Position numbers and translations under genes: made by a program | The notes under the pieces: generated by a model | Seen by the model: the letters and a program-made list of their open reading frames with translations, nothing else | Told to the model about the DNA's origin: nothing | Database searches by the model: none | Shown: one piece after another, positions 1 to 64,000 of the stretch | How the letters are laid out: the number at the start of each line of letters is the position of its first letter | Position numbering within the stretch: position 1 is the first letter of the stretch | Assembly (NCBI RefSeq): GCF_028368975.1 | Contig: NZ_JAQNDM010000002.1 | Span: 9,666,425-9,730,424 of the forward strand | DNA from: Stigmatella ashevillena | GTDB lineage: Bacteria; Myxococcota; Myxococcia; Myxococcales; Myxococcaceae | Reading direction: 5' to 3' | Length of the DNA: 64,000 bases

Positions 1-775
1 GGGCGCGGGCCTTGGTGCCAATCAGCTCCAGGGTCCGCCGGGGGTAGGCGTCCGGGCAGTTGTAGCCCACCTGGAGGATCCCCAGGATGCCGCTGCGGAA
101 CTGGCCGATGAGCACCGCGCCATCGTCCACCGGGTAGTCATGGACGCGCCGCTGCAACAGGGCGGTGAGCGAGGCCCACTCGTCCTGCAGCAGAACCTCC
201 AGCAGATCGAGCCCGTGCGGGGCCAGATCGATCATCGCGCCGCCGCCAGCCTGGCGGGGGTCGACCCGCCAGTTGTGCGGCGCCCAGTCACGCGGGAGCC
301 AGCACGCATAATGGATGCGCGCCTGGGTGATGGTGCCCAGGAGGCCCTCCTGCACGAGGGTGCGCAGCCGCCGGTGAATGCCATGGTGGCGCTGATCGAA
401 GGCGGTGGCGTAGTGAACGCCTGCCCGCTGGCAGGCCTCCACCATGCGCGTGCCCTCCTCGGGCGTGATGGCCATGGGCTTCTCGCACAGCACGTGCTTG
501 CCCGCGGCCGCGCACGCCTCCGTCATGGCGGGGTGCAGGTGGTTGGGCGTCGCGATGTAGACCGCATCCACGTGGGGATTGGCCAGGGCTTCGGCCAGCG
601 CCGTGTACCGCAGCGCATCGTTGCCGGAGATGCGCATCAGCATCTCCGCATCCGAGTCGCACAGGGCCACCAGGCGCGCGTTGTCCGCGGCCTGGATTGC
701 GGGCGCGACGTAGTCCCGGGCCACCCACCCACAGCCCACGATGGCCCAGCCGAGTCTGCGCGAGGGGGAGGACAT
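1..775 (-). CDS. Gfo/Idh/MocA family oxidoreductase (C-terminus outside window)
   Basis: This is an NAD(P)-dependent sugar or polyol dehydrogenase of the Gfo/Idh/MocA family, of which the first 258 residues are visible. A Rossmann motif AIVGCGWVARD lies at residues 11-21, and the family signature CEKPMA at about 97-102 carries the catalytic-site lysine. The start is the ATG at 773-775, three bases after the stop of the inositol-phosphate synthase gene, so the two are probably co-transcribed. Family members include inositol 2-dehydrogenases, which would suit the neighbour, but the substrate cannot be read from sequence. The reading frame runs off the left edge of the window. Confidence 0.88.
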   Translation of the reverse strand, partial: MSSPSRRLGWAIVGCGWVARDYVAPAIQAADNARLVALCDSDAEMLMRISGNDALRYTALAEALANPHVDAVYIATPNHLHPAMTEACAAAGKHVLCEKPMAITPEEGTRMVEACQRAGVHYATAFDQRHHGIHRRLRTLVQEGLLGTITQARIHYACWLPRDWAPHNWRVDPRQAGGGAMIDLAPHGLDLLEVLLQDEWASLTALLQRRVHDYPVDDGAVLIGQFRSGILGILQVGYNCPDAYPRRTLELIGTKARA

Positions 776-778
776 GGT

Positions 779-2002
779 TCAGCCCCGGATGCGCTCTTTG
801 CCGAGGACGGGCCGCACGCCTCCTTCGGACAGCCAACTCATGAGGCGGCGCTGCTGCTCCGCCATGGCGTGCTCCACCTTCCCCCCGTTCTGCGTCATGG
901 GGGCCTTGAAGAAGCAGCCCAGCGCGTCGATGACACCGGCCTCGCCGCGGCGCTTGGCCAGGTCCAGCGTGCGCGCCAGCTCCACCACGAGCGGGGCCGC
1001 CAGGATGGAGTCCTTGCAGAGGAAGTTGAGCTTGAGCTGCATGGGCTGGCCCAGGAAGCCCACGACGTCGATGTTGTCCCAGGCCTCCTTGTTGTCTCCG
1101 CGGGGCCGGTAGTACTGGATCTGGACGATGTGGTCCTGGACCTTGTAGCCGAGGATGCTGTCCAGCGCGGCGCCCTTGGTGTCGATCTTGTTGGCCTTCG
1201 AGGCCGGATCATTGAGGGCTTCACCATCCCGGTTGCCCAGGATGTTGGTGGAGTACCACCCCTCGACGTGCAGCGCGCGGTCCCTCAAGGCCGGAGCGAT
1301 CACCGTCTTGAGCATCGTCTGGCCTGTCTTGCCGTCCTTGCCTGCCAGGGGCGAGCCGTTGCGCTGCGCCAACTGCAGCAACGCCGGGACGTCGGCGGAG
1401 ATGCTCGGCGTGAAGTTGGCGAACGGTGTTCCCTCGGAGATGGCCGCGTAGGCGTAGAGCATCGCCGGGCCGATGTCCGGATCATCCGCGTCGAGGGCCG
1501 CCTCGAAGGCCTCGGGCGTGAGGAACTTGGGCAGCGTCAGATCCACGGCGCGCTCGGTCGAGGCCAGGTTGATGACCACCACCCGGTTGACCCCCTGCTT
1601 CTGGCGGAAGCGCGCCAGATCCTCGCGGATGGCCTGCACCTGCTCGCGCAGGCTGTGTGCCTTCTTGTTGGAGGTGCCCACCACGTTCTTGCAGAAGCGC
1701 GTGTTGGACACGGCGCTCCAGGGCCGCATCTTGCTCAGCACGGGCGCCACGGCCTCGAGCTGGCTGTCGGTCAACACCGCGTGGTTGCGCGCGGCCTGCG
1801 CCAGATCATCCTCGAACAGATCCCAACCGCCAAAGGTCAGGGCCTCGTAGTCGATCAGGCCCAGGCCCCGTGCGGCCGCCAAGGGCAGACCCTTGGTGTC
1901 CACTCTGCCTCTGCGCAGGAGTTCCAGGCCCGCGACCGCCGTCGTTGCTACTGCTCCACCCAAGCCCACAATCGCAACACCCAAGCGCTCGTTATTCGCC
2001 AT
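779..2002 (-). CDS. ino1: myo-inositol-1-phosphate synthase (inositol-3-phosphate synthase)
   Basis: The enzyme converts glucose 6-phosphate to myo-inositol phosphate using tightly bound NAD. The 407-residue protein has an N-terminal dinucleotide-binding motif GVAIVGLGGAVATT (residues 8-21). It also has the family core segments GKTGQTMLKTVIAP (about 219-232), STNILGNRDGEALNDP, the DHIVQIQYYRPRGD segment and NFLCKDSILAAP. The ATG at 2000-2002 is preferred because GGGGGAGGAG lies about ten bases upstream, and an upstream in-frame extension of 20 residues looks non-coding. It heads a two-gene unit with the Gfo/Idh oxidoreductase. The product would feed phosphatidylinositol or another inositol-containing lipid or solute, which is an inference. 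Confidence 0.93.
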   Translation of the reverse strand: MANNERLGVAIVGLGGAVATTAVAGLELLRRGRVDTKGLPLAAARGLGLIDYEALTFGGWDLFEDDLAQAARNHAVLTDSQLEAVAPVLSKMRPWSAVSNTRFCKNVVGTSNKKAHSLREQVQAIREDLARFRQKQGVNRVVVINLASTERAVDLTLPKFLTPEAFEAALDADDPDIGPAMLYAYAAISEGTPFANFTPSISADVPALLQLAQRNGSPLAGKDGKTGQTMLKTVIAPALRDRALHVEGWYSTNILGNRDGEALNDPASKANKIDTKGAALDSILGYKVQDHIVQIQYYRPRGDNKEAWDNIDVVGFLGQPMQLKLNFLCKDSILAAPLVVELARTLDLAKRRGEAGVIDALGCFFKAPMTQNGGKVEHAMAEQQRRLMSWLSEGGVRPVLGKERIRG

Positions 2003-2217
2003 GACCCTGCGGCTCCTCCCCCGGACGACACCATCCCCGACTCGCCTTGACTCCAGTCCCATGGATGGAGGGCCGCTCCAGGATGTGTGGAGTGGCGATC
2101 AGGGGATGCACTCAGGCATCCGCCCGCTGCGAGCACTCCTGAAGAGTCCTCACCGTGGCGCGAGGCTTCAACACCGCCTGGAGGAAGAGGGGAGTGTCTG
2201 ATCGAGGAAGCCTGGGT

Positions 2218-3663
2218 TTACAGGCACTGCGTTTTCCACTTCCCCTGGCGGAAGAGGAGCGCGCTCGCGATGCCCAGAACACCGTAGGTGATGGCAATGG
2301 CCAGAAAGGCGCCCTCGGGACCTAGCCCCGCGGGGCCCGTGAGTGCGTAGGCCAACGGGATCTGTAGCCCCCAGGCACAGAGCAGGTTGACGGCGGTCGG
2401 CGTGGTGGTATCCCCCGCGCCGTTGAACGCGTGGGGGATGATGGTGACGAAGGCGTAGAGGAAGAGGCCCCAGCTGAGGATCCGCAGGCCGCGCGAGGCG
2501 TGAAACACCACGTCGGCTTCGTCCGTGAACAGGAGGATGAGCGGCTCGGAGAGGGTGAGGAACACCAAGCTCACCCCGCCGAGAAAGAGCGCGGTGAAGA
2601 AGCTGGCCCGCCAGGTGACGCGCTCGGCCCGCTCCGCGTCCCGGGCGCCCAGGCTCTGGCCCACCAGGGTGCCGACGGCGTGGCTCATCCCCCAGGAGGG
2701 CTGCTGGGCGAAGAGGATGATGCGCATGACGAGGGTGTATCCGGCCATCGCCGCACTGCCAAAGCTGGCGACGATGCGCATCAGCACCAGCCAGCTCGAC
2801 AAGCCCAGCACGGACTGAAGGATGGCGCCACCCGACAGCCGCAGCAGGCAGAGCATCGTGGCGGGCTCGAGCCGCAGGTGGCGCCGTTCCAGGGCCAGCC
2901 GTCCGCCGCCTCGCAGCAGGCGGTGGAGCTGGTAGACCACCCCCGTGCACCGCCCCAGGGTGGTGGCGATCGCCGCGCCGGGGACGCCCATGGCGGGGAC
3001 CGGCCCGAGGCCGAAGATGCAGATGGGCGCCAGCACGATGTTGACGGAGTTGGCCAGCAGCAGCGCCCGCATGGAGGTGGCCGCATCCCCCGCGCCGCGC
3101 AAGATGGCGCTGATGAGGAACAGCGGCATGACGATGACGAAGCTGCCCAGCATCACCTGGGTGTAGGACGCGCCCTGCTCCACCACGGAGGGGGAGGCGC
3201 CCAGGGCCGCGAGCAGCGGCCGCGCGAACAGCACGCCCAGCACCGACATGGGCAGGGCCAGCAGGAATCCCAGTCCCAGGGTCTGCACCGCCGCGCTCGC
3301 GGCCTTCTCGGGGTTCTTCTCTCCCATGCGCCGGGAGACCAGGGCGGTGGCGCCGATGGACAGGCCCAGGGGCACCGTATAGGCGAGCGTGAGCATCGAC
3401 TCCGTGAGGCCCACCGTGGCCACGGCCTCAGAACCCAGACGCGAGACGAAGAAGACGTCCACCAGGGCGAAGACGGACTCCATCACCATCTCCAGCACCA
3501 TGGGGACGGAGAGCAGCAGGAGCGCGCGATCCACCGGGCCGGTGCTGAAGTCCTGATGCGAACCGCGCACCGCCTCGGCCAGGGAGGCACGCCAGCTCTT
3601 GCCCACCTGGACGGGAGAAGGGGCCTCGGAGGTGAGCTCGGCGGAGACAGAGGGCTGGGACAT
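2218..3663 (-). CDS. MATE family multidrug/cation efflux transporter
   Basis: This is a 481-residue polytopic inner-membrane protein of the MATE family, which exports drugs or metabolites in exchange for Na+ or H+. About twelve hydrophobic segments are visible, in two homologous halves (for example LLLLSVPMVLEMVMESVFAL near residue 45, and PLGLSIGATALVSRRMG). The conserved AxxRGAGDAxTSM and FNGAGDTTTP signatures, one in each half, are diagnostic. The start is placed at 3663 (MSQPSVSAEL). In-frame ATG or GTG codons further upstream have no Shine-Dalgarno sequence, so the start is uncertain by up to 50 codons. The gene stands alone, divergent from the GH lipoprotein. Confidence 0.9.
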   Translation of the reverse strand: MSQPSVSAELTSEAPSPVQVGKSWRASLAEAVRGSHQDFSTGPVDRALLLLSVPMVLEMVMESVFALVDVFFVSRLGSEAVATVGLTESMLTLAYTVPLGLSIGATALVSRRMGEKNPEKAASAAVQTLGLGFLLALPMSVLGVLFARPLLAALGASPSVVEQGASYTQVMLGSFVIVMPLFLISAILRGAGDAATSMRALLLANSVNIVLAPICIFGLGPVPAMGVPGAAIATTLGRCTGVVYQLHRLLRGGGRLALERRHLRLEPATMLCLLRLSGGAILQSVLGLSSWLVLMRIVASFGSAAMAGYTLVMRIILFAQQPSWGMSHAVGTLVGQSLGARDAERAERVTWRASFFTALFLGGVSLVFLTLSEPLILLFTDEADVVFHASRGLRILSWGLFLYAFVTIIPHAFNGAGDTTTPTAVNLLCAWGLQIPLAYALTGPAGLGPEGAFLAIAITYGVLGIASALLFRQGKWKTQCL

Positions 3664-4000
3664 GAAGGGCAGTGCCGGGGGAAGGGGAGGGGCCGGTGCG
3701 CGCGAGGGAACGGCCCCTGTCCCATCCTTCATTCCATGGGGCCCACAGCCGCTCGAAGGCGGACGAGGCTGCCGGCAGGATGAGTCCTCGATTGGGCTGA
3801 CGTCACAGCTCAAGTCCAGGAGACGTGTTTTCCTGTTTTGAACTGTTTTGCGATGTAAATTGTTCTTTCTGTTTAATGGCCTTCATGTTACTGGGGCCCT
3901 GCGGCAAGCAGACATGCCGTTGTTTCACCGTGGCCTCGCTCCCTGTCTTCCCCCGTTTCAGACGCGGTGCGGTGAGGCCTCCGACCGAAGGAGCAGTCAC
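3664..4000. promoter_or_regulatory. 337-base divergent intergenic region with weak promoter candidate
   Basis: This gap separates the divergent MATE and glycosyl-hydrolase lipoprotein genes. Its middle (about 3828-3880) is clearly AT-richer than the surroundings. Within it TTGCGA (3848-3853) and TTTAAT (3872-3877) are 18 bases apart and could form a sigma-70-like promoter for the lipoprotein gene. The match is only moderate. No inverted repeat or RNA element was recognised. Confidence 0.3.
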
Positions 4001-5710
4001 ATGACGCGTCATCGTTTCATGAATGAGGGAGCGAGCGTGTTCGCCGCGCTCTTGTTGGCGGGATGCGGTTCGGCCTCCACCGAGCCCGAGAGCCAACCGG
4101 GAGCGGAGGGGCCCACCGCCACCCTCACGGCCCCTGTGTCCGTGCCCAAGACGTTCACCAAGAAGGTCTATGCCCACGTGATGCCCTGGTTCGAGTCCAA
4201 TGCCTCTTCGGGCAATGGCTCCTGGGGCATTCACTGGACCATGGCCAACAAGAACCCCAACGTGATTGACGGGTCGGGCAAGCGCCAGATTGCCTCGTAT
4301 TACTACCCGCTGATTGGCCCCTACGCGTCGGGCGACAAGGATGTCGTCGAGTACCAATTGCTGCTCATGAAGTACGCGGGCATCGATGGTGTCCTGATCG
4401 ATTGGCCGGGCACCCTCAATTGCCTCGATTATCCCAAGAACAAGCAGAACGCGGAGGCGATGATCAACAAGACCGCCGCCGTCGGGCTGGAGTTCGCGGT
4501 GGTCTATGAGGACAACAACTTCACGCTGGCGCCCCAGAGTGGTTGCCCTGTGCCCGACAAGCTCGGCGCGGCCCGCAACGACATGGTCTTCCTCCGGGAC
4601 AACTACTTCTCCCGGAGCAACCACATCAAGGTCAACAACGCGCCCCTGCTCCTGGACTTCGGTCCGCAGACCTTCAGCTCGCCGTCGGACTGGACCAACA
4701 TCTTCTCGCCCCTGTCCACCAAGCCGACCTTCCTGACGCTCTGGTACGAGAGCGGGGAAGCAGGCTCCAACGCCAAGGGCGAGTACCCGTGGATCTACTC
4801 GGATTTCACGACGGGCTTGCAGAACTTCTACAACAACCGTCCGCTGGGCGTGAAGTTCGGCGTGGCCTACCCGGGCTTCAACACCTTCTACACCGATGGG
4901 GGATGGGGCGGCCCGGGATGGAGCCTGCCCCACAATGGGACGGGCACCCTCGGCCAGACGTTGGACCTGGCCAAGAACAGCGGCGTGAACTGGATCCAGC
5001 TCGCCACCTGGAACGACTACGGCGAGGGCACGATGATCGAGCCCACGCGTGAGTTCGGTTATGGCGCCCTGACCACCCTGCAGCAGAAGCTGGGCGTGCC
5101 CTACGGTCAGAGCCAGCTGGAGCTCATCGCCAAGCTCTATGAGCAGCGCAAGCAGTACGCGAACGACTCGGCCAAGCAGGCCCAGCTCAACACCGCCTTC
5201 AACCACTTCGTGAACCTGCAGCCGGACCAGGCCGCGGCGATCCTCAACGGGGGCACCACGCCGCCCACGAACAACCCCTCGGTCACCAACGCCGGCTTCG
5301 AGTCCGGCATGTCGGGTTGGAACACCTGGTCACCCAATGGCACCGCCGGGGCCGCGTTCACCGAGACCTACAACGGGGGCTACAACAGCGCCAACCACCT
5401 GACGCACTACAGCCCGGGGGCCTTCGAGACGTGGACGTACCAGACGGTGAACGGCATCGCCAACGGCAACTACCGGGTGCGCGCCTGGGTCCGCAAGGGC
5501 GGTGACTTTGGCTTCTCCCGGCTCCAGGCGAAGACCTGCGCCTCCTGCTCGCCGGCCGCCACGAATCTCGGCACCTACAGCAACTGGACGCAGTTGGAGA
5601 CGCCGACCATCGCGGTGACCGCGGGCTACCTGGAGTTCGGCCTCCACACCCAGGCCTTCAGCGGCAGCAGCTTCGTCCACCTGGACGACGTGCAGATCAT
5701 CCGTCAGTAG
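4001..5710 (+). CDS. secreted glycoside hydrolase-like lipoprotein (GH71/GH99-type) with C-terminal carbohydrate-binding module
   Basis: The 569-residue protein begins with a lipoprotein signal ending LLLAGC, so it should be lipid-anchored. Residues about 50-400 resemble the (beta/alpha)8 catalytic region of GH71/GH99 families: KVYAHVMPWFE, then WGIHW, YYYPLIGPY, GIDGVLIDWPG and QLATWNDYGEGTMIEPT, with acidic residues in the strand ends. GH71 members cleave alpha-1,3-glucan and GH99 members cleave alpha-mannans; the substrate here is not determined. From about residue 425 (NAGFESGMSGW) to the end is a jelly-roll carbohydrate-binding-like module. The start at 4001 is supported by GAAGGAG seven bases upstream. 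It would act on fungal or bacterial glycans outside the cell. Confidence 0.78.
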   Translation: MTRHRFMNEGASVFAALLLAGCGSASTEPESQPGAEGPTATLTAPVSVPKTFTKKVYAHVMPWFESNASSGNGSWGIHWTMANKNPNVIDGSGKRQIASYYYPLIGPYASGDKDVVEYQLLLMKYAGIDGVLIDWPGTLNCLDYPKNKQNAEAMINKTAAVGLEFAVVYEDNNFTLAPQSGCPVPDKLGAARNDMVFLRDNYFSRSNHIKVNNAPLLLDFGPQTFSSPSDWTNIFSPLSTKPTFLTLWYESGEAGSNAKGEYPWIYSDFTTGLQNFYNNRPLGVKFGVAYPGFNTFYTDGGWGGPGWSLPHNGTGTLGQTLDLAKNSGVNWIQLATWNDYGEGTMIEPTREFGYGALTTLQQKLGVPYGQSQLELIAKLYEQRKQYANDSAKQAQLNTAFNHFVNLQPDQAAAILNGGTTPPTNNPSVTNAGFESGMSGWNTWSPNGTAGAAFTETYNGGYNSANHLTHYSPGAFETWTYQTVNGIANGNYRVRAWVRKGGDFGFSRLQAKTCASCSPAATNLGTYSNWTQLETPTIAVTAGYLEFGLHTQAFSGSSFVHLDDVQIIRQ

Positions 5711-5737
5711 TTTGAGGGGTTCGTTTGAGAGGTTCCT

Positions 5738-5777
5738 GGGGGCTTGGGCCTGTCCTTCTGGACGTGCCCGAGCCCCC
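5738..5777. terminator. bidirectional rho-independent-type hairpin between convergent genes
   Basis: GGGGGCTTGGGC (5738-5749) pairs with GCCCGAGCCCCC (5766-5777) over 12 positions with one G-T pair, leaving a 16-base loop. On the plus strand it is followed by TGTTGTTTGT. It lies between the stop of the GH lipoprotein (5710) and the stop of the convergent membrane protein (5793), so it can serve both. Confidence 0.65.
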
Positions 5778-5792
5778 TGTTGTTTGTCTGTG

Positions 5793-7232
5793 TCAGGCGG
5801 TGGGCCGGGGAAGGTGCTTCTGGGCGAAGCGAGCGGCGTCCGTGTCCGGGTACCGGTGCAGGACGTAGCGGTAGAGGCTCTCGGCCCGCACGGAATCCTG
5901 GAGGCGCTCGGCGTAGACGCGCGCCAGGAGCACGAGCGCGCGGGAAGCCAGGGGTCCCTCCGGGGCCACGTCGGCCGCGGACTCCAGCGCTTGCACCGCC
6001 AGGGTGTACTCGCCCCGGGCCGTGGCGGACTGGCCCACGAAGAAGTGGTGCTCGGCCGTCACCTGCTTCGAGAGGGGGGTGGCCTGGAGCCCGGCATACA
6101 GGGCCAACGCCTTTTGTGCGTCTCGTGCCTCCACGGCCGTGGCCAGGGCCTGAAGCGGTTCGTTCGAGGGCGGCGCGGGTGCTGGCGGTGTTGGGTTCTC
6201 GGTGGGCGAGGGCTCCGGCGCGCCTGGCGGGACCAGACCCAGCGCGGGCACCCGGTAGTCCCGGGGATCGCCATACCCGAGAGAATCGCCCCGGGTGTAC
6301 AGCAGCAGGCCGAGGACGTGGGCCATGAGCACCGGGGCGATGCAGGTGACGAACTCCGCCGCCCATGCACAGACAAAGGCCAGGTTCAGCCAGCGGATCC
6401 CCGCGGCCACCCGGTGGCCCAGCACCATGACGCCACAGAGCAGGGCCAGCGCCCCCAGGACGAGGGCGTAGTCCTTGCCCAACCGTACCGCGGCACGGAA
6501 AACCGTCAGGGGGTTGAGCATCTGGAGCAACCCATTGCCCGTCGCCGCGAGCATGAGCACCAGGGGCAGGTAGGCGAAGCCTCCGAGGATCAACAGTCCG
6601 AGGAAGAGATCCGAGAACACCTTGTCCCACGCGAGCGTGGGTTGCCCTCCGGTGACGTAGAAGGCGGGCGTGTTGGAGAGTTCGGTCACCGGCCCCCGGA
6701 CGTCCCAGTCCTTGAAAAACAGCAGGTAAATGACCGCGGGCAACCACACCACCGAGGTGGCCACGAGGCCTCGGAGCGCGGGCGCCACACAGTCTTGGTA
6801 GATGTCCGAGTAGTCCGGCACATCCAGCCCCGGGTCTCCTCGGGCCGTGGAGCGGACGATGGAGAAGAAGGAGCTCCAGAAAACGCCGAGCCAGAGCACC
6901 GCGGGCATCCACTTGAGGAGCAGGAAGGTCTCCACCATGGCCCAGCGGAGCACCGCCAGGATGGCGCTCAAGGCCAGCAGGACGGGGATGCCAGAGGGGG
7001 AGAAGGGATAGCGCCACGCCCGGCGCAACCGCACGGCCAGCGGCACGCTCGCGCGGTGGATGAGGATCGGCTCGGCCCGGCCCTGGCACAGAGCGCAGGA
7101 GAGGTACTCCGTGGAGATGGCCCGGCGTCGGATGACGCACTCTGGGCACAGCCGGGCCTGGCAGGCGTCACAGCTCCAGCCCGCCGCGGCGCTGGGATGG
7201 CTCTGGCAGGAACCGGGTGAGGTGTCGTGCAT
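5793..7232 (-). CDS. membrane protein with N-terminal zinc-finger-like segment, DUF4013-like membrane region and C-terminal TPR-like tail
   Basis: The function of this 479-residue protein is unknown. Residues 1-50 carry paired cysteines (SCDACQARLCPEC, then LSCALCQG) resembling a B-box or zinc ribbon. About six hydrophobic segments follow (roughly residues 78-330), with the GNGLLQMLNPLTVF stretch typical of DUF4013-like membrane proteins. A Pro/Ala-rich linker (about 345-375) leads to a TPR-like helical tail (about 375-479). The layout suggests a cytoplasmic zinc module and a tail for protein contacts. GGGAG stands six bases before the ATG. The M61 peptidase gene upstream ends 21 bases away on the same strand, so the two may share a transcript. 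Confidence 0.8.
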   Translation of the reverse strand: MHDTSPGSCQSHPSAAAGWSCDACQARLCPECVIRRRAISTEYLSCALCQGRAEPILIHRASVPLAVRLRRAWRYPFSPSGIPVLLALSAILAVLRWAMVETFLLLKWMPAVLWLGVFWSSFFSIVRSTARGDPGLDVPDYSDIYQDCVAPALRGLVATSVVWLPAVIYLLFFKDWDVRGPVTELSNTPAFYVTGGQPTLAWDKVFSDLFLGLLILGGFAYLPLVLMLAATGNGLLQMLNPLTVFRAAVRLGKDYALVLGALALLCGVMVLGHRVAAGIRWLNLAFVCAWAAEFVTCIAPVLMAHVLGLLLYTRGDSLGYGDPRDYRVPALGLVPPGAPEPSPTENPTPPAPAPPSNEPLQALATAVEARDAQKALALYAGLQATPLSKQVTAEHHFFVGQSATARGEYTLAVQALESAADVAPEGPLASRALVLLARVYAERLQDSVRAESLYRYVLHRYPDTDAARFAQKHLPRPTA

Positions 7233-7253
7233 GGGCTCCCTCTTCCGAAGAGG

Positions 7254-9023
7254 TTAGCCCAGCGTTTCGTCCCATGTCGCTCCCAGCCAGGACTGGAAGG
7301 CGGCCTTCTGGGCGTCGGTCAGCTTGTCCACCCGGGAGAGGTAGACCGCGTCCGCGGGCTTCTGGCCCAGGACGACGGGGATGTCCATCAGCTTGTCCCG
7401 GCGGAACACGGTGAGGCGCACCGTCTCTCCGGGGCGCTTGTCCTCGCACCGGTTCAACAGGTTGGCCGCGTCCACCTTGTAGCCGTCCAGCGCCACCAGC
7501 TCATCCTCGGGGGACAGGCCCGCCTCCATCGCCGGAGAGTCTTCCAGCACGGTGGCCAGCGTGGCGTTGCCCTTGGTGGTCAGGCCCAGCCAGCCCCGGG
7601 GCTTCACCTCGCCATTCTTGCGCGGTGGGGGTGTGCCTCCCTTGTCATTGGCGGACTCGCGCACCCGGTACTCCACCTGCAAGCCCACATGGGAAAGGAC
7701 CGAGTAGTCCAACTCCCCGGTGGAGCGCACCGCGGCATCGAAGAAGGAGGTGAAGTCCTTGCCGGTGACTTCCTGGACCGCTGCCTCCATTCCCTCTTCG
7801 GGCATGCCCGAGCCGTCGCCGTAGCGCTTCCACAGCAGGCGCAGCACGTCGTCCAGGCCCTTGAGGTTGTCCGTGGCGCGGCGGATCTCCAGGTCCAGCA
7901 GCACGCACACCACCTCGCCCTTGAGGTAGTAGGAGATGGCGCTGTTGTGCGAGTTCTCGTCCGGACGGTAGTGTTTGATCCAGCTCAGCAGCGAGGCCTC
8001 CGCCAGCGTCTGTGTGTGCCGGCCCGGCGTGCCGTGGAGCAGGGTGAACGTCTCGCCCAGGCGCGTCAGGTAGCGCTGGGCGGACATGAGCCCCGCGCGG
8101 CGCACGAAGAGGTTGTCGTAGTAGGACGTCATCCCCTCGAAGGCCCACAGCAGGGTGGTGTAGTTCTCCTGGGAGTAGTCGAAGGGCACGAACGCGCGCG
8201 GTTTGATGCGCTTGATGTTCCACAGGTGGAAGTACTCATGCGTGGCGAGCGTGAGGAAGTCCTCCCAGCCGCGCAGGCTCTGCAAGCCCGCGCGGGGAAA
8301 CAGCAGGGCCGTGGAGTTCTTGTGCTCCAGGCCGCCTCGCCCTTTGTCCGTGAGGTAGACGAGGAACAGGTAGCGCTGCATGGGCAGCCCATTGAACAGG
8401 CGTGCCTGGGCTTCGCAGATGCGCTGGAGATCCGTGGTCAGCCTCTCCGCGTCCGGGACTGTATCGCCCCAGATGACCACCTCGTGGGGCACGCCCGCGG
8501 CGGTGAAGGACAGGGGGGTGTGGGGGCCGATCTCGAAGGGGCTGTCCACCAGCTCATCGTAGTCCGGAGCGGTGAAGGCCTCGCCCTGGCGCTCCAAGGC
8601 GCAGAAGGTCCGCCACCCCTCCGGTGCCTCCACGGTGACGCGGTGCTCCCGGTGCCGGGTGGCCTCCGTGTAGAGAAAGAGCGTGGCCCCGTTGAAGTAG
8701 CCGTGGGAGCCATCCAGGTGGCTGGTCCGCACCGTCAGCTCGTTGGCGTAGACGCGGTAGCGCACCGTCACCGCCTGTCCCCCCGCCTTCACGCGGAAGG
8801 TGCGCTTGTCCACGCGTTGCACGGGCAGCGCTTCTCCCGCCGGGCCCGTCGCCGTCACGTCCTGGAGGTGCCGGGCATACTCGCGCACCAAGTAGCTGCC
8901 GGGCGTCCACACCGGCAGGACCGCGTCGAGCACATCCTGTCCCGGTGGGAAGCGTGCCTCCACCTCGAACAGGTGCGAGTGCGGTCGGGACATGGAGACG
9001 CGATAGTGGACCGCTTCTTTCAT
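7254..9023 (-). CDS. M61 family peptidase (glycyl aminopeptidase-like) with PDZ domain
   Basis: This is a 589-residue zinc metallopeptidase of family M61. The catalytic motif THEYFHLWNIKRIKP sits at about residues 259-273 and supplies the HExxH zinc ligands. The N-terminal beta-sandwich includes VLPVWTPGSYLVREYARH, typical of the family. A PDZ domain lies at about 475-560 (GWLGLTTKG, then DSPAMEAGLSPEDELVALDG). The start at 9023 (MKEAVHYRV) is chosen because GGAGAA precedes it and the in-frame extension upstream is low in coding character. No signal peptide is evident, so the site of action is unclear. The next gene upstream (RNA methyltransferase) ends 37 bases away. Confidence 0.92.
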   Translation of the reverse strand: MKEAVHYRVSMSRPHSHLFEVEARFPPGQDVLDAVLPVWTPGSYLVREYARHLQDVTATGPAGEALPVQRVDKRTFRVKAGGQAVTVRYRVYANELTVRTSHLDGSHGYFNGATLFLYTEATRHREHRVTVEAPEGWRTFCALERQGEAFTAPDYDELVDSPFEIGPHTPLSFTAAGVPHEVVIWGDTVPDAERLTTDLQRICEAQARLFNGLPMQRYLFLVYLTDKGRGGLEHKNSTALLFPRAGLQSLRGWEDFLTLATHEYFHLWNIKRIKPRAFVPFDYSQENYTTLLWAFEGMTSYYDNLFVRRAGLMSAQRYLTRLGETFTLLHGTPGRHTQTLAEASLLSWIKHYRPDENSHNSAISYYLKGEVVCVLLDLEIRRATDNLKGLDDVLRLLWKRYGDGSGMPEEGMEAAVQEVTGKDFTSFFDAAVRSTGELDYSVLSHVGLQVEYRVRESANDKGGTPPPRKNGEVKPRGWLGLTTKGNATLATVLEDSPAMEAGLSPEDELVALDGYKVDAANLLNRCEDKRPGETVRLTVFRRDKLMDIPVVLGQKPADAVYLSRVDKLTDAQKAAFQSWLGATWDETLG

Positions 9024-9060
9024 GGCCAGGGTTCTCCGTGGCGGGGTCGTCCCCCCGAGC

Positions 9061-10527
9061 CTACTTCGCCCGGACGAGGATGGCTCCGAAGAACCCATCG
9101 GTGTTGTGCGTATGGGGCGCCAGGCGCAGGAAGGGGCCCCGGCTGACTTTTTCACCCAGCTCCGCGCCCAGCTCCTGCGAGACAGGACGCACGGTGAAGT
9201 CCGGGTGGCGCGAGAGGAAGTCCTCGATGACCGCCTCGTTCTCCTCCCGCAGGACGCTGCAGGTGCCGTAGATGAGCCGGCCGCCGGGCTTCACCATCGT
9301 GGAGAACCGCTCCAGCAGCGTCTTCTGCCGGGCCGCGTGCTCCTTCAGCTCCTCTGGTGTGAGCCGGTAGCGTCCATCCGGCTTGCGGCGGTAGGTGCCG
9401 GTGCCACTGCACGGCGCATCCACCATCACCCGGTCCGCCTTGTCCTTCAGGGCCACCAGGGCTTCGTCCGCGGCAGGGCCCTCGGAAGGGATGAGCTGGG
9501 TCCGCACGTTGTGGACGCCCGCGCGGCGGGCCCGCTTGCGCAGCTCCTCGATGCGGACTTCATCCACGTCCAGGGCGTGCAGGTCTCCCCGGTTCTTCAT
9601 CTGCGCGGCCAGTTGCAGGGTCTTCCCGCCCGCCCCCGCGCAGGCATCCACCACCCGCGTGGGCGGCGAATCCACGAGCATGCCGAGCAGCTGGCTGCCC
9701 TCGTCCTGCAACTCCAGCAGCCCATCCTTGAAGCACTGCAAGGAGAAGACGTTGATGCGCGTCTCCAGCCACAGCCCCAGGGGCGAGAGGGGCGTGGGCG
9801 TGCTTGCGACGCCCTCCGCGGCCAGCCGCCGCTGGAGTTCCGCCCGGTCCCCCTTGAGCAGATTGACGCGCGCGGTGAGCGGGGCGCGCTCGTTCATGGC
9901 TTCCGCGGCCTGGGTGGCCTCGTCCCCAAAAGCTTCCTGGAACTTCACCGCGAGGAAGTCCGGCAGCGAGGCGGCGATGGGGAAGCGCTTGGCCAGGGGC
10001 AGGGCTTCCAGCTCTCCAGCGGCCCGGGGAAGGGCGGCGAGGGCGGCGCTGTCCTCGGCGGGAAGCGAGGAGGTGCGCACCACCTCTTCCAAGGGCTCGC
10101 CGTGGAGGATCCGGGAGGTGGCCAGGCGCATCACGTCCTGACGCGTGGTTTCCAGGCGGTCGAAGCCGGGCCTCACACGACCCAGGAGCCAGTCCACGGT
10201 GCGCTGGCGGCGCAGCAGCGCGTAGACCCGCTCCGCGACGGCCCGGCGCTCGTTGGAGTACAGGTGGGCCTTGCGGCGCAGGGTGAAGTCGAGGGCCCGG
10301 TCGGACAGGCGCCCCTCGTGGCGGACCGAGCCATACGCCTCCAGGCAGGCCTGCAACACGAGATCCTCGCGCAGGGGGCGTGCCGCGCGCTCGGCGGGCG
10401 TGCCGCGGGGGGCCCCCGAGGAGGCCTCTGCCGCGCGGTCGCGCTTCGAGGTTCGCTCAGGGGGCTTCTTCGAGGCGGCTTGTTTCGTGCCCTGCTTCTT
10501 CGGTGCCGGACGGTGGGATCGTTTCAT
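9061..10527 (-). CDS. RsmB/NOP family rRNA (cytosine-C5) methyltransferase
   Basis: This is an S-adenosylmethionine-dependent RNA m5C methyltransferase, 488 residues. A basic low-complexity N-terminus is followed by a NusB-like helical domain (about residues 50-180), the arrangement seen in RsmB, which modifies C967 of 16S rRNA. The catalytic domain has the SAM motif VVDACAGAGGKTLQLAAQM, the PC cysteine in VDAPCSGTGTYRRKP (about 367) and the TC cysteine in IYGTCSVLREEN (about 419). The start at 10527 has GGAG about ten bases upstream. RsmB is the best guess for the subgroup, though the family has several members per genome. Confidence 0.9.
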   Translation of the reverse strand: MKRSHRPAPKKQGTKQAASKKPPERTSKRDRAAEASSGAPRGTPAERAARPLREDLVLQACLEAYGSVRHEGRLSDRALDFTLRRKAHLYSNERRAVAERVYALLRRQRTVDWLLGRVRPGFDRLETTRQDVMRLATSRILHGEPLEEVVRTSSLPAEDSAALAALPRAAGELEALPLAKRFPIAASLPDFLAVKFQEAFGDEATQAAEAMNERAPLTARVNLLKGDRAELQRRLAAEGVASTPTPLSPLGLWLETRINVFSLQCFKDGLLELQDEGSQLLGMLVDSPPTRVVDACAGAGGKTLQLAAQMKNRGDLHALDVDEVRIEELRKRARRAGVHNVRTQLIPSEGPAADEALVALKDKADRVMVDAPCSGTGTYRRKPDGRYRLTPEELKEHAARQKTLLERFSTMVKPGGRLIYGTCSVLREENEAVIEDFLSRHPDFTVRPVSQELGAELGEKVSRGPFLRLAPHTHNTDGFFGAILVRAK

Positions 10528-10629
10528 GGCGAGCTCCAGGGCCCAGGAGAGAAGGGAACCTGCGGTGCAGGCGCCCATCGCATCCCAGACGCCTGGTGGC
10601 AAGCACGGAAGTGGGCGCCGGGCAAGCGC

Positions 10630-12252
10630 CTACCGCGAGCGGCGGCGGCGCCAGAGTCCCACGAGCGCCCAGGCGCCCACGGGCAACAGGGCCCCCATGG
10701 GGACCGTGGTGCATCCGCCTCCCGGTGCATCGGCATCGTCGTCTCCTCCCGGAGACGTTCCTGGCACTCCCGTGGAGGGCCCGGTCGTGGGCGGCTGGGG
10801 GATGCCAGGAGACGGAATGCTCGTTCCCTGGGGCGCGACGGTCACCTGGGCCGTGGCCGTCTGTTGGACCGTGCCCGAGGTGGCCGTGGCCGTCACCGTG
10901 TACTGCCCTTCCTTCTGGAAGACGTGGGACAGCTCGGGGCCCTCGCTGGTCTCCCCATCTCCAAAGTCCCAGCTCACCGTGGCGTCCGTCAGCGAAGATT
11001 CCGCGCGGAAGAAGGCCTGGTGGGGGGCGACGCCTCGCTCGCCTTCGACAATCAGGTTCAGCGGGTTGGGGGAGGGCTTCTCCTCGGGGGCGAGCTGCTT
11101 GGTCAGGGTCAATGTGTCCGCGGTGGTGCCCGAGGGCGTCACGAGCCGGGCGGTGAGGGTCCCGCCGGTGACCTCGACATCCAGGAAGCCATAGTCCTTG
11201 TTGTTCCGGACGGCGCTCCACGAGGGCTTCGAGACGGGAAACTCCCGCAGGTTGGCGCCGCCGCTGCCTACCACCAGGTAGGGGATCCCCGTGCCGGTGG
11301 CGGCCACCGCGTCGCCCTTCATCGCGTAGGCGCGCTCATAGTGGTGGTCATGTCCGGTGAGGACGAGGTCCACCCCATACTTCTCGAAGAGGGGACTGAA
11401 CTCCCGGCGCATGAGGAGCTGGGAGCCGTGATCTCCGCTCGACCAGGGCGGGTGGTGGAAGAAGGCGATCTTCCACGGCGCCTTGCTGGCCGCGAGATCC
11501 TGCTCCAACCAGGCCTTCTGCGCCGCCAGGGTGCAGCGGTCCTTCGAGGCCAGCCCAATGGCGCAGTTCGAGTCCAGCCCCACGAAGTGCACATGTCCCC
11601 AGTCGAAGGAGTAGTAGCGCTCGCCGCCACTGGGGCTGGTGGGCAGGTAGAGGTTGTCCAGGTAGGGCTGGGCTTGATCCGTGACGTACTCGTGGTTGCC
11701 CGCCACGGCGAAGAACGGCACCTCCATGAGCAGGTCCTTCATGGGGACGAACATGTTGTTCTGGATCTGCTCTTCGGTGCCGGCCTCGTAGGCGACATCC
11801 CCCATGCCGATGAAGAGCTCCGGCCGGTAGGAGAGCATGCTGGCGGCCACTTCCTTCTGGCGGGAGCCGCCCGTGCCGAAGTCGCCCATGGCGGCGAAGT
11901 GCACCCGGCGCGTGCCCGGAACAGGCGCGGTGCGGAAGCGCTTGGGGCTCGTGCTCGCGCCACACGTCTCCACCACATAGGTGTATTCAGCCCCCGGCGT
12001 CAGGCCATTGAGGACCACGGCATGGATGCGTCCGCTGTCCGCCGAGCGGACCGTCTGGTTCGTGGAGCCTCCGGTGCCGTAACGCACCTCGGGGGTGCAG
12101 TTGGCATTCACACGGAATGCGACGGTGGCTGTGTCGGGCCCCACCCGTTGCAGGTAGGGGGAGCGGGTGAGCGTTGCCGCGTGAGCCACTCCGGTGGTCA
12201 TCACGAGAGCGGCAGCCAGGGCGCCGAGCGCAGGGACCTTCGCTAAATGCAT
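10630..12252 (-). CDS. MYXO-CTERM purple-acid-phosphatase-like metallophosphoesterase with PKD domain
   Basis: A signal peptide (cleavage near AHA-AT, residue 25) precedes a fibronectin-like N-domain and a calcineurin-type phosphoesterase. The metal ligands are visible as GDFG (D124), GDVAYEAG (D152, Y155), GNHE (N186, H187), FFHHPP (H266) and GHDHHYE (H301, H303), the purple acid phosphatase set. A PKD domain with VSWDFGDGETSEG follows at about 395-470. The last 30 residues hold a Cys at 514, a helix at about 518-533 and the end RRRRSR. That is a MYXO-CTERM tail, known to be processed by a CPBP-type myxosortase for display on the cell surface. GGAGG lies five bases before the ATG. It probably releases phosphate from esters outside the cell. 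Confidence 0.93.
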   Translation of the reverse strand: MHLAKVPALGALAAALVMTTGVAHAATLTRSPYLQRVGPDTATVAFRVNANCTPEVRYGTGGSTNQTVRSADSGRIHAVVLNGLTPGAEYTYVVETCGASTSPKRFRTAPVPGTRRVHFAAMGDFGTGGSRQKEVAASMLSYRPELFIGMGDVAYEAGTEEQIQNNMFVPMKDLLMEVPFFAVAGNHEYVTDQAQPYLDNLYLPTSPSGGERYYSFDWGHVHFVGLDSNCAIGLASKDRCTLAAQKAWLEQDLAASKAPWKIAFFHHPPWSSGDHGSQLLMRREFSPLFEKYGVDLVLTGHDHHYERAYAMKGDAVAATGTGIPYLVVGSGGANLREFPVSKPSWSAVRNNKDYGFLDVEVTGGTLTARLVTPSGTTADTLTLTKQLAPEEKPSPNPLNLIVEGERGVAPHQAFFRAESSLTDATVSWDFGDGETSEGPELSHVFQKEGQYTVTATATSGTVQQTATAQVTVAPQGTSIPSPGIPQPPTTGPSTGVPGTSPGGDDDADAPGGGCTTVPMGALLPVGAWALVGLWRRRRSR

Positions 12253-12383
12253 GAAGCCTCCGACCCGGTGGATTCCGGGAACGGAGGCTCAACCGTTCAG
12301 GAGGCGACGCCCTATCCTGTCTGCCTCGAATTCCTGCGGGCAGGCAGGCGGGCCCTTCCGGGACAGGCCGCCCTTGAGACGGG

Positions 12384-13115
12384 CTACTTCTGGATGGTGT
12401 AGGAGGAGAGCTCTTCGAGCCGCTCGCCGTCCTCCTTCACCTTCCCGACGCCCGGCACGAGCCAGTAGATGCGCTCTTTGCCATCCTTGTCGGGGCGATC
12501 CCTCAGGACCTTGAGGGCATTGGTGAAGGTTCCGGCCGGCACGGTGACGGTCTCGTTCACGGCCACCACGCGCCACGTGTACGTGCGCTCCTTCTCCTCC
12601 TGGGAACCATCATCCAGGCGGGTCAGCTCGCGGATGGTGGAGGCGGTGCTCCAGTTCAGCGCTTGGGGCCGGGCCAGGGACTTCACGGTGGCCGGAGACC
12701 AGGTCGTCACCCGGGCGAGGGCCCCGCCCTTGCGGTCCTCCTCGCGGAGGCGAACCACCATGCCGTTGTCGAGCTCCACTTGCCAGGACAGCTCTTCCAG
12801 GTGCGGCTGGGTGCTCCGCATCGCGGTGGCCTTCGTGGCCGTCTCCGGCACGTTCTCGAGCCCTAGCACCTCCACCGTCTTGTCGAAGGTCCCGCGCACG
12901 GGATCCGTGATGCGGTAGGTCCACGAGGAGCCCGTCGTGAGGGGCCAGAGGCTCTGGCGGACGTTCGGCTCTTCCGGGCTCGGATTCACGGGGTCGCCCG
13001 GAAGGACTCCAGGGCCGCCCGGGGGATCATTCGCGCCGATCGGGAGACTGCCGCTGCCGCCACACCCCACCAACCATGCTCCGGCCACCAGGGCCGCCAC
13101 CACACTCCGCTTCAT
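12384..13115 (-). CDS. lipoprotein of unknown function, last gene of the VTC/DUF4956 operon
   Basis: I do not recognise a named family in this 243-residue protein. Its signal ends AWLVGC, a lipobox, followed by a Gly/Pro/Asn-rich linker of about 35 residues. A mature beta-rich domain then begins at WPLTTGSSWTYRI and includes TVTVPAGTFTNALKV and RIYWLVPGVGKVK. The pattern of an aromatic 'Y.WRV' strand and 'VPAGTF.NA.KV' recurs in small secreted myxobacterial lipoproteins. The ATG (GGGAGGAGCAGGT upstream) overlaps the stop of the DUF4956 gene by four bases (ATGA), so translation is probably coupled. Context suggests an envelope partner of the polymer-synthesis proteins. Confidence 0.85.
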   Translation of the reverse strand: MKRSVVAALVAGAWLVGCGGSGSLPIGANDPPGGPGVLPGDPVNPSPEEPNVRQSLWPLTTGSSWTYRITDPVRGTFDKTVEVLGLENVPETATKATAMRSTQPHLEELSWQVELDNGMVVRLREEDRKGGALARVTTWSPATVKSLARPQALNWSTASTIRELTRLDDGSQEEKERTYTWRVVAVNETVTVPAGTFTNALKVLRDRPDKDGKERIYWLVPGVGKVKEDGERLEELSSYTIQK

Positions 13116-13813
13116 ACCTGCTCCTCCCGTACCCCTTTGGGGTTCATCGATGCCCATCGCAGTCCCCGAAGGGCTGCTCCTTGCGTCAGGCTCAGCGCCG
13201 CGACGAGGGTTCCTGGCTCCTTCTCCTCGACTTCCATCTCCAACCGGCGCCCGTCGAAATCGAGCGCGCAGGACTTCACCATCACGTTCCGCTCACCGAG
13301 GACCTTGCGCAGCGAGGCTTCCGCGGTGACGAGATCATCCGACTGCGCCGAGAGCATCACCCGCTGTTTCGGCGCCTTGTCCTCCTTGGTGAGCAGGTCC
13401 AGCACCATCAGCAGCCCGGCGACGAACAGGGTGCCCATGCCCGCCAACCCCAGGCTGCCGTGCCCGCAGGCCATGCCCAGGCCAATCATCAGAAAGAGGA
13501 TGGCCGCGTCGCGCGGATCCTTGAGGCCCGAGCGGAAGCGCACGAAGCCACCCAGCCCCACCAGCCCGAAGGCCTTGGCCACGCTGTCTCCGATGACGGC
13601 GGTGATGACCGCCGCGGCGGTGCACAGCAGCACCTGCGCCTGGACCATGTCTGCCTTGGGCAGCGCGCGTCCCATCATGAGGCGCCAGGGCCGCAGGGAC
13701 AGGAGCGCACCGATGAGCACCGCGGCCGTCATCCGGGGGATGATCGAGGCCATGGGAATCGAGGACAGCTCCTTTCCCAGATCGCTGAAGACTGCGGAGA
13801 AGGTGGGTTCCAT
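13112..13813 (-). CDS. DUF4956 domain membrane protein
   Basis: This is a 233-residue inner-membrane protein with four hydrophobic segments within residues 20-140 and a soluble C-terminal domain (about 150-233). The core GGFVRFRSGLKDPRDAAILF is the DUF4956 signature (RFR...DPRD). From general knowledge, DUF4956 genes often sit beside VTC-domain genes, as here, but the biochemical role is unknown. A channel or assembly role for a polymer made by the VTC protein is inference. GAGGAG stands upstream of the ATG. It lies nine bases after the kinase-repeat gene and overlaps the lipoprotein gene. Confidence 0.9.
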   Translation of the reverse strand: MEPTFSAVFSDLGKELSSIPMASIIPRMTAAVLIGALLSLRPWRLMMGRALPKADMVQAQVLLCTAAAVITAVIGDSVAKAFGLVGLGGFVRFRSGLKDPRDAAILFLMIGLGMACGHGSLGLAGMGTLFVAGLLMVLDLLTKEDKAPKQRVMLSAQSDDLVTAEASLRKVLGERNVMVKSCALDFDGRRLEMEVEEKEPGTLVAALSLTQGAALRGLRWASMNPKGVREEQV

Positions 13814-13822
13814 GGTGTCTCC

Positions 13823-15517
13823 TCAGAGGCTGGCGCGGGCTTCGGAGACGGTAGACGGACGCACCACGCGATCCAGGGCCGTTTCGTGGGCGGTGGCGAT
13901 GACACAGTAGGCGTTGCGCAGCAGCGGGAGGCGTTCCGGGAAGGTGCTCAGCACGCGGTGGATGAGCGTCTCCGCGCGGTCCGTGAGGGGCAGTCCCCGG
14001 AGCGAGGAGAGGACGGTGGCGGGCCAGCGGTCCGCGAAGTCCTCGCGCAGGCGCCAGGCCCGGTAGTCATCCATGCCGTCAATCGAGTCGATGGCCTCCT
14101 TGGTGAGCGCGGCCCCCTGCTCGCGCAGGGCGAAGGCCTCGGCGGTGGCGAGCCCCGTCAGTGAGCGGAGCACCAGCTTCAGCGCCTTGCCCGCGAGCTG
14201 CTCGCGCAGGCCGCTGGCGAACGGGGAGTCCAGGCCGGTGACACTGCGCAGCACCGCGAGCCGATCGTGCGAGACGAGCGATTCACGCAGCGCATCCACG
14301 CGCTCCCCCTTCAACCCGGTGAGGCTGCGCGCCACCTCCGAGTACAGCTTTTTCTGGATGCCCAATTCGCGCACGGACCAGGCCGCCTCGTTCTCCACCC
14401 CGGCCAGGCCCAGGAGCACCTGGGGCAGGTGCCGGTCGTGCAGCGCGCGCTCCCGCAGGTTCCACGCCTCTTGTGAGTCGTTGCCCTTGAGCCCCATCAC
14501 CACTTCCCCGGGGGTGAGCGGATAGAGCTGCGAGCGCAGCGCCATGGCGCGGGGGGACTGGAGGCCATTGAGGCTGGCGGCGACATCCACCGGGACCACC
14601 TTCGACAGCAGCTCGCGCAGCGACCAGGACGCCTCATCCTCCAGGCCCACAAGGCTGCGCACCGACAGGCCGGGGAAGCGCTCCACGGAGGCGAGCCGCC
14701 GCTGGTGGGGCGCCAGGCCGGGCACGCCGCCCAGCAGCCACACCGCCAGGGCCGGCTCGCGCACCTCCAGCGCGTCCAGCGCCTGGAAGAAGCGCTCCTC
14801 CACGTGCGCCACCGTCACCGGCTCCGGGGCCGCTTCGGCCGAGGGGCTGATGCGCTGGATCTGGGGCTCCCGCCGCTCCAGCCTTGCCAGCACCGCGTCG
14901 ACGATGCGCTGCTCCAGCGCCCACAGGGGCTGGTCGTTGTTCTCGATGACGATCCAGCGCGCCGGATCCTTGCGCGCCATCTCCAGAAAGGATTCCCTCA
15001 CGCGCACGGAGAGCCCCGCGCCCGCCAGCCCCTTGCGGCTGTCGCCGTCCGTGCTGCGGCCTTCCTTGACCTTGCCCAGCCGCTTGCGCAGCCGTGCCAG
15101 GTCCGGCTCCACGTCCACCAGGATGACCAGGTCCGGCCAGATGCCCTTCGAGGCCAGCTCGCACGCGGGCGCCAGCTCCTCGTGGGACAGGCCCCGCCCG
15201 CCGCCGCTCAGGGCCAGTTGCGAATAGAGGTAGCGATCGCTGATGCACACCTCGCCTCGGCACAGCGCGGGGGCGATGACTTCCTCGAGCTGCTGCGCGT
15301 CGCGCGCCAGGTTGAGGAAGAACTCGGTGCGCGCGCCCATTTCCAGCAGCTTCGAGTCCCGCGTCAGATCCCGGACGCGCCGCGCGATGGGAGACTGCAA
15401 CTCGCCCCCCTCTCGGGCGTGAGCCACCTTGTAGCCCTGGCGCCGCAACCGCGCGGCCAGGAGGTTGGAGAGTGTCGTCTTGCCGCTGCCGTCGATGCCT
15501 TCGAAGTCGATAAACAC
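13823..15517 (-). CDS. thymidylate-kinase-like P-loop protein fused to a 27-residue repeat domain
   Basis: Residues 1-215 form a thymidylate kinase fold: Walker A FEGIDGSGKTTL (6-16), the DRYLYSQLALSG motif (94-105) and a basic LID-like stretch near 140-165. Dedicated dTMP kinases are about 210 residues and would end here. This protein continues for 350 more residues, of which 288-523 are nine repeats of consensus SLxGLxSxxAxxLRE with a period of 26-28. A degenerate tenth repeat lies around residue 264. The start is GTG, with AGGG five bases upstream, six bases after the VTC gene. The operon position suggests a role with the VTC protein, not housekeeping dTTP synthesis, but the kinase substrate is unknown. 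Confidence 0.88.
   Translation of the reverse strand: MFIDFEGIDGSGKTTLSNLLAARLRRQGYKVAHAREGGELQSPIARRVRDLTRDSKLLEMGARTEFFLNLARDAQQLEEVIAPALCRGEVCISDRYLYSQLALSGGGRGLSHEELAPACELASKGIWPDLVILVDVEPDLARLRKRLGKVKEGRSTDGDSRKGLAGAGLSVRVRESFLEMARKDPARWIVIENNDQPLWALEQRIVDAVLARLERREPQIQRISPSAEAAPEPVTVAHVEERFFQALDALEVREPALAVWLLGGVPGLAPHQRRLASVERFPGLSVRSLVGLEDEASWSLRELLSKVVPVDVAASLNGLQSPRAMALRSQLYPLTPGEVVMGLKGNDSQEAWNLRERALHDRHLPQVLLGLAGVENEAAWSVRELGIQKKLYSEVARSLTGLKGERVDALRESLVSHDRLAVLRSVTGLDSPFASGLREQLAGKALKLVLRSLTGLATAEAFALREQGAALTKEAIDSIDGMDDYRAWRLREDFADRWPATVLSSLRGLPLTDRAETLIHRVLSTFPERLPLLRNAYCVIATAHETALDRVVRPSTVSEARASL
13949..14728 (-). repeat. nine or ten in-frame 81-base coding repeats (27 residues each)
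   Basis: The conserved glycines of the motif fall at residues 291, 318, 345, 373, 401, 428, 455, 481 and 508 of the kinase-repeat protein, a spacing of 26-28. Each unit reads about SLxG[LVM]xxxxAxx[LV]RE, predicting a small two-helix unit and a solenoid overall. The repeats are conserved as protein and diverged as DNA, so they are old. Confidence 0.8.
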
Positions 15518-15523
15518 GGTGCC

Positions 15524-16240
15524 CTAACCCCCAAGAACCCCATCCGCGGCGAAGGTGTGAATCCTCGCCATCCCCTCGGCGAACTTGCTGTACGCCGGCT
15601 TCCTGCCTCCCGGGTGCAGCGCCGCCAGCCACTCTGGCAACTCCTGTCCCAGGTGCTTCACCTCCACCACCACACGGCTGTCCAGGAAGAGCGGCGGTCC
15701 CAGCCGCTCGCTGGTCAGCGCCCTCTCCGACAGCGCCAGCCCCGGGGGGATGGCGTGGTAGCCAATCTCCCGGTCCACCGTTACCCGCCAGGTGTGCGAG
15801 GCCTGGTACACGTGGCGCTGGTACGTCACCCCCAGCACGGGAATCAGTCCGCCGCCGGCAATCAAGGGCAGCAGGCCCGCGCCCCCGCGCAGGACGCTCT
15901 TCAGCCGCCCGCGCGGCACCCACACCCGGCGCTTCTGCGTCACCCCGTTGCGCTCGCGCTTCGCCTCGAGCACCACGCGCTCCACGCCCTCGGCGCCCAG
16001 GTCCGGCGAGTACTCCTTGGTGCGGACCTTCATGCAATCGTGCGGGGTGCTCATGGCGCGTTGGGCCAGCGGGTACCCCGGCTTGTCGAAGTAGACGGAC
16101 ACGATGCGCGTGGGGGGAGGCAGGTAGCCGTCCAGCTCCAGGCAGAGCCGCGAGCTGAGCATGGCGGCGGCACGCGCATCCAGCACCAGCTTGAACTCGC
16201 GGCGCAGCTTGGTGACTTCACCTTCGGCGAACGAGAGCAT
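15524..16240 (-). CDS. VTC domain protein (polyphosphate polymerase-like, triphosphate-tunnel fold)
   Basis: This is a 238-residue stand-alone VTC domain, the catalytic fold of the yeast Vtc4 polyphosphate polymerase, which polymerises the gamma-phosphate of ATP. The charged tunnel residues are in order: RREFK (13-17), TRIVSVYFD (44-52), MKVRTKEY (70-77), LEAKRE (91-96), YQRHVY (140-145), WRVTVDREI (151-159), VVEVKH (191-196) and YSKF (217-220). All alternating basic and acidic positions expected of an active enzyme appear present. The protein lacks the SPX and membrane parts of yeast VTC proteins. It starts 17 bases after the porin gene stop and ends six bases before the kinase-repeat gene. 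Confidence 0.92.
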   Translation of the reverse strand: MLSFAEGEVTKLRREFKLVLDARAAAMLSSRLCLELDGYLPPPTRIVSVYFDKPGYPLAQRAMSTPHDCMKVRTKEYSPDLGAEGVERVVLEAKRERNGVTQKRRVWVPRGRLKSVLRGGAGLLPLIAGGGLIPVLGVTYQRHVYQASHTWRVTVDREIGYHAIPPGLALSERALTSERLGPPLFLDSRVVVEVKHLGQELPEWLAALHPGGRKPAYSKFAEGMARIHTFAADGVLGG

Positions 16241-16256
16241 GATCGTATCCCCGTTC

Positions 16257-17429
16257 CTAGAAGCGGGTGGCCAGCTGGAAGGACAATTCAGTAGCGGGCA
16301 CCTCGTCGCCTGGACGAAGGCCGCGCTCGGCCTGCAGCTGTGCCTTGAAGAAATCCGAGAAGAGGATGTTGATGCCCCCCACGGTTGTCCAGCCGCGTCC
16401 TGTCACATCTCCCCGGAGCTGAAGCGCTTCCACGCCGGCGACAGGCTGAAGTGCCCACTCTTGGGAGATCGGCAGCTCGTAGCTGAGCAGTCCGAGCTGT
16501 GCGGTGAAGGGGCCCAGGGCGAGCTGTCCCCGGACGAACTCACCCGAGACGTGCAGCGCTCCCAGCTTGATGAGGGCATCGGCCGCCACCGCGTGGCGGG
16601 GGACGCCCTCCAGCACCTGCACCATGTAGCTGCTGACCCCCACGGTGAGCGCCTTGAAGGGGCGCACGCTCACGCGCGCGGCCGCGTCCTCGCTGGTGCG
16701 CTTGCCCAGCTCGTCCTCGGAGCCCTCGAAGAGGCCGCCGGAGACCTTCAGGTTCCACGCCCCCTTGAGCCGGACCTCGCCCATCAACCCCAGGCGCCGC
16801 CCGCCCAACTGATGCGTCTCCGTCAGGTAGTCCTCGACGAGGCCCCGGCTGACCAGCGGCAGATCCCAGCTCGACTCAAGGGTGCGCTCCAGGAAGGGGG
16901 CCTTGAACTGGCCGGCATAGAGCCGGAGGCTCTTCTTCTCGTTCGCGAGCCGGACAAAGGCGTCCTTCAGGATGTTCTTCGAGGACAGATCCCCCGTCAC
17001 TTCCGCCTCGAGGTGCTTGAAGGAGGCGCCCACGCCCACCCGCGCGGAGGGAATCGACAGCGTCCGGGCATAGTCCGTGCGCTCATCGGCCCGGGCCCGG
17101 GCGAAGACGCGGCCGAACACGCGCACCTCGCGCTGGGTGGCCCGCTCCTCGGTCGCGCTCAGGCTCTCGCCCAGCGGTTCGACCTTGGGCTTGGGTGTGG
17201 GCTCTTCCGGCGCGGCGGCCGGGCTCGCGGTGCTTGCAGGCCGCGTCACCGTGCCAGGGTTCACCGGCAGCGCCTCGGCGATGAGGGTGGGCTCGGCAGG
17301 GGAGGGGGAGGCTTCCGCGGAGGACTCCTCCGGGGAGGCCGTCTCTTGCGCCCACGCGGGCGCGCTCACCAGGAGCGCGGTGAGAAGGCTCCGCCACGCC
17401 GATTCCACCCCTCCACGCCACCCGCCCAT
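16257..17429 (-). CDS. outer-membrane porin, OprO/OprP (phosphate-selective porin)-like
   Basis: The 390-residue protein has a signal peptide (cleavage near AWAQE, residue 28), then a Pro/Ala/Glu-rich stretch (about 30-90). A beta-barrel follows, ending in a C-terminal phenylalanine (QLATRF) as outer-membrane porins do. The segment LRLYAGQFKAPFLERTLES is typical of the OprO/OprP family (GQFKxPFxxE), whose founding members take up phosphate or pyrophosphate. The ATG at 17429 has GGGAGG nine bases upstream. It is the first gene of the operon with the VTC, kinase-repeat, DUF4956 and lipoprotein genes. Anion selectivity is inferred from family and context only. Confidence 0.78.
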   Translation of the reverse strand: MGGWRGGVESAWRSLLTALLVSAPAWAQETASPEESSAEASPSPAEPTLIAEALPVNPGTVTRPASTASPAAAPEEPTPKPKVEPLGESLSATEERATQREVRVFGRVFARARADERTDYARTLSIPSARVGVGASFKHLEAEVTGDLSSKNILKDAFVRLANEKKSLRLYAGQFKAPFLERTLESSWDLPLVSRGLVEDYLTETHQLGGRRLGLMGEVRLKGAWNLKVSGGLFEGSEDELGKRTSEDAAARVSVRPFKALTVGVSSYMVQVLEGVPRHAVAADALIKLGALHVSGEFVRGQLALGPFTAQLGLLSYELPISQEWALQPVAGVEALQLRGDVTGRGWTTVGGINILFSDFFKAQLQAERGLRPGDEVPATELSFQLATRF

Positions 17430-17529
17430 GTGTCCCGCCTCCCGATCGCTGCCGGCGAGCTTCCGTTGCAACACGGGTGCCCGGGATGGGCTCTGTCGAG
17501 AAGCAGACGGGAGCGCGGCGATCAGCGTG

Positions 17530-17573
17530 GAAAACAGGCGGTTCCACGGTGTTTTCCCTCGGCGAAGGGAAAA
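17530..17573. promoter_or_regulatory. overlapping inverted repeats upstream of the porin/VTC operon
   Basis: GAAAACA (17530-17536) and TGTTTTC (17550-17556) form one inverted repeat with a 13-base spacer. TTTTCCCT (17552-17559) and AGGGAAAA (17566-17573) form a second with a 6-base loop, sharing bases with the first. The site is about 100-145 bases before the porin ATG and just after the stop of the upstream gene (17611). It could be an operator for the operon, a terminator for the gene before, or both. Confidence 0.45.
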
Positions 17574-17610
17574 GGATTTCCCTCAGGGGGAAGAAACGGC
17601 GCTCACGAAG

Positions 17611-18249
17611 TTACAGGCGCGACGGTTCATCCTGCTTCGGGGCAGAAGAAATTTCGGTCTCGGCGGCAGGCGGCTCTGTGGGTTTTTCCTTCTGGAGCAT
17701 GCGGACGCCCATGACCATCGCGATGATCCCGCCCAGACCCAACAGGCCCCAAAGGATGAAGGAGGGCATGGCATGAGCGCCCACCTCGAACTCCGCGTGG
17801 AGCACCTTGAGCCGGGTCGTCCGGAAGCTCACGTCGAGCTGGTGGAGGGCGGCGCGCTCCGGCACGAACTCCGCGTGCCAGTTGACGGCGCCCTTCTGGA
17901 CGGTCTGGACCTGGCCGTGGGTCGAGCCTCTCTCCCGGAGCGACAGGGTGATGGGGCCCTCGAAGGGGGTGCCCTGGAAGCTGCCGACATGAAGGGTGAC
18001 CTTGAGGGGCTCCCCGGCACGGGGGGCCATGGGCTGGAGGGCGCCTTGCAGCCGCTCCTCCGTGTCGGACCAGGCCAGCTCCAGCACGCCGCCGCGCCGG
18101 TCCACGGCGATCCGGTCGGGCGCGTCCGCGGCCGCGGCCAGGGTGGCGGCCAGCAGGCAGGCTTTCGAGAACCACCGCCCGGACGTGGTAAGACGGTTTT
18201 GCCTCCTCCCGCCCTGTCGTCTAAGATGCCCTGTCTCCACACCACCCAC
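17611..18249 (-). CDS. membrane-anchored protein with Ig-like/YtkA-like extracytoplasmic domain
   Basis: Function is unknown. A signal-like hydrophobic stretch (KACLLAATLAAAADA) is followed by a beta-sandwich domain (PRAGEPLKVTLHVGSF, GPITLSLRERG, VNWHAEFVPERAALHQLDVSF) resembling YtkA-like domains. One membrane helix (SFILWGLLGLGGIIAMVMG) and a short basic-acidic cytoplasmic tail complete it. No ATG is available. GTG at 18249 or 18240 is used, preceded by a GGAAG-like sequence, and the start is uncertain. It is divergent from the Ser/Thr kinase gene, only 32 bases away. It precedes the porin/VTC operon on the same strand after a hairpin region. Confidence 0.65.
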   Translation of the reverse strand: MGGVETGHLRRQGGRRQNRLTTSGRWFSKACLLAATLAAAADAPDRIAVDRRGGVLELAWSDTEERLQGALQPMAPRAGEPLKVTLHVGSFQGTPFEGPITLSLRERGSTHGQVQTVQKGAVNWHAEFVPERAALHQLDVSFRTTRLKVLHAEFEVGAHAMPSFILWGLLGLGGIIAMVMGVRMLQKEKPTEPPAAETEISSAPKQDEPSRL

Positions 18250-18281
18250 TTCCGCTTGCTCCCCCCGGCGAGCCCACCGGG

Positions 18282-20591
18282 ATGAATCCTCAGCCTTTCG
18301 GGAAATACCAGCTTCTGAAGAAGCTCGCCACGGGCGGCATGGCCGAGGTCTGGCTTGCGCGCCAGACGGGGATTGAGGGCTTCGCCAAGAACCTGGTCGT
18401 CAAGCGGATCCTCCCGCACCTGGCGGAGGACCATGAGTTCGTGGAGATGTTCCGGAACGAGGCGCTGATCGCCGCGCGCTTCACGCACCCGAACATCGCT
18501 CAGGTCTACGAGTTCGGCGAGGCCAACGGCACCTATTACATCGCCATGGAGTTTGTCCACGGCGAGGACTTGGGCCGGGTGATGCGCAAGGCCTACGGCA
18601 AGGACCAGTGGATTGCCCGCCCCCTGGCCATCCGCATCGTCGCCGCGGCGTGCGAGGGCCTGTACTACGCGCACACCCGGACGGATGACGCGGGCCGCCC
18701 CCTCAAGGTGGTGCACCGGGACATCTCGCCGCAGAACATCCTCATCAGCTTCGACGGCTCGGTGAAGCTGGTGGACTTCGGCATCGCCAAGGCCGCCGAC
18801 CAGGTGGGGCTCACGAAGTCCGGGGCCATCAAGGGCAAGTTTGCCTACATGGCGCCCGAGCAGGCCTCGGGCAAGGCGCTGGATCACCGCGCGGACATCT
18901 TCGCCATCGGGCTGGTGCTGTACGAGCTGCTCACCTGCAACCGCCCGCTCAAGCGGGAGACGGAGCTGGCCACGCTCCAGGCCGCGCTGGAGTGCAGCAT
19001 CGCGCCGCCCTCCGAGGTGGCCGATGTGCCCCCGGGCCTGGACGAGGTGGTGATGCGGGCGCTGGCGAAGGCGGCGGATGACCGCTACCGCGATGCGCGC
19101 CAGTTCCAGCTCGCCCTCGAAGAGGCCCTCGTCCGGGAGCAGGCGGTGGCCAGCTCGGTGCAGATCTCCGAGTTGATGGAGGCGCTCTTCGCGGATCGGC
19201 TCCAGGAGGAGAAGAAGACAGGCAATCCCGAGCCGAACGCCGAGGAGCCCAGCAGCTCGGCCAACGCGAGGCCCCCCGCGCCCCCACCCGAGGAGCCCGC
19301 TCCCGCGCGAGCAGGGCGTGCGGCGCCCGCCGTGGCGAACATGAGCTGGGAAGCCCCCCCGGGGGAGAGCTCCCAGCGCCACGATCGGCCGCGGACCTCC
19401 ACGGGCATCCGTCCCGCCACGCGCACCTCACAGCCTCCTTCGCTGCACGAGGAGATGAACGAGTACCTGGCGCCCCAGGGAGGCACCCAGGTGGAGCCCC
19501 GGCGTTCGGGGGAGACGCCGCGCCGGGCCACCAGCGCGGGCCAGACGGCCGTCGCGCGGGCTCCCTCCCGCCCGGAGGTGAAAACGTCCGGCGACGACAC
19601 GCTGCCCGTCCGGCGTACCTCCTCCCGGCAGGTGCCGCTGGAGACGGAGCGGCCCGCTCCCCGGCCCTCTCGTCCGGCCCTTGTCCAGGAGGTCCGTGCG
19701 CGGCAGCAGGAGGAGGAAGAGCCGTTCGAGGACTCCGAGCGCACCCAGTTCCCGGAGCCGGAGCCGGAGCCGGAGCCGCCGCCCCCGCCCGCGCCGCGGC
19801 GCAGGACCACCGGCCACATCAGTCAGGTGCGTCCGTCGGGCGAGACGTCCCAACCCCCGCGCCGGCGCACGAGCACCTCCGCGAAGAGCCTGGTGGTCAA
19901 GGAGCCACCCCCCCGCAAGCCCGTGGTGGTGGACGATGACGAGCCGTCGCCGCCCCCCGCGCCGGTCTCGGCGGTGCGGAAGATCAGTGCCCTGAGGAAC
20001 TCGGTCGATCTGCTCAAGAAGATCTTGGTGGGCGGGGCCGCGGTGGCGGTGGCGGTCGCCATCTTCGCCTTCCGCGACAAGCTCAACATCAAGGGGATCG
20101 ACGGGCAGCGAATCCTCGTGTCCGTGGACACCTCTCCCAGGACTTTCGTGACGGTGCGGCACAGCGACCGGTGTGGAAGCGCCGAGCCGACCACCCCGCT
20201 GGGGGAGACGCCGCTCAAGGGCGTGGAGGGGGCGCACATCCAGGACACGCTGGTCATGGAGAACGTGCAGCAGGGCATCTACGCCGAGGAGGAGCTGCCC
20301 TACGGAGAGCCTGGCGAGACGAAGGTCATCAAGCGGGAGTTCCAGATGGGCTCCGTCCAGCTCAAGGTCACCCCCAAGAACCCAGGGAAAATCACCGTCC
20401 GGGAGCGGGGCCAGGACATCCACGTCTTCACGCCGGGCATGTCGTTCGATCTGATGGAGGGCCCCCACACGCTGGAGCTTCACGGCGAGAAGCTCGAGGA
20501 GCCACTGACGGTGGAGGTTCAGGTCAAGCGCAGGGACACCACCAACGTGTCCGTGGACCTGAACAGCAAGACCGCGCGGGTCTCGCCCTAG
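18282..20591 (+). CDS. Ser/Thr protein kinase with transmembrane helix and PEGA-like sensor tail
   Basis: The 769-residue protein starts with a Hanks-type kinase domain (residues 1-285): [18 protein letters not shown] (Gly loop), the ATP-binding lysine in [16 protein letters not shown] (catalytic loop, about 145), DFGIAKAAD and YMAPEQAS. The key catalytic residues are intact. A disordered Pro/Glu/Arg-rich linker of about 280 residues includes a PEPEPEPEP run. A membrane helix ([14 protein letters not shown], about 580-598) is followed by an extracytoplasmic domain of about 165 residues with PEGA-like strands ([15 protein letters not shown]-like). The start is divergent from the YtkA-like gene. 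Its stop TAG overlaps the opposing rhodanese stop within CTAG. Confidence 0.93.
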
Positions 20592-20920
20592 TAGCGCGGC
20601 AGGAGCGGGTCCACTTCCCGCGAGTAGCGGTCGATGCCTCCCTGGAGCGAGACGGCCTCGATGCCCAGCGCCCTCAGGTACGCCGCGCCATCCAGGCTGC
20701 GGACGCCATGGTGGCAGTAGACGACGACCGCGTGGCCCCGGAAGCGCTCCAGTTCCTGGGCTCGCTCCTCCAGCTCAGGCAGGGGAATGAGCACCGAGCC
20801 GGGCAGGGCCACGTGCTCGTGCTCTTCGACAAAGCGCACATCCAGCAGCAGGGGGCGCTGCGCGGCGGGCCCCGCGAGGCGAGCGGCCAACTCCGGGGGG
20901 GTGATTTCGGGGGTGGGCAC
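20588..20920 (-). CDS. rhodanese-like domain protein
   Basis: This is a single-domain rhodanese, 110 residues, acting as a sulfurtransferase or persulfide carrier in the cytoplasm. It contains LLLDVRFVEEHEH, the GSVLIPLPELEER segment, and the active-site loop VYCHHGVRS with its cysteine. No ATG fits. The GTG at 20918-20920 has AAAGG upstream and gives the standard domain length, while longer in-frame readings run into the divergent promoter region. Its neighbour across that region is a HesB/IscA iron-sulfur protein, so a link to sulfur handling is plausible. Confidence 0.87.
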   Translation of the reverse strand: MPTPEITPPELAARLAGPAAQRPLLLDVRFVEEHEHVALPGSVLIPLPELEERAQELERFRGHAVVVYCHHGVRSLDGAAYLRALGIEAVSLQGGIDRYSREVDPLLPRY

Positions 20921-21059
20921 GGAGAGGCCTTTCAGGCGGACAAGCCCTTGAGAAGGGGCAGGCCATGTATGCAAGGGTATAACCCAGCTTTCCGGTGCAG
21001 GACGGATGGCATTTGAGACGCCTGGCGTTATAAGGCGCAAGCAAGGAGACTGAACGAAC

Positions 21060-21443
21060 ATGGATACGACGACCACCCCCGCTCCTGCTTCGCTGGACGT
21101 GCAGGCGACTCCCCTCAATCCGGTGAGGCTGTCCACCGCCGCCGTGACGCAGGTGAAGGAAGTCATCAAGGCCCAGGGTTTCGAGGGCTACTTCTTCTCC
21201 ATCCGCGTGGTGCCCGCCGGTTGCAGCGGCCTGGGCTATGACTTGAACCTGGTCAAGGAAGCCAAGCCGAACGATCACGTCTGGGAGCAGGACGGCGTGA
21301 GGATCACCACCGATGCGCTGAGCAGCAAGTACCTGCTGGGCACCGTGGTGGACTTTGTCTCGTCGGTGACCGGCGCGGGCTTCAAGTTCGAGAACCCGAA
21401 CGCCAAGTCGTCTTGCGGCTGCGGAACGTCCTTCACCACCTGA
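21060..21443 (+). CDS. HesB/IscA/ErpA family iron-sulfur cluster assembly protein
   Basis: This is an A-type iron-sulfur carrier that receives clusters from the scaffold and hands them to target proteins. The 127-residue protein has the three conserved cysteines in order: VVPAGCSGLGYDL and the C-terminal SSCGCG pair. The N-terminal 25 residues are a Thr/Pro/Ala-rich extension. The ATG at 21060 is preceded by AAGGAG. It is divergent from the rhodanese gene across 139 bases and convergent with the thioesterase gene, one base apart. Whether it is the IscA, ErpA or SufA type cannot be told. Confidence 0.93.
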   Translation: MDTTTTPAPASLDVQATPLNPVRLSTAAVTQVKEVIKAQGFEGYFFSIRVVPAGCSGLGYDLNLVKEAKPNDHVWEQDGVRITTDALSSKYLLGTVVDFVSSVTGAGFKFENPNAKSSCGCGTSFTT

Positions 21444-21444
21444 G

Positions 21445-21966
21445 TCAGCTTTTTTCTTCGGGCATCATCGCCTTCAGCCAGGCCTGAGTTTCCTTCTGGC
21501 GAGCGATGCGCTGGGCGCGTCGCTCCTCGGCCTCCTGAAAGGCGACGCGCTCCGCTTCCGTCGTCAGGTGCAGAGGGGGCACCCGCACCCGGCCTCCGTC
21601 CTTGTTCAGGGCCACGAAGGTCAGCAGCGCGCTGGTGGTGAGCGTGCGCTCGCCGGTGAGCGGGTTCTCCGCGTGCACCGTGACGCCCACTTCCATGGAG
21701 GTGCGGAAGGTGGCGAGCACGCGCGAGCGGAGCAGGGCGATCCACCCCACGCGGATGGAGGCGTGAAAGTGGAGATCGTCCATGGAGGCGGTCACCACCA
21801 CTTGTCGGCAATGCCGTTGAGCGGCAATGGCCCCGCAGATGTCGATCCACTGCATCACCTTGCCGCCGAAGGCCGCGTTCAGATTGTTGGCGTCGGGAGG
21901 CAGGATCATCTGCGTCATCACCACTTCGGAGTCGCTCGGGCTCTTGGCCGTCAGGTCGTCTTGCAC
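21445..21966 (-). CDS. hotdog-fold acyl-CoA thioesterase (YciA/BACH-like)
   Basis: This cytoplasmic thioesterase hydrolyses acyl-CoA to fatty acid and CoA. The 173-residue hotdog domain shows NNLNAAFGGKVMQWIDICGAIAAQRHC with the catalytic Asp, VTASMDDLHFHASIRVGW, and VHAENPLTGERTLTTSALLTFVAL. A charged helical tail (EAERVAFQEAEERRAQRIARQ) ends it. The start ATG is at 21966, 162 bases from the divergent PYP-like gene. Chain-length preference is unknown. Confidence 0.92.
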   Translation of the reverse strand: MQDDLTAKSPSDSEVVMTQMILPPDANNLNAAFGGKVMQWIDICGAIAAQRHCRQVVVTASMDDLHFHASIRVGWIALLRSRVLATFRTSMEVGVTVHAENPLTGERTLTTSALLTFVALNKDGGRVRVPPLHLTTEAERVAFQEAEERRAQRIARQKETQAWLKAMMPEEKS

Positions 21967-22128
21967 GGGGGTCCTCTGCCATTCAGCAGTTCGGTGTCAG
22001 CGTCAGCGGCGTGTTGCGCGGTGAATGCTTGGGTGGCACTTCCGGGCAAGAATTCACGGCGCTCGTTGCCCTTCAGGGCAAGGCTCTCTATCAAGTTGAA
22101 CATCTCACCGCTCCCCCCGGAGAAAGTC

Positions 22129-22566
22129 GTGCCACCTCTGTCTACCTCCCCCGTGTTGTCGAATGGCCTGCCAGCAACGAGTTCCGGGGATGACCTGCTG
22201 AAGCAGGTGGAGAGCCTGTCGGCGGCGGAGTTGGACACCTTGCCCTTTGGGCTCATCCAGTTGGACCGGGCCGGGCGCATCCTCAAGTTCAACCAGACAG
22301 AGGCGAAGCTGGCGCGCATCAACCGCGACCGGCAACTGGGCCGGAACTTCTTCGATGACGTCGCGCCGTGCACCAAGGTGCGTGAGTTCTATGGCCGGTT
22401 CGTGCAGGGGCTGAAGCAGCGCTCGTTGTACGAGACGTTTGGCTTCATCTTCAAGTTCGACCACGGCTGGCGCAACGTGGCCATCACCATGTTCTACAGC
22501 GAGAAGACCGACTCCGTGTGGGTGCTCATCTCGCAGACCTCGGTCACGCCGCCGCCCGCGCGGTAG
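22129..22566 (+). CDS. pyp: photoactive yellow protein (PYP) homologue, PAS-fold photoreceptor
   Basis: The 145-residue protein aligns by eye along its length with photoactive yellow protein, a blue-light sensor that binds p-coumaric acid through a thioester to a cysteine. The chromophore site GRNFFDDVAPCTKVREFYG (71-89) keeps that cysteine (C81, equivalent to Cys69). E58 in KFNQTEAKL matches Glu46, while F54 replaces Tyr42. The N-terminal cap (LLKQVESLSAAELDTLPFG) also fits. The start is GTG at 22129 with GGAG six bases upstream, because no ATG exists in frame. The gene is monocistronic, divergent from the thioesterase. Genes for chromophore synthesis are not in the window. Confidence 0.85.
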   Translation: MPPLSTSPVLSNGLPATSSGDDLLKQVESLSAAELDTLPFGLIQLDRAGRILKFNQTEAKLARINRDRQLGRNFFDDVAPCTKVREFYGRFVQGLKQRSLYETFGFIFKFDHGWRNVAITMFYSEKTDSVWVLISQTSVTPPPAR

Positions 22567-22575
22567 TCCACCCGC

Positions 22576-23340
22576 TCACGCCAGGAAGCTGGAGACGCGG
22601 TCCAGGAACTCCTCCCGTCCTTGCCCCCGGCGGATGTCCCGGGAGGAGACGTCCAGCACGAGGCAGTCCACGCCATACTTCTTCTGGAGCACCTGGGGAA
22701 ACGTGGCGTAGTAGCCGTTGAGGCCTCGCAGGAATTGATCCTGGATGCCCTTCTCCTCGGCGCGCCCCCGGGTGCGGATGCGCTCGAGCAGCACGTCCAC
22801 CGCCCCCACTTCGAAGCAGATGACCTTGTCGGGCGGGCGGATGGTGCGAGACAGGCGCTGGAAGTACTCGTAGTAGAGATCCAACTCCGCGTTCGTCAGG
22901 TGCCCCAGCCCGTGGAGGTACTTGGCGAAGATCTCCGGATCCTCGTAGAGGGTCCGGTCCTGGACGCAGCTCTTGCGCACCGAGTGGATGAGTTCATGGT
23001 GCTCCACGCGCCGCAGGAGGAACTCGAGCTGGAGGGTGAAGCTCCAGCGGCGCATGTCGGCGTAGTAGTCCTTGAGGAACCGGTTATCGATGACCGGCTC
23101 GTCGAAGAGCTCGAAGCCGAAGCATTGGCTGATGAGCTTGGCGGCCGTCGTCTTGCCCGCCCCGATGTTGCCTGCCAGGGCCACGAAGCGCCGGACCTTG
23201 GGGATGCGCACCCGGAGCGTGTTGCGCGCGCGGCGAGCCGGGGCAGCGCTCTCCTCGGCGGGGGAGGGCTCCGCGGCGGGAGAGGGCTCCGCGGCGGGAG
23301 GGGCGGCAGGGGGGCGCTTGCGGGGGACGGGGCGAGCCAT
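22576..23340 (-). CDS. deoxynucleoside kinase (dAK/dGK/dCK type)
   Basis: This enzyme phosphorylates deoxynucleosides for salvage. The 254-residue protein has the Walker A motif ALAGNIGAGKTTAAKL (about 54-69), the substrate-site FDEPVIDN and the DRTLYEDPEIFAKYLH motif equivalent to the ERS/DRS motif. The arginine-rich LID-like segment RIRTRGRAEEKGIQ is also present. A disordered basic/acidic N-terminus of about 45 residues contains an 18-base tandem DNA repeat. The start ATG (23340) is nine bases after the phosphodiesterase stop, so the two are an operon. The specific base preference is unknown. Confidence 0.9.
   Translation of the reverse strand: MARPVPRKRPPAAPPAAEPSPAAEPSPAEESAAPARRARNTLRVRIPKVRRFVALAGNIGAGKTTAAKLISQCFGFELFDEPVIDNRFLKDYYADMRRWSFTLQLEFLLRRVEHHELIHSVRKSCVQDRTLYEDPEIFAKYLHGLGHLTNAELDLYYEYFQRLSRTIRPPDKVICFEVGAVDVLLERIRTRGRAEEKGIQDQFLRGLNGYYATFPQVLQKKYGVDCLVLDVSSRDIRRGQGREEFLDRVSSFLA
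23264..23299. repeat. perfect 18-base tandem duplication within the deoxynucleoside kinase gene
   Basis: The unit GAGGGCTCCGCGGCGGGA occurs twice in a row (23264-23281, 23282-23299), encoding the repeated Pro-Ser-Pro-Ala-Ala-Glu of the disordered N-terminus. The perfect identity suggests a recent duplication or a length-variable tract. Confidence 0.85.
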
Positions 23341-23349
23341 GATTCCGGC

Positions 23350-24168
23350 TTACTGCGCTTGCGCGGAAGCGTCCAAAATCTGACGGAGCGTGTCCGGACG
23401 ATCCGTCATGATGCCGCCCACCCCCTCGGTGACCAAGCGCCGCATCTCCGCGGCATCGTCCACCGTCCACACATTGACCCACTTTCCCTGGGAGGTCACC
23501 GTGCGGAGAAACGCCTCGTCCACGAGCCGCACCTCGCCAAAGTACAGCGGCATGTCGAGGACTGTGTAGCGCGGGTCCTCGGGAGGGGGTTCCCCGCTGC
23601 GCACGGCGATCACATACGCGGCGAGGGCGTCGCGCGGGTAGAAGTGGCAGGCCTCGGGCATGCAGGCCACCAGCCGTTCGGCCACGGTGTCGTGCTCGCT
23701 GCCCAGACACACGCGCTCCAGCGCCCCTTCCTCGCGGAGCACCTGGTGGAGCGCCTGCTCGGCGCCGGGGGTGTCCGGCTTCAATTCCAGGTTGATGCGC
23801 AGGTCTGGAAAGGCCTTGAGCACCTCGCGCAGCGTGGGGATGCGCACGCCCTGGCGCCGGAAGGAGAAGGTGCGGCCATCGGGGGTAAAGCGGAAGCCGG
23901 CATCCAGGCGCTGGAGTTCGGCGAGGGAGAACGCGGCCAGGGGGCCCGAGCCGTCGGTGCAGCGGTCGAGGGTGGCATCGTGGGCCACGATGAGCTCACC
24001 GTCGCGGCTCAGGTGGACATCCAACTCCAACATCTGGGTGCGGTAGCGCTCCACCGCCGCTTGGAAGGCACACAGGGTGTTCTCTGGCGCGAGCAGGGCA
24101 CCGCCCCGGTGGGAGATGTGAAGGGTCGGCTTCAAGCCGTGGAGGAAGGCGGGAAGGGGGCGGGCCAT
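23350..24168 (-). CDS. glycerophosphodiester phosphodiesterase (GDPD)
   Basis: The enzyme hydrolyses glycerophosphodiesters to glycerol 3-phosphate and an alcohol. The 272-residue TIM barrel shows the catalytic HRGG in LHISHRGGALLAPENTL, the metal-binding ELDVHLSRDGELIVAHD with the second catalytic His, and NLELKPDT. WVNVWTVDD and the C-terminal GVGGIMTDRPD complete the barrel. The start at 24168 (MARPLPAF) is chosen for length, and an ATG at 24183 is equally possible since neither has a clear ribosome binding site. No signal peptide is seen, so it probably acts in the cytoplasm. It precedes the deoxynucleoside kinase gene by nine bases. Confidence 0.9.
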   Translation of the reverse strand: MARPLPAFLHGLKPTLHISHRGGALLAPENTLCAFQAAVERYRTQMLELDVHLSRDGELIVAHDATLDRCTDGSGPLAAFSLAELQRLDAGFRFTPDGRTFSFRRQGVRIPTLREVLKAFPDLRINLELKPDTPGAEQALHQVLREEGALERVCLGSEHDTVAERLVACMPEACHFYPRDALAAYVIAVRSGEPPPEDPRYTVLDMPLYFGEVRLVDEAFLRTVTSQGKWVNVWTVDDAAEMRRLVTEGVGGIMTDRPDTLRQILDASAQAQ

Positions 24169-24319
24169 GGGGGGCCAGAGCATGCCCGAGGCGCTTCGGG
24201 GCGTGAAGGCGGGGGGGGGCTTCCTTGCTGCTCCCCGCAACGGGCCAGTATAAGTCCGAGGCTCATCTGGAAAGGCTTCGGGCTCGACAGAGGGAAGCCA
24301 GTTCATCGGGAGAAACGTG

Positions 24320-25321
24320 ATGCATGTGAGCAAGATCCTCGGCGCGGTGATCTGCGTGTCCACCGTGCTTGCGGGCTGTTCGGGCCGCGATGATGCGCCT
24401 CCTGGAGATGGCAGTGGGTGCACGGGGGTCTGCGATGGCGGCAGCGACGGGGGGGCCGATGCGGGCCGCGCGGATTGCCCCGCCCCCGACAGCAACGGCC
24501 GCGGGCCTGTCGGCCAGCTCAAGGCGACCGCCCAGCGGGGCGACAAGGTCCGCCTGTCGCACCTGGTCATCACGGCCGTCGACTACACCAGCCGGGGCGA
24601 CGCGGGGGACTACATCGCCTATTTCTGGGCCGTGGATCCCTGCTTCCCGCAGGAAGGCCTCTACGTCGACAAGTTCTACACGGACACCCCGGGGCCCTAT
24701 CTTCCCCAGATCGGCGATGAGATCACCCTGGAGGGCATCTACCGGCAGTATTACCCCAACGCCTCCGATGCGAACCAGACCCGCCACGCCTACCGCCCGG
24801 TCATCAAGAGCGACTTCCGCATCGATGTTCCCGGCGTCACCGGCAAGGTGAACATCCTCAAGACGGGCACCGTCACCGGGGTGCAGGATCTCACCGTCCC
24901 GGCGGGGTTTGGCAACGCCGATGGCGGCGCCGTCCAGGCCAATCCCCAGTACGCCGGGGCCCGCGTCCACATCCCAGGGCCGCTCACCCTGACCAACCCC
25001 AGCCCCACGGCCCTCAAGCGGCGGGTGAACAACCCGGAGGACACGGCCTTCAATGGCTTCGAGGTCTCCGGCGGGGTGCTGGTGAACGACTACAAGACCT
25101 ACGGCCAGACGGCGGACGGAGGCTCCACGCGCTGTGACTGGCGCGCAGTGGCCCTGGATGGGGGAGGGGTCTCGTTCCCCAACGGCATCCGCGGCGTGTG
25201 GGATACCTATAGCAACGTGTATCAGGACGCAGGCGTCATCCCCGGCGCGAACGCCCAGTACACCTACATCCTCTATCCGCAGGACTGTGACACGGACCTG
25301 CCGGGCGTCCCCGCGCCGTAG
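24320..25321 (+). CDS. lipoprotein of unknown function
   Basis: The 333-residue protein has a lipoprotein signal ending STVLAGC. A Gly/Asp-rich spacer with cysteines (GSGCTGVCDGGSDGG) comes next, as is usual in myxobacterial lipoproteins. The mature part is beta-rich: VGQLKATAQRGDKVRLSHLVIT, IAYFWAVDPCFPQEGLYVDK and PQIGDEITLEGIYRQYYPN. Its layout resembles OB-fold-like domains of secreted nuclease-associated or hypothetical myxobacterial proteins, but no family is claimed. The ATG at 24320 has CGGGAGAAAC just upstream and is preferred to the GTG one codon before. Confidence 0.85.
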   Translation: MHVSKILGAVICVSTVLAGCSGRDDAPPGDGSGCTGVCDGGSDGGADAGRADCPAPDSNGRGPVGQLKATAQRGDKVRLSHLVITAVDYTSRGDAGDYIAYFWAVDPCFPQEGLYVDKFYTDTPGPYLPQIGDEITLEGIYRQYYPNASDANQTRHAYRPVIKSDFRIDVPGVTGKVNILKTGTVTGVQDLTVPAGFGNADGGAVQANPQYAGARVHIPGPLTLTNPSPTALKRRVNNPEDTAFNGFEVSGGVLVNDYKTYGQTADGGSTRCDWRAVALDGGGVSFPNGIRGVWDTYSNVYQDAGVIPGANAQYTYILYPQDCDTDLPGVPAP

Positions 25322-25486
25322 AACGCCCTGGGTCCTGGAGGCCGCCCCTCCCGCCTCTCTGTCCGGAGGGGCGCTGGTGCGAGCCCGCTTGCCTCGTTGC
25401 TCCCCGAAGGGCACCTTTGCGGGTAAGCTCGCGATCAGGTCCAAGACGGTCCGACCCTCTTTTCGATCAGCCACGGCGGGGCCACC

Positions 25487-27886
25487 ATTTCCTCCACCTC
25501 TCCCCAGACCGCCATCCCCTTTGGCAAGTACGTCCTCATCAAGCGTCTCGCGGTGGGGGGCATGGCGGAGCTCTTTCTTGCGCAGGAGCCGCCCAAGCCT
25601 GGCTTGGTGGTGCTCAAGCGGATTCTCCCCTACCTCTCCGAGGAGCCTGAGTTCGTCCAGATGTTCCTGGACGAGGCCCGCATCGCCGCGCAGCTGCACC
25701 ACCCCAACATCGTTCAGGTGTCGGAGCTGGGGCGGCTCGACAACACCATCTTCATCGCGATGGAGTTCGTCGAGGGCATCGACTTGCGGCGCGTCATGCA
25801 GGAGGAGGGGAAGTTTGGGGCCAACGTGCCCTATGGCGTCGCCGCCGCTGTCTGCGCCCAGGTGGCGGCGGGGCTCGACTATGCCCACCACTCCATCGGG
25901 GTGGATGGTCGGCCCCTGCAGCTCATCCACCGGGACGTCAGCCCCCAGAACGTGATGCTCGCCTATGACGGGCGGGTGAAGCTCGTCGACTTCGGCATCG
26001 CCAAGGCCGGGGCCTTCGTCGAGCGCAGCAAGCCGGGCGTCATCAAGGGCAAGTTCCTCTACCTGTCTCCGGAGCAGGTGGCCCAAGACAAGCTGGACCA
26101 CCGGGCGGACATCTTCGCGCTGGGCACGATGATGTACGAGATCACCACGGGCAAGAGCCCCTTCGCCAAGCCCACCACCGAGGGGATCCTCTTCGCCATC
26201 CGTTCCGAGGATCCGTCGCCCCCCCATCTCATCAAGGACGACTACCCCACGGAGCTGTCGCGCATCATCATGCGCTGCCTGCTGAAGGACCGGAACGTGC
26301 GCTACCAGCGCGCCTCGGAGGTGCAGAAGGATCTCGAGATCTTCCTCAGTTCGGGGACCCTCAAGCAGAGCACGGATGTGGCCGACTACATCGCCCGGCT
26401 GATGGGCGAGGAGGAGGAGCGCACCGTCCTGCACATCCCCATCGCCGCCCCGGCGGGCCGCAAGGACGCGACCATGCCGATGCCCATGGGGCTCTCGGCG
26501 CGGCCGGCCCGCAGGGCGACCGGTGAGAAGGCCGCCGTGCCGGAGTACCAGGCAGAGCCCGAGATGCCGACGCAGATGTCGCGCCCCCGGGGCCTGTCTC
26601 GCGAGGCGCCCGAGGAGCCTCCTGAGGCCGAACAGGAGGCCGAGGAAGAGGCCGAGGAAGCGGCTGGGGAGCGCGAGCTCGACGATACCCTGGAACCCTC
26701 CGGCGAGCATGAGGCCGCTCAGGAGGAGGAAGCGGAGCCGTTCGAACAAGAGGAGGAGGAGGAGCGGACCGCCATCGGCACCCATCCGGCGCGCACGTGG
26801 TCCGCCAGCGACGGAGAATTCACCGTGCAGGAGCGCGCGCGGAGTGGCCGCGCGCCGGTGGGCGCCGTGGCCCCTCGCCGCTCCGGGTTGCCCATCGAGC
26901 CGAACACGGAGCCTCGGGCGCGCCGCCCCTCACCGCCCCCCGACCGTCGGCCGCTCGACGAGGAGGACGACGATGAGGACTCGCAGTCCATCTCCCTGAC
27001 GCAGCCCACGGTGAACCAGCGGCTCCGGACCGGGGCAGGAGACGAGCTCTCCCGGTCGGTCTCCCATACGCAGCCCACGCCGGCCCCCCGGGGCTCTCGG
27101 CCGGGCGCGCGGATGGTTCCCTGGGATGAGGATTCGCCGGACGCCACGGACTCGGGGCTCTCCGAGGATCTGTCCCAGTCTTTGCCCCCGGACACGCTGT
27201 CCGATGAAGACGAGTCCACCGGGGGTTACCGGCAGGCGTCCGAGCCTCCCGCGAGGCGGGGACGGGGGTGGCTGCTCGCCCTGGCCGCGGGCGCGCTGTT
27301 TCTCGCGCTGGGCGGAGGGCTCCTCTGGGTCCTGATGGCCACTCCCGAAGAGGACGCTTGGGGGGACGGCCCCTTGCAGCCTGTTCCCCTTCAGCCGGTG
27401 AGGACTGGTGACAAGTCGCCGCCCGCGGGCCCCAGCGGCTCCGAGGCGCTCCCGCCCAACGCGCCGGAGTTGGCCGCGGGAGCGGACGTGCAGGCGGGGG
27501 AGGAGCCTTCCGCCGCGAACAACCCACCGGGTTCTCCGGTCGGTAATGGCGCCGAGGACACGCCCCCCGCTGAGAACGCCCCGCCCGGAGCGGCCGCCGA
27601 ACCGCCCTCCGCCGTGGCGGCTGTGGCCGAACCTCTGGGCAAGAAGCTCCCCGCCGAAGCCGTCGCCGTGAAGTTCACGACCTCGTCGCGGACGGTCATC
27701 ATCTCGGTCGACGGCAAGCGGATCGAACCCAACAAGGTCGTCTCCCTGCCGGCCGGCCAGGTCAAGGTCAAGTACGCCTGCTCCTCCGCCCGGAAGCCCA
27801 CCAAGGGCAGTTTCAAGCAAACTCTCAAGCCCGATGACCGGGGGGCCATCGAGCTGCTGATCCCCTGCAGAAAAGGCCAGAAATAA
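25487..27886 (+). CDS. Ser/Thr protein kinase with transmembrane helix; no ordinary start codon
   Basis: The Hanks-type kinase domain (about residues 10-285 of 799) has GKYVLIKRLAVGGMAELFL, the lysine in LVVLKRIL, IHRDVSPQN (about 147), DFGIAKAG and YLSPEQVAQ, so it should be active. A long acidic and Pro/Arg-rich linker contains two similar segments (QSISLTQPT, SRSVSHTQPT). A membrane helix lies at about 594-617 (WLLALAAGALFLALGGGLLW), followed by a Pro/Ala-rich stretch and a PEGA-like end (TVIISVDGKRIEPNKVV). In frame, a TAA at 25424 precedes the kinase and no ATG, GTG or TTG occurs until GTG 25553, inside the Gly loop. ATT at 25487 is taken as start. A sequence error is the alternative. 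Confidence 0.85.
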   Translation: MSSTSPQTAIPFGKYVLIKRLAVGGMAELFLAQEPPKPGLVVLKRILPYLSEEPEFVQMFLDEARIAAQLHHPNIVQVSELGRLDNTIFIAMEFVEGIDLRRVMQEEGKFGANVPYGVAAAVCAQVAAGLDYAHHSIGVDGRPLQLIHRDVSPQNVMLAYDGRVKLVDFGIAKAGAFVERSKPGVIKGKFLYLSPEQVAQDKLDHRADIFALGTMMYEITTGKSPFAKPTTEGILFAIRSEDPSPPHLIKDDYPTELSRIIMRCLLKDRNVRYQRASEVQKDLEIFLSSGTLKQSTDVADYIARLMGEEEERTVLHIPIAAPAGRKDATMPMPMGLSARPARRATGEKAAVPEYQAEPEMPTQMSRPRGLSREAPEEPPEAEQEAEEEAEEAAGERELDDTLEPSGEHEAAQEEEAEPFEQEEEEERTAIGTHPARTWSASDGEFTVQERARSGRAPVGAVAPRRSGLPIEPNTEPRARRPSPPPDRRPLDEEDDDEDSQSISLTQPTVNQRLRTGAGDELSRSVSHTQPTPAPRGSRPGARMVPWDEDSPDATDSGLSEDLSQSLPPDTLSDEDESTGGYRQASEPPARRGRGWLLALAAGALFLALGGGLLWVLMATPEEDAWGDGPLQPVPLQPVRTGDKSPPAGPSGSEALPPNAPELAAGADVQAGEEPSAANNPPGSPVGNGAEDTPPAENAPPGAAAEPPSAVAAVAEPLGKKLPAEAVAVKFTTSSRTVIISVDGKRIEPNKVVSLPAGQVKVKYACSSARKPTKGSFKQTLKPDDRGAIELLIPCRKGQK

Positions 27887-28044
27887 CGGGCACTTGGCGC
27901 GGTATGCGGCGTGCTCCCCCAGGGGCGGACAAGTGGGCGTGAGTACGTTTGAGTGCCCTTAAGTCGTTGGAATCCCTAGGTTTTTGGCTTCCAGTGTTGC
28001 GTTTACACGTGTCAGAGGGGCCCTTAGAATCCCGCCCCGACCCC

Positions 28045-28851
28045 ATGGCACGCCAGACGAAGCAGAAAAACATAGTGAGAAAGCGGAGTTACCCCGCCGC
28101 ACGGCTTGCCCGGCAGCAGCAAGTGACGGCTCCGGAACCCAACCGGCTCGTGAAGGTGTGGCGGCGCGTCCTCGAGCGCCGGCTGCGCACGCGGTTGCGC
28201 GCGAAGGTGGCCATCGAGATCCACGACAACACGCACACGATGCTCACGTTCCAACGTCAGCGCGCGTTGTGGCGGTTGCGGCTGCACCACATGTTCCTGG
28301 CGGCTCCGGACGAAGTGCTCCAGGCGCTGGCGGAGTTCGTTCGGGAAGGGGACACGGAGGCCAGCCTGCGGCTGGATCGCTTCATCGAGCGCAACAAGGC
28401 CTACATCCGGAGGGTGTCTCCGGCGCAGATGCGCAAACGCCTGAGGTTGGAGCCGGTGGGCCGCCACCATGATCTCGGCCGCATCTTCGAGCGGCTCAAC
28501 GAGCGTTACTTCGAGAGTCGGATCAGCGCCGCCATCACCTATGGCCCGGCGCCCCGGGTGAAGGGGCCGCGCAAGAGCATCAAGATGGGCTCCTACTCGG
28601 CGGACTCGAAGGTGATCCGCATCCACCCCGCGCTGGATCAGCCGGTGGTGCCCCGCTACTTCGTCGAGTGGATCGTCTTCCACGAGATGCTGCACCACGT
28701 GTACCGGGCGCGGCGGGGTGAGGATGGGCGCCGGTGTGTCCACCCGCCAGAGTTCATGGAGCACGAGCGCCGCTTCCACGACTTCAAGCGGGCCCAGGCC
28801 TGGGAGCTGGAGAACCTGGACCTGTTGCTGCGCGCCCGCATCAGCGCGTGA
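28045..28851 (+). CDS. SprT/WLM-like putative zinc metallopeptidase
   Basis: The 268-residue protein carries a zinc-binding HExxH motif in VEWIVFHEMLHHVYRAR (about 207-223). A further His and Glu follow in HPPEFMEHERRFHD, as in SprT-like and WLM-type gluzincin proteins. Residues 1-60 are strongly basic (RQTKQKNIVRKRSYP, VWRRVLERRLRTRLR), suggesting nucleic acid contact. The central SAAITYGPAPRVKGPRKSIKMGSYSADSKVIRIHP is a beta-hairpin typical of SprT-like domains. The start at ATG 28045 lacks a clear ribosome binding site. SprT/Spartan relatives act on DNA-protein cross-links in eukaryotes; the bacterial role here is unknown. Confidence 0.8.
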   Translation: MARQTKQKNIVRKRSYPAARLARQQQVTAPEPNRLVKVWRRVLERRLRTRLRAKVAIEIHDNTHTMLTFQRQRALWRLRLHHMFLAAPDEVLQALAEFVREGDTEASLRLDRFIERNKAYIRRVSPAQMRKRLRLEPVGRHHDLGRIFERLNERYFESRISAAITYGPAPRVKGPRKSIKMGSYSADSKVIRIHPALDQPVVPRYFVEWIVFHEMLHHVYRARRGEDGRRCVHPPEFMEHERRFHDFKRAQAWELENLDLLLRARISA

Positions 28852-28931
28852 CCCAGGGGGGCTCAAGCCCCTGGCTCACCTTGTCCCTATATAAGGTGGT
28901 GTTTGAGGTAGGCGAAAGTAAGACAGCAGCC

Positions 28932-28960
28932 TTGGCAGCGCGGGGAGGGTGGGGTATAGG
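28932..28960 (+). promoter_or_regulatory. sigma-70-like promoter for the CxC-rich peptide gene
   Basis: TTGGCA (28932-28937) and TATAGG (28955-28960) are separated by exactly 17 bases, close to the housekeeping promoter pattern. Transcription would begin about 50 bases before the ATG at 29016. No operator repeat was seen nearby. Confidence 0.45.
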
Positions 28961-29015
28961 CGCTGGTGGGCTGGGAGATTCCCGGCGTGGCTTGTGGCTT
29001 GTTGGGAGGAGACGA

Positions 29016-29354
29016 ATGAAGCGCATCGGCATGGCGGTGGCTGTCCTGGGGCTGACGGGCGGCGTGCTGCTCTCACCGGGCGTGGGACACGCCTGCGAGG
29101 GGGGCCACGCGACAGCCCCTCCGGCGCCCTCCGAGCCGCGCCCCAAGGTTCAACCGCTGAAGGAAGTGGACGAGCTGCTGACGGCCAAGTGTCAGTGCGG
29201 CAGCAAGGCGGACTGCACCTGCAAGAAGGGCGAGTGCCAGTGTGCCCGGTGCAAGGGTGGCCGCCAGCAGGTGATGGACGCGCTGCGCGAGCAGAACACG
29301 GGGCTGAAGCTGGAGGACGCGCGCTACGACGCGTCCGCCGGCATCTTCATCTGA
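29016..29354 (+). CDS. exported cysteine-rich metallothionein-like peptide
   Basis: This 112-residue protein has a signal peptide (MKRIGMAVAVLGLTGGVLLS, cleavage after GHA at 26). After a Pro-rich spacer, residues 59-79 hold seven cysteines in CxC and CxxC pairs: C59, C61, C67, C69, C74, C76 and C79 (CQC, CTC, CQCARC). Lysines are interspersed, as in metallothioneins. A short C-terminal segment (QQVMDALREQNTGLKLEDARYDAS) is soluble and predicted helical. GGGAGGAGACGA leads to the ATG. Binding of copper or zinc in the periplasm is likely from composition, but no family is recognised. It is convergent with the zinc-ribbon gene, six bases apart. Confidence 0.85.
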   Translation: MKRIGMAVAVLGLTGGVLLSPGVGHACEGGHATAPPAPSEPRPKVQPLKEVDELLTAKCQCGSKADCTCKKGECQCARCKGGRQQVMDALREQNTGLKLEDARYDASAGIFI

Positions 29355-29360
29355 CGGGCG

Positions 29361-29969
29361 CTACTGCCGGGCCGGCTCGCTGCCTTCCACGGAAGGACGG
29401 TCTCCCTCGGAGACCAGCACGGGCCAGCCTCGGGCCATCGCCTCGCGGAAGAACACGGCCAGCTCTCGGCGGCAGGTGTTCACCACACCCTGGAACGGAT
29501 CGATGAGGGACTCCTCGCCCAGGCTGTGGGGGGCGCTCAGCTCCACCGGGGTTCCGCAGCGCTCGCAGCGGATGGACACGGGCCGCACCAGCGAGACGGG
29601 CACCGCGTAGCGGGCGTTGCAGTCCTTGCACTTCCACACCAGCGCACGCTCTCCGGCCTCGCGGCGGGCGAGCAGCTCCAGCTCATCCGCCAGGCGCAGC
29701 AGCGCGGGGAGATCCTGGGGTGGCTGGGCAAAGACGGCCGAAGGGCCAAAGCCCTCTCCCGGCGAGCCCAGTGCGGGGGGCAAGTCACCTTGGAGGAGCG
29801 AGCGGAGCCGATCCTTGGCGCGGATGTCCCGGAACTCGGCGCTGGCCAGCGCGCGCTCGATGGCCTCGGGAACGGGGGGAAGTTGCGGCTCAAGACGGTC
29901 TTCATCCGGCAGCGACTGAGGATGATCGACCAGACGGAAAGCGGGGACGGAAAGGAATCGGAAGCCCAC
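29361..29969 (-). CDS. zinc-ribbon protein of unknown function downstream of nadA
   Basis: The 202-residue protein contains a four-cysteine zinc ribbon, WKCKDCNARYAVP and IRCERCGTPVEL (about 117-148), of the kind found at the start of many myxobacterial regulatory proteins. The N-terminal part has two helical segments (EAIERALASAEFRDIRAKD and QDLPALLRLADELELLARRE). The C-terminal part is helical (LAVFFREAMARGWPVLVSE). The start is taken as GTG 29969 because no ATG fits and coding character fades beyond it. The gene lies 92 bases after nadA on the same strand. Function is unknown. Confidence 0.68.
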   Translation of the reverse strand: MGFRFLSVPAFRLVDHPQSLPDEDRLEPQLPPVPEAIERALASAEFRDIRAKDRLRSLLQGDLPPALGSPGEGFGPSAVFAQPPQDLPALLRLADELELLARREAGERALVWKCKDCNARYAVPVSLVRPVSIRCERCGTPVELSAPHSLGEESLIDPFQGVVNTCRRELAVFFREAMARGWPVLVSEGDRPSVEGSEPARQ

Positions 29970-30061
29970 AGCGGATCCATCGCACCCTCGCTCGCTCGGC
30001 GCAAGGTGCGTGTTTGAGTTCACGGCAGGAACGGACAGTGCGGACTGTCCGACGCTTCGCG

Positions 30062-31003
30062 TCAGGACCACTCCAGCATTCGCTGAAGGGGGGCGCGCGC
30101 GGCACGCTGGAGGTTCTCTGGCAGGCGCAGCTCTGGGGTCCGGTCCCTCATGCACAGGTAGAGCTTCTCCAGCGTGTTGAGCCGCATGTACGGGCACTCG
30201 TTGCACGCACAGCCGTTGTCGGGCGGGGCCGGGATATAGGTCTTCTCCGGCGCCTTGAGCTTCATCTGGTGGAGGATGCCGGCCTCCGTCACGACGATGA
30301 ACTTCTGCTTCGGGCTGGCCACCACGTAATCCAGGATGCCTTTGGTGGAGCCGATGAAGTCCGCGTGCCGCAGCACCGGTTGCTCGCATTCGGGGTGCGC
30401 CACCACCTCCGCGTCCGGGTGCTCCACCTTCAACTGCACCAGCTTCTTCTCGCTGAAGATTTCGTGAACGATGCAGCTGCCCGGCCAGAGCACCATGTCC
30501 CGGCCTGTCTGCTTCATCACATGCCGGCCCAGGTGCTGATCCGGCGCGAAGAGGATCTGCCGGTCCTGGGGGACCTGTTGGACAATCTTCACCGCGTTGG
30601 AGGAGGTGCAGATGACATCGCTCATCGCCTTCACCGCCGCGGAGCTGTTCACGTAGCTCACCACGAAGGCGCCCGGGTGTTTCTCCTTGAACGCTTGGAA
30701 GGCGGCCGGCGGGCACCGGTCCGACAGGGAACAGCCTGCCTTCAGATCGGGCAGCAACACCTGCTTCGCGGGGTTCAGGATCTTCGCTGTCTCCGCCATG
30801 AAGTGGACACCGCAAAAGACGATGACATCCGCGTCCGTCTTCGCCGCGGCCTGCGCCAAAGCCAGGCTGTCTCCCACAAAATCCGCTACATCCTGGATTT
30901 CACTCTCCTGGTAATAGTGCGCCAGGATGACTGCGTTGAGAGAACGCTTCAGCGCGTTGATCTTCGATTCATAGTCCACGTCGGTGTCGACTTCGGGGCT
31001 CAT
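30062..31003 (-). CDS. nadA: quinolinate synthase
   Basis: NadA condenses iminoaspartate with dihydroxyacetone phosphate to quinolinate in NAD synthesis and carries a [4Fe-4S] cluster. The 313-residue protein shows the opening [22 protein letters not shown]. The cluster cysteines are at [23 protein letters not shown] and the C-terminal CACNECPYM. The three-fold repeat of the family is visible in [11 protein letters not shown] and [10 protein letters not shown]. The start ATG at 31003 has GGAGG four bases before it. nadB and nadC are not in the window. Confidence 0.97.
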
Positions 31004-31340
31004 CCATCCTCCGTCCGGGAGATTTAACCGGGCATGGCGCACAGGGCCAATCCCTCGGTGAATGCCTCCCGTGCAGCGCTGTTCTTCCGGGGAAACAAGA
31101 AAGCTCCATCCTGATCAGAACACTTGTCACGGCGTCATCCTTTCAGGAGGGCTGCCGCGAAACGGGACAGGCCACCTTCTTTTCAGCCAAGAAAGCGGTT
31201 ACGGTTTTGCTCTTGCTGGCTCCGCCCCCTGGGCCGTGCCGTTGACGGCAAGCCGGGTGCTCCCTGGCGCGCAAGGTGATGGGAATCAGTCCATTTATGG
31301 CGCCAAGGACCATCGAAAGGCGCGTGGCTCGGAGGTGTCG
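31004..31340. promoter_or_regulatory. 337-base divergent intergenic region between nadA and the signalling operon
   Basis: The gap should hold the promoters of nadA and of the receiver-PilZ gene. A perfect short hairpin TGCCGT-TG-ACGGCA lies at 31237-31250. No convincing -35/-10 pair was found, and no riboswitch could be modelled, although stretches at its two ends loosely recall fragments of the GEMM consensus. Nothing codes for protein here by composition. Confidence 0.35.
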
Positions 31341-33752
31341 ATGGTCTCGCACGAGCAGTCGGTGTTGATCGTCCACCCGGATCCGGTGTTACGGGCAGGA
31401 TTGGTGTCGGCGTTGGCCCCCCGGAGGATCATCGCGGTCTCCTCGCGAGATGATGCGACGCGCACCCTCGCCGAGCGGGTGCCGGACGTGGTGCTGGCGG
31501 ATGTCGTGGAGGCCCGGCGGTTCATCCGGGATCTGGATCGGTTGGCGCCCGCGGCCATGCGGGTGTTTTTGTGTCCCCAGTCCCAGTCGCAGGAGCTCCG
31601 TGAGCTGGTGGACGTGGCGGCCGAGGGGCATGAGTTCCACACGGTGGATCCCACCGTCCCCGTGGAGGAGATGGCGCGCAGCCTCCGCGAGTTGATGCGC
31701 CAGCGGGCCTCCGTGCGCGTCACGACGACGGGGCTGGAGGCCGTCTTCCTCGTGGAGGGCAAGCCCTTGCGCGCCCAGTGCTTGAACGTGGGCAACGAGG
31801 GCGTGCTGCTGAAGCTGCCCGTGGACGCGCCCATCGAGCAGTTGCCGCCGGGCACCCGCGTCTTTGATTTGCGCCTGGAGCGGGCCGGGCAGGTGATGCT
31901 GCGCACCAACGGCTTCGTGCGGCACCTCGGCCTGGAGCGTGCGCCGGGAGATGCCTGGTTCCGGGTCGGCATCCAGCTGGAGCGGACCGGAACCGGCATC
32001 GGCCATGTGGAGCTGGCCACCCTCAATGACATGGTGCGCGTGCTCGCGGTGCTGCGGCGAGCGCTTCGGCGGCAAGGCACGTTGCAGTGCACGCTGGTGC
32101 AGGGGGTGCGCCGCCGGGAGGAGCTGGAGGCCACGCTCATCGAGGAAACCGCGGACGCGCCCGCCGTGCTGCGCTGTGCGCTGCCGCTGCGCTGGAACGT
32201 CTCGGTAGGAGACGTGGTCCAGCTCGTCTTCGACTTGAGCGGCAAGAGCTACCATGGCTGGGCCGCGGTGGTGCGCACCGAGGCCGACGGCTTCATCCTG
32301 TCGATGCCGCGCAGCCTGTCCATGTATCACCGGCGCAGCAGCATGCGCTTCCAGGCGGGAGAAGAGCAGACCTTCTCCGTCTCCTATGTGTCGCCGCTGA
32401 CGGGCGAGCGCATGGAGTACCCGGTGATGGACCTGCACCCGCTGGGCCTCTCGTTCGCCTATGACGCGGCCCGGGACGTGCTCCCCGTGGGGCTGATCAT
32501 CGACAGCTTCACCCTGGTGCTCCCCGATGGCACGCGGGCGCCTTGCAGCGCGGAGGTGCGCGACAGCTCGCCCCTGCTCAGCCATGCGGTGGGGGGCCTG
32601 GCCCGGCCCTTCCGCTGTGGGATGCGCCTCATCAACGTGCAGCCCGAGGCGCGCCAGGTCGTGATGGACGCGTTCGTCCAGGCCCGCTGCCCCCAGGTGC
32701 GCGACGGCCGCGCGGAGCCGTTCCAGAAGCTCTGGGAGCTGGCCCAGGCGGTCCACCTGTTTCATCCCGACTATCCCTTCGAGGAGGGGCCCCACCTGGC
32801 CCTCCTGGAGGACACGCACCGCAAGCTGGCCCATGTCCCCGATGGGCTCTTTCGCACCTTCCTCTATTGTGAGGGCGATGAGCTGCTGGGCCATGTCTCG
32901 GGCGTGCGGACGCACTCGCGCACGTGGATGGTGCAGCACCTGATGGTGATGCCCACCGTGCGCCGGGGGGAGAACATCTCCCGCGACCTGCCGGCCCTCA
33001 ACGTGGACTACGCCGAGGCGCTCGAGGATGTGAACTACATGCGCATCTTCTGGCGCTTGCAGAACAAGTGGCCAGATCGCGTCTTCGGGTGGATTGCCCG
33101 CACCATGCACATCGAGGGGCTCACCGAGCTGCGGACGATGAACTACACGCGGGTGCCCCTCACCCAGCCGCTCCGGACGCGGCGGGGGCTGCCCACGGTG
33201 CGGCCCGCGACGATGGGAGACCTCAAGTGGCTTGAGGCCCACCTGCGTGAGCGCGGGGAGGTGGTGCGGCTGATGGCCGATGACCTCCTGGCCCAGGAGG
33301 CGCGCATGCCCACGCTGGCCGCGCGCTACTCGCCCCACGGTATCCATCGCGGGCGCTCCCTGTTTGTCGTGGATGGGGAGAATGAGCCGTTGGCGATGGC
33401 GCTGGCGGAGGAGGCCACCCCGGGGCTCAGTTGGGCGGAGATGACGTCGGCCTTCTCCTTCGTCGTGCCCGAGTCCCGCCACCCCCGGGCCGCCGAGGCG
33501 CGCGAGGCGCTCGCCGCCCACTGTGTGGACCACTACCGGCAGTTGGGCAAGCGCTCCGCATTGGCGCTCGTCCAGGACGAAGATGTGGAGGGGCTGGTGG
33601 CCATGGGGTTCCAGTGGAACTGCCGCGTGGCCAAGTGGACCTTTCACCGGAGCACGGCGCGCACCTGGCACATGCTCATGGCCGCCGTCTTCGAGCGGCT
33701 CAGGAGCCGGTCCCCCCGCGCCCTGGGACAAGACGAGGAGCGGACGGATTGA
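31341..33752 (+). CDS. degenerate receiver - PilZ - GNAT-like multidomain regulator
   Basis: The 803-residue protein opens with a receiver-like domain (about 1-110) in which the usual acidic pair is HPD (LIVHPDPVL). The phospho-acceptor aspartate may remain in VVLADVVEA, but the beta-5 lysine is not seen. Two PilZ-like regions follow: about 120-220 (RASVRVTTTG, CLNVGNEGVLLKL) and about 325-440 (YHRRSSMRFQAGEE, VMDLHPLGLSF). PilZ domains bind cyclic di-GMP, although the second RxxxR and D/NxSxxG motifs are variant here. The C-terminal half holds two acyltransferase (GNAT)-like regions (about 460-600 and 615-785). GGAGG precedes the ATG. Its stop overlaps the next gene's TTG start, so it is the first gene of a coupled operon. 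Confidence 0.82.
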   Translation: MVSHEQSVLIVHPDPVLRAGLVSALAPRRIIAVSSRDDATRTLAERVPDVVLADVVEARRFIRDLDRLAPAAMRVFLCPQSQSQELRELVDVAAEGHEFHTVDPTVPVEEMARSLRELMRQRASVRVTTTGLEAVFLVEGKPLRAQCLNVGNEGVLLKLPVDAPIEQLPPGTRVFDLRLERAGQVMLRTNGFVRHLGLERAPGDAWFRVGIQLERTGTGIGHVELATLNDMVRVLAVLRRALRRQGTLQCTLVQGVRRREELEATLIEETADAPAVLRCALPLRWNVSVGDVVQLVFDLSGKSYHGWAAVVRTEADGFILSMPRSLSMYHRRSSMRFQAGEEQTFSVSYVSPLTGERMEYPVMDLHPLGLSFAYDAARDVLPVGLIIDSFTLVLPDGTRAPCSAEVRDSSPLLSHAVGGLARPFRCGMRLINVQPEARQVVMDAFVQARCPQVRDGRAEPFQKLWELAQAVHLFHPDYPFEEGPHLALLEDTHRKLAHVPDGLFRTFLYCEGDELLGHVSGVRTHSRTWMVQHLMVMPTVRRGENISRDLPALNVDYAEALEDVNYMRIFWRLQNKWPDRVFGWIARTMHIEGLTELRTMNYTRVPLTQPLRTRRGLPTVRPATMGDLKWLEAHLRERGEVVRLMADDLLAQEARMPTLAARYSPHGIHRGRSLFVVDGENEPLAMALAEEATPGLSWAEMTSAFSFVVPESRHPRAAEAREALAAHCVDHYRQLGKRSALALVQDEDVEGLVAMGFQWNCRVAKWTFHRSTARTWHMLMAAVFERLRSRSPRALGQDEERTD

Positions 33753-34540
33753 GTGATTATTTGATGGAGTCCGAGGCGGAAGCCCGGCGGCTCATCGAAC
33801 AGGCACGGGCGCTTCCCGTGCGGCCTCACCTGCTGTCCACCGGGTTGATGCCAGGAATGAAGGTGCTGGACGCGGGGTGTGGCCCGGGGGTGGTGACCTC
33901 CATCCTCGCGGAGCTGGTGGGCCCCTCCGGCAAAGTGACGGGCGTGGATTTCAATGCGCCGCGGCTCACGGAGGCCCGCGCCTCCTGTGCCCACCTGCCC
34001 CAGTGCCACTTCGTCCAAGCGGACATCCGCTCCACGGACTTGCCAGGGGACACCTTTGATTACGTCTGGAGCCAGTACGTCCTGGAGTACCTGCCGGACC
34101 CAGAGCGGGCGATCGCCGAGTTCCACCGGGTGGCCCGGCCCGGGGGGCGGGTGGTGGTGGCGGACGTGGACGGCCTGGGGGGGATGAACTGGCCCTGTCC
34201 TCCCGAGTTGGAGGAGGGCATTCAGACGTTCCACCGGGCGGTGCGGGAAGCGGGGGTGGACCTCTACATCGGCCGCAAGCTGTTCCACCTCTTCCGGCAG
34301 GCCGGGCTGGAGCAGGTAAGGGTGCACCTGGCGCCCTTGTGGATCGTCACCGGCGCGGCGGATGCCCGGCTGCTGAGCGACTGGCAGCAGCGCTTCGCGA
34401 CGCTGGAGGCCGCGTTGGCGCCCGCCTACGGGGGCAAGGCCGCCTACCAGGCTTTCTGCGAGGGGTATCTGCGTCTGCTGTCGAATCCAGACGCCTTGAA
34501 GTATTCTGTTCTTCTCATCACGGAGGGACAGAAGCGTTGA
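33749..34540 (+). CDS. class I SAM-dependent methyltransferase
   Basis: The 263-residue protein has the SAM-binding motif MKVLDAGCGPGVVTSILAEL (motif I), VTGVDFNAPRL, FVQADIRSTDLP and FDYVWSQYVLEYLPDPERA. VARPGGRVVVADVDGLGG completes a UbiE/methyltransferase-11-type domain. The proposed start is TTG 33749, with GAGGAG eight bases upstream, overlapping the previous stop as TTGA. An ATG at 33764 is the alternative. It is the middle gene of a three-gene signalling operon, and its stop overlaps the histidine kinase start in the same TTGA fashion. The substrate is unknown. Confidence 0.88.
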   Translation: MSDYLMESEAEARRLIEQARALPVRPHLLSTGLMPGMKVLDAGCGPGVVTSILAELVGPSGKVTGVDFNAPRLTEARASCAHLPQCHFVQADIRSTDLPGDTFDYVWSQYVLEYLPDPERAIAEFHRVARPGGRVVVADVDGLGGMNWPCPPELEEGIQTFHRAVREAGVDLYIGRKLFHLFRQAGLEQVRVHLAPLWIVTGAADARLLSDWQQRFATLEAALAPAYGGKAAYQAFCEGYLRLLSNPDALKYSVLLITEGQKR

Positions 34541-37467
34541 CGGAGCCTGTGTTGCCCCCAGCGCCCTCGGAAGGGGCGCGGACATCGGATGATGCTCCCG
34601 ACTTGAGCGTGCGCGCGGTCTCCGTGCTGCTGCTGTACTTCCGCCGGGAGTACGGCGAGGTGCGCCTGCACCGGCTGTGGAGCAAGTACCAACTGGGGCT
34701 GTCGCTCGAGTACGTCAGTACGCTGACGAACTTCATCTCGTTCGACTTCACGGAGCGGTTGATCGACGCGCTCGTGGCCGAGTCGGAGGATCCTCACTTC
34801 GCGCGCAAGGCCGGGCGGCTCTTCGTCACCCCGGATGCGATGGGCTTTCTGTACCACGCCCTGCGCATCTTCGGCTCGGTGAAGGCCGTCTACGCGAAGT
34901 TCATCGAGGTGGTGCCCACGCTCAACCGGGTGGGCAAGTTCACCATCGAGTCCGCCTCCAGCAACCACATGGTGCTCTCGTATTTGAGCCGCCGGACCGA
35001 GCGCAACCGCAACCTGTGCGAGGGGCGGATGGCGCAGTTCGCCTCGGTGCCCACCATCTGGGATTTGCCGCCCGCTCAAATGGTGGAGCTCCAGTGCCAG
35101 GCCCGCGGGGCGGACTGCTGCCGCTACGAGCTGACGTGGCACGAGCCGGTGCGCGGCTGGCGCCTGGGCGCGGGCATGCTGATGGGCGTGGCGGTCGGCA
35201 CAGGCATGGGGTTGCTCAACCTGGGGCCCCTGCCGGTGCTCGTGCCCTCCGTGGCGCTCGGCGCTGCCTTCTTCGGGGCGTGGATGGATGCCCGCCAGGA
35301 GGTGCGGCGCAAGGACGAGTACCTCGCCGCGCAGAACGAAGGCCTCATGCAGTCGCTGACGGACCTCGAGCGGCGCTACGACGAGGTGTACCGCAGCAAC
35401 CTGGCCCTAGAGGATCGCGTCGCCGCGCGGACCCAGGAGATCACCGAGGCCAACTCCAAGCTGGCCGCGGCGCTCGACACCCAGAAGGAGCTGATCCGGC
35501 TCAAGAGCGAGTTCTTCGACAACGTGAGCCATGAGCTGCGCACGCCGCTCACGCTCATCCTGCTGTCGCTCGAATCGCTGTTGCAGCGGGACCCTTCCGC
35601 CTATCCGGACTCCGTCCGGCAGCACCTGGCGACGATGGAGCGCAGCGCCCACCGCCTGCTCAAGCTCATCAACAACCTGCTGGACCTGGCGCAGATGGAG
35701 GCTGGCAAGCTGCGGCTGCGCTACCAGGCGGTGGAGCTGCACAGCCTGCTGACTTCCCTGTTGTCACCCTTCCGGGTGATGGCGGAGAAGAAGGGCCTGA
35801 CCCTCACGTTGGTGGGGCAGCCGGTGTCCGCCATTCACGGCGACGTGGAGCGCATCGAGGTGGTTTTCCAGAACCTCGTCTCCAACGCCTTGAAGTTCAC
35901 CCAGCAGGGCTCCGTGAAGGTGCGTGTGTCCGAGGACGCGGCCTCCGTGTTCGTGGAGGTGGAGGACACGGGTCCGGGCATCGCGCCCCAGGACATTCCC
36001 GTCATCTTCGATCGCTTCGCCCAGGCGGACTCCACCGGGACGCGCCGCTTCGGCGGCACCGGCATCGGGCTGGCGCTGGTGAAGGAGACGGTGGATCTGC
36101 ACTCGGGCGACATCCGGGTGACGAGCGAGGTGGGCAAGGGCTCCACCTTCCTCGTCCAGCTCCCCAAGGGGACGGCGCACATCCGCGAGGACCTGAGGGA
36201 TCGGCGCGCGATCGACATGCCGATCCGCCGCGATCGCCGCACCATGACGGCCCTGCCCACGGCGCGCCCGGGCGGGCTGCCCTCGGACACCGCGTCCGCC
36301 GAGGAGTCCGCCTCGGCGACGGCGCCGCGCATCCTGGTGGTGGAGGACGAGCCGGAGATCCGCGACTTCGTCGTCAGCGTGCTCCGGACGACCTACCGCG
36401 TGACAGAGGCCGTCAACGGCGAGGAGGGCCGCCAGCGCGCCCTCCAGTCGAGCCCGGACCTCATCGTCTCGGATGTGATGATGCCGGTGATGTCGGGCCT
36501 GCAGATGCTCGCCGCGCTGCGCGAGCGGCAGGAGACGGCGGACATCCCGGTCATCCTCCTCACGGCCCGGCAAGAGGTGGCCGAGAAGGTGGAAGGCCTG
36601 GGCATCGGCGCGAACGACTACATGGGCAAGCCGTTCTCGCCCCGCGAGCTGCTGGCGCGCATCGAGGCCCAGCTGCGCTTGAGGGATGCCGCGGTGCGCG
36701 CGGCGGAGAACGAGCGGCTGGCGGCCACGGGCCTGCTCACCTCGGGCTTCGCCCACGAGGTGCGCAACCCGCTCAACGGGTTGATGAACGCGATGCTCCC
36801 CTTGCGCGAGAGCATCCTGGGCGCGCAGGTGGATCTGGACACGAGCCGCGCCATGCTCGAAGTCATGGAGGAGTGTGGCACCCGCATCCGCCACCTCGCT
36901 GAGTCCCTGCTGTCCTTCGTGCGCACCTCCGACCGGTTGGTGCCGGTGAACCTGGGCGCCTCGCTGGACTCCACCCTGAGCGTGCTGGCGTGGAAGATCC
37001 CTCACGACGTGATGGTGGTGCGCGACTACCAGTGTGATGTTCCCATCACCGGGGACCCGGGCTCGCTCAACCAAGTGTGGGTGAACCTGATCGACAACGC
37101 CCTGCGCGCGGTGGGCGACAAGGGCCAGGTGAAGATCTCCACCGAGCACGACGGGGCCACGGCGGTGGTGTCCATCACGGACACGGGCACGGGCATCAAG
37201 CCCGAGGACATGGAGCGCCTCTTCCAGCCGTTCTTCTCCACCCGGGCCGCGGGGGAGGGCACGGGGCTGGGCCTGGCGCTCTGCCGGCGCATCGTGCTGC
37301 GCCACGGGGGCCTCATCCAGCTCACCAGCGAGTGGGGCAAGGGCACCCGGTGCGAGGTGCGCCTGCCGGTGCAGGGGGTGGAGCACCTCCAGCCCCGGAG
37401 CGGGCGCCCCGCGGAGCCCGCCGCCTTGACGCGGTTGCCTCCGGGCCCAGGCGCCGCCAACGGGTGA
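34537..37467 (+). CDS. hybrid sensor histidine kinase with two kinase modules flanking a receiver
   Basis: The 976-residue protein has an N-terminal sensor region (about 20-205) whose end LQCQARGADCCRYELTW resembles 4-vinyl-reductase/heme-NO-binding-like sensor folds. Two membrane helices (about 210-250) and a coiled coil (about 255-320) follow. Kinase module 1 has the H-box FDNVSHELRTPLT (His about 331) and an ATP-binding domain (DTGPGIAPQD, GGTGIGLALVKE). A receiver ILVVEDEPEIRD with DLIVSDVMMP (Asp about 644) is next. Kinase module 2 has FAHEVRNPLNG (about 740) and DTGTGIKPEDMERLFQPF. The start is TTG 34537 with GGAGG ten bases upstream, overlapping the methyltransferase stop. It probably signals together with the receiver-PilZ protein. 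Confidence 0.9.
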   Translation: MTEPVLPPAPSEGARTSDDAPDLSVRAVSVLLLYFRREYGEVRLHRLWSKYQLGLSLEYVSTLTNFISFDFTERLIDALVAESEDPHFARKAGRLFVTPDAMGFLYHALRIFGSVKAVYAKFIEVVPTLNRVGKFTIESASSNHMVLSYLSRRTERNRNLCEGRMAQFASVPTIWDLPPAQMVELQCQARGADCCRYELTWHEPVRGWRLGAGMLMGVAVGTGMGLLNLGPLPVLVPSVALGAAFFGAWMDARQEVRRKDEYLAAQNEGLMQSLTDLERRYDEVYRSNLALEDRVAARTQEITEANSKLAAALDTQKELIRLKSEFFDNVSHELRTPLTLILLSLESLLQRDPSAYPDSVRQHLATMERSAHRLLKLINNLLDLAQMEAGKLRLRYQAVELHSLLTSLLSPFRVMAEKKGLTLTLVGQPVSAIHGDVERIEVVFQNLVSNALKFTQQGSVKVRVSEDAASVFVEVEDTGPGIAPQDIPVIFDRFAQADSTGTRRFGGTGIGLALVKETVDLHSGDIRVTSEVGKGSTFLVQLPKGTAHIREDLRDRRAIDMPIRRDRRTMTALPTARPGGLPSDTASAEESASATAPRILVVEDEPEIRDFVVSVLRTTYRVTEAVNGEEGRQRALQSSPDLIVSDVMMPVMSGLQMLAALRERQETADIPVILLTARQEVAEKVEGLGIGANDYMGKPFSPRELLARIEAQLRLRDAAVRAAENERLAATGLLTSGFAHEVRNPLNGLMNAMLPLRESILGAQVDLDTSRAMLEVMEECGTRIRHLAESLLSFVRTSDRLVPVNLGASLDSTLSVLAWKIPHDVMVVRDYQCDVPITGDPGSLNQVWVNLIDNALRAVGDKGQVKISTEHDGATAVVSITDTGTGIKPEDMERLFQPFFSTRAAGEGTGLGLALCRRIVLRHGGLIQLTSEWGKGTRCEVRLPVQGVEHLQPRSGRPAEPAALTRLPPGPGAANG

Positions 37468-37485
37468 CGGCGCCCGGAAGTCCCG

Positions 37486-39513
<2,028 letters not shown>

Positions 39514-39558
39514 GTTTGTTCAGGATCGAACCGAGCAGGTCACACCTTTGTCAAGCGC

Positions 39559-39586
39559 CCTCCGGGAAAGGGCCCGCTTCCCGAGG
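39559..39586 (-). terminator. possible hairpin between the two POT genes
   Basis: Read on the minus strand, CCTCGGGAA and TTTCCCGGAGG can pair with one bulge, leaving a GC-rich loop. It lies just past the second POT gene's stop (39591). There is no T-run, so it may be an attenuator, a stability element or nothing. Confidence 0.3.
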
Positions 39587-39590
39587 GTCG

Positions 39591-41045
39591 TCAGGCGCCC
39601 TTGGCGGTCAGACCCGGTGCGGCGTGCTCCCCCACGGGGATGGGGCCGGACTGCTGGTAGTAGTCGCGGACCTTGTATTTGCGCGCCATGAGGGCCATGC
39701 CCACGCCGGCCAGGAACGCCAGGCCCGAGTAGAAGAAGAACTGCCCCGAGCCCTGGAAGATGTTGAGCGAGGAGGCGATGGCCACCGCGATGTTGGCCAG
39801 CGTGGTGTTGACCAGCCAGAGGCTCTGCACCACGCCCTTCATCTCGCGGGGCGCCTGGGTATAGGCGAACTCCAGGCCCGTGGTGGACACGAGGATCTCC
39901 GCCAGGGTGAGCACGATGTACGGGAGGATCTGCCAGGCGATGTTCAGCTTCGTGCCGCCTTCGATGAGCACCTGGTAGTAGCCCGCGATGATGTAGGAGA
40001 ACGCGCCGATGATGAGCCCCAGCGGCATGCGGCGCAGCGGGGTGAGCTCCCAGCGGGTCTTCTGGAAGGCCGGGTAGATGATGCCCGCGAGCACGGGGAT
40101 GAGGATCATCACCAGCGCGGGGTTGACGAACTGCATCTGGCTGGGCTGGAAGGTGAACGAGCCGATCTGCTGATCCATCCCGCGCGCCTGCACCACCCAG
40201 GTGGAGGCCTTTTGATCGAACAGCATCCAGAAGAAGGGGACGGTGGGCATCAAGAGCAGGTTGATGCGGAAGACGGCCCGCACGCCCTCGATGGCCTCCT
40301 CGGGGTGGGCTTTCCGGGCGCCCGACAGCCAGTCGCCCCCGGCGGGGCGCTCGCGGCGGTTGCCCAGGGCGGCGAAGAGGATCCGCAGGAACGAGTGCGG
40401 GTTGTGCCCCGTGGGCGGGACGATGACGTAGTGGCGGCGGCCGAACCAGTAGATGACGGTGGCCAGGAACATCAGCACCCCGGGGATGCCGAAGGCCACC
40501 GCCGGGCCCAGGCGCTTGAGCGCCAGCGGGATGAAGAGCGAGGCGAAGAACGAGCCGAAGTTGATGGTCCAGTAGAAGATGGCGAAGACCTTCTTCACCA
40601 GGTGCTTGTTCTCCTCGGTGAACTGGTCTCCGACCATGGCGGACACGCACGGCTTGATGCCGCCCGAGCCCAGGGCGATGAGGAACAGGCCGGTGTAGAA
40701 GCCGGTGGGGCTGTTCTCGAAGAGGGCCAGACACGCGTGGCCCACGCAGTACAGCAGGCTCAGCCAGAGGATGACGCGGTACTTGCCCAGGAACCGGTCC
40801 GCCAGGTACCCGCCGAACAGCGGGAAGAAGTAGACCCCGGACATGAACAGGTGGAAGTGCGACTTGGCCATCGCCTCCCGGGCGGCCGTGTCCGGGTTCG
40901 CGTTCACCAGCAGGTAGTCGATGAGGAACACGGTGAGGATGTTCCGCATCCCATAGAAGCTGAACCGCTCACAGGCCTCGTTGCCGATGATGTAGGGGAT
41001 TTGCGGCGGAAAGCGGCTGCTCTTCTCGGGGAGGGGCTCGGCCAT
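39591..41045 (-). CDS. POT-family proton-dependent oligopeptide transporter
   Basis: This is a 484-residue peptide/H+ symporter of standard length with about 12-14 helices. The ExxER signature is EACERFSFYGMRNILTVFL (about 24-42), followed by GSGGIKPCVSAMVGDQFT and YWTINFGSFFASLFI. The C-terminal half contains FAYTQAPREMKGVVQSLWLVNTT, the POT counterpart of the PTR2 second signature. The ATG at 41045 (MAEPLPEKS) is preferred to one three codons upstream. It precedes the larger POT gene and follows the M15 peptidase gene on the same strand. Uptake of peptides from digested prey is the likely use. Confidence 0.94.
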   Translation of the reverse strand: MAEPLPEKSSRFPPQIPYIIGNEACERFSFYGMRNILTVFLIDYLLVNANPDTAAREAMAKSHFHLFMSGVYFFPLFGGYLADRFLGKYRVILWLSLLYCVGHACLALFENSPTGFYTGLFLIALGSGGIKPCVSAMVGDQFTEENKHLVKKVFAIFYWTINFGSFFASLFIPLALKRLGPAVAFGIPGVLMFLATVIYWFGRRHYVIVPPTGHNPHSFLRILFAALGNRRERPAGGDWLSGARKAHPEEAIEGVRAVFRINLLLMPTVPFFWMLFDQKASTWVVQARGMDQQIGSFTFQPSQMQFVNPALVMILIPVLAGIIYPAFQKTRWELTPLRRMPLGLIIGAFSYIIAGYYQVLIEGGTKLNIAWQILPYIVLTLAEILVSTTGLEFAYTQAPREMKGVVQSLWLVNTTLANIAVAIASSLNIFQGSGQFFFYSGLAFLAGVGMALMARKYKVRDYYQQSGPIPVGEHAAPGLTAKGA

Positions 41046-41141
41046 GCGCGGCATCTCGGCGGAGGAAGGGTGGGCGCCCAGGAAAATGGCCCTTCGTGCC
41101 TACCCCACGGGGCATGGCCGAGACAATCGCTTATCGCGCGC

Positions 41142-41708
41142 TCAGCTCGGACTGGGCGTGGCGACCTCGGCGGGGGCGGGGACGGGGGGCAAGGGCTGGT
41201 AGCGGTCGGAGCACGCGTGGCCGGGCTTTGGCAGCGGGGTGGTTCTGGGCCGGTACTCCCAATGCCACGGCTCCGAGCGCACCGTGCGCCGGAAACCGAA
41301 ACGGCAGGCATTGGCGGACAGCCAGCCGTAGGCGGGAGAGGTGACATCTCCCACCGACACGTCCACCGCCGTTCCCCGCTGGTGGTTGGAGCGCCCGGGA
41401 CGGGCCGCCCGGGGCCCCAGGCCCTTGCGGTAGAGGCGGTACAGGTAGCGCTGCTCGGCCCGGGAGCGGTGGCCGCTGACGACCCACAGCATGACACCCT
41501 GCTGCTGGGCCTCGGCGTGCATCTGCTGGAAGGCCCGCGCCGCATCGGTGCGCAGGCGCTCACCGCCGGGGACGCGAATGAGCCGCTTCGAGGCGCCGGG
41601 CTTCTTCGCGGCACGCTGTCGCTGGGCCGCCTCCTCGGCAGAGGCCACGGGCGCGGCCAAGACCAGCAGGAGGAGCACGAAGCTCCAGCGAACCCACGCG
41701 GGCGGCAT
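41142..41708 (-). CDS. secreted M15-family D-alanyl-D-alanine carboxypeptidase-like protein
   Basis: The 188-residue protein has a signal peptide (MPPAWVRWSFVLLLLVLAAP, cleavage near ASAEE). The M15/VanY-type zinc site is complete: SGHRSRAEQRYLY, SNHQRGTAVDVSVGD (His and Asp ligands) and the final WHWEY (catalytic Glu, His ligand). Such enzymes trim peptidoglycan stem peptides in the periplasm. The ATG at 41708 is chosen over 41750 for its proper signal peptide. The Pro-rich C-terminus after the catalytic domain (PLPPVPAPAEVATPSPS) is disordered. It lies 96 bases before the POT gene on the same strand. Confidence 0.9.
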   Translation of the reverse strand: MPPAWVRWSFVLLLLVLAAPVASAEEAAQRQRAAKKPGASKRLIRVPGGERLRTDAARAFQQMHAEAQQQGVMLWVVSGHRSRAEQRYLYRLYRKGLGPRAARPGRSNHQRGTAVDVSVGDVTSPAYGWLSANACRFGFRRTVRSEPWHWEYRPRTTPLPKPGHACSDRYQPLPPVPAPAEVATPSPS

Positions 41709-41752
41709 CTCGAGTCCTGACACGGGGACCACAATAGGCCTTTCCCGCATCT

Positions 41753-41768
41753 ATTCCCGTCTGGGAAT
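41753..41768 (-). terminator. short hairpin downstream of uvrA
   Basis: ATTCCC (41753-41758) and GGGAAT (41763-41768) form a perfect six-base stem with a four-base loop, 36 bases past the uvrA stop. A second weaker stem (CGTCA/TGACG) lies at about 41777-41792. No T-run follows, so termination is only suggested. Confidence 0.3.
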
Positions 41769-41803
41769 GGGCCGCCCGTCAGGCGCTTGACGAACCGTCT
41801 GTC

Positions 41804-44737
41804 TTACGGAGACACGGCCGCCCGGCGGTTGCTCGGCCGCTCGCCTGCCGGTGGGGGAGGCGGAGGGGTGGGAGTGTCCACTCGCTGACCGACCCGCTGG
41901 TGGCGGGCCTTCTGGAGCACATGGGCCAGGTACCGGCCGGTGTGGCTCTCCGGCACCTGGGCTACCTGTTCGGGGGTTCCCACCGCCAACACCCGGCCTC
42001 CGCCTGCGCCGCCCTCGGGACCGAGATCCACCACCCAGTCCGCGCTCTTGATGACGTCCAGGTTGTGCTCGATGCAGAGCACCGAGTTGCCCGCCTCCAC
42101 CAGCCGGTTGAGCACCAGCAGCAGCTTGCGGATGTCCTCGAAGTGCAGGCCCGTGGTGGGCTCATCCAAGATGTAGAGCGTGCGGCCGGTGGCCACCCGC
42201 GCCAGCTCCCGCGCCAGCTTGATGCGCTGGGCCTCGCCGCCCGACAGCGTGGGGGAGCTCTGTCCCAGCCGGATGTAACCCAGCCCCACGTCATCCAGCG
42301 TCTGGAGCACGCGCATGATGTCCTTGTGGGCCCCGAAGTGCTGCATCGCCTCGCGCACGCTCATGTCGAGCACCTCGGCGATGTTCTTGCCCTTGTAGCG
42401 CACCCGCAGCGTGGCCTCGTTGAAGCGCTTGCCCTGGCACACCTCGCACGGCACGTACACGTCCGCCAGGAAGTGCATCTCCACCAGCTTCATGCCGTCG
42501 CCCTCGCACGACTCGCAGCGGCCGCCCTTGATGTTGAACGAGAAGCGGCCCGGCGTGTACCCGAACGTCCGGGCCTCCTGGGTCAGCGCGAACACTTCCC
42601 GGACGGCATCGAAGACCTTCGTGTAGGTCGCCGGGTTGCTGCGCGGCGTGCGGCCGATGGGCCGCTGGTCGATGTCGATGACCTTGTCCAGGTGCTCCAT
42701 GCCCTGGATGGACTTGTGCCGGCCGGGGACTTCCCGGCTCTCGTAGAGCTGGCGGGCCAGCGCCGGGTAGAGGATCTCATTGATGAGCGTGGACTTGCCC
42801 GCCCCGGACACCCCGGTGACGGCCACCAGCACGCCCAGGGGGAGCTCCACGTCCACGTCCTTCAGGTTGTTCTCGCGGGCGCCGCGGATGAGGATCTGCG
42901 CCTTGCCGGGCTTGCGCCGCTGCTCCGGCACGTCGATCTCCTTGCGCCCGGAGAGGTACGCGCCCGTGAGGCTCTCCTCGTCCGCCATCACCTGCTTGGG
43001 CGTGCCCTGGGACACCACCTGGCCACCCAGCTCGCCCGCGCCCGGCCCGAAGTCGACGATCCAGTCCGCCTCCTCCATCGTCTCCTCGTCGTGCTCCACG
43101 ACGATGACGGAGTTGCCCAAGTCCCTGAGCCGCTTGAGCGTGGCCAAGAGCTTGCCGTTGTCGCGCTGGTGCAGGCCGATGGAGGGCTCGTCCAGGATGT
43201 AGATGACCCCCGTCAGCTCGCTGCCCATCTGCGAGGCCAGCCGGATGCGCTGGCTCTCCCCGCCGGACAGGGTGGAGGCGGTCCGCTCCAGCGTCAGGTA
43301 GCCCAGCCCCACGTCCACGAGGAAGGACAGCCGGCTGCGGATCTCCTTGAGCAGCTCCGTGGCGATCTTCCGCTCGTTCTCCGGCAGCTCCATGCCGCCC
43401 AGGAAGCGCAGTGCCTCGGAGATGGTCTGCTGGCTCAGCTCCACGATGGAGTGGCCATGCACCTTCACCGCGCGGCTCTCGGGCTTCAGGCGCTCGCCCT
43501 TGCAGGTGGGGCAGGGCTTGTCGCTGAAGAACTTCTGGTAGTACGTCCGCATCGCCTCGGAGGTGGTGGTCTTGAAGCTGCGCATCAGCTTGTTGACCAG
43601 GCCTTCCCACTCCATCTTGTAACGGCCGCCTTCGCCCCACTTGACGGTGAACGCCTTGCCCTCCGAGCCGTACATCAGCAGGTCCTTCTCCCGCTGGCCC
43701 ATCTTCGCGTAGGGCACGTCCAGGGGGATCTTGAACGCCTCCGCCAGGCTCTCGACGAACTCCGCCGTCCAGCCCTCGCCCTTGTTCATGCCGCTGGCCC
43801 AGGGCTCGATGGCGCCCTCGCGCACGGTGCGCGAGGCATCGGGCACGATGCGGTCCGGGTCCATCTCCGCCTTGGTGCCCAGCCCGTTGCAGTCGGTGCA
43901 CATGCCCAGCGGGTTGTTGAAGGAGAAGGCGGCAGGGGTCAGCTCACCAAAGGACAGGCCGCAGGCGTGGCAGGCGTTCAGCTCGCTCATGACGCGGTCT
44001 GAGGCCAGGGCCCCGGCCTCATCCGTGACGATGAGGATGCCCTTGCCCTCGCGCAGCGCCGTCTCCACCGAGTCCGTCAGCCGGGTGCGCACCTCCGGCT
44101 TGAGCACCAGCCGGTCGATGATGAGCGCGATGTCGTGCTTGGACTTCTTGTCCAGCTCGATGCGCTCCTCCAGGCTCTTGAGCTTGCCGTCGATGCGCGC
44201 CCGGGAGAAGCCGCGCTTCTGCGCCTCGGTGAGCAGGTCCTTGTGCTCGCCCTTCCGGTTCGTGACGAGCGGGGCGAGGATCTGCACCTTGGTGCCCGGC
44301 GGGGACTTGAGGATCTCCTCGACGATCTGCTGCGCGCTCTGCTTGCCCACCTTGCGGCCGCACTGGGGGCAGTGCTGGAGGCCGATGGAGGCGTAGAGCA
44401 CGCGCAGGTAGTCATGCACCTCCGTCACCGTGCCCACCGTCGAGCGCGGGTTGTTGCTGGCCGCCTTCTGCTCGATGGAGATGGTGGGGGACAGGCCCCG
44501 GAGCGTGTCGTACTTGGGCTTCTCCATCTGCCCGAGGAACTGCCGGGCATAGGCGGAGAGGCTCTCCACGTAGCGGCGCTGGCCCTCCGCATAGAGGGTG
44601 TCGAAGGCCAGCGAACTCTTTCCGGAGCCCGACACGCCGGTGAAGACCACGAGCTTCTTTTTCGGGATCTCCAACGAGACGTTCTTGAGGTTGTGCTCCT
44701 TGGCTCCACGGATGGTGATGACGTCGGGCTCGGACAT
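41804..44737 (-). CDS. uvrA: excinuclease ABC subunit A
   Basis: UvrA is the damage-recognising ATPase of nucleotide excision repair. The 977-residue protein has two ABC modules with Walker A motifs [16 protein letters not shown] (about 34-49) and [16 protein letters not shown]. The signatures [14 protein letters not shown] and [14 protein letters not shown] and the Walker B regions [13 protein letters not shown] and [13 protein letters not shown] are also present. Zinc-binding cysteines are at [15 protein letters not shown] and [15 protein letters not shown] Pro-rich tail of about 25 residues ([15 protein letters not shown]) extends past the usual end. No myxobacterial LexA-type box was found before the start. 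It is divergent from the DMT transporter gene. Confidence 0.98.
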
Positions 44738-44857
44738 GGGGGCGTGGTCTACACTGAAAAGGTGTTCCGGTGACCCGGTTTATTGGGTAGGAAGCCGTTG
44801 GATGGTCCTGAACGCCCGGCGTTTCAATCGGAATCCCCGGCGGTATGGTGTACCCAC

Positions 44858-45775
44858 ATGAAGGGCTTCACGCTCCCCGAGCGCTGGCGCGGCATGCCGC
44901 TGCTCATGGTTTCCAGCTTTCTCTTTGCCCTCATGGCCCTGTTCGCCCGGATGCTCTCGGGCCAGCTGTCCGTGGGGCAGGTGGTCTGCGGCCGGTTCGT
45001 CGTGGGGCTCGTCTTCCTGGCGGCCTACTACCCGGCCGTGGGGCGTCGGCCGCGCTTCGGCAGGCCGTTGCTCTGGGCCCTGCGCGGCGTTTTCGGGGGC
45101 ATCTCGGTCTACCTCTATTTCCTCTGCATCGACCGGGTGGCCGTGGGGCCCGCGGTGCTGCTCAACGCCTGCTGGCCCATCTACGGCTCCATCCTGGGCT
45201 ACTTCTTCCTGAAAGAGCACGTCAGCGGGCCGTTGCTGGCGGGGCTGGTGATGACCACGGTGGGCGCGGGGCTCGTCATCTGGGGCACCTCCTTGGAGGC
45301 CTCCAACCTCTCCTTCGGACTGGGGGCCTGGGCGGGCATGTTCTCGGCCGTCTTCAGCGGCGCGGCCGTCGTCGCCATGCGCGCCCTGCGCAATGACACG
45401 GACGCGGCCACCGTCTTCCTCTCCTTCTGCTTCTTCGGATTGCTGTTCGGGCTGCCCTTTGCCCTGGCCGATTGGCGTCCGCTCTCGCCGCACACGGTGG
45501 GGTTGCTGGTGGGGGTGGGGCTGGCGTCGGCGGTGGCGCAAATGACCTTTACCTACGCCATGGGTTACGTCACCACGGCCATGGGGGGCGTGGGCTCGCA
45601 GCTCACCCCCGTCTTCTCCTGGTTGCTGGGGGCGGTGTTCCTGGCGGAGCCCTTGGCGCCCCTGGCCCTGCTGGGGGCGGCCCTGTGCGTGGGCGGGGTG
45701 CTCTGGGGCACGGGGCTGCTGCGCAAGCTCCTGGCCTCTGCGTCCCTTCACCCTTCGGGGCGGCCGAACACGTAG
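44858..45775 (+). CDS. EamA/DMT-superfamily metabolite exporter
   Basis: This is a 305-residue inner-membrane protein with ten hydrophobic segments in two EamA halves. The first half reads [19 protein letters not shown]... [21 protein letters not shown]... [19 protein letters not shown]. The second half begins near [24 protein letters not shown] and ends [28 protein letters not shown]. EamA proteins export amino acids or other small metabolites, and the substrate is not predictable. The ATG at 44858 begins a conventional short N-terminus. The gene is divergent from uvrA by 120 bases. Confidence 0.93.
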
Positions 45776-45809
45776 CGGGAGCGGTTTCTCCTGTTTCGGG
45801 CTCAGCACT

Positions 45810-45826
45810 CCTGAAAGAATTTCAGG
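45810..45826. terminator. perfect inverted repeat after the DMT gene
   Basis: CCTGAAA-GAA-TTTCAGG is a perfect seven-base inverted repeat with a three-base centre, 35 bases past the DMT stop and 150 bases before the choice-of-anchor gene. It may be a terminator or an operator for the downstream gene. The rest of the 202-base gap shows nothing recognisable. Confidence 0.35.
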
Positions 45827-45977
45827 GTGGAGAGGACCTGGGAACTTTGTTGCCCAGGGCATTCCCTCGGTGTTCCCCTGTCAGCCGGGCCGTTTGCCTT
45901 GTTGAGTGCCAGCCTTCCCCGTTTGGGCATTCCAGTTGCAACCGCCCCGCACCGACGGTGTTTGGGAGGCGGTGCTT

Positions 45978-48941
45978 ATGTGGGGACGTCAGTGGGCCTG
46001 GGTGGTGGCGTGGGTGTGTGTGGCGGGAGGGCTGGGCGGGTGTGATCGCCCCAACACAGGCAACCGCGCGCGGACAGGCTTCGCGGCACGGCCCCAGGCC
46101 CTGGAGTTCGGCCCGGCGGCGCTGGGTTCGACCAAGACGGTGAAGTTGCGGCTGGCCAACGAGGGCCGGGCCCCGCTGCGCGTGGAGGGCGCCTCCGCCA
46201 GCGTGCCCCACGTGGAGATTCCTCCCTTCGAGCCCTTCACGCTGAGCGCGGGAGGGGAGTACGAGCTGGAGGTGCGCTTCTCGCCCGCGGTGGAGGGCAC
46301 GGTGCAGGGCGTGGTGGAGATCCTCACCGATGCGGACTCGGACGGGAGCGCCGGCTCGCGGGTGAACTTCGCAGGCATGGGCGTCAAGGCCTGGGTCGAG
46401 GTGAGGAGCCAGGAGCTGGATTTCGGCAACGTGGCGCTGGACACCGTGCAGATGCTCGAGCTGCGCCTGAGCAACCCCACGTCCGTGGAGAGCCCGCTGC
46501 GGCTGGCGATGAGCGGGGTGGACGCGGATCAATTCTTCTCCAGCACGGAAGGCCCGGCGCTGGTGCTGCCTGCGGGCAGGCAGATGGCGCTGCCCATCGC
46601 GTTCAAGCCGCGCCGCCTGGGCGTGGCCGCCGCGGAGGTGCTCGTGGAGGTGTGCGAGGGCTGCGCGCCCCTGGCCGTTCCCCTCAAGGGGATGGGCATT
46701 GCCTCGCAGCTGGAGATTTCGCCGTTGCGGGTGGACTTTGGCCGCGTGGCCCTGGGGGCCACGGCCGAGGAGCGCATCATGGTGCGCAACCAGGGCACCG
46801 AGCCCATGAGCTACCAGGGGGCGCGCATCCTCGATGACGCGGGGACGTTCCGGGTGGTGAGCGCGGTGGTGCCCACGGGCAATGTCTTGCGGCCGGGCGA
46901 GTCCGCGGAGATCCGCGTGGCCTTCTCGCCATCAGCGCTGGGGTCCCCGGCCGAGGCCCGGGTGGAGATCGATGTGAAGGCCTCCGGCTCGGCCGCGCCC
47001 GCGCCCAAGGTGGCCCTGAGCGGGGAGGGAGGCTCCTCGTGCGTGGCGGTGCTGCCCCGGACGCTGGACATGGGCGTGGTGGCCGAAGGCATGTCCGCCA
47101 CCCGCCCGGTGAAGGTCGTCAACCGCTGCCGCACCCCGGTGCTGGTGAATGATCTGCAGATCGACACGCGGCAGGGGGGCTTCTTCTCGCTGGCGCAGGC
47201 CCCCGCGAGCACCCCCATCGCCCCGGGGCAGTCGGCCACCGTGGGCATCACCTTCACGCCCCGGGCGGGCGCGGGGCAGGGCGAGGCCCAGCTGTCCGTG
47301 TCCGTGCGCAGCGGCAGCGCCACCTCGACGGAAGGGGTGGTGCTCAAGGGGCAGGGCGAGGCCTTCCCGCCGTGCAAGTACGCGCTCTCCCCGAAGACGC
47401 TCGACTTTGGCCGGGTGCCGGTGGGGGCCGAGGTGCTGCTGAGCGCCTCCCTGAGCAACACGGGCGCCACGGCGTGCTACCTGGCGGGGTTGCAGCTCGT
47501 GGAAGGCTCGGATCCCGTTTTCAGCGCCCAGCCGGTGCAGGGCACGACGCTGGCCCCGGGGCAGAAGGCCCAGCTGCTCGTCCGGTTCAAGCCGGAGGCG
47601 CCAGCCACCTATGGCGGCCTGGCCGAGGGCTGGGTGAACCACCCCTCCTCGGGGCACCCCACGCTGAACGTGGTGGGCGAAGGGGTGCAGGGCTGCTTCG
47701 CCGTTCAGCCGACGCACCTGGCGTTCGGCACCTCGCAGCTCTCCTGCGAGCCGCACACGCAGGAGCTCATCGCCTACAACGGCTGCGCGGGTCCCGTCAC
47801 CGTGAACGGCATGCGGATGGAGCAGGACAGCGAGGAGTTCACGCTGGCCGACGTGCCCTCCTTCCCGCGGACGCTGGCCTCGGGCGAGCAGTTCCGGCTG
47901 CGCGCCACATACGCGCCGGTGAATGAGGGAACCGATGCGGCGGTGCTGCGCTTCGATCTGGGGCCGGACTCCGTTTATACGGCGAGCCTCGTGGGCGCGG
48001 GGGTGAACAAGGCCGAGCAGACCGATGTGTTCGTCCAGGAGTCCCAGGCCAAGGTCGACGTGCTCTTCGTCGTGGACAACTCAGGCTCGATGATGGAGGA
48101 GCAGCAGAGCCTGGGCAGCAACTTCGCGTCCTTCCTGAGCGCCGCCAACGCCGCGGGCGTGGACTACCACATTGGCGTCACCACCACGGGCCTGGATGCT
48201 TCGCCCGGAGGCTGGTCCGCCTGCTCGGGAGGCGCCGAGGGCGGTGAGAATGGCCGGCTCTTCCCCGCGGATGGCTCCTCTCCGCGCATCATCACGCCCA
48301 CCACCCCGAACGCGCCGGCGGTCTTCGCGCGCAATACCCAGGTGGGTGTGTGCCATTGGAACGAGCAGGGGTTGGAGGCGGCCTACCGCGCGCTCTCCGC
48401 GCCGCTGCTGCACAGCGTGGATGATCCGCGCACCGCGCAGCCCGCGGATGGCAATGGCGGCTTCCTGCGCGAAGAGGCGCGGCTGGCCCTCATCTTCCTC
48501 ACCGACGAGGAGGACTTCTCCACCCAGTCGGTGGCCTTCTACGAGACCTATTTCCGCGCCCTGAAGGACAATGAGCCTTCCAAGCTGAGCATCTCGGCCA
48601 TCGCGGGGCCCGCGAACCTGTCGGCCTGCCCCACCGCGAGCAGCTCGGGCGCCCGCTACATCCAACTGGCCGAGGCCACCGGGGGCGTCGTGGAGAGCAT
48701 CTGCACTCCGAACTGGGCCCAGTCGCTCAAGAAGCTCTCGTCCAATACCTTCGGGCCCAACCGCTCCTTCCCCCTGTCCGAGGATCCGGAGGATCCCTCT
48801 CAGATCGCCGTGACGGTGGATGGGGTGCGGGTGACGTCTGGCTGGCAATACAACCCAGACACCCGCACCGTCGTCTTCGATGCGGAGACGGCCCCCTTGC
48901 CGGGCGCTGTGGTCGAGGTGACGTACCCCCTGGGGTGCTGA
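45978..48941 (+). CDS. surface lipoprotein with ASPM/SPD-2/Hydin (choice-of-anchor D) repeats and vWA-like domain
   Basis: The 987-residue protein has a signal ending AGGLGGC (lipobox). From residue about 35 to 670 it consists of repeated beta-sandwich units of about 110 residues, each with 'xxLDFGxVxxGxxxxxxxxLxNxG' (for example SQELDFGNVALDTVQML, SPLRVDFGRVALGATAEE, SPKTLDFGRVPVGAEVL) and 'VRFxP' strands. These are the ASPM/SPD-2/Hydin type. A von Willebrand A-like domain starts at about 690 with VDVLFVVDNSGSMMEEQQ, which holds a MIDAS DxSxS. GGGAGG precedes the ATG. A metal-dependent adhesion or scaffold role on the cell surface is the best inference. Confidence 0.88.
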   Translation: MWGRQWAWVVAWVCVAGGLGGCDRPNTGNRARTGFAARPQALEFGPAALGSTKTVKLRLANEGRAPLRVEGASASVPHVEIPPFEPFTLSAGGEYELEVRFSPAVEGTVQGVVEILTDADSDGSAGSRVNFAGMGVKAWVEVRSQELDFGNVALDTVQMLELRLSNPTSVESPLRLAMSGVDADQFFSSTEGPALVLPAGRQMALPIAFKPRRLGVAAAEVLVEVCEGCAPLAVPLKGMGIASQLEISPLRVDFGRVALGATAEERIMVRNQGTEPMSYQGARILDDAGTFRVVSAVVPTGNVLRPGESAEIRVAFSPSALGSPAEARVEIDVKASGSAAPAPKVALSGEGGSSCVAVLPRTLDMGVVAEGMSATRPVKVVNRCRTPVLVNDLQIDTRQGGFFSLAQAPASTPIAPGQSATVGITFTPRAGAGQGEAQLSVSVRSGSATSTEGVVLKGQGEAFPPCKYALSPKTLDFGRVPVGAEVLLSASLSNTGATACYLAGLQLVEGSDPVFSAQPVQGTTLAPGQKAQLLVRFKPEAPATYGGLAEGWVNHPSSGHPTLNVVGEGVQGCFAVQPTHLAFGTSQLSCEPHTQELIAYNGCAGPVTVNGMRMEQDSEEFTLADVPSFPRTLASGEQFRLRATYAPVNEGTDAAVLRFDLGPDSVYTASLVGAGVNKAEQTDVFVQESQAKVDVLFVVDNSGSMMEEQQSLGSNFASFLSAANAAGVDYHIGVTTTGLDASPGGWSACSGGAEGGENGRLFPADGSSPRIITPTTPNAPAVFARNTQVGVCHWNEQGLEAAYRALSAPLLHSVDDPRTAQPADGNGGFLREEARLALIFLTDEEDFSTQSVAFYETYFRALKDNEPSKLSISAIAGPANLSACPTASSSGARYIQLAEATGGVVESICTPNWAQSLKKLSSNTFGPNRSFPLSEDPEDPSQIAVTVDGVRVTSGWQYNPDTRTVVFDAETAPLPGAVVEVTYPLGC

Positions 48942-49082
48942 TCAACAGAGGAGTCGAGGCATACCCAGGAGCTGGGTCATTGGATCCGGTTTCTTGAATT
49001 TTCTCTCAGCACTGTTTTCAACGTCTGGGGGGAATTCCCCCTCGACAGCGGAGGGGGGGGCGCGGCACTTTCAAGGCTCACA

Positions 49083-50015
49083 ATGCCCACAGACACTCTC
49101 CTCATCGCTGGTGTGGGAGACATCCATGGACGCTTCCATCGGGTGGAAGAGTGGATGGATGTGTTGGGCAAGGCGCGTGGCCGTCCGGTGGACATGGTGC
49201 TGGCGGTGGGGGACGTGGAAGCGTTCCGGCGCGCGGATGATCAGCGCCGCAAGATGACCAAGCGCCTCATGCCGGCCGAGTTCGCCGAGTACGCGGATGG
49301 GCAGCGGCGGATGAAGCGGCCGATGTATTTCATCGGCGGCAACAACGAGGACTTCGAGGCGCTTCACGACACGCCGGACGGCATGGAGCTGGCGCCGCAG
49401 GTGTATTACCTGGGGCGTGCGGGAATCCAGACGTTGCGCGGGCTGCGCGTGGCGTACCTCTCGGGCATCCACGCGCCGCGCTTTTTCGATCAGCCCCTCA
49501 AGCGGCCCCGGGCGCTCGATACGGCGAAGCAGGCGGGGTACTTCCGCGCGCCCGAGGTGGAGCGCGTCATGCACGTGCGGGACGTGGACATTCTGCTGGT
49601 GCACGAGTGGCCGCGCGGCATCGTCCAGCGGGCCCGGGACGAGAATGTCCCCACGACGAGGGCCCTGCCGTCGTACTGGATTGGCAATCCCATCACACGC
49701 CGGTTGGCGGACACGCTGCGGCCCAAGTGGATGTTGTGTGGCCATTCCCACAAGGGATTCGCGGTGTCGCTGGGCGGTGAGGGTGGACGGCCGGTGACGC
49801 GCATTGCCTGTCTGGATCAGGCGACCCGGCCCGACGAGGCGGTGTTCTGGCTGGAGTTCGAGGAGCGCGAGCCGGTGCGCGGCGGCTGGGGACTCTCCGG
49901 AGAGGTGGCGTGGCACACCGGGGCCTCGTGGAACCTCCAGGCGCTTCCCTTGGTAGGGCCGCCCCCGTCCTCCTCACATCATGAGGACGAGGAGGAGGAC
50001 CGGGAGATGGGCTGA
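49083..50015 (+). CDS. Dbr1/CWF19-like metallophosphoesterase
   Basis: The 310-residue protein has a calcineurin-like phosphoesterase fold: GVGDIHGR (D13, H15), AVGDVEAFR (D44), FIGGNNED (N87, N88), LLVHEWPRGI (H174) and CGHSHKGF (H221, H223). The order and flanking text (APQVYYLGRAGI, RGLRVAYLSGI, HEWPR, LRPKWMLCGHSH) recall eukaryotic RNA lariat-debranching enzyme Dbr1 and the related CWF19 N-domain, more than ordinary bacterial phosphodiesterases. The catalytic His of GNHE is replaced by Asn (GNNE), as I recall for CWF19. All metal ligands remain. It is a single gene, convergent with the CBS gene through a shared hairpin. The substrate is unknown. Confidence 0.8.
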   Translation: MPTDTLLIAGVGDIHGRFHRVEEWMDVLGKARGRPVDMVLAVGDVEAFRRADDQRRKMTKRLMPAEFAEYADGQRRMKRPMYFIGGNNEDFEALHDTPDGMELAPQVYYLGRAGIQTLRGLRVAYLSGIHAPRFFDQPLKRPRALDTAKQAGYFRAPEVERVMHVRDVDILLVHEWPRGIVQRARDENVPTTRALPSYWIGNPITRRLADTLRPKWMLCGHSHKGFAVSLGGEGGRPVTRIACLDQATRPDEAVFWLEFEEREPVRGGWGLSGEVAWHTGASWNLQALPLVGPPPSSSHHEDEEEDREMG

Positions 50016-50041
50016 AGGGCCCTGTGGGCGTCCGCCTTCAG
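50012..50041. terminator. bidirectional terminator hairpin containing both stop codons
   Basis: CTGAAGG (50012-50018) and CCTTCAG (50035-50041) form a perfect seven-base stem. The phosphoesterase TGA (50013-50015) lies in the left arm and the CBS gene's stop (50038-50040) in the right arm. The convergent genes thus share one hairpin in about 25 bases. Confidence 0.5.
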
Positions 50042-50466
50042 TGGGGCCCCAGGACCAGCTCGGCGAGGGGGACCTCCGTGCCGGACGCATCGTCCAACAC
50101 CGCCCGCGAGATATCCTCGAACGACACCATGCCCACGAGGTTCTTGTCCCGGTCGAGGATGGGCAGCTGGCGCAGCCCGTGCCGACTCATGAGCTGGGCC
50201 GCAGTGGTCAGCTCATCGTCCGCGAAGGCATAGCGCAGGGGCCCTTCGCCCAGGATGTCCGCCACCACCGTCTGCTGGGGATCGAGCCGCTCCGCGATGG
50301 CTTGAAACACGATATCGCGCTCCGTGAGCAGGCCCATGAGCTTGCGGTGCTGACAGACTGGAAGGACTCCCAGGCCGTGCTGCCGCATCTGCTGGGCGGC
50401 TTCGGTCAGCGTCTGGTCTGGGCTGATGGGCTGTACATCCCGATTCATGATCGTGCTCAGCTTCAT
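50038..50466 (-). CDS. CBS domain-pair protein
   Basis: The 142-residue protein consists of two CBS domains, about residues 1-60 (MNRDVQPISPDQTLTEAAQQM, LGVLPVCQHRKLMGLLTERDI) and 70-130 (YAFADDELTTAAQLMSRHGLRQLPILDRDKNLVGMVS). Such Bateman modules bind adenine nucleotides and act as energy or ion-strength sensors for partner proteins. The partner is not evident. The ATG at 50466 follows a G-rich ribosome binding site, and longer in-frame readings enter a likely promoter region. It is on the same strand as the PAP2 gene upstream, separated by 161 bases in which nothing clear was seen. Confidence 0.92.
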   Translation of the reverse strand: MKLSTIMNRDVQPISPDQTLTEAAQQMRQHGLGVLPVCQHRKLMGLLTERDIVFQAIAERLDPQQTVVADILGEGPLRYAFADDELTTAAQLMSRHGLRQLPILDRDKNLVGMVSFEDISRAVLDDASGTEVPLAELVLGPH

Positions 50467-50627
50467 CGCTCTGCCCCCCCCGACATGACTTTGGGATGAC
50501 AATGTGGTCACCGGGCCGCGGCGGGGCAAGCAGCCATGAAACAAATAGGCTTCCGGTGGCCAGAAGGCATCTTGTAGACAACACGGCTGGCTCCCTGCGG
50601 GGAAAGCAGCCGAAAGAGCGCCTGTGT

Positions 50628-51509
50628 CTAGAAGCGCCCGGAGAGCGCCGCGCCGCCCGGTCCTCCTGTCACCTGGAGGGACAGCGCCTCCGCGTCAGGG
50701 CGGGTCCGCCCGTGAAGCAGCAAGGGCACCGCGACCCCCGAGGCAGTGCCCAGGGCGGCGCCCAGGGCCACGTCGGTGAGGTAGTGCTTGCCAGCCCCCA
50801 TGCGCAGCAGTCCCACAGAGGCGGCGACGGGCAGTCCCACCGCCCAGATCCAGGGCTGGTGGGGATAGCCGCGCAGGTGGGCCACGGTGCCCGCGGACAC
50901 CACCAGCGAGAAGGCCATGCTGGTGTGGCCACTGTAGAACGAGAGGTTGTTGTCGGAGGGATGGTCCGTGAGGGGTTTCTGGGCCTCGGGCAGGACGTGG
51001 ACGAAGGGCCGCTCCCGGCCCGCGATGAACTTGGTGGTCTGGTTGATCATCGAGCTCAGCAGGACGGTCTCGAAGAGGATGCCCACGTCCTGAAAGAAGA
51101 TGGCCGGGGGCGCCCCCACGCTCCGGGAGAGCGCGTATTGCGCGCCCAGCGTTCCCAGGGGCAGCACCCCGAAGCCCACGATGTTGCTCCAGGTGCCCGA
51201 GCGCTCGCGCTGCACCTCGGTGGAGCCGGTGATGTTCCGTCCCCAGCGGTCCAGGCGGTTGAGCGTCTCCCGGCCATCCGGTGCCCGGTCGCACCAACGG
51301 CACGTCACGGGGGCAAGGTCCTCCTTGAAGAGGGTCTCGCTGCCGATCATCAGCACGGCGGCGCTGCCCATGAGGGCCCCGTCCCGTTTCCAATCGAAGC
51401 GCAGCTCGTGAAACCGTGGCGCCTGCTCGGCAGGTGGCCGGGCGTCCTCTGTCAGGGGAAGCGCGGTAAGCAGGGGAACGGCCACCAAAATGAAATGTGG
51501 GAGGGGCAC
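50628..51509 (-). CDS. PAP2 family phosphatase
   Basis: The 293-residue protein contains the PAP2 acid phosphatase motifs in order: KFIAGRERPF (KxxxxxxRP), FYSGHTSMAF (PSGH type) and RMGAGKHYLTDVALG (SRxxxxxHxxxD type). An N-terminal hydrophobic stretch (PHFILVAVPLLTALPL) acts as signal or anchor, and several hydrophobic helices lie between the motifs. The C-terminus ends ALSGRF. The start is GTG 51509 and lacks a clear ribosome binding site. It probably dephosphorylates lipid phosphates or undecaprenyl pyrophosphate on the outer face of the inner membrane. It is divergent from addB by 49 bases. Confidence 0.9.
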   Translation of the reverse strand: MPLPHFILVAVPLLTALPLTEDARPPAEQAPRFHELRFDWKRDGALMGSAAVLMIGSETLFKEDLAPVTCRWCDRAPDGRETLNRLDRWGRNITGSTEVQRERSGTWSNIVGFGVLPLGTLGAQYALSRSVGAPPAIFFQDVGILFETVLLSSMINQTTKFIAGRERPFVHVLPEAQKPLTDHPSDNNLSFYSGHTSMAFSLVVSAGTVAHLRGYPHQPWIWAVGLPVAASVGLLRMGAGKHYLTDVALGAALGTASGVAVPLLLHGRTRPDAEALSLQVTGGPGGAALSGRF

Positions 51510-51558
51510 GAACAGAGCATAAACGGGGGCCTTCCGAGCGTTCTACACTCCACTCCGA

Positions 51559-54500
51559 ATGACCCGTCCCGGCCGCACCCTCCAGGTCTTCCCCGACGCC
51601 CACCGGCGCCAGCAAGTGCTGCGCGCCGCACGAGAAAGCCACGGCTTCGCTCTGGGAACGGGTTGTCTCACCTGGGACGAATTCGTGAACGTGCTGGGTG
51701 GCGCGCGCGAGCTGAAGCGCAGGCCCTGCCCGGCCTCGGCTTCGCGCGCGGTGGTGGCCGCGTGGGCCCAGGGGCTGGGGGAGACGCCCTTCGGCGGCTT
51801 CGTCCAGGAGCCGGCCTTCGCCCGCGCCGCGCTGGAACTGGTGCTCGACATGAAGGCGGGCCGGTTGACGCCGCGGGAGCTTCAGGATGCCGCGGAAGTC
51901 CTGCCGCAAGAGCGCCGCTCCCGCCTCCGGGTGCTCGCCCGGCTGTATGACGGGTATTCCAAGCGCATGGAGGCGTTGGGCCTCGCGGACCGCGAGGATG
52001 TGCTGCGCGGCTCGCTTCACGCGCTGAAGGCGGGCCGGTGGCCCTCGGCGTGGGCGGACGTGGACACGCTCGTGTTGCACGGGATGTATGACGTGCGGCC
52101 CTCCGGCCTGGAGCTGCTCCTGGCGCTGGCGGAGGTCTGCGAGAAGCGTCAGGTGGCCCTGCGGGTGGAGACGCCCGTGGGAGGCTCTCCCGTGGCGGAC
52201 GCGGCGCTGGCGGCCCTCTTCCGGGCCTTCGAGAGCCGGGGAGAGACCCTGGGGCACGTGGACCTCTTCAAGGCGGACCTGACCTTCGAGGCCCGTCCCC
52301 TGGCCGAGCTGGGGCGGCACCTCTTCTCGGAGCAGGTGCCGCGGGGGGCGCTGGAGGCTCAGACGGAGGTCTTGCGGGTGTGGAGCGTGGGCTCGGCCCA
52401 GGACGAGGCCCGTCAGATTGCCCGGGACGTGCGCCGGCTGGTGATCGACGGGGCCGATCCGGGCCGGATCGCCGTGGCATGGCGGGAGCCGGGCCCGGAG
52501 GCACGGTGGTTGGCGGAAGCCCTGGGGGAGCTGGGCGTTCCGGTGCGGCTGCCTTCGGGCGAGCCGCTCGCGCTGGCGGGCCCGGTGCGCTTGGCGCTGG
52601 ACCTGTCGTTGCTCGCCGAGGATGGGTTTCCCGCCGAGCGCGTGGCGGAGTTGGTGGCGAGCCGGTATGCCCCCACCCTCTCGCGCGGCGCGCCCGAGGC
52701 CCCCGCCACACTCTTCACCCTGGCCGCCGTGCGGGACGACCGGCTGGGGGCTGCCCGGGGCCGCGGTGCCTACGACGTGCGGCTGGAGGGGCTGGCCCGG
52801 CGCATGGGGGCGGCCCAGGACGAGAAGGCGCACGCGGTGAGGCTGCTGCGGGAGCGCTGCCTGCGGTTGATGGAGGAGTGCCGCCGCATTCCCGAGTCGG
52901 GCAGCGCGCGGGATTTGCTCGGCGCGTGGTGGCAGGCGGTGAAGCAACTGGGGCTGATGGATTCGGAAGGGGAGCTGGAGCCCTGGCGGGACGGCACCCT
53001 GGGCCTGCTGGGGCTGAAGGCCCGGGCCCGGGATGATGCCGCGCGGCAGGCGCTGAGCCTCCGGGTGGGAGAGCTGGAGCGAGGGTTGCGCGCGGTGGAG
53101 GGCGGGCCGAGGCTGTCACGGCGCACCTTCGGCCGATGGCTCGTGGACGCGATGCGGGATGTCTCCTTGCCGCCAGGAGGGCCTTCCACCGGGGCGGTGG
53201 AGGTGCTGGACATCCGCGAGTTGGCGGGGCGGACGTTCAGCCACGTCTTCCTGGCGGGGATGACGGAGGGCCGCTTTCCAGGGCACGAGGCGCCCAACCC
53301 CCTGCTCGGGGACGCGGACCGCGTGGAGCTCAACAAGCACCTGGAGCGGGAGGTTTTCCGGCTCACCGGGGGCGAGTTCGAGGACCGCGCGTCCTGGCGC
53401 CTCACCGAGGACCGGCTGCTCTTCGCCAGCGCACTGGTGACGGCGCAGGAGCAGGTGAGCCTGTCCTTCGCGGTGACGGGAGTGGGCGGGCAGGAGCAGG
53501 TGCCTTCCGCGTTTCTAGAGGAGGTGCGGCGGCTCACGGGGAGGAACTGGGAGGCCCGCGCGCGGATGGCCGTGCCTCCGCTGGACGATGTGCTCACGGA
53601 GTCCGAGCTTCGTCAGCGCGTGGCCCTGGAGACGATGGCGTCCGCCCGGCTGCGCGTCACCGAGCCGGATGTGGCGGAGCCCTTGCTGCGCCGCCGCTTC
53701 GTGGAGGAGGCGTGGTTCGCCGAGGCGCGCGAGTTGGCGCGCGTGGAGCTCGAACGCCTGCACTTCTTCAGCGATCCGGCTCACCGCGTGGGGCCCCATA
53801 CGGGACACGTCGTGGGCCCGGGACTGCCCGAGGCGCTTCGGGAGACCTTCCGCTTCGATGAGAACCGGCCGCTGTCGGCCTCGGCGCTGGCCCGCTTTGG
53901 CAACTGCGGCTTCCAGGGCTTCTTGACGTATGGGCTGAAGGTGGCCGAGCCGGAGCAACCGGGCGAGGAGTTCGATGCGCGTGGGCGCGGCACCTTCTGG
54001 CACCGCGTGGTGGAGGAGGTGTTCCGGCGACTCCGGGAGAAGGGGCTGCTCGGCAAGGGCTTGGAGGAGATACCGGAGGAGGTGCTGAACGCCGCGGTCG
54101 CCGAGGCGGTGCGCTCCTTCGAGCTGCGCCACCATGTGGGGCATCCCGAATTGTGGAAGCTCGCCAAGGTGCGTGCCCGGGCCATGGCGCGGCGCATCCT
54201 CGCGGACGAGCGCCGGGGACTGCCTTTCGAGCGGTACATGCCGGAGGACTTCGAGCTGAAGTTCGGCCCGGAGGCGCTCCGGGAGACGTGGAAGCAGGTG
54301 TCTCTCGCGGCGGGACAGGACGCCATCCACTTCGAGGGGAAGATCGATCGGTTGGATCAGAGTGCGGGCGACGTGGGGGTCATCGACTACAAGTCGGGGC
54401 GTCTGGACAAGCGGGAGCTGAAGGAGAAGCTGCTGTCCTCGGACTTCCAGCTTCCGCTCTACCTCTATGCGGCGCGTGCCAGCGGCCACCGGGAAGCCCG

Positions 54501-54774
54501 GAACGCGGCGTGGTTCTCGCTCCGCACGGGGACGACGCTGCACCTGTCCGAGCTGCTGTCTCCGGAAGAGATTGACGACATGCTGGCCACGGATCCGGCG
54601 GTCCGGGCCCGGCTGGCGCAGGAGGAGAAGCCCAACCTGGCGAACGCGGTGGAGCGGCTGGTGGCCACGGCCCGGGAGGGACAGTTCGCGATGCGCCCGA
54701 AGGATTGTGGCAGCTGCGGGTTCCGTGCGGTCTGCCGCATCACCGAGCGGCGGCTGGTGGAGGAGAGCGCTTGA
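51559..54774 (+). CDS. addB: AddB-like helicase-nuclease subunit with PD-(D/E)XK nuclease and iron-sulfur cysteines
   Basis: This is the AddB-type subunit of a RecBCD-equivalent end-resection complex. The 1071-residue protein has a degenerate helicase region in its N-terminal 750 residues (LVLHGMYDVRPSGLELLLALAE, DARQIARDVRRL, HVFLAGMTEGRFPG) without an ATP-binding P-loop, as expected for AddB. The C-terminal nuclease has GKIDRLD and VIDYKSGRLDKRE (about 928-950), which keep the catalytic Asp, Asp and Lys. Cysteines at 783 (FGNCGF), 1050, 1053 and 1059 (CGSCGFRAVC) match the 4Fe-4S staple. Its stop overlaps the addA TTG start by four bases. Confidence 0.88.
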   Translation: MTRPGRTLQVFPDAHRRQQVLRAARESHGFALGTGCLTWDEFVNVLGGARELKRRPCPASASRAVVAAWAQGLGETPFGGFVQEPAFARAALELVLDMKAGRLTPRELQDAAEVLPQERRSRLRVLARLYDGYSKRMEALGLADREDVLRGSLHALKAGRWPSAWADVDTLVLHGMYDVRPSGLELLLALAEVCEKRQVALRVETPVGGSPVADAALAALFRAFESRGETLGHVDLFKADLTFEARPLAELGRHLFSEQVPRGALEAQTEVLRVWSVGSAQDEARQIARDVRRLVIDGADPGRIAVAWREPGPEARWLAEALGELGVPVRLPSGEPLALAGPVRLALDLSLLAEDGFPAERVAELVASRYAPTLSRGAPEAPATLFTLAAVRDDRLGAARGRGAYDVRLEGLARRMGAAQDEKAHAVRLLRERCLRLMEECRRIPESGSARDLLGAWWQAVKQLGLMDSEGELEPWRDGTLGLLGLKARARDDAARQALSLRVGELERGLRAVEGGPRLSRRTFGRWLVDAMRDVSLPPGGPSTGAVEVLDIRELAGRTFSHVFLAGMTEGRFPGHEAPNPLLGDADRVELNKHLEREVFRLTGGEFEDRASWRLTEDRLLFASALVTAQEQVSLSFAVTGVGGQEQVPSAFLEEVRRLTGRNWEARARMAVPPLDDVLTESELRQRVALETMASARLRVTEPDVAEPLLRRRFVEEAWFAEARELARVELERLHFFSDPAHRVGPHTGHVVGPGLPEALRETFRFDENRPLSASALARFGNCGFQGFLTYGLKVAEPEQPGEEFDARGRGTFWHRVVEEVFRRLREKGLLGKGLEEIPEEVLNAAVAEAVRSFELRHHVGHPELWKLAKVRARAMARRILADERRGLPFERYMPEDFELKFGPEALRETWKQVSLAAGQDAIHFEGKIDRLDQSAGDVGVIDYKSGRLDKRELKEKLLSSDFQLPLYLYAARASGHREARNAAWFSLRTGTTLHLSELLSPEEIDDMLATDPAVRARLAQEEKPNLANAVERLVATAREGQFAMRPKDCGSCGFRAVCRITERRLVEESA

Positions 54775-57700
54775 GCCGCGCCTCCCCGCTGGCCCTGGAA
54801 CGCAACCTGGCCCTGATGGCGGGTGCGGGCGCGGGCAAGACGTACAGCTTGGTGACGATGGTGCTGCACCTGTTGGCGGGGGCGCGAGAGGCCGCGCCGG
54901 CGCTCCGGCCCGCGAAGCTGTGCATGTTGACCTTCACCGACAAGGCGGCGGCGGAGATGCGGGCGCGCACGCGCACGCGCTTGGATGCGCTGGCCCAGGC
55001 CGAGGCGAAGGAGCCGGAACTGCGCGCCTCGTTGGAGCGGCTGGAGCGTCCCTTTCCCGCACAGGACACCTGGAGGGCGATGCGCGAGGAACTGGGCGCG
55101 GCCACGTTGGGCACGTTCCACTCGCTCTGCGGACAACTGCTGCGCCGCGCTCCCCCCGGCCTGGGGATTGATCCCTCCTTCGAGGTGCTCGACGAGCTGG
55201 AGGCGGGCAGTCTGGTGCAGGACGTGTGCGAGCGCGTGGTGCTGGACGCGCTGGAGGCGGGCGATGCGCGGGTGAGCGAGCTGTGCCAGGAGCTGACCTT
55301 TTCGGGCTCTGGCTTCGCCGATGGCCTCGTGGCCTCGCTGCGGCAGATCTACGCCAAGCTCCGCGAGGAGGGGCTCCGGGCCGAGGCCGCGCCCCTCACG
55401 AACATCGAAGAGGCCCGCGCCGGACTGGAAGCCCTCTTTGGCGAGGGCTTGAAGCTGTGTGCGTCGGCGAGGGAGTTGGACGCGAAGGGCGAGTGGCGTC
55501 TGCTGCGCGAGGCTTGCGAGCGGGCGCTGGAGGGGATGACGCCGCAGAACCTCTTCGAGGCGGACCGGCTGCCTGCGCTCAAGGCCGCGTTCATGGCGGA
55601 CGGCCGCAACTTCGCCCGGCTGAGCAAGGGGGCGGCGAGTCCCATCCGGGCGTTGTACTGGCGGATCTTCGGCAAGAGCGACGGCTCGGTGATGCGGTTG
55701 GAGGACGCGTACGCGGCGTGGCGCACGGCGCCCTTCGAAGTCACGTTCCGGGAACTGCTCGGCCAGATCGAGGTGCGTCATGAGACCGAGTTCACCCGCC
55801 GCAACGTCTTCGACTTCACCGCCCTGTTGGTGAAGGCGAGGGATCTGCTGAGAGACCATCCTCCCTTCCGCCGTCAGGTGCAGGAGCGGATGGGCGCGCT
55901 GCTGGTGGACGAGTTCCAGGACACCAACCGGCTTCAGCTCGAACTGGTGCTGCTGCTGTCCGAGCAGCGCGAGGCAGGGCCCCGGGCGCTGCGTCCGGAC
56001 GAGGATCTCCGCGCCGCGCTTCCGCTGGAGCCCGCGTTCCTGTGCGCGGTAGGAGATCGCAAGCAGTCCATCTACGAGTTCCGTGGCGCGGATGTCTCCG
56101 TCTTCGCGCTGCTGGCGGAGAAGATTGTCGCCGAGGGAGGCGAGAAGGGTTTTCTCCAGGACAACCGCCGCTCCGTGCCGGCGCTGCTGGACTTCTTCAA
56201 CCGGGCCTTCGCGGGGGTGCTGGTGGCGAGCGCGCCGCCCCGTCCCTACGAGGTGGAGTACGTTCCCGAGGAAGACGACCTGTCGCCGGTGCGTCCCGCG
56301 CTCTCCGGGGAACCTGCGGTGGAGCGGCTGCTCATCGGCGAGGCCGAGACCGCGTCGGAGGCGCGGGAGCTGGATGCCGATGCGGTGGCCCGGCGGCTGC
56401 GCCTGATGTTGGCTCCGGGCGCGGCCCCCTGCGTGGCCCACGAGGATGGCCAGCGGCTGCGCCCCGCGCGAGGCGGGGATGTGGCCATTCTCCTGCGAAC
56501 CTTCACCCACCTGGAGGTGTACCGCCAGGCGCTCATCCGCCACGGCGTGCCGCACCGGGTGCTGCGGGGGCGCGGCTTCTATGGTGCTCAGGAGGTGCTG
56601 GATCTCGCCTCGTTGCTGGCGCTGCTGGCCGATCCGGACGATTCCCTCGCGCTGGCGGCGGTCCTGCGTTCACCCCTGGTAGGGCTGTCGGATGCCTCCC
56701 TGTTCCGATTGTCGTCGGGCGAGCAGGGCTTGTCGCTTGCCGGGGTGCTGCAAAAGGATCTGGCCGCGTGTGAGCTGGCTCCCAGCGAGCGGCTGCGGCT
56801 GGAGCGTTTCCTGACCGCGCTTCCCTCGCTGCGGCGTGAGCGGGACCGGCTCGGCGTGAAGGCCTTGCTCCAGGTGGCCATGGACGTCACGGGCTACCGC
56901 GAGGCCATGGCGGGCACCCCGTATGCGGAGCAGGTCAGCGCCAACGTCGACAAGCTGCTGGCGCTCGCGGGCAGGCGCGACGAGCGGGGGACGGGTGGGT
57001 GCGTGGCCTTCGCCCGTGAGCTGCGGATGCTCGTCGAGTCGGATCCCACCGAGGCGCAGGCGGACCTGCTGGACGCGGGAGATCCCCGCGCGGTGCAACT
57101 GCTCACCATTCACAGGGCCAAGGGGCTCGAGTGGCCCGTGGTGGTGGTGCCGGGGCTCGGCGGCAAGCGGCGCTCCGAGAGCGGCCGGGTCCACTTCGAG
57201 CGGACGCACGGGCTGGTCTTGCGGCCGTGGTTGCCGGACACGCTGGAGAGCTTCAGCTCGAGCCGCTTCGAGGCGGTCAAGGACGAGCTGGATACGCGAG
57301 GGTTGGCGGAATACCGGCGCTTGCTCTACGTGGCGCTCACCCGGGCCCGGGACGTGCTGTTGCTGTCTGGCACGGCGGAGAAGCGGGTCCCCGTGTCCTG
57401 GTGGACGATGCTTGATGGGCGCCTGGGAACGGACACGGCGCTGCGGGCCCGGGTCCGGGATGTGGAGGTCGCGGCCCTGCCTCCGCCTGCGGATCCGCTG
57501 CCCCCGGGAGTCGAAGCGCTCGTGGAGGCGGAAGGACGGGTGGAGGCGGCCGTCCAGCGGGTGCGCGGTGCCACGGCCGCCCAGGTGCCGGAGACGGCCA
57601 TGGCCTCGGCCGAGGCGCTCCAGGACTTCATGGTTTGTCCGAGGCGGTATCGCTACATCCACCAGTTGGGGTTGAGCGGCCTTCGCCCCTGGGAACTCCC

Positions 57701-58412
57701 AGCGAAGAGCAGGCCACTTTGGGTGGAAGCGGGCTCCTGGGTGGAGGCCCCGGGGGCTCCCCAGATGGCCCGTGTGCTGCTTCGGGAGCTGGATGTCCGC
57801 TGGGCGGGTGCCCCCGTGCCGGAGCGCCGCGCGCACCTGGAAGCCCTGCTTCAGGAACAAGGCCATCTGCCGGGAGAGGAGGGGATGGAGGCCGCATTGA
57901 AGATGGCCGAGCGCTTTCTGGGCACCTCCTTCGTCCGGCGCTTGGCGGCCAGTCCACCGTCGAACCTTCACCGGGCGTTGTCCTTCGGGCTGGAGCTTTC
58001 GTCCCAGGAAGCGCGGGGCAGGGTGGCCGTGGAGGGGGAGCTGGATCTGTTGTGGGAGACACCGGAGGGGGAGGCGTGGGGGGTGGCCTACAGGCCCGGA
58101 AAACGCCACCCCCTGGGGCCGGTGGCCTTCGCGCACGAACTGGTGGTGCAGGGGCTCGCCGCGAAGCGCCTGGTCCGGGAAGGGGTGACTGTCCGGGTAG
58201 GAGTGGCCTTCCTCGGAGAACCCTCTCCGGAGCCGGAGTTCCTGACCCTTCCGGGAGGGTTGACGGAGGCCGCGGAGCCGCTGGCGCAGGCGGTGCGCGC
58301 CCTGGTCCGGTCCGGCATGCAAGATGAATGGCCCTCCCGGGAGGCCACGACGTGCCAGGCGTTACATTGTGGTTTTGCGGAACACTGTCACCCCTCCCCC
58401 CGTGCGTGCTAA
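54771..58412 (+). CDS. addA: AddA-like UvrD-type helicase subunit with apparently inactive C-terminal nuclease
   Basis: The 1213-residue UvrD/REP superfamily helicase has Walker A AGAGAGKTYSL (17-27), LLVDEFQDTNRLQ (about 375-387), AVGDRKQSIYEFRGAD, DNRRSVPALLDFF, LTIHRAKGLEWPVVVVPG and LLYVALTRARDVLLLSG. It pairs with AddB to unwind and resect double-strand ends. The C-terminal nuclease-like domain has GELDLLW (D1092). The expected V-D-Y-K-T-G is VAYRPGK (A1106, R1108), so the second Asp and the Lys are lost. The start is TTG 54771 with GGAGGAG upstream, overlapping the addB stop as TTGA. purA follows 12 bases after. Confidence 0.88.
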   Translation: MSRASPLALERNLALMAGAGAGKTYSLVTMVLHLLAGAREAAPALRPAKLCMLTFTDKAAAEMRARTRTRLDALAQAEAKEPELRASLERLERPFPAQDTWRAMREELGAATLGTFHSLCGQLLRRAPPGLGIDPSFEVLDELEAGSLVQDVCERVVLDALEAGDARVSELCQELTFSGSGFADGLVASLRQIYAKLREEGLRAEAAPLTNIEEARAGLEALFGEGLKLCASARELDAKGEWRLLREACERALEGMTPQNLFEADRLPALKAAFMADGRNFARLSKGAASPIRALYWRIFGKSDGSVMRLEDAYAAWRTAPFEVTFRELLGQIEVRHETEFTRRNVFDFTALLVKARDLLRDHPPFRRQVQERMGALLVDEFQDTNRLQLELVLLLSEQREAGPRALRPDEDLRAALPLEPAFLCAVGDRKQSIYEFRGADVSVFALLAEKIVAEGGEKGFLQDNRRSVPALLDFFNRAFAGVLVASAPPRPYEVEYVPEEDDLSPVRPALSGEPAVERLLIGEAETASEARELDADAVARRLRLMLAPGAAPCVAHEDGQRLRPARGGDVAILLRTFTHLEVYRQALIRHGVPHRVLRGRGFYGAQEVLDLASLLALLADPDDSLALAAVLRSPLVGLSDASLFRLSSGEQGLSLAGVLQKDLAACELAPSERLRLERFLTALPSLRRERDRLGVKALLQVAMDVTGYREAMAGTPYAEQVSANVDKLLALAGRRDERGTGGCVAFARELRMLVESDPTEAQADLLDAGDPRAVQLLTIHRAKGLEWPVVVVPGLGGKRRSESGRVHFERTHGLVLRPWLPDTLESFSSSRFEAVKDELDTRGLAEYRRLLYVALTRARDVLLLSGTAEKRVPVSWWTMLDGRLGTDTALRARVRDVEVAALPPPADPLPPGVEALVEAEGRVEAAVQRVRGATAAQVPETAMASAEALQDFMVCPRRYRYIHQLGLSGLRPWELPAKSRPLWVEAGSWVEAPGAPQMARVLLRELDVRWAGAPVPERRAHLEALLQEQGHLPGEEGMEAALKMAERFLGTSFVRRLAASPPSNLHRALSFGLELSSQEARGRVAVEGELDLLWETPEGEAWGVAYRPGKRHPLGPVAFAHELVVQGLAAKRLVREGVTVRVGVAFLGEPSPEPEFLTLPGGLTEAAEPLAQAVRALVRSGMQDEWPSREATTCQALHCGFAEHCHPSPRAC

Positions 58413-59735
<1,323 letters not shown>

Positions 59736-59757
59736 GAGGCATCCACTCGGGGCGGCC

Positions 59758-61059
59758 ATGGTGGTTCGCTGCATCCTCATCTGCTTCGCGGTGATGCTCC
59801 TGGGGGCGGTGACGCCCTCCGTCTCGGCTCAGGCGGCCTTCGAGCGGGGAGAGAAGGCGCTCGCGGAGAACCAACTGGGCGAGGCGGCGGTGGCCTACCG
59901 CCAGGCGCTCACGGACAGTCCGAACTGGGCCCCAGCGCTCAACGGCCTGGGCAGCACCCTCTTCAAGCAGGGCCAGACCATCGAGGCCACGGCCCTGTTC
60001 CGGTCCGCCACCGAGTCGGATCCGGACTTCAAGCTGGCCTGGTTCAACCTGGGCTACGCGGCGCGGAAGGCGGGGGACTTCGCCACCGCGGTCCGGGCGT
60101 ATGAGCGCTACACGCAGCTGGCCCCCGAGGATCCGGACGGCCACTACGGCCTCGGGGAGAGCCACCGTCAGCAGGGCCAGGGTGCCAAGGCCCTCGCCGC
60201 TTACGAGGCGTACCTCGAGAAGGAGAAGCGCCCGAGTGAGCAGAAATGGGTGGAACAGGCCCGCGAGCACGTGGCGGCCCTGAAGCCCCAGCCCCGCGCC
60301 GCGCCCACGGCCCCCGTGGAGCCCCTGGCGCTTCCCACCTCGAACCTCACGCCTCACCCGGCCCTGTCGCTCACCCGGGTCCGGGATGGGGATGCGCTGC
60401 TCAAGGAACGCCGGTACCGGGAAGCGGCCTTCGCCTACCTGGACGCGGCCCACGCGGACGGGGGCAACGTGGAGGCCCTCTTCAAGCTGGGCAACGTCCT
60501 GGCGGTGCTGGGCTACTACGGGCAGGCCATCGAGCGTTGGAACCGTGTGGCCCAACTCACCTCGGATGCGACCATCCGCCAGAGTGCGCTGGAGAACGTG
60601 ACGCGGGCCCAGGTCCGCGTGGCCCAGCAAGGTGGCTCACCGCAAGCGCAAGGGGTGGCGCCTGGCTTCGGGCCGGTGGCGGAGACGGCGCGGGCGCAGG
60701 CCCGCCGCTTCTATGAGCAGGGGGTTCAGCGCATCCAGGGCGAGGACTATGTGGGCGCCGTCCAGAGCCTCACCCAGTCCGTCGTCCTGGAGCCGACGCT
60801 CTCGGTGGCCTACACCGCCCGGGGCAGCGCCTACATCGGCCTGCGCCGCTATGCCGAGGCTGCGGTGGACTACGAGTACGCGCTCCGTCTGGCTCCGGAC
60901 ATGGCCTCTCCTTTATATGGGCTCGGCGAGGCCTACCGGATGCTGGGGCGCACCGAGGAGGCCCGGGCCAGCTACGAGCGGTATGCGGCCTCCACGGCCC
61001 GGGACGTCCGGCCGGAACTCCAGTCCGAGGCTCGACAGACCGCCGCCCGCCTTCGTTGA
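59758..61059 (+). CDS. secreted TPR-repeat protein
   Basis: The 433-residue protein has a signal peptide (MVVRCILICFAVMLLGAVTPS, cleavage near VSAQA) and then tetratricopeptide repeats. The units include FERGEKALAENQLGEAAVAYRQALTDSP, FRSATESDPDFKLAWFNLGYAARKAGDFATAVRAYERYTQLAPEDPDGHYGLGES and, further on, YVGAVQSLTQSVVLEPTLSVAYTARGSAYIGLRRYAEAA. Roughly eight repeats are spread over two blocks separated by a Pro-rich linker (about 180-205). TPR proteins assemble other proteins, and no partner is evident. It follows purA by 22 bases. Confidence 0.88.
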   Translation: MVVRCILICFAVMLLGAVTPSVSAQAAFERGEKALAENQLGEAAVAYRQALTDSPNWAPALNGLGSTLFKQGQTIEATALFRSATESDPDFKLAWFNLGYAARKAGDFATAVRAYERYTQLAPEDPDGHYGLGESHRQQGQGAKALAAYEAYLEKEKRPSEQKWVEQAREHVAALKPQPRAAPTAPVEPLALPTSNLTPHPALSLTRVRDGDALLKERRYREAAFAYLDAAHADGGNVEALFKLGNVLAVLGYYGQAIERWNRVAQLTSDATIRQSALENVTRAQVRVAQQGGSPQAQGVAPGFGPVAETARAQARRFYEQGVQRIQGEDYVGAVQSLTQSVVLEPTLSVAYTARGSAYIGLRRYAEAAVDYEYALRLAPDMASPLYGLGEAYRMLGRTEEARASYERYAASTARDVRPELQSEARQTAARLR

Positions 61060-61132
61060 GGGGCAAAGCAGCCGGGCGAATTTCCCGTTGGGATGGCTGG
61101 CAGATGTCATTCCCGGGGCTTAATTTGTCTTC

Positions 61133-61564
61133 ATGGACGGACGTGTTTCCGAGTCTGGAGGTCGGCAGGTTTTTCGACCACGGCGGATTCTCGCGGCCCT
61201 GATGGCGGGCGCGGGGCTCCTTTGGATCAGCGTCCTCGTGTATTTGCTGAGTTTCGAAGGTGTCCCAGTGAGGACCTTCCTGGCGGCACTCTTCTTTGTC
61301 GTCTTTTTCGGTGTATCGCTGATGTATTACGGGCGCAGCCGCATCGTGGTGGACGAGCGGGGCATCACCTGCCGTGGGCTCGTCCGGACCCGGCGGTTTT
61401 CCTTCAAGGAAATCCACAAGGTGGATGTGCTTCCCGGGCCTGTGACGGTCTACGCCATCCGCGGCAACGGTGGGTTCGTCCACTTCACCAGCTTCTTCTT
61501 GCACCACCGTCGGCTGGCGGCCCTGCTCGTGGAGCGCGCGGGGCTCTCCGCACAAGCCCTGTGA
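61133..61564 (+). CDS. small membrane protein with bacterial PH-like domain
   Basis: The 143-residue protein has two adjacent membrane helices (RILAALMAGAGLLWISVLVYL and TFLAALFFVVFFGVSLMYY, about 18-66). A soluble domain follows with strands RIVVDERGITCRGLVRTRRFSFKEIHKV, resembling the bacterial PH/YdbT-like fold, where 'Vdex GI...r...f.f.eI' recurs. Such proteins are thought to sit on the inner membrane with the PH domain in the cytoplasm. The ATG at 61133 is 73 bases after the TPR gene. It is convergent with the FHA gene four bases away. Function is unknown. Confidence 0.82.
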   Translation: MDGRVSESGGRQVFRPRRILAALMAGAGLLWISVLVYLLSFEGVPVRTFLAALFFVVFFGVSLMYYGRSRIVVDERGITCRGLVRTRRFSFKEIHKVDVLPGPVTVYAIRGNGGFVHFTSFFLHHRRLAALLVERAGLSAQAL

Positions 61565-61568
61565 CGGC

Positions 61569-62444
61569 TCAGCCCAGCAAGGCATAGGTGACGAGCAGCC
61601 CGGCCAGGGTCATCACCGCCCCCATGCCGAGGAACCATCCCTCGCCCCCTGGTCTGGTCTGCTGCGCTGCGTCATGCGCGGGTTCTTGCACAGGGGGGGC
61701 GAGGGGAACGGGCGCCTCCAGGGAGGCCTGGAACCGCAGGAGTGTCTGGCCCAACTCGAGGACATCCCCCTCCAGGAGCGGACGGGAACGCTCCACCCGC
61801 TGGCCATTGACGTAGAGCCCATTGTGGGGACTCAGGGGGGCCACGGTGACAGTGGAGCCGTCCTGGTGGATGCGCGCATGGGCGCGAGAGACGGTCCGGT
61901 CGCGGATGAGGAGGTCCGAGCGGCTCCCTCGTCCAATGTCCGTCTTCGCACCGGCCAGGGGGAAGCTGCGGCCGGTGTCCAGCCCGGTCAGACAGGTGAG
62001 GGTGGCGGCGCTGGAGGGGGGAGGCTCGTCCGAGGCGGTCAGCAGGTGCTTCAGCACGGCCACGGTGTTCGCGCAGCGGCCGTTCCCGGGGGAGGCAGGG
62101 AGGACCTTGAGGCGCATCCCCTGGGGAAGGCCCACCCCCTCACCTGGGAGCACGAGCCGGCGCAGGCCTGGAGGGACGAGGACGTCATTCACGGTGAAGG
62201 GCTGCGCGGACTTCACGGTCAGCCGGGAGCCCTCGATGCAGAGCACCAAGAGACCCGGAGGGAGCCCCTCCAGCCGGATCTGATCTTCCACGCCGCCGCC
62301 CAACAGGTGCTGGCCGTCCATCACTTCAAAGGAGGTGAGGCTCCCCAGGTGCTCGAATTCAAAGCGCATGCCCCGCTCAGGGAGCAACCCAGGTGCCGAA
62401 CACTCCGCCAAGGGGACCCGGGGCGGGGCCTGGGGCCTGCCCAT
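61569..62444 (-). CDS. FHA domain protein with C-terminal membrane helix
   Basis: Residues about 165-235 form an FHA domain, which binds phospho-threonine peptides: LTGLDTGRSFPLAG, DIGRGSRSDLLIRDRTVSRAHARI and HNGLYVNGQRVE, with the Arg and Ser-Arg binding residues present. The N-terminal half is a second beta-rich region (FEFEHLGSLTSFEVMDGQHLLGGG), possibly a degenerate FHA-like fold. The last 20 residues are a membrane helix (WFLGMGAVMTLAGLLVTYALLG). It would read out Ser/Thr kinase activity at the inner membrane. The start is 62444, or 62369 if the shorter form (MRFEFEHLG) is used; the extra codons have GC-rich third bases, so they are probably coding. Confidence 0.87.
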   Translation of the reverse strand: MGRPQAPPRVPLAECSAPGLLPERGMRFEFEHLGSLTSFEVMDGQHLLGGGVEDQIRLEGLPPGLLVLCIEGSRLTVKSAQPFTVNDVLVPPGLRRLVLPGEGVGLPQGMRLKVLPASPGNGRCANTVAVLKHLLTASDEPPPSSAATLTCLTGLDTGRSFPLAGAKTDIGRGSRSDLLIRDRTVSRAHARIHQDGSTVTVAPLSPHNGLYVNGQRVERSRPLLEGDVLELGQTLLRFQASLEAPVPLAPPVQEPAHDAAQQTRPGGEGWFLGMGAVMTLAGLLVTYALLG

Positions 62445-62511
62445 CTCCTTTTGCGGACGGAACCGTCTCTGCTTCGGGACCCCTGGGCCGAGGCGGGTTC
62501 TGGCAATGCCC

Positions 62512-63480
62512 TCAGTAGCCCGCGCGCTTGTCGACGAGGTTCAACAGGGGCTGTCCCTGCTCGAAGCGCTCGAGGTTCTTCAGGAAGAAGGCCACGGAGT
62601 CGTTTCTCCAGGTGGGCGTGTTGTCGGCGCAATGAGGCGAGAGCAGGACGTTCTCGAGCCGCCAGAAGGGGTGGTCCTTTGGCAGCGGCTCGTTCTCGAA
62701 GACGTCCAGCGCCGCGCCGCGCAGGTGTCCCTGCACCAGGGCGCGCACCAGGGCGGGCTCGTCGAGGGTGCTCCCGCGCCCCACGTTGATCAACACGGCC
62801 TGCGGCTTCAGGGCCTTCAGCTCCGCTTCTCCCATCAGGCGTTGAGTCCCGGGGGCATGCGGCATGGCCAGCAGCAGGTAATCCGAGGCGGCGATCATCT
62901 CGTGCCGGCGGTGGAGCGGAAACACCTCGTCCACCAGGGGATCTCCCTCGCTCTGCTCGGGCCGCCGCCGACAGGCCAGGATGCGCACGTCGAAGCCCTT
63001 CGCCCGTTTCGCGGCTGCCCGTCCAATGTCTCCGTACCCCAGGATGCCCAGGGTCTGCCCTCGAAGCTCCAGGGAGTTGAAGGGCTCCCAGCGGGCCTCG
63101 GCTTGCTGCCGCACCAACCGGCGCAGGTCCTTGGCGAAGAACAACATCGAGGCCAGGACGAAATCGCCCAGGGCGCCGCTGTAGACCCCCTTGGCGTTGG
63201 TGAGGGGCAGGGGACTCTGGATGAACTCCTCGAAGAGAAGGTGCTCCACGCCCGCGAAGAGCGAGTGCACCCAGCGGAGGTTCCTGGCGCGGGGCAACAG
63301 CGTGCGCAGAAGCTCTTTTCGCGGCGCATCGAGCAAGAGCACCTGGGCCTGCTCGACGGCGTCACCCAGCGCTTCCTCGGACAGCCCCACGGTGATGCGG
63401 ATGGCTGGGGCCAACTGCTGGAGCGGCTCCAGGTGGCTCGAAGAGGGGTTCGCCAGGACCAGCAGGTGCTCGACTTTCAT
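62512..63480 (-). CDS. D-isomer-specific 2-hydroxyacid dehydrogenase
   Basis: This NAD(P)-dependent dehydrogenase has 322 residues. The Rossmann motif GQTLGILGYGDIGRAAAKR (about 140-158) and the catalytic Arg (LINVGRGSTLDE), Glu (LDVFENEPLP) and His (LLSPHCADNT) are all visible. ACRRRPEQSEGDP near the cofactor site carries basic residues that could favour NADPH, though that is uncertain. The substrate may be glyoxylate, hydroxypyruvate or a related 2-keto acid. The ATG at 63480 is followed upstream by a 16-base gap to the SUI1 gene on the same strand, so the two are likely co-transcribed. Confidence 0.94.
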   Translation of the reverse strand: MKVEHLLVLANPSSSHLEPLQQLAPAIRITVGLSEEALGDAVEQAQVLLLDAPRKELLRTLLPRARNLRWVHSLFAGVEHLLFEEFIQSPLPLTNAKGVYSGALGDFVLASMLFFAKDLRRLVRQQAEARWEPFNSLELRGQTLGILGYGDIGRAAAKRAKGFDVRILACRRRPEQSEGDPLVDEVFPLHRRHEMIAASDYLLLAMPHAPGTQRLMGEAELKALKPQAVLINVGRGSTLDEPALVRALVQGHLRGAALDVFENEPLPKDHPFWRLENVLLSPHCADNTPTWRNDSVAFFLKNLERFEQGQPLLNLVDKRAGY

Positions 63481-63496
63481 GAGACCGCGCAGCCTA

Positions 63497-63922
63497 TCAG
63501 CCCTGGCGCACGCGCTTGACGCCCCGGCGCAGGAGCAGGTCGGGGGCCGTCCTCCGGTGGTCTCCCTTCAGCACGAGCGTGGAGGCATCCACCTCCCCGT
63601 AGCACCCCAGCCCGCGTTGGAGCGCCGCCAGCCACGCCTGCATCTCGGGGGGCGCGAGGTCCAGCCCGTCCACGACCGTCACCTCTTGCCCACCGCGCTG
63701 TTCCAGGCGGAGCACCGCTTGCGCGGGCCCCTCGGCGGGAGGGGTGAGCGGGAAATCCTCGGCGCGTATCCGAGGCTGTGTTCCCGGTACGGCCTCACGC
63801 TGAGCGGCCAGGGCCGCGAAGGGGTTGTTGAAGCGCCCCTTGTCCTTGGGATCCCGGTATCCCTGCTCCGGTTCGTCTGCCTTCGGGGGACCCCCCGAGC
63901 CTGAGTGTTTCCCGCGTGCCAT
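63497..63922 (-). CDS. yciH: SUI1/eIF1-like translation factor (YciH family)
   Basis: The 141-residue protein has a disordered N-terminus of about 65 residues and a C-terminal SUI1 domain (about 68-141). The pattern matches YciH: VLRLEQRGGQEVTVVDGL, then ALQRGLGCYGEVDAS, LKGDHR and LLLRRGVKRVRQG. SUI1/eIF1 influences start-codon choice in eukaryotes, and YciH is its bacterial relative with a poorly defined role in initiation under stress. The start ATG is at 63922. It is upstream of the dehydrogenase gene. Confidence 0.86.
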   Translation of the reverse strand: MARGKHSGSGGPPKADEPEQGYRDPKDKGRFNNPFAALAAQREAVPGTQPRIRAEDFPLTPPAEGPAQAVLRLEQRGGQEVTVVDGLDLAPPEMQAWLAALQRGLGCYGEVDASTLVLKGDHRRTAPDLLLRRGVKRVRQG

Positions 63923-63957
63923 GCCCCTCAGTCTGGCATGGATGCCGGGGAGGTGCT

Positions 63958-64000
63958 TCAGCGGGACGTCACGCGCCAGAGCTGATTGTCCGCATCGGTG
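63958..64000 (-). CDS. C-terminal end of a further gene (outside window)
   Basis: On the minus strand the last 43 bases read as the codons for TDADNQLWRVTSR followed by TGA (63958-63960). The composition and the Trp/Arg content are consistent with the end of a protein gene entering from the right, upstream of yciH by 36 bases. Too little is visible to name it. Confidence 0.35.
   Translation of the reverse strand, partial: TDADNQLWRVTSR

Follow-up and report, generated by a model that had tools for sequence, protein, structure and literature searches.

Five consecutive minus-strand genes of Stigmatella ashevillena, within a stretch of 64,000 nucleotides (the window), bring together a porin-like protein, a VTC-domain protein, a thymidylate kinase (TMPK)-like P-loop protein with fused repeats, a DUF4956 protein and a lipoprotein. 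What could such a set do? The ORF coordinates agree with the compact arrangement described in the initial annotation: successive gaps of 16, 6 and 9 bases separate the first four genes, and the last two overlap by 4 bases (see table). This five-gene set may be one gene too short, given the adjoining metallophosphatase gene. In 13 of 20 inspected loci of the window type (A-type, defined below), a metallophosphatase gene follows the set in the same orientation; it is probably the sixth cluster gene. A homologue of the upstream gene was detected in 14/20, and its membership is uncertain. Neither the promoter scan (0 found; mean of 0.3 in shuffles) nor the terminator scan (2 found; mean of 2.7) exceeded chance.

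Features of the cluster and its neighbors, in window coordinates
Feature	Position	Strand	Remarks
Conserved upstream gene	17611-18213	minus	200 aa, one TM segment; 181-base gap
Porin-like gene	16257-17429	minus	390 aa; ATG; alternative GTG start at 17474
VTC-domain gene	15524-16240	minus	238 aa; predicted ATP-dependent polyphosphate polymerase
TMPK-repeat gene	13823-15517	minus	564 aa; GTG start; TMPK-fold P-loop domain at about aa 1-207, plus repeats
Repeat region of TMPK-repeat protein	13883-14665	minus	about aa 285-545, period 27 aa
DUF4956 gene	13112-13813	minus	233 aa
Lipoprotein gene	12384-13115	minus	243 aa; lipobox LVGC
Secreted metallophosphatase gene	10630-12252	minus	131 bases downstream of lipoprotein gene

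The assignment of the second gene product to the VTC family is borne out by a match to PF09359 (56.8 bits, Pfam cut-off 23) and by the presence of the Vtc4 tunnel residues. A profile of 26 VTC relatives matches Vtc4 (pdb entry 3g3q) with E 6.8e-15 among PDB sequences, and all ten sequences found at E < 1e-5 are VTC subunits. Ribosomal protein L8 matches of the single protein (phmmer, E 0.24 or worse) were set aside in favor of the profile search. In an alignment of 26 of 36 VTC proteins, E15, R73, E92, K94, R105, R142, R152, E193, K195 and K219 are invariant. Counted by hand on the alignment, Vtc4 K200, R266, E279, K281 and K294 correspond to K17, R73, E92, K94 and K103 of the window protein, and R296, R361, R373, E426 and K458 to R105, R142, R152, E193 and K219. 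K17 is Arg in the paralogous cluster B (see below), and K103 is almost invariant. Besides R264 and R266, the listed tunnel residues are important in Vtc4. Hence, an ATP-dependent polyphosphate polymerase is predicted. Vtc4 combines its tunnel domain with SPX and transmembrane parts, whereas the window protein corresponds to the catalytic tunnel domain only. The equivalent of Arg264 is Lys71 in the window protein and Arg in cluster B; the available part of PMC8749416 reports Arg264 and Arg266 as jointly essential. Since two PPK1-family genes are present in the genome, VTC is not the sole likely route to polyphosphate and a special role is plausible.

The TMPK-repeat protein matches Thymidylate_kin (PF02223) with 90.6 bits (Pfam cut-off 27). 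Like thymidylate kinase (Tmk), it retains the P-loop, D9, D94-R95, R144 and lid R161; unlike Tmk, it lacks the canonical R73, Y103, Q104 and P37 and carries fused 27-aa repeats. We compared 30 of the 35 TMPK-repeat proteins with 48 of 72 canonical loci (L088-L159), chosen without a rule; the tmk of the same genome (L006) is not among them. The ATP site is kept, with Walker A K13 in 30/30 and lid R161 in 29/30 TMPK-repeat proteins. R73, Q104, Y103, F/Y69 and P37, which we take to be the residues recognizing dTMP at the base, are largely replaced. R73 and Q104 occur in 48/48 canonical Tmk proteins and in 0/30 TMPK-repeat proteins, R73 being Asp or Glu in all of them. Y103 (47/48) is Leu in 28/30, P37 (48/48) is Gly in 22 and Asp in 5 of 30, and F/Y69 (47/48) is Asn in 18/30 with Tyr retained in 11/30. 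Because these residues are missing and a stronger tmk match (145 bits) lies elsewhere in the genome, nucleotide recycling, as initially suggested, is unsupported. An ordinary dTMP kinase was rejected on the same grounds, R73 and Q104 being absent in 30/30; judged by its residues, the protein is probably not a true TMP kinase. Its repeats give an autocorrelation at lag 27 (z 6.0; z 9.5 in the paralogue), and Pfam returned no match to them with E values of up to 1.

The remaining products have predicted signal peptides, a lipobox or hydrophobic segments, in keeping with the proposed envelope link. The DUF4956 protein (PF16316, 42.6 bits, Pfam cut-off 30.6) has about four hydrophobic segments (five hydropathy windows, two of them overlapping) and, in the alignment, a basic motif GLGGFVRFRSGLKDPRD. 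The porin-like protein, which has a signal peptide and a predicted outer-membrane location, reaches only 14 bits against Porin_O_P (PF07396, Pfam cut-off 20.9). Therefore, the label of a phosphate-type porin is not established from the window gene by itself. Its homologue in cluster B (32% over 223 aa, E 1e-13) scores 37.1 bits, above the cut-off. When PDB sequences were searched with a profile built from 15 porins, none of the matches was a porin. The lipoprotein matches DUF3108_like below the Pfam cut-off (18.2 against 27 bits). The metallophosphatase contains Pur_ac_phosph_N, Metallophos, PKD and MYXO-CTERM domains, the last (TIGR03382) with 18.8 bits against a cut-off of 15.85.

We divided the places with TMPK-repeat genes by score into A-type (240 bits and over) and B-type (170 and under). 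The survey of co-occurrence, for which 98 of 104 VTC rows were used after dropping six second fragments of split hits, found DUF4956 within 6 kb of the TMPK-repeat gene in 74/74 and VTC in 69/74 A-type places. For A and B together the counts are 96/97 and 89/97. A cluster confined to this genome was thus rejected, and adjacency in one genome only, which would have spoken against the initial reading, does not apply to this conserved set. Among 20 inspected A-type loci, all have the porin (two being cut by contig ends) and 17 a lipoprotein homologue. Related genomes share the gene order, strand and close spacing, and S. ashevillena itself carries another, diverged paralogous set, cluster B, whose genes overlap or almost touch and whose first gene encodes a CotH kinase. 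Consequently, the A-type arrangement exceeds chance. CotH also lies within 6 kb in 5/5 A-type genomes of family f3. Genome G139, counted within the 23 low-score places yet grouping with neither A nor B, has a TMPK-repeat gene without VTC or DUF4956. Three TMPK-repeat loci, L082, L085 and L086, come from beyond the order; home-made profiles detected DUF4956 at none of them, and no VTC at L085. Cluster B with its CotH gene and the metallophosphatase gene had both been overlooked in the initial annotation.

VTC loci of Myxococcota without a TMPK-repeat gene show a related pattern. We counted 22 such loci from 20 genomes, omitting three edge fragments (G146, G181:C100, G133:C130) and four other VTC places within the order: two apparent pieces of split B clusters (G108:C49, L179, with adjoining CotH; G083:C8, L077, with adjoining porin), G082:C4 (L078) and G121:C1010. 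DUF4956, already noted as a frequent VTC neighbor, lies within 4 kb in 21/22, including one below the Pfam cut-off (G051); it is absent from the listed neighbors of one third VTC gene, G082:C4. An apparently extracytoplasmic phosphotransferase adjoins 16/22. Thirteen of these have CotH within 2.5 kb, two at or slightly below the Pfam cut-off (G147:C377, G175:C26), and three others have a PPDK_N protein, one assigned with a home-made profile (G050, L178). The CotH proteins carry a signal peptide or membrane anchor, and the PPDK_N proteins are lipoproteins. Of the six loci with neither, three are at cut contigs (G147:C350, G152, G155); at G175:C1, G178 and G131 both are absent within the sequence read. 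At L172, a PPDK match scoring 36.7 bits lies on the other strand and was left uncounted. Further neighbors of VTC-DUF4956 are HlyD adaptors (L074, L167, L172, L178), OEP/TolC-type genes (L074, L167) and Porin_O_P (L170), and a Na/Pi cotransporter with PhoU lies near VTC at L160. With adaptors and channels of this kind, and also Na/Pi cotransporters, among the neighbors, the proposed import direction is not favored.

The Vtc4 match with its conserved tunnel residues, the proximity of DUF4956 and VTC, the paralogous set and the phosphate- and envelope-related neighbors favor an envelope polyphosphate device, in which polyphosphate would be synthesized in the cytoplasm and then delivered to the envelope. 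From sequence, we consider the chances of this reading evenly balanced. Cytoplasmic VTC would polymerize phosphate from ATP like yeast Vtc4, in line with its homology and residues. DUF4956, consistently paired with VTC, may be the inner-membrane scaffold or conduit that moves the chain across, a task that in yeast falls to the membrane portion of the VTC complex. Having lost its dTMP-site residues but kept the ATP site, the TMPK-repeat protein is unlikely to phosphorylate dTMP. Its most likely role would be to phosphorylate an acceptor of phosphate type, such as a primer, PPi or a chain end, or else to gate the polymerase, with its repeats as a putative docking surface. Porin, lipoprotein and secreted phosphatase, by their predicted locations, may handle the product or released Pi in the periplasm or outer membrane. 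In cluster B the product would arise beside a CotH kinase, a possible user. Against the device stand the Lys at the Arg264 position, the porin below its cut-off and without a PDB porin match to its profile, and the exceptions to the VTC/DUF4956/TMPK-repeat association (L082, L085, L086, G139, G082:C4); the weak MgtC match of DUF4956 (17.2 bits in the window, below cut-off; 24.8 in cluster B) could mean a regulator rather than a conduit. Of the initial annotation, the VTC assignment, the pairing with DUF4956 and the apparent envelope link are supported, as is conservation of the set; nucleotide recycling is unsupported, the phosphate-type porin label is weak for the window gene and the import direction is not favored.

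Alternatively, the cluster could serve phosphate uptake and storage: the porin would import phosphate or pyrophosphate, the phosphatase would free Pi outside and VTC would store it as polyphosphate. A secreted purple-acid-type phosphatase within the cluster, the cluster B porin above the Porin_O_P cut-off and the Na/Pi cotransporter genes adjoining VTC at L160 and L086 (VTC-Na/Pi-TMPK-repeat) would fit. We nevertheless regard it as unlikely, as no Pi transporter is among the scanned genes of clusters A and B, two PPK1-family genes already exist and the CotH and PPDK_N neighbors stay unexplained.

The available parts of PMC7112168 and PMC12345266 describe a CotH-VTC-DUF4956 trio (SIR_1592-1594) contiguous with pelDEADAFG in Gram-positives, which the initial annotation had overlooked. 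In the window set VTC and DUF4956 are likewise clustered, and cluster B also has CotH; the window set differs in lacking CotH, in adding TMPK-repeat protein, porin, lipoprotein and phosphatase, and in its Gram-negative envelope. None of the genes read on either side of the window cluster is CotH, and of the seven CotH places in the genome none of the five listed is near it. The trio would suit an accessory module of biofilm or exopolymer formation that modifies or regulates an envelope polymer, with polyphosphate or phosphorylation as the means. A Pfam scan of four genes flanking clusters A and B found no pel or glycosyltransferase gene, a weak counter-point since it covered these four only, and we judge such a module unlikely. 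According to the available text of PMC12345266, deletion of the streptococcal VTC homologue SIR_1593 did not reduce aggregation, unlike SIR_1592 and SIR_1594, which also speaks against the envelope device. Another Gram-positive region, NELoc-2 of Clostridium perfringens, combines VTC and CotH genes, and a HEAT-repeat gene is close by; the available part of PMC2879425 names no TMPK fusion. To the known trio the present analysis adds a TMPK-repeat protein, a porin, the duplicated cluster and the survey of VTC loci. A literature search returned no paper pairing DUF4956 with VTC and none on 'bacterial VTC' with polyphosphate.

That the VTC fold is instead another tunnel-fold enzyme (a tripolyphosphatase or one making another phosphorylated product) and DUF4956 a regulator that, like MgtC, responds to the phosphate or ATP status is improbable, since the family match and all ten PDB matches are VTC, even if TTM enzymes share the tunnel residues, Lys replaces R264 and MgtC is a weak second match of DUF4956 in both clusters.

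Returning to the envelope device, the CotH and PPDK_N neighbors allow a more specific and unlikely, hence tentative, proposal: VTC and DUF4956 would form a polyphosphate synthase-exporter, and extracytoplasmic kinases, namely CotH and the PPDK_N lipoproteins, would use its product as phosphoryl donor; in myxobacteria, the TMPK-fold repeat protein would have been recruited to prime or gate this synthase-exporter. Outside the cytoplasm little or no ATP is expected. For the A-type cluster in the window, the exported chain would either be used elsewhere, this genome having seven CotH places including the one in cluster B, or be cleaved by the secreted phosphatase. A literature search on extracytoplasmic phosphoryl donors gave nothing relevant, as judged from the listing, and we know of no answer to what the donor of these kinases is or what bacterial VTC does alongside PPK1. 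The neighborhood pattern makes polyphosphate synthesis by VTC, passage through DUF4956 and acceptance by CotH or PPDK_N testable. If true, the TMPK-repeat protein would exemplify how the fold of a nucleotide kinase can be adapted to a new acceptor.

The initial annotation described five minus-strand genes (12384-17429), three of whose junctions are gaps of 16, 6 and 9 bases while the fourth is an overlap of 4 bases, and this layout was borne out on re-reading. The VTC, DUF4956 and thymidylate-kinase domains of this cluster A each exceed their own Pfam cut-off. The porin stays below that of Porin_O_P (14 vs 20.9 bits) and the lipoprotein below that of DUF3108_like (18.2 vs 27 bits); a signal peptide was recognised by eye in the porin, and a lipobox in the lipoprotein. 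The next gene, 131 bases 3' of the cluster, encodes a secreted metallophosphatase that carries Pur_ac_phosph_N and PKD domains and ends in a MYXO-CTERM tail. By sequence and homology rather than Pfam, a serine/threonine-kinase-like gene lies at 18282-20591 on the plus strand, divergent from a conserved upstream gene; 14 of the 20 A-type loci read have a homologue of this kinase-like gene next to the cluster.

For the TMPK-repeat protein, 30 domains were compared with 48 canonical Tmk sequences. K13, D9, E65, D94-R95 and R144 are retained in all 30 and R161 in 29. The canonical residues R73 (D or E in all 30) and Q104 are found in none, Y103 is replaced by Leu in 28, P37 by Gly in 22 and Asp in five, and the F/Y69 position holds Asn in 18 and Tyr in 11. 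We take these five Tmk residues to be those that hold the base. The remainder of the protein has a 27-residue period (z 6.0 in the window protein, 9.5 in its paralogue) of the form SLxGLxxxxAWxLRE, and this repeat region has no Pfam match. A canonical-looking tmk gene (145 bits) is present on the other contig of the genome.

A profile of 26 VTC sequences matches yeast Vtc4 (3g3q, E 6.8e-15) and nine more VTC-subunit sequences, the sole remaining match being at E 1.2. In the alignment, counted by hand, Vtc4 K200, R266, E279, K281, K294 and R296 correspond to K17, R73, E92, K94, K103 and R105 of the window protein, and R361, R373, E426, K428 and K458 to R142, R152, E193, K195 and K219. All of these are invariant in the 26 sequences except K103, which is nearly so, and K17, which is Arg in the VTC of the paralogous cluster B. 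A passage of PMC8749416 reports Vtc4 Arg264 and Arg266 as essential; the equivalent of Arg264 is Lys71 in the window protein and Arg in cluster B.

Cluster B shares the contig with cluster A, at a distance of about 3.1 Mb, and comprises CotH (199.8 bits), VTC, porin, TMPK-repeat and DUF4956 genes on a single strand, with ends overlapping at the chosen starts. Its porin exceeds the Porin_O_P cut-off and is homologous to that of cluster A. Since the aligned TMPK-repeat proteins share 40% identity and the VTC proteins 21%, the duplication looks old from these sequences. CotH occurs at seven places in this genome, including the one in cluster B, and there are two PPK1-family genes (C1:169836 and C2:3621596, contig:position). 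Comparison of eight genomes by eye showed in each a CotH some 180-360 kb away from the A-type cluster, a hint that a distant partner has been conserved.

Among 145 Myxococcales genomes, TMPK-repeat and VTC genes each occur in 75, and DUF4956 and CotH each in 84. By position, DUF4956 lies no more than 6 kb from every one of the 74 A-type TMPK-repeat genes, and VTC from 69 of them. The other five are in G060, G121, G014, G013 and G107; of these, the gene in G060 is at the extreme end of a contig, in G121 VTC sits on a different contig, and in G014 a diverged VTC was recovered by direct comparison. The 23 weaker matches (B-type and G139) have DUF4956 nearby in 22 cases and VTC in 20. Porin, VTC and DUF4956 were present in all 20 A-type loci read and the lipoprotein in 17, and the metallophosphatase followed the set in the same orientation in 13, whereas in two it was beyond the porin. 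The 14 B-type loci read contained DUF4956 (14), CotH (13), porin (13) and VTC (12). The B set occupies two separate places in G083 and G108, and the split differs: CotH-TMPK-DUF4956 away from VTC-porin in G083 (L061 and L077), porin-TMPK-DUF4956 away from CotH-VTC in G108 (L063 and L179). Five family-f3 genomes carry an A-type gene, none of them with a second copy, and in all five CotH lies within 6 kb of that gene.

Outside the order surveyed, three full-length TMPK-repeat relatives have a named record. VTC adjoins the gene in a Planctomycetota MAG (L082), and a Myxococcales MAG (L086) has VTC, Na/Pi cotransporter and TMPK-repeat. A Kofleriaceae MAG (L085) has a PPDK_N lipoprotein, TMPK-repeat, then porin and lipoprotein (the last two by home-made profiles), and showed no VTC; a home-made profile picked up DUF4956 in none of the three. 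In the phylum sample VTC occurs in 92 of 179 genomes. At 22 VTC loci without TMPK-repeat (20 genomes), DUF4956 lies within 4 kb in 21 and CotH within 2.5 kb in 13; PPDK_N adjoins VTC in three further loci without CotH. Because these genomes have 1-8 CotH places each, we roughly estimate that such CotH proximity would be expected at no more than about 1% per locus. VTC loci also have as neighbours HlyD (L074, L167, L172, L178), OEP (L074, L167), Porin_O_P (L170), Alginate_exp on the opposite strand (L162) and Na/Pi with PhoU (L160). CotH and PPDK_N proteins with clear starts have a lipoprotein-like signal or hydrophobic N-terminal segment, judged by eye. In distant genomes of the Myxococcota, large CotH/beta-helix proteins are encoded upstream of VTC-DUF4956. 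Two of the PPDK_N proteins, in L074 and L085, start like lipoproteins, an unusual location for this domain.

CotH and PPDK_N proteins near VTC-DUF4956 or TMPK-repeat genes
Feature	Locus	Position	Remark
CotH domain and right-handed beta-helix, ~940 aa	L162	4786-7605	N-terminal hydrophobic segment
CotH domain and right-handed beta-helix, ~940 aa	L169	8377-11202	N-terminal hydrophobic segment
CotH domain and right-handed beta-helix, ~940 aa	L168	3521-6331	N-terminal hydrophobic segment
PPDK_N domain	L074	7820-9850	adjoins VTC-DUF4956 or TMPK-repeat
PPDK_N domain	L076	4533-7145	adjoins VTC-DUF4956 or TMPK-repeat
PPDK_N domain	L178	8035-10095	adjoins VTC-DUF4956 or TMPK-repeat
PPDK_N domain	L085	4357-6312	adjoins VTC-DUF4956 or TMPK-repeat

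Passages of PMC7112168 describe Gram-positive pel clusters as contiguous with CotH, poly-phosphate polymerase, DUF4956 and DUF4832. As far as their flanking genes were scanned for pel, several Myxococcota loci and cluster B seem to depart from the association reported there. In yeast, according to an excerpt of PMC10657179, the VTC complex makes polyP on the cytosolic side and is hypothesised to pass it through a membrane part that resembles a channel. The simplest reading of the observed gene content, conservation, and domain and residue patterns, from which we infer every functional step, is that VTC and DUF4956 would jointly play this part in synthesis and transfer of polyP. Alternatively, the cluster may serve import and storage, or may be a polymer-modifying module, or the VTC protein may yield a non-polymerase product. 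If VTC and DUF4956 do synthesize and transfer polyP, the outer-membrane and periplasmic gene products would handle it, and a use for it is suggested by the phosphotransferases, apparently extracytoplasmic, that recur near VTC loci. The window cluster is real, conserved and duplicated, and is a new form of a known, little characterised bacterial VTC-DUF4956 module.
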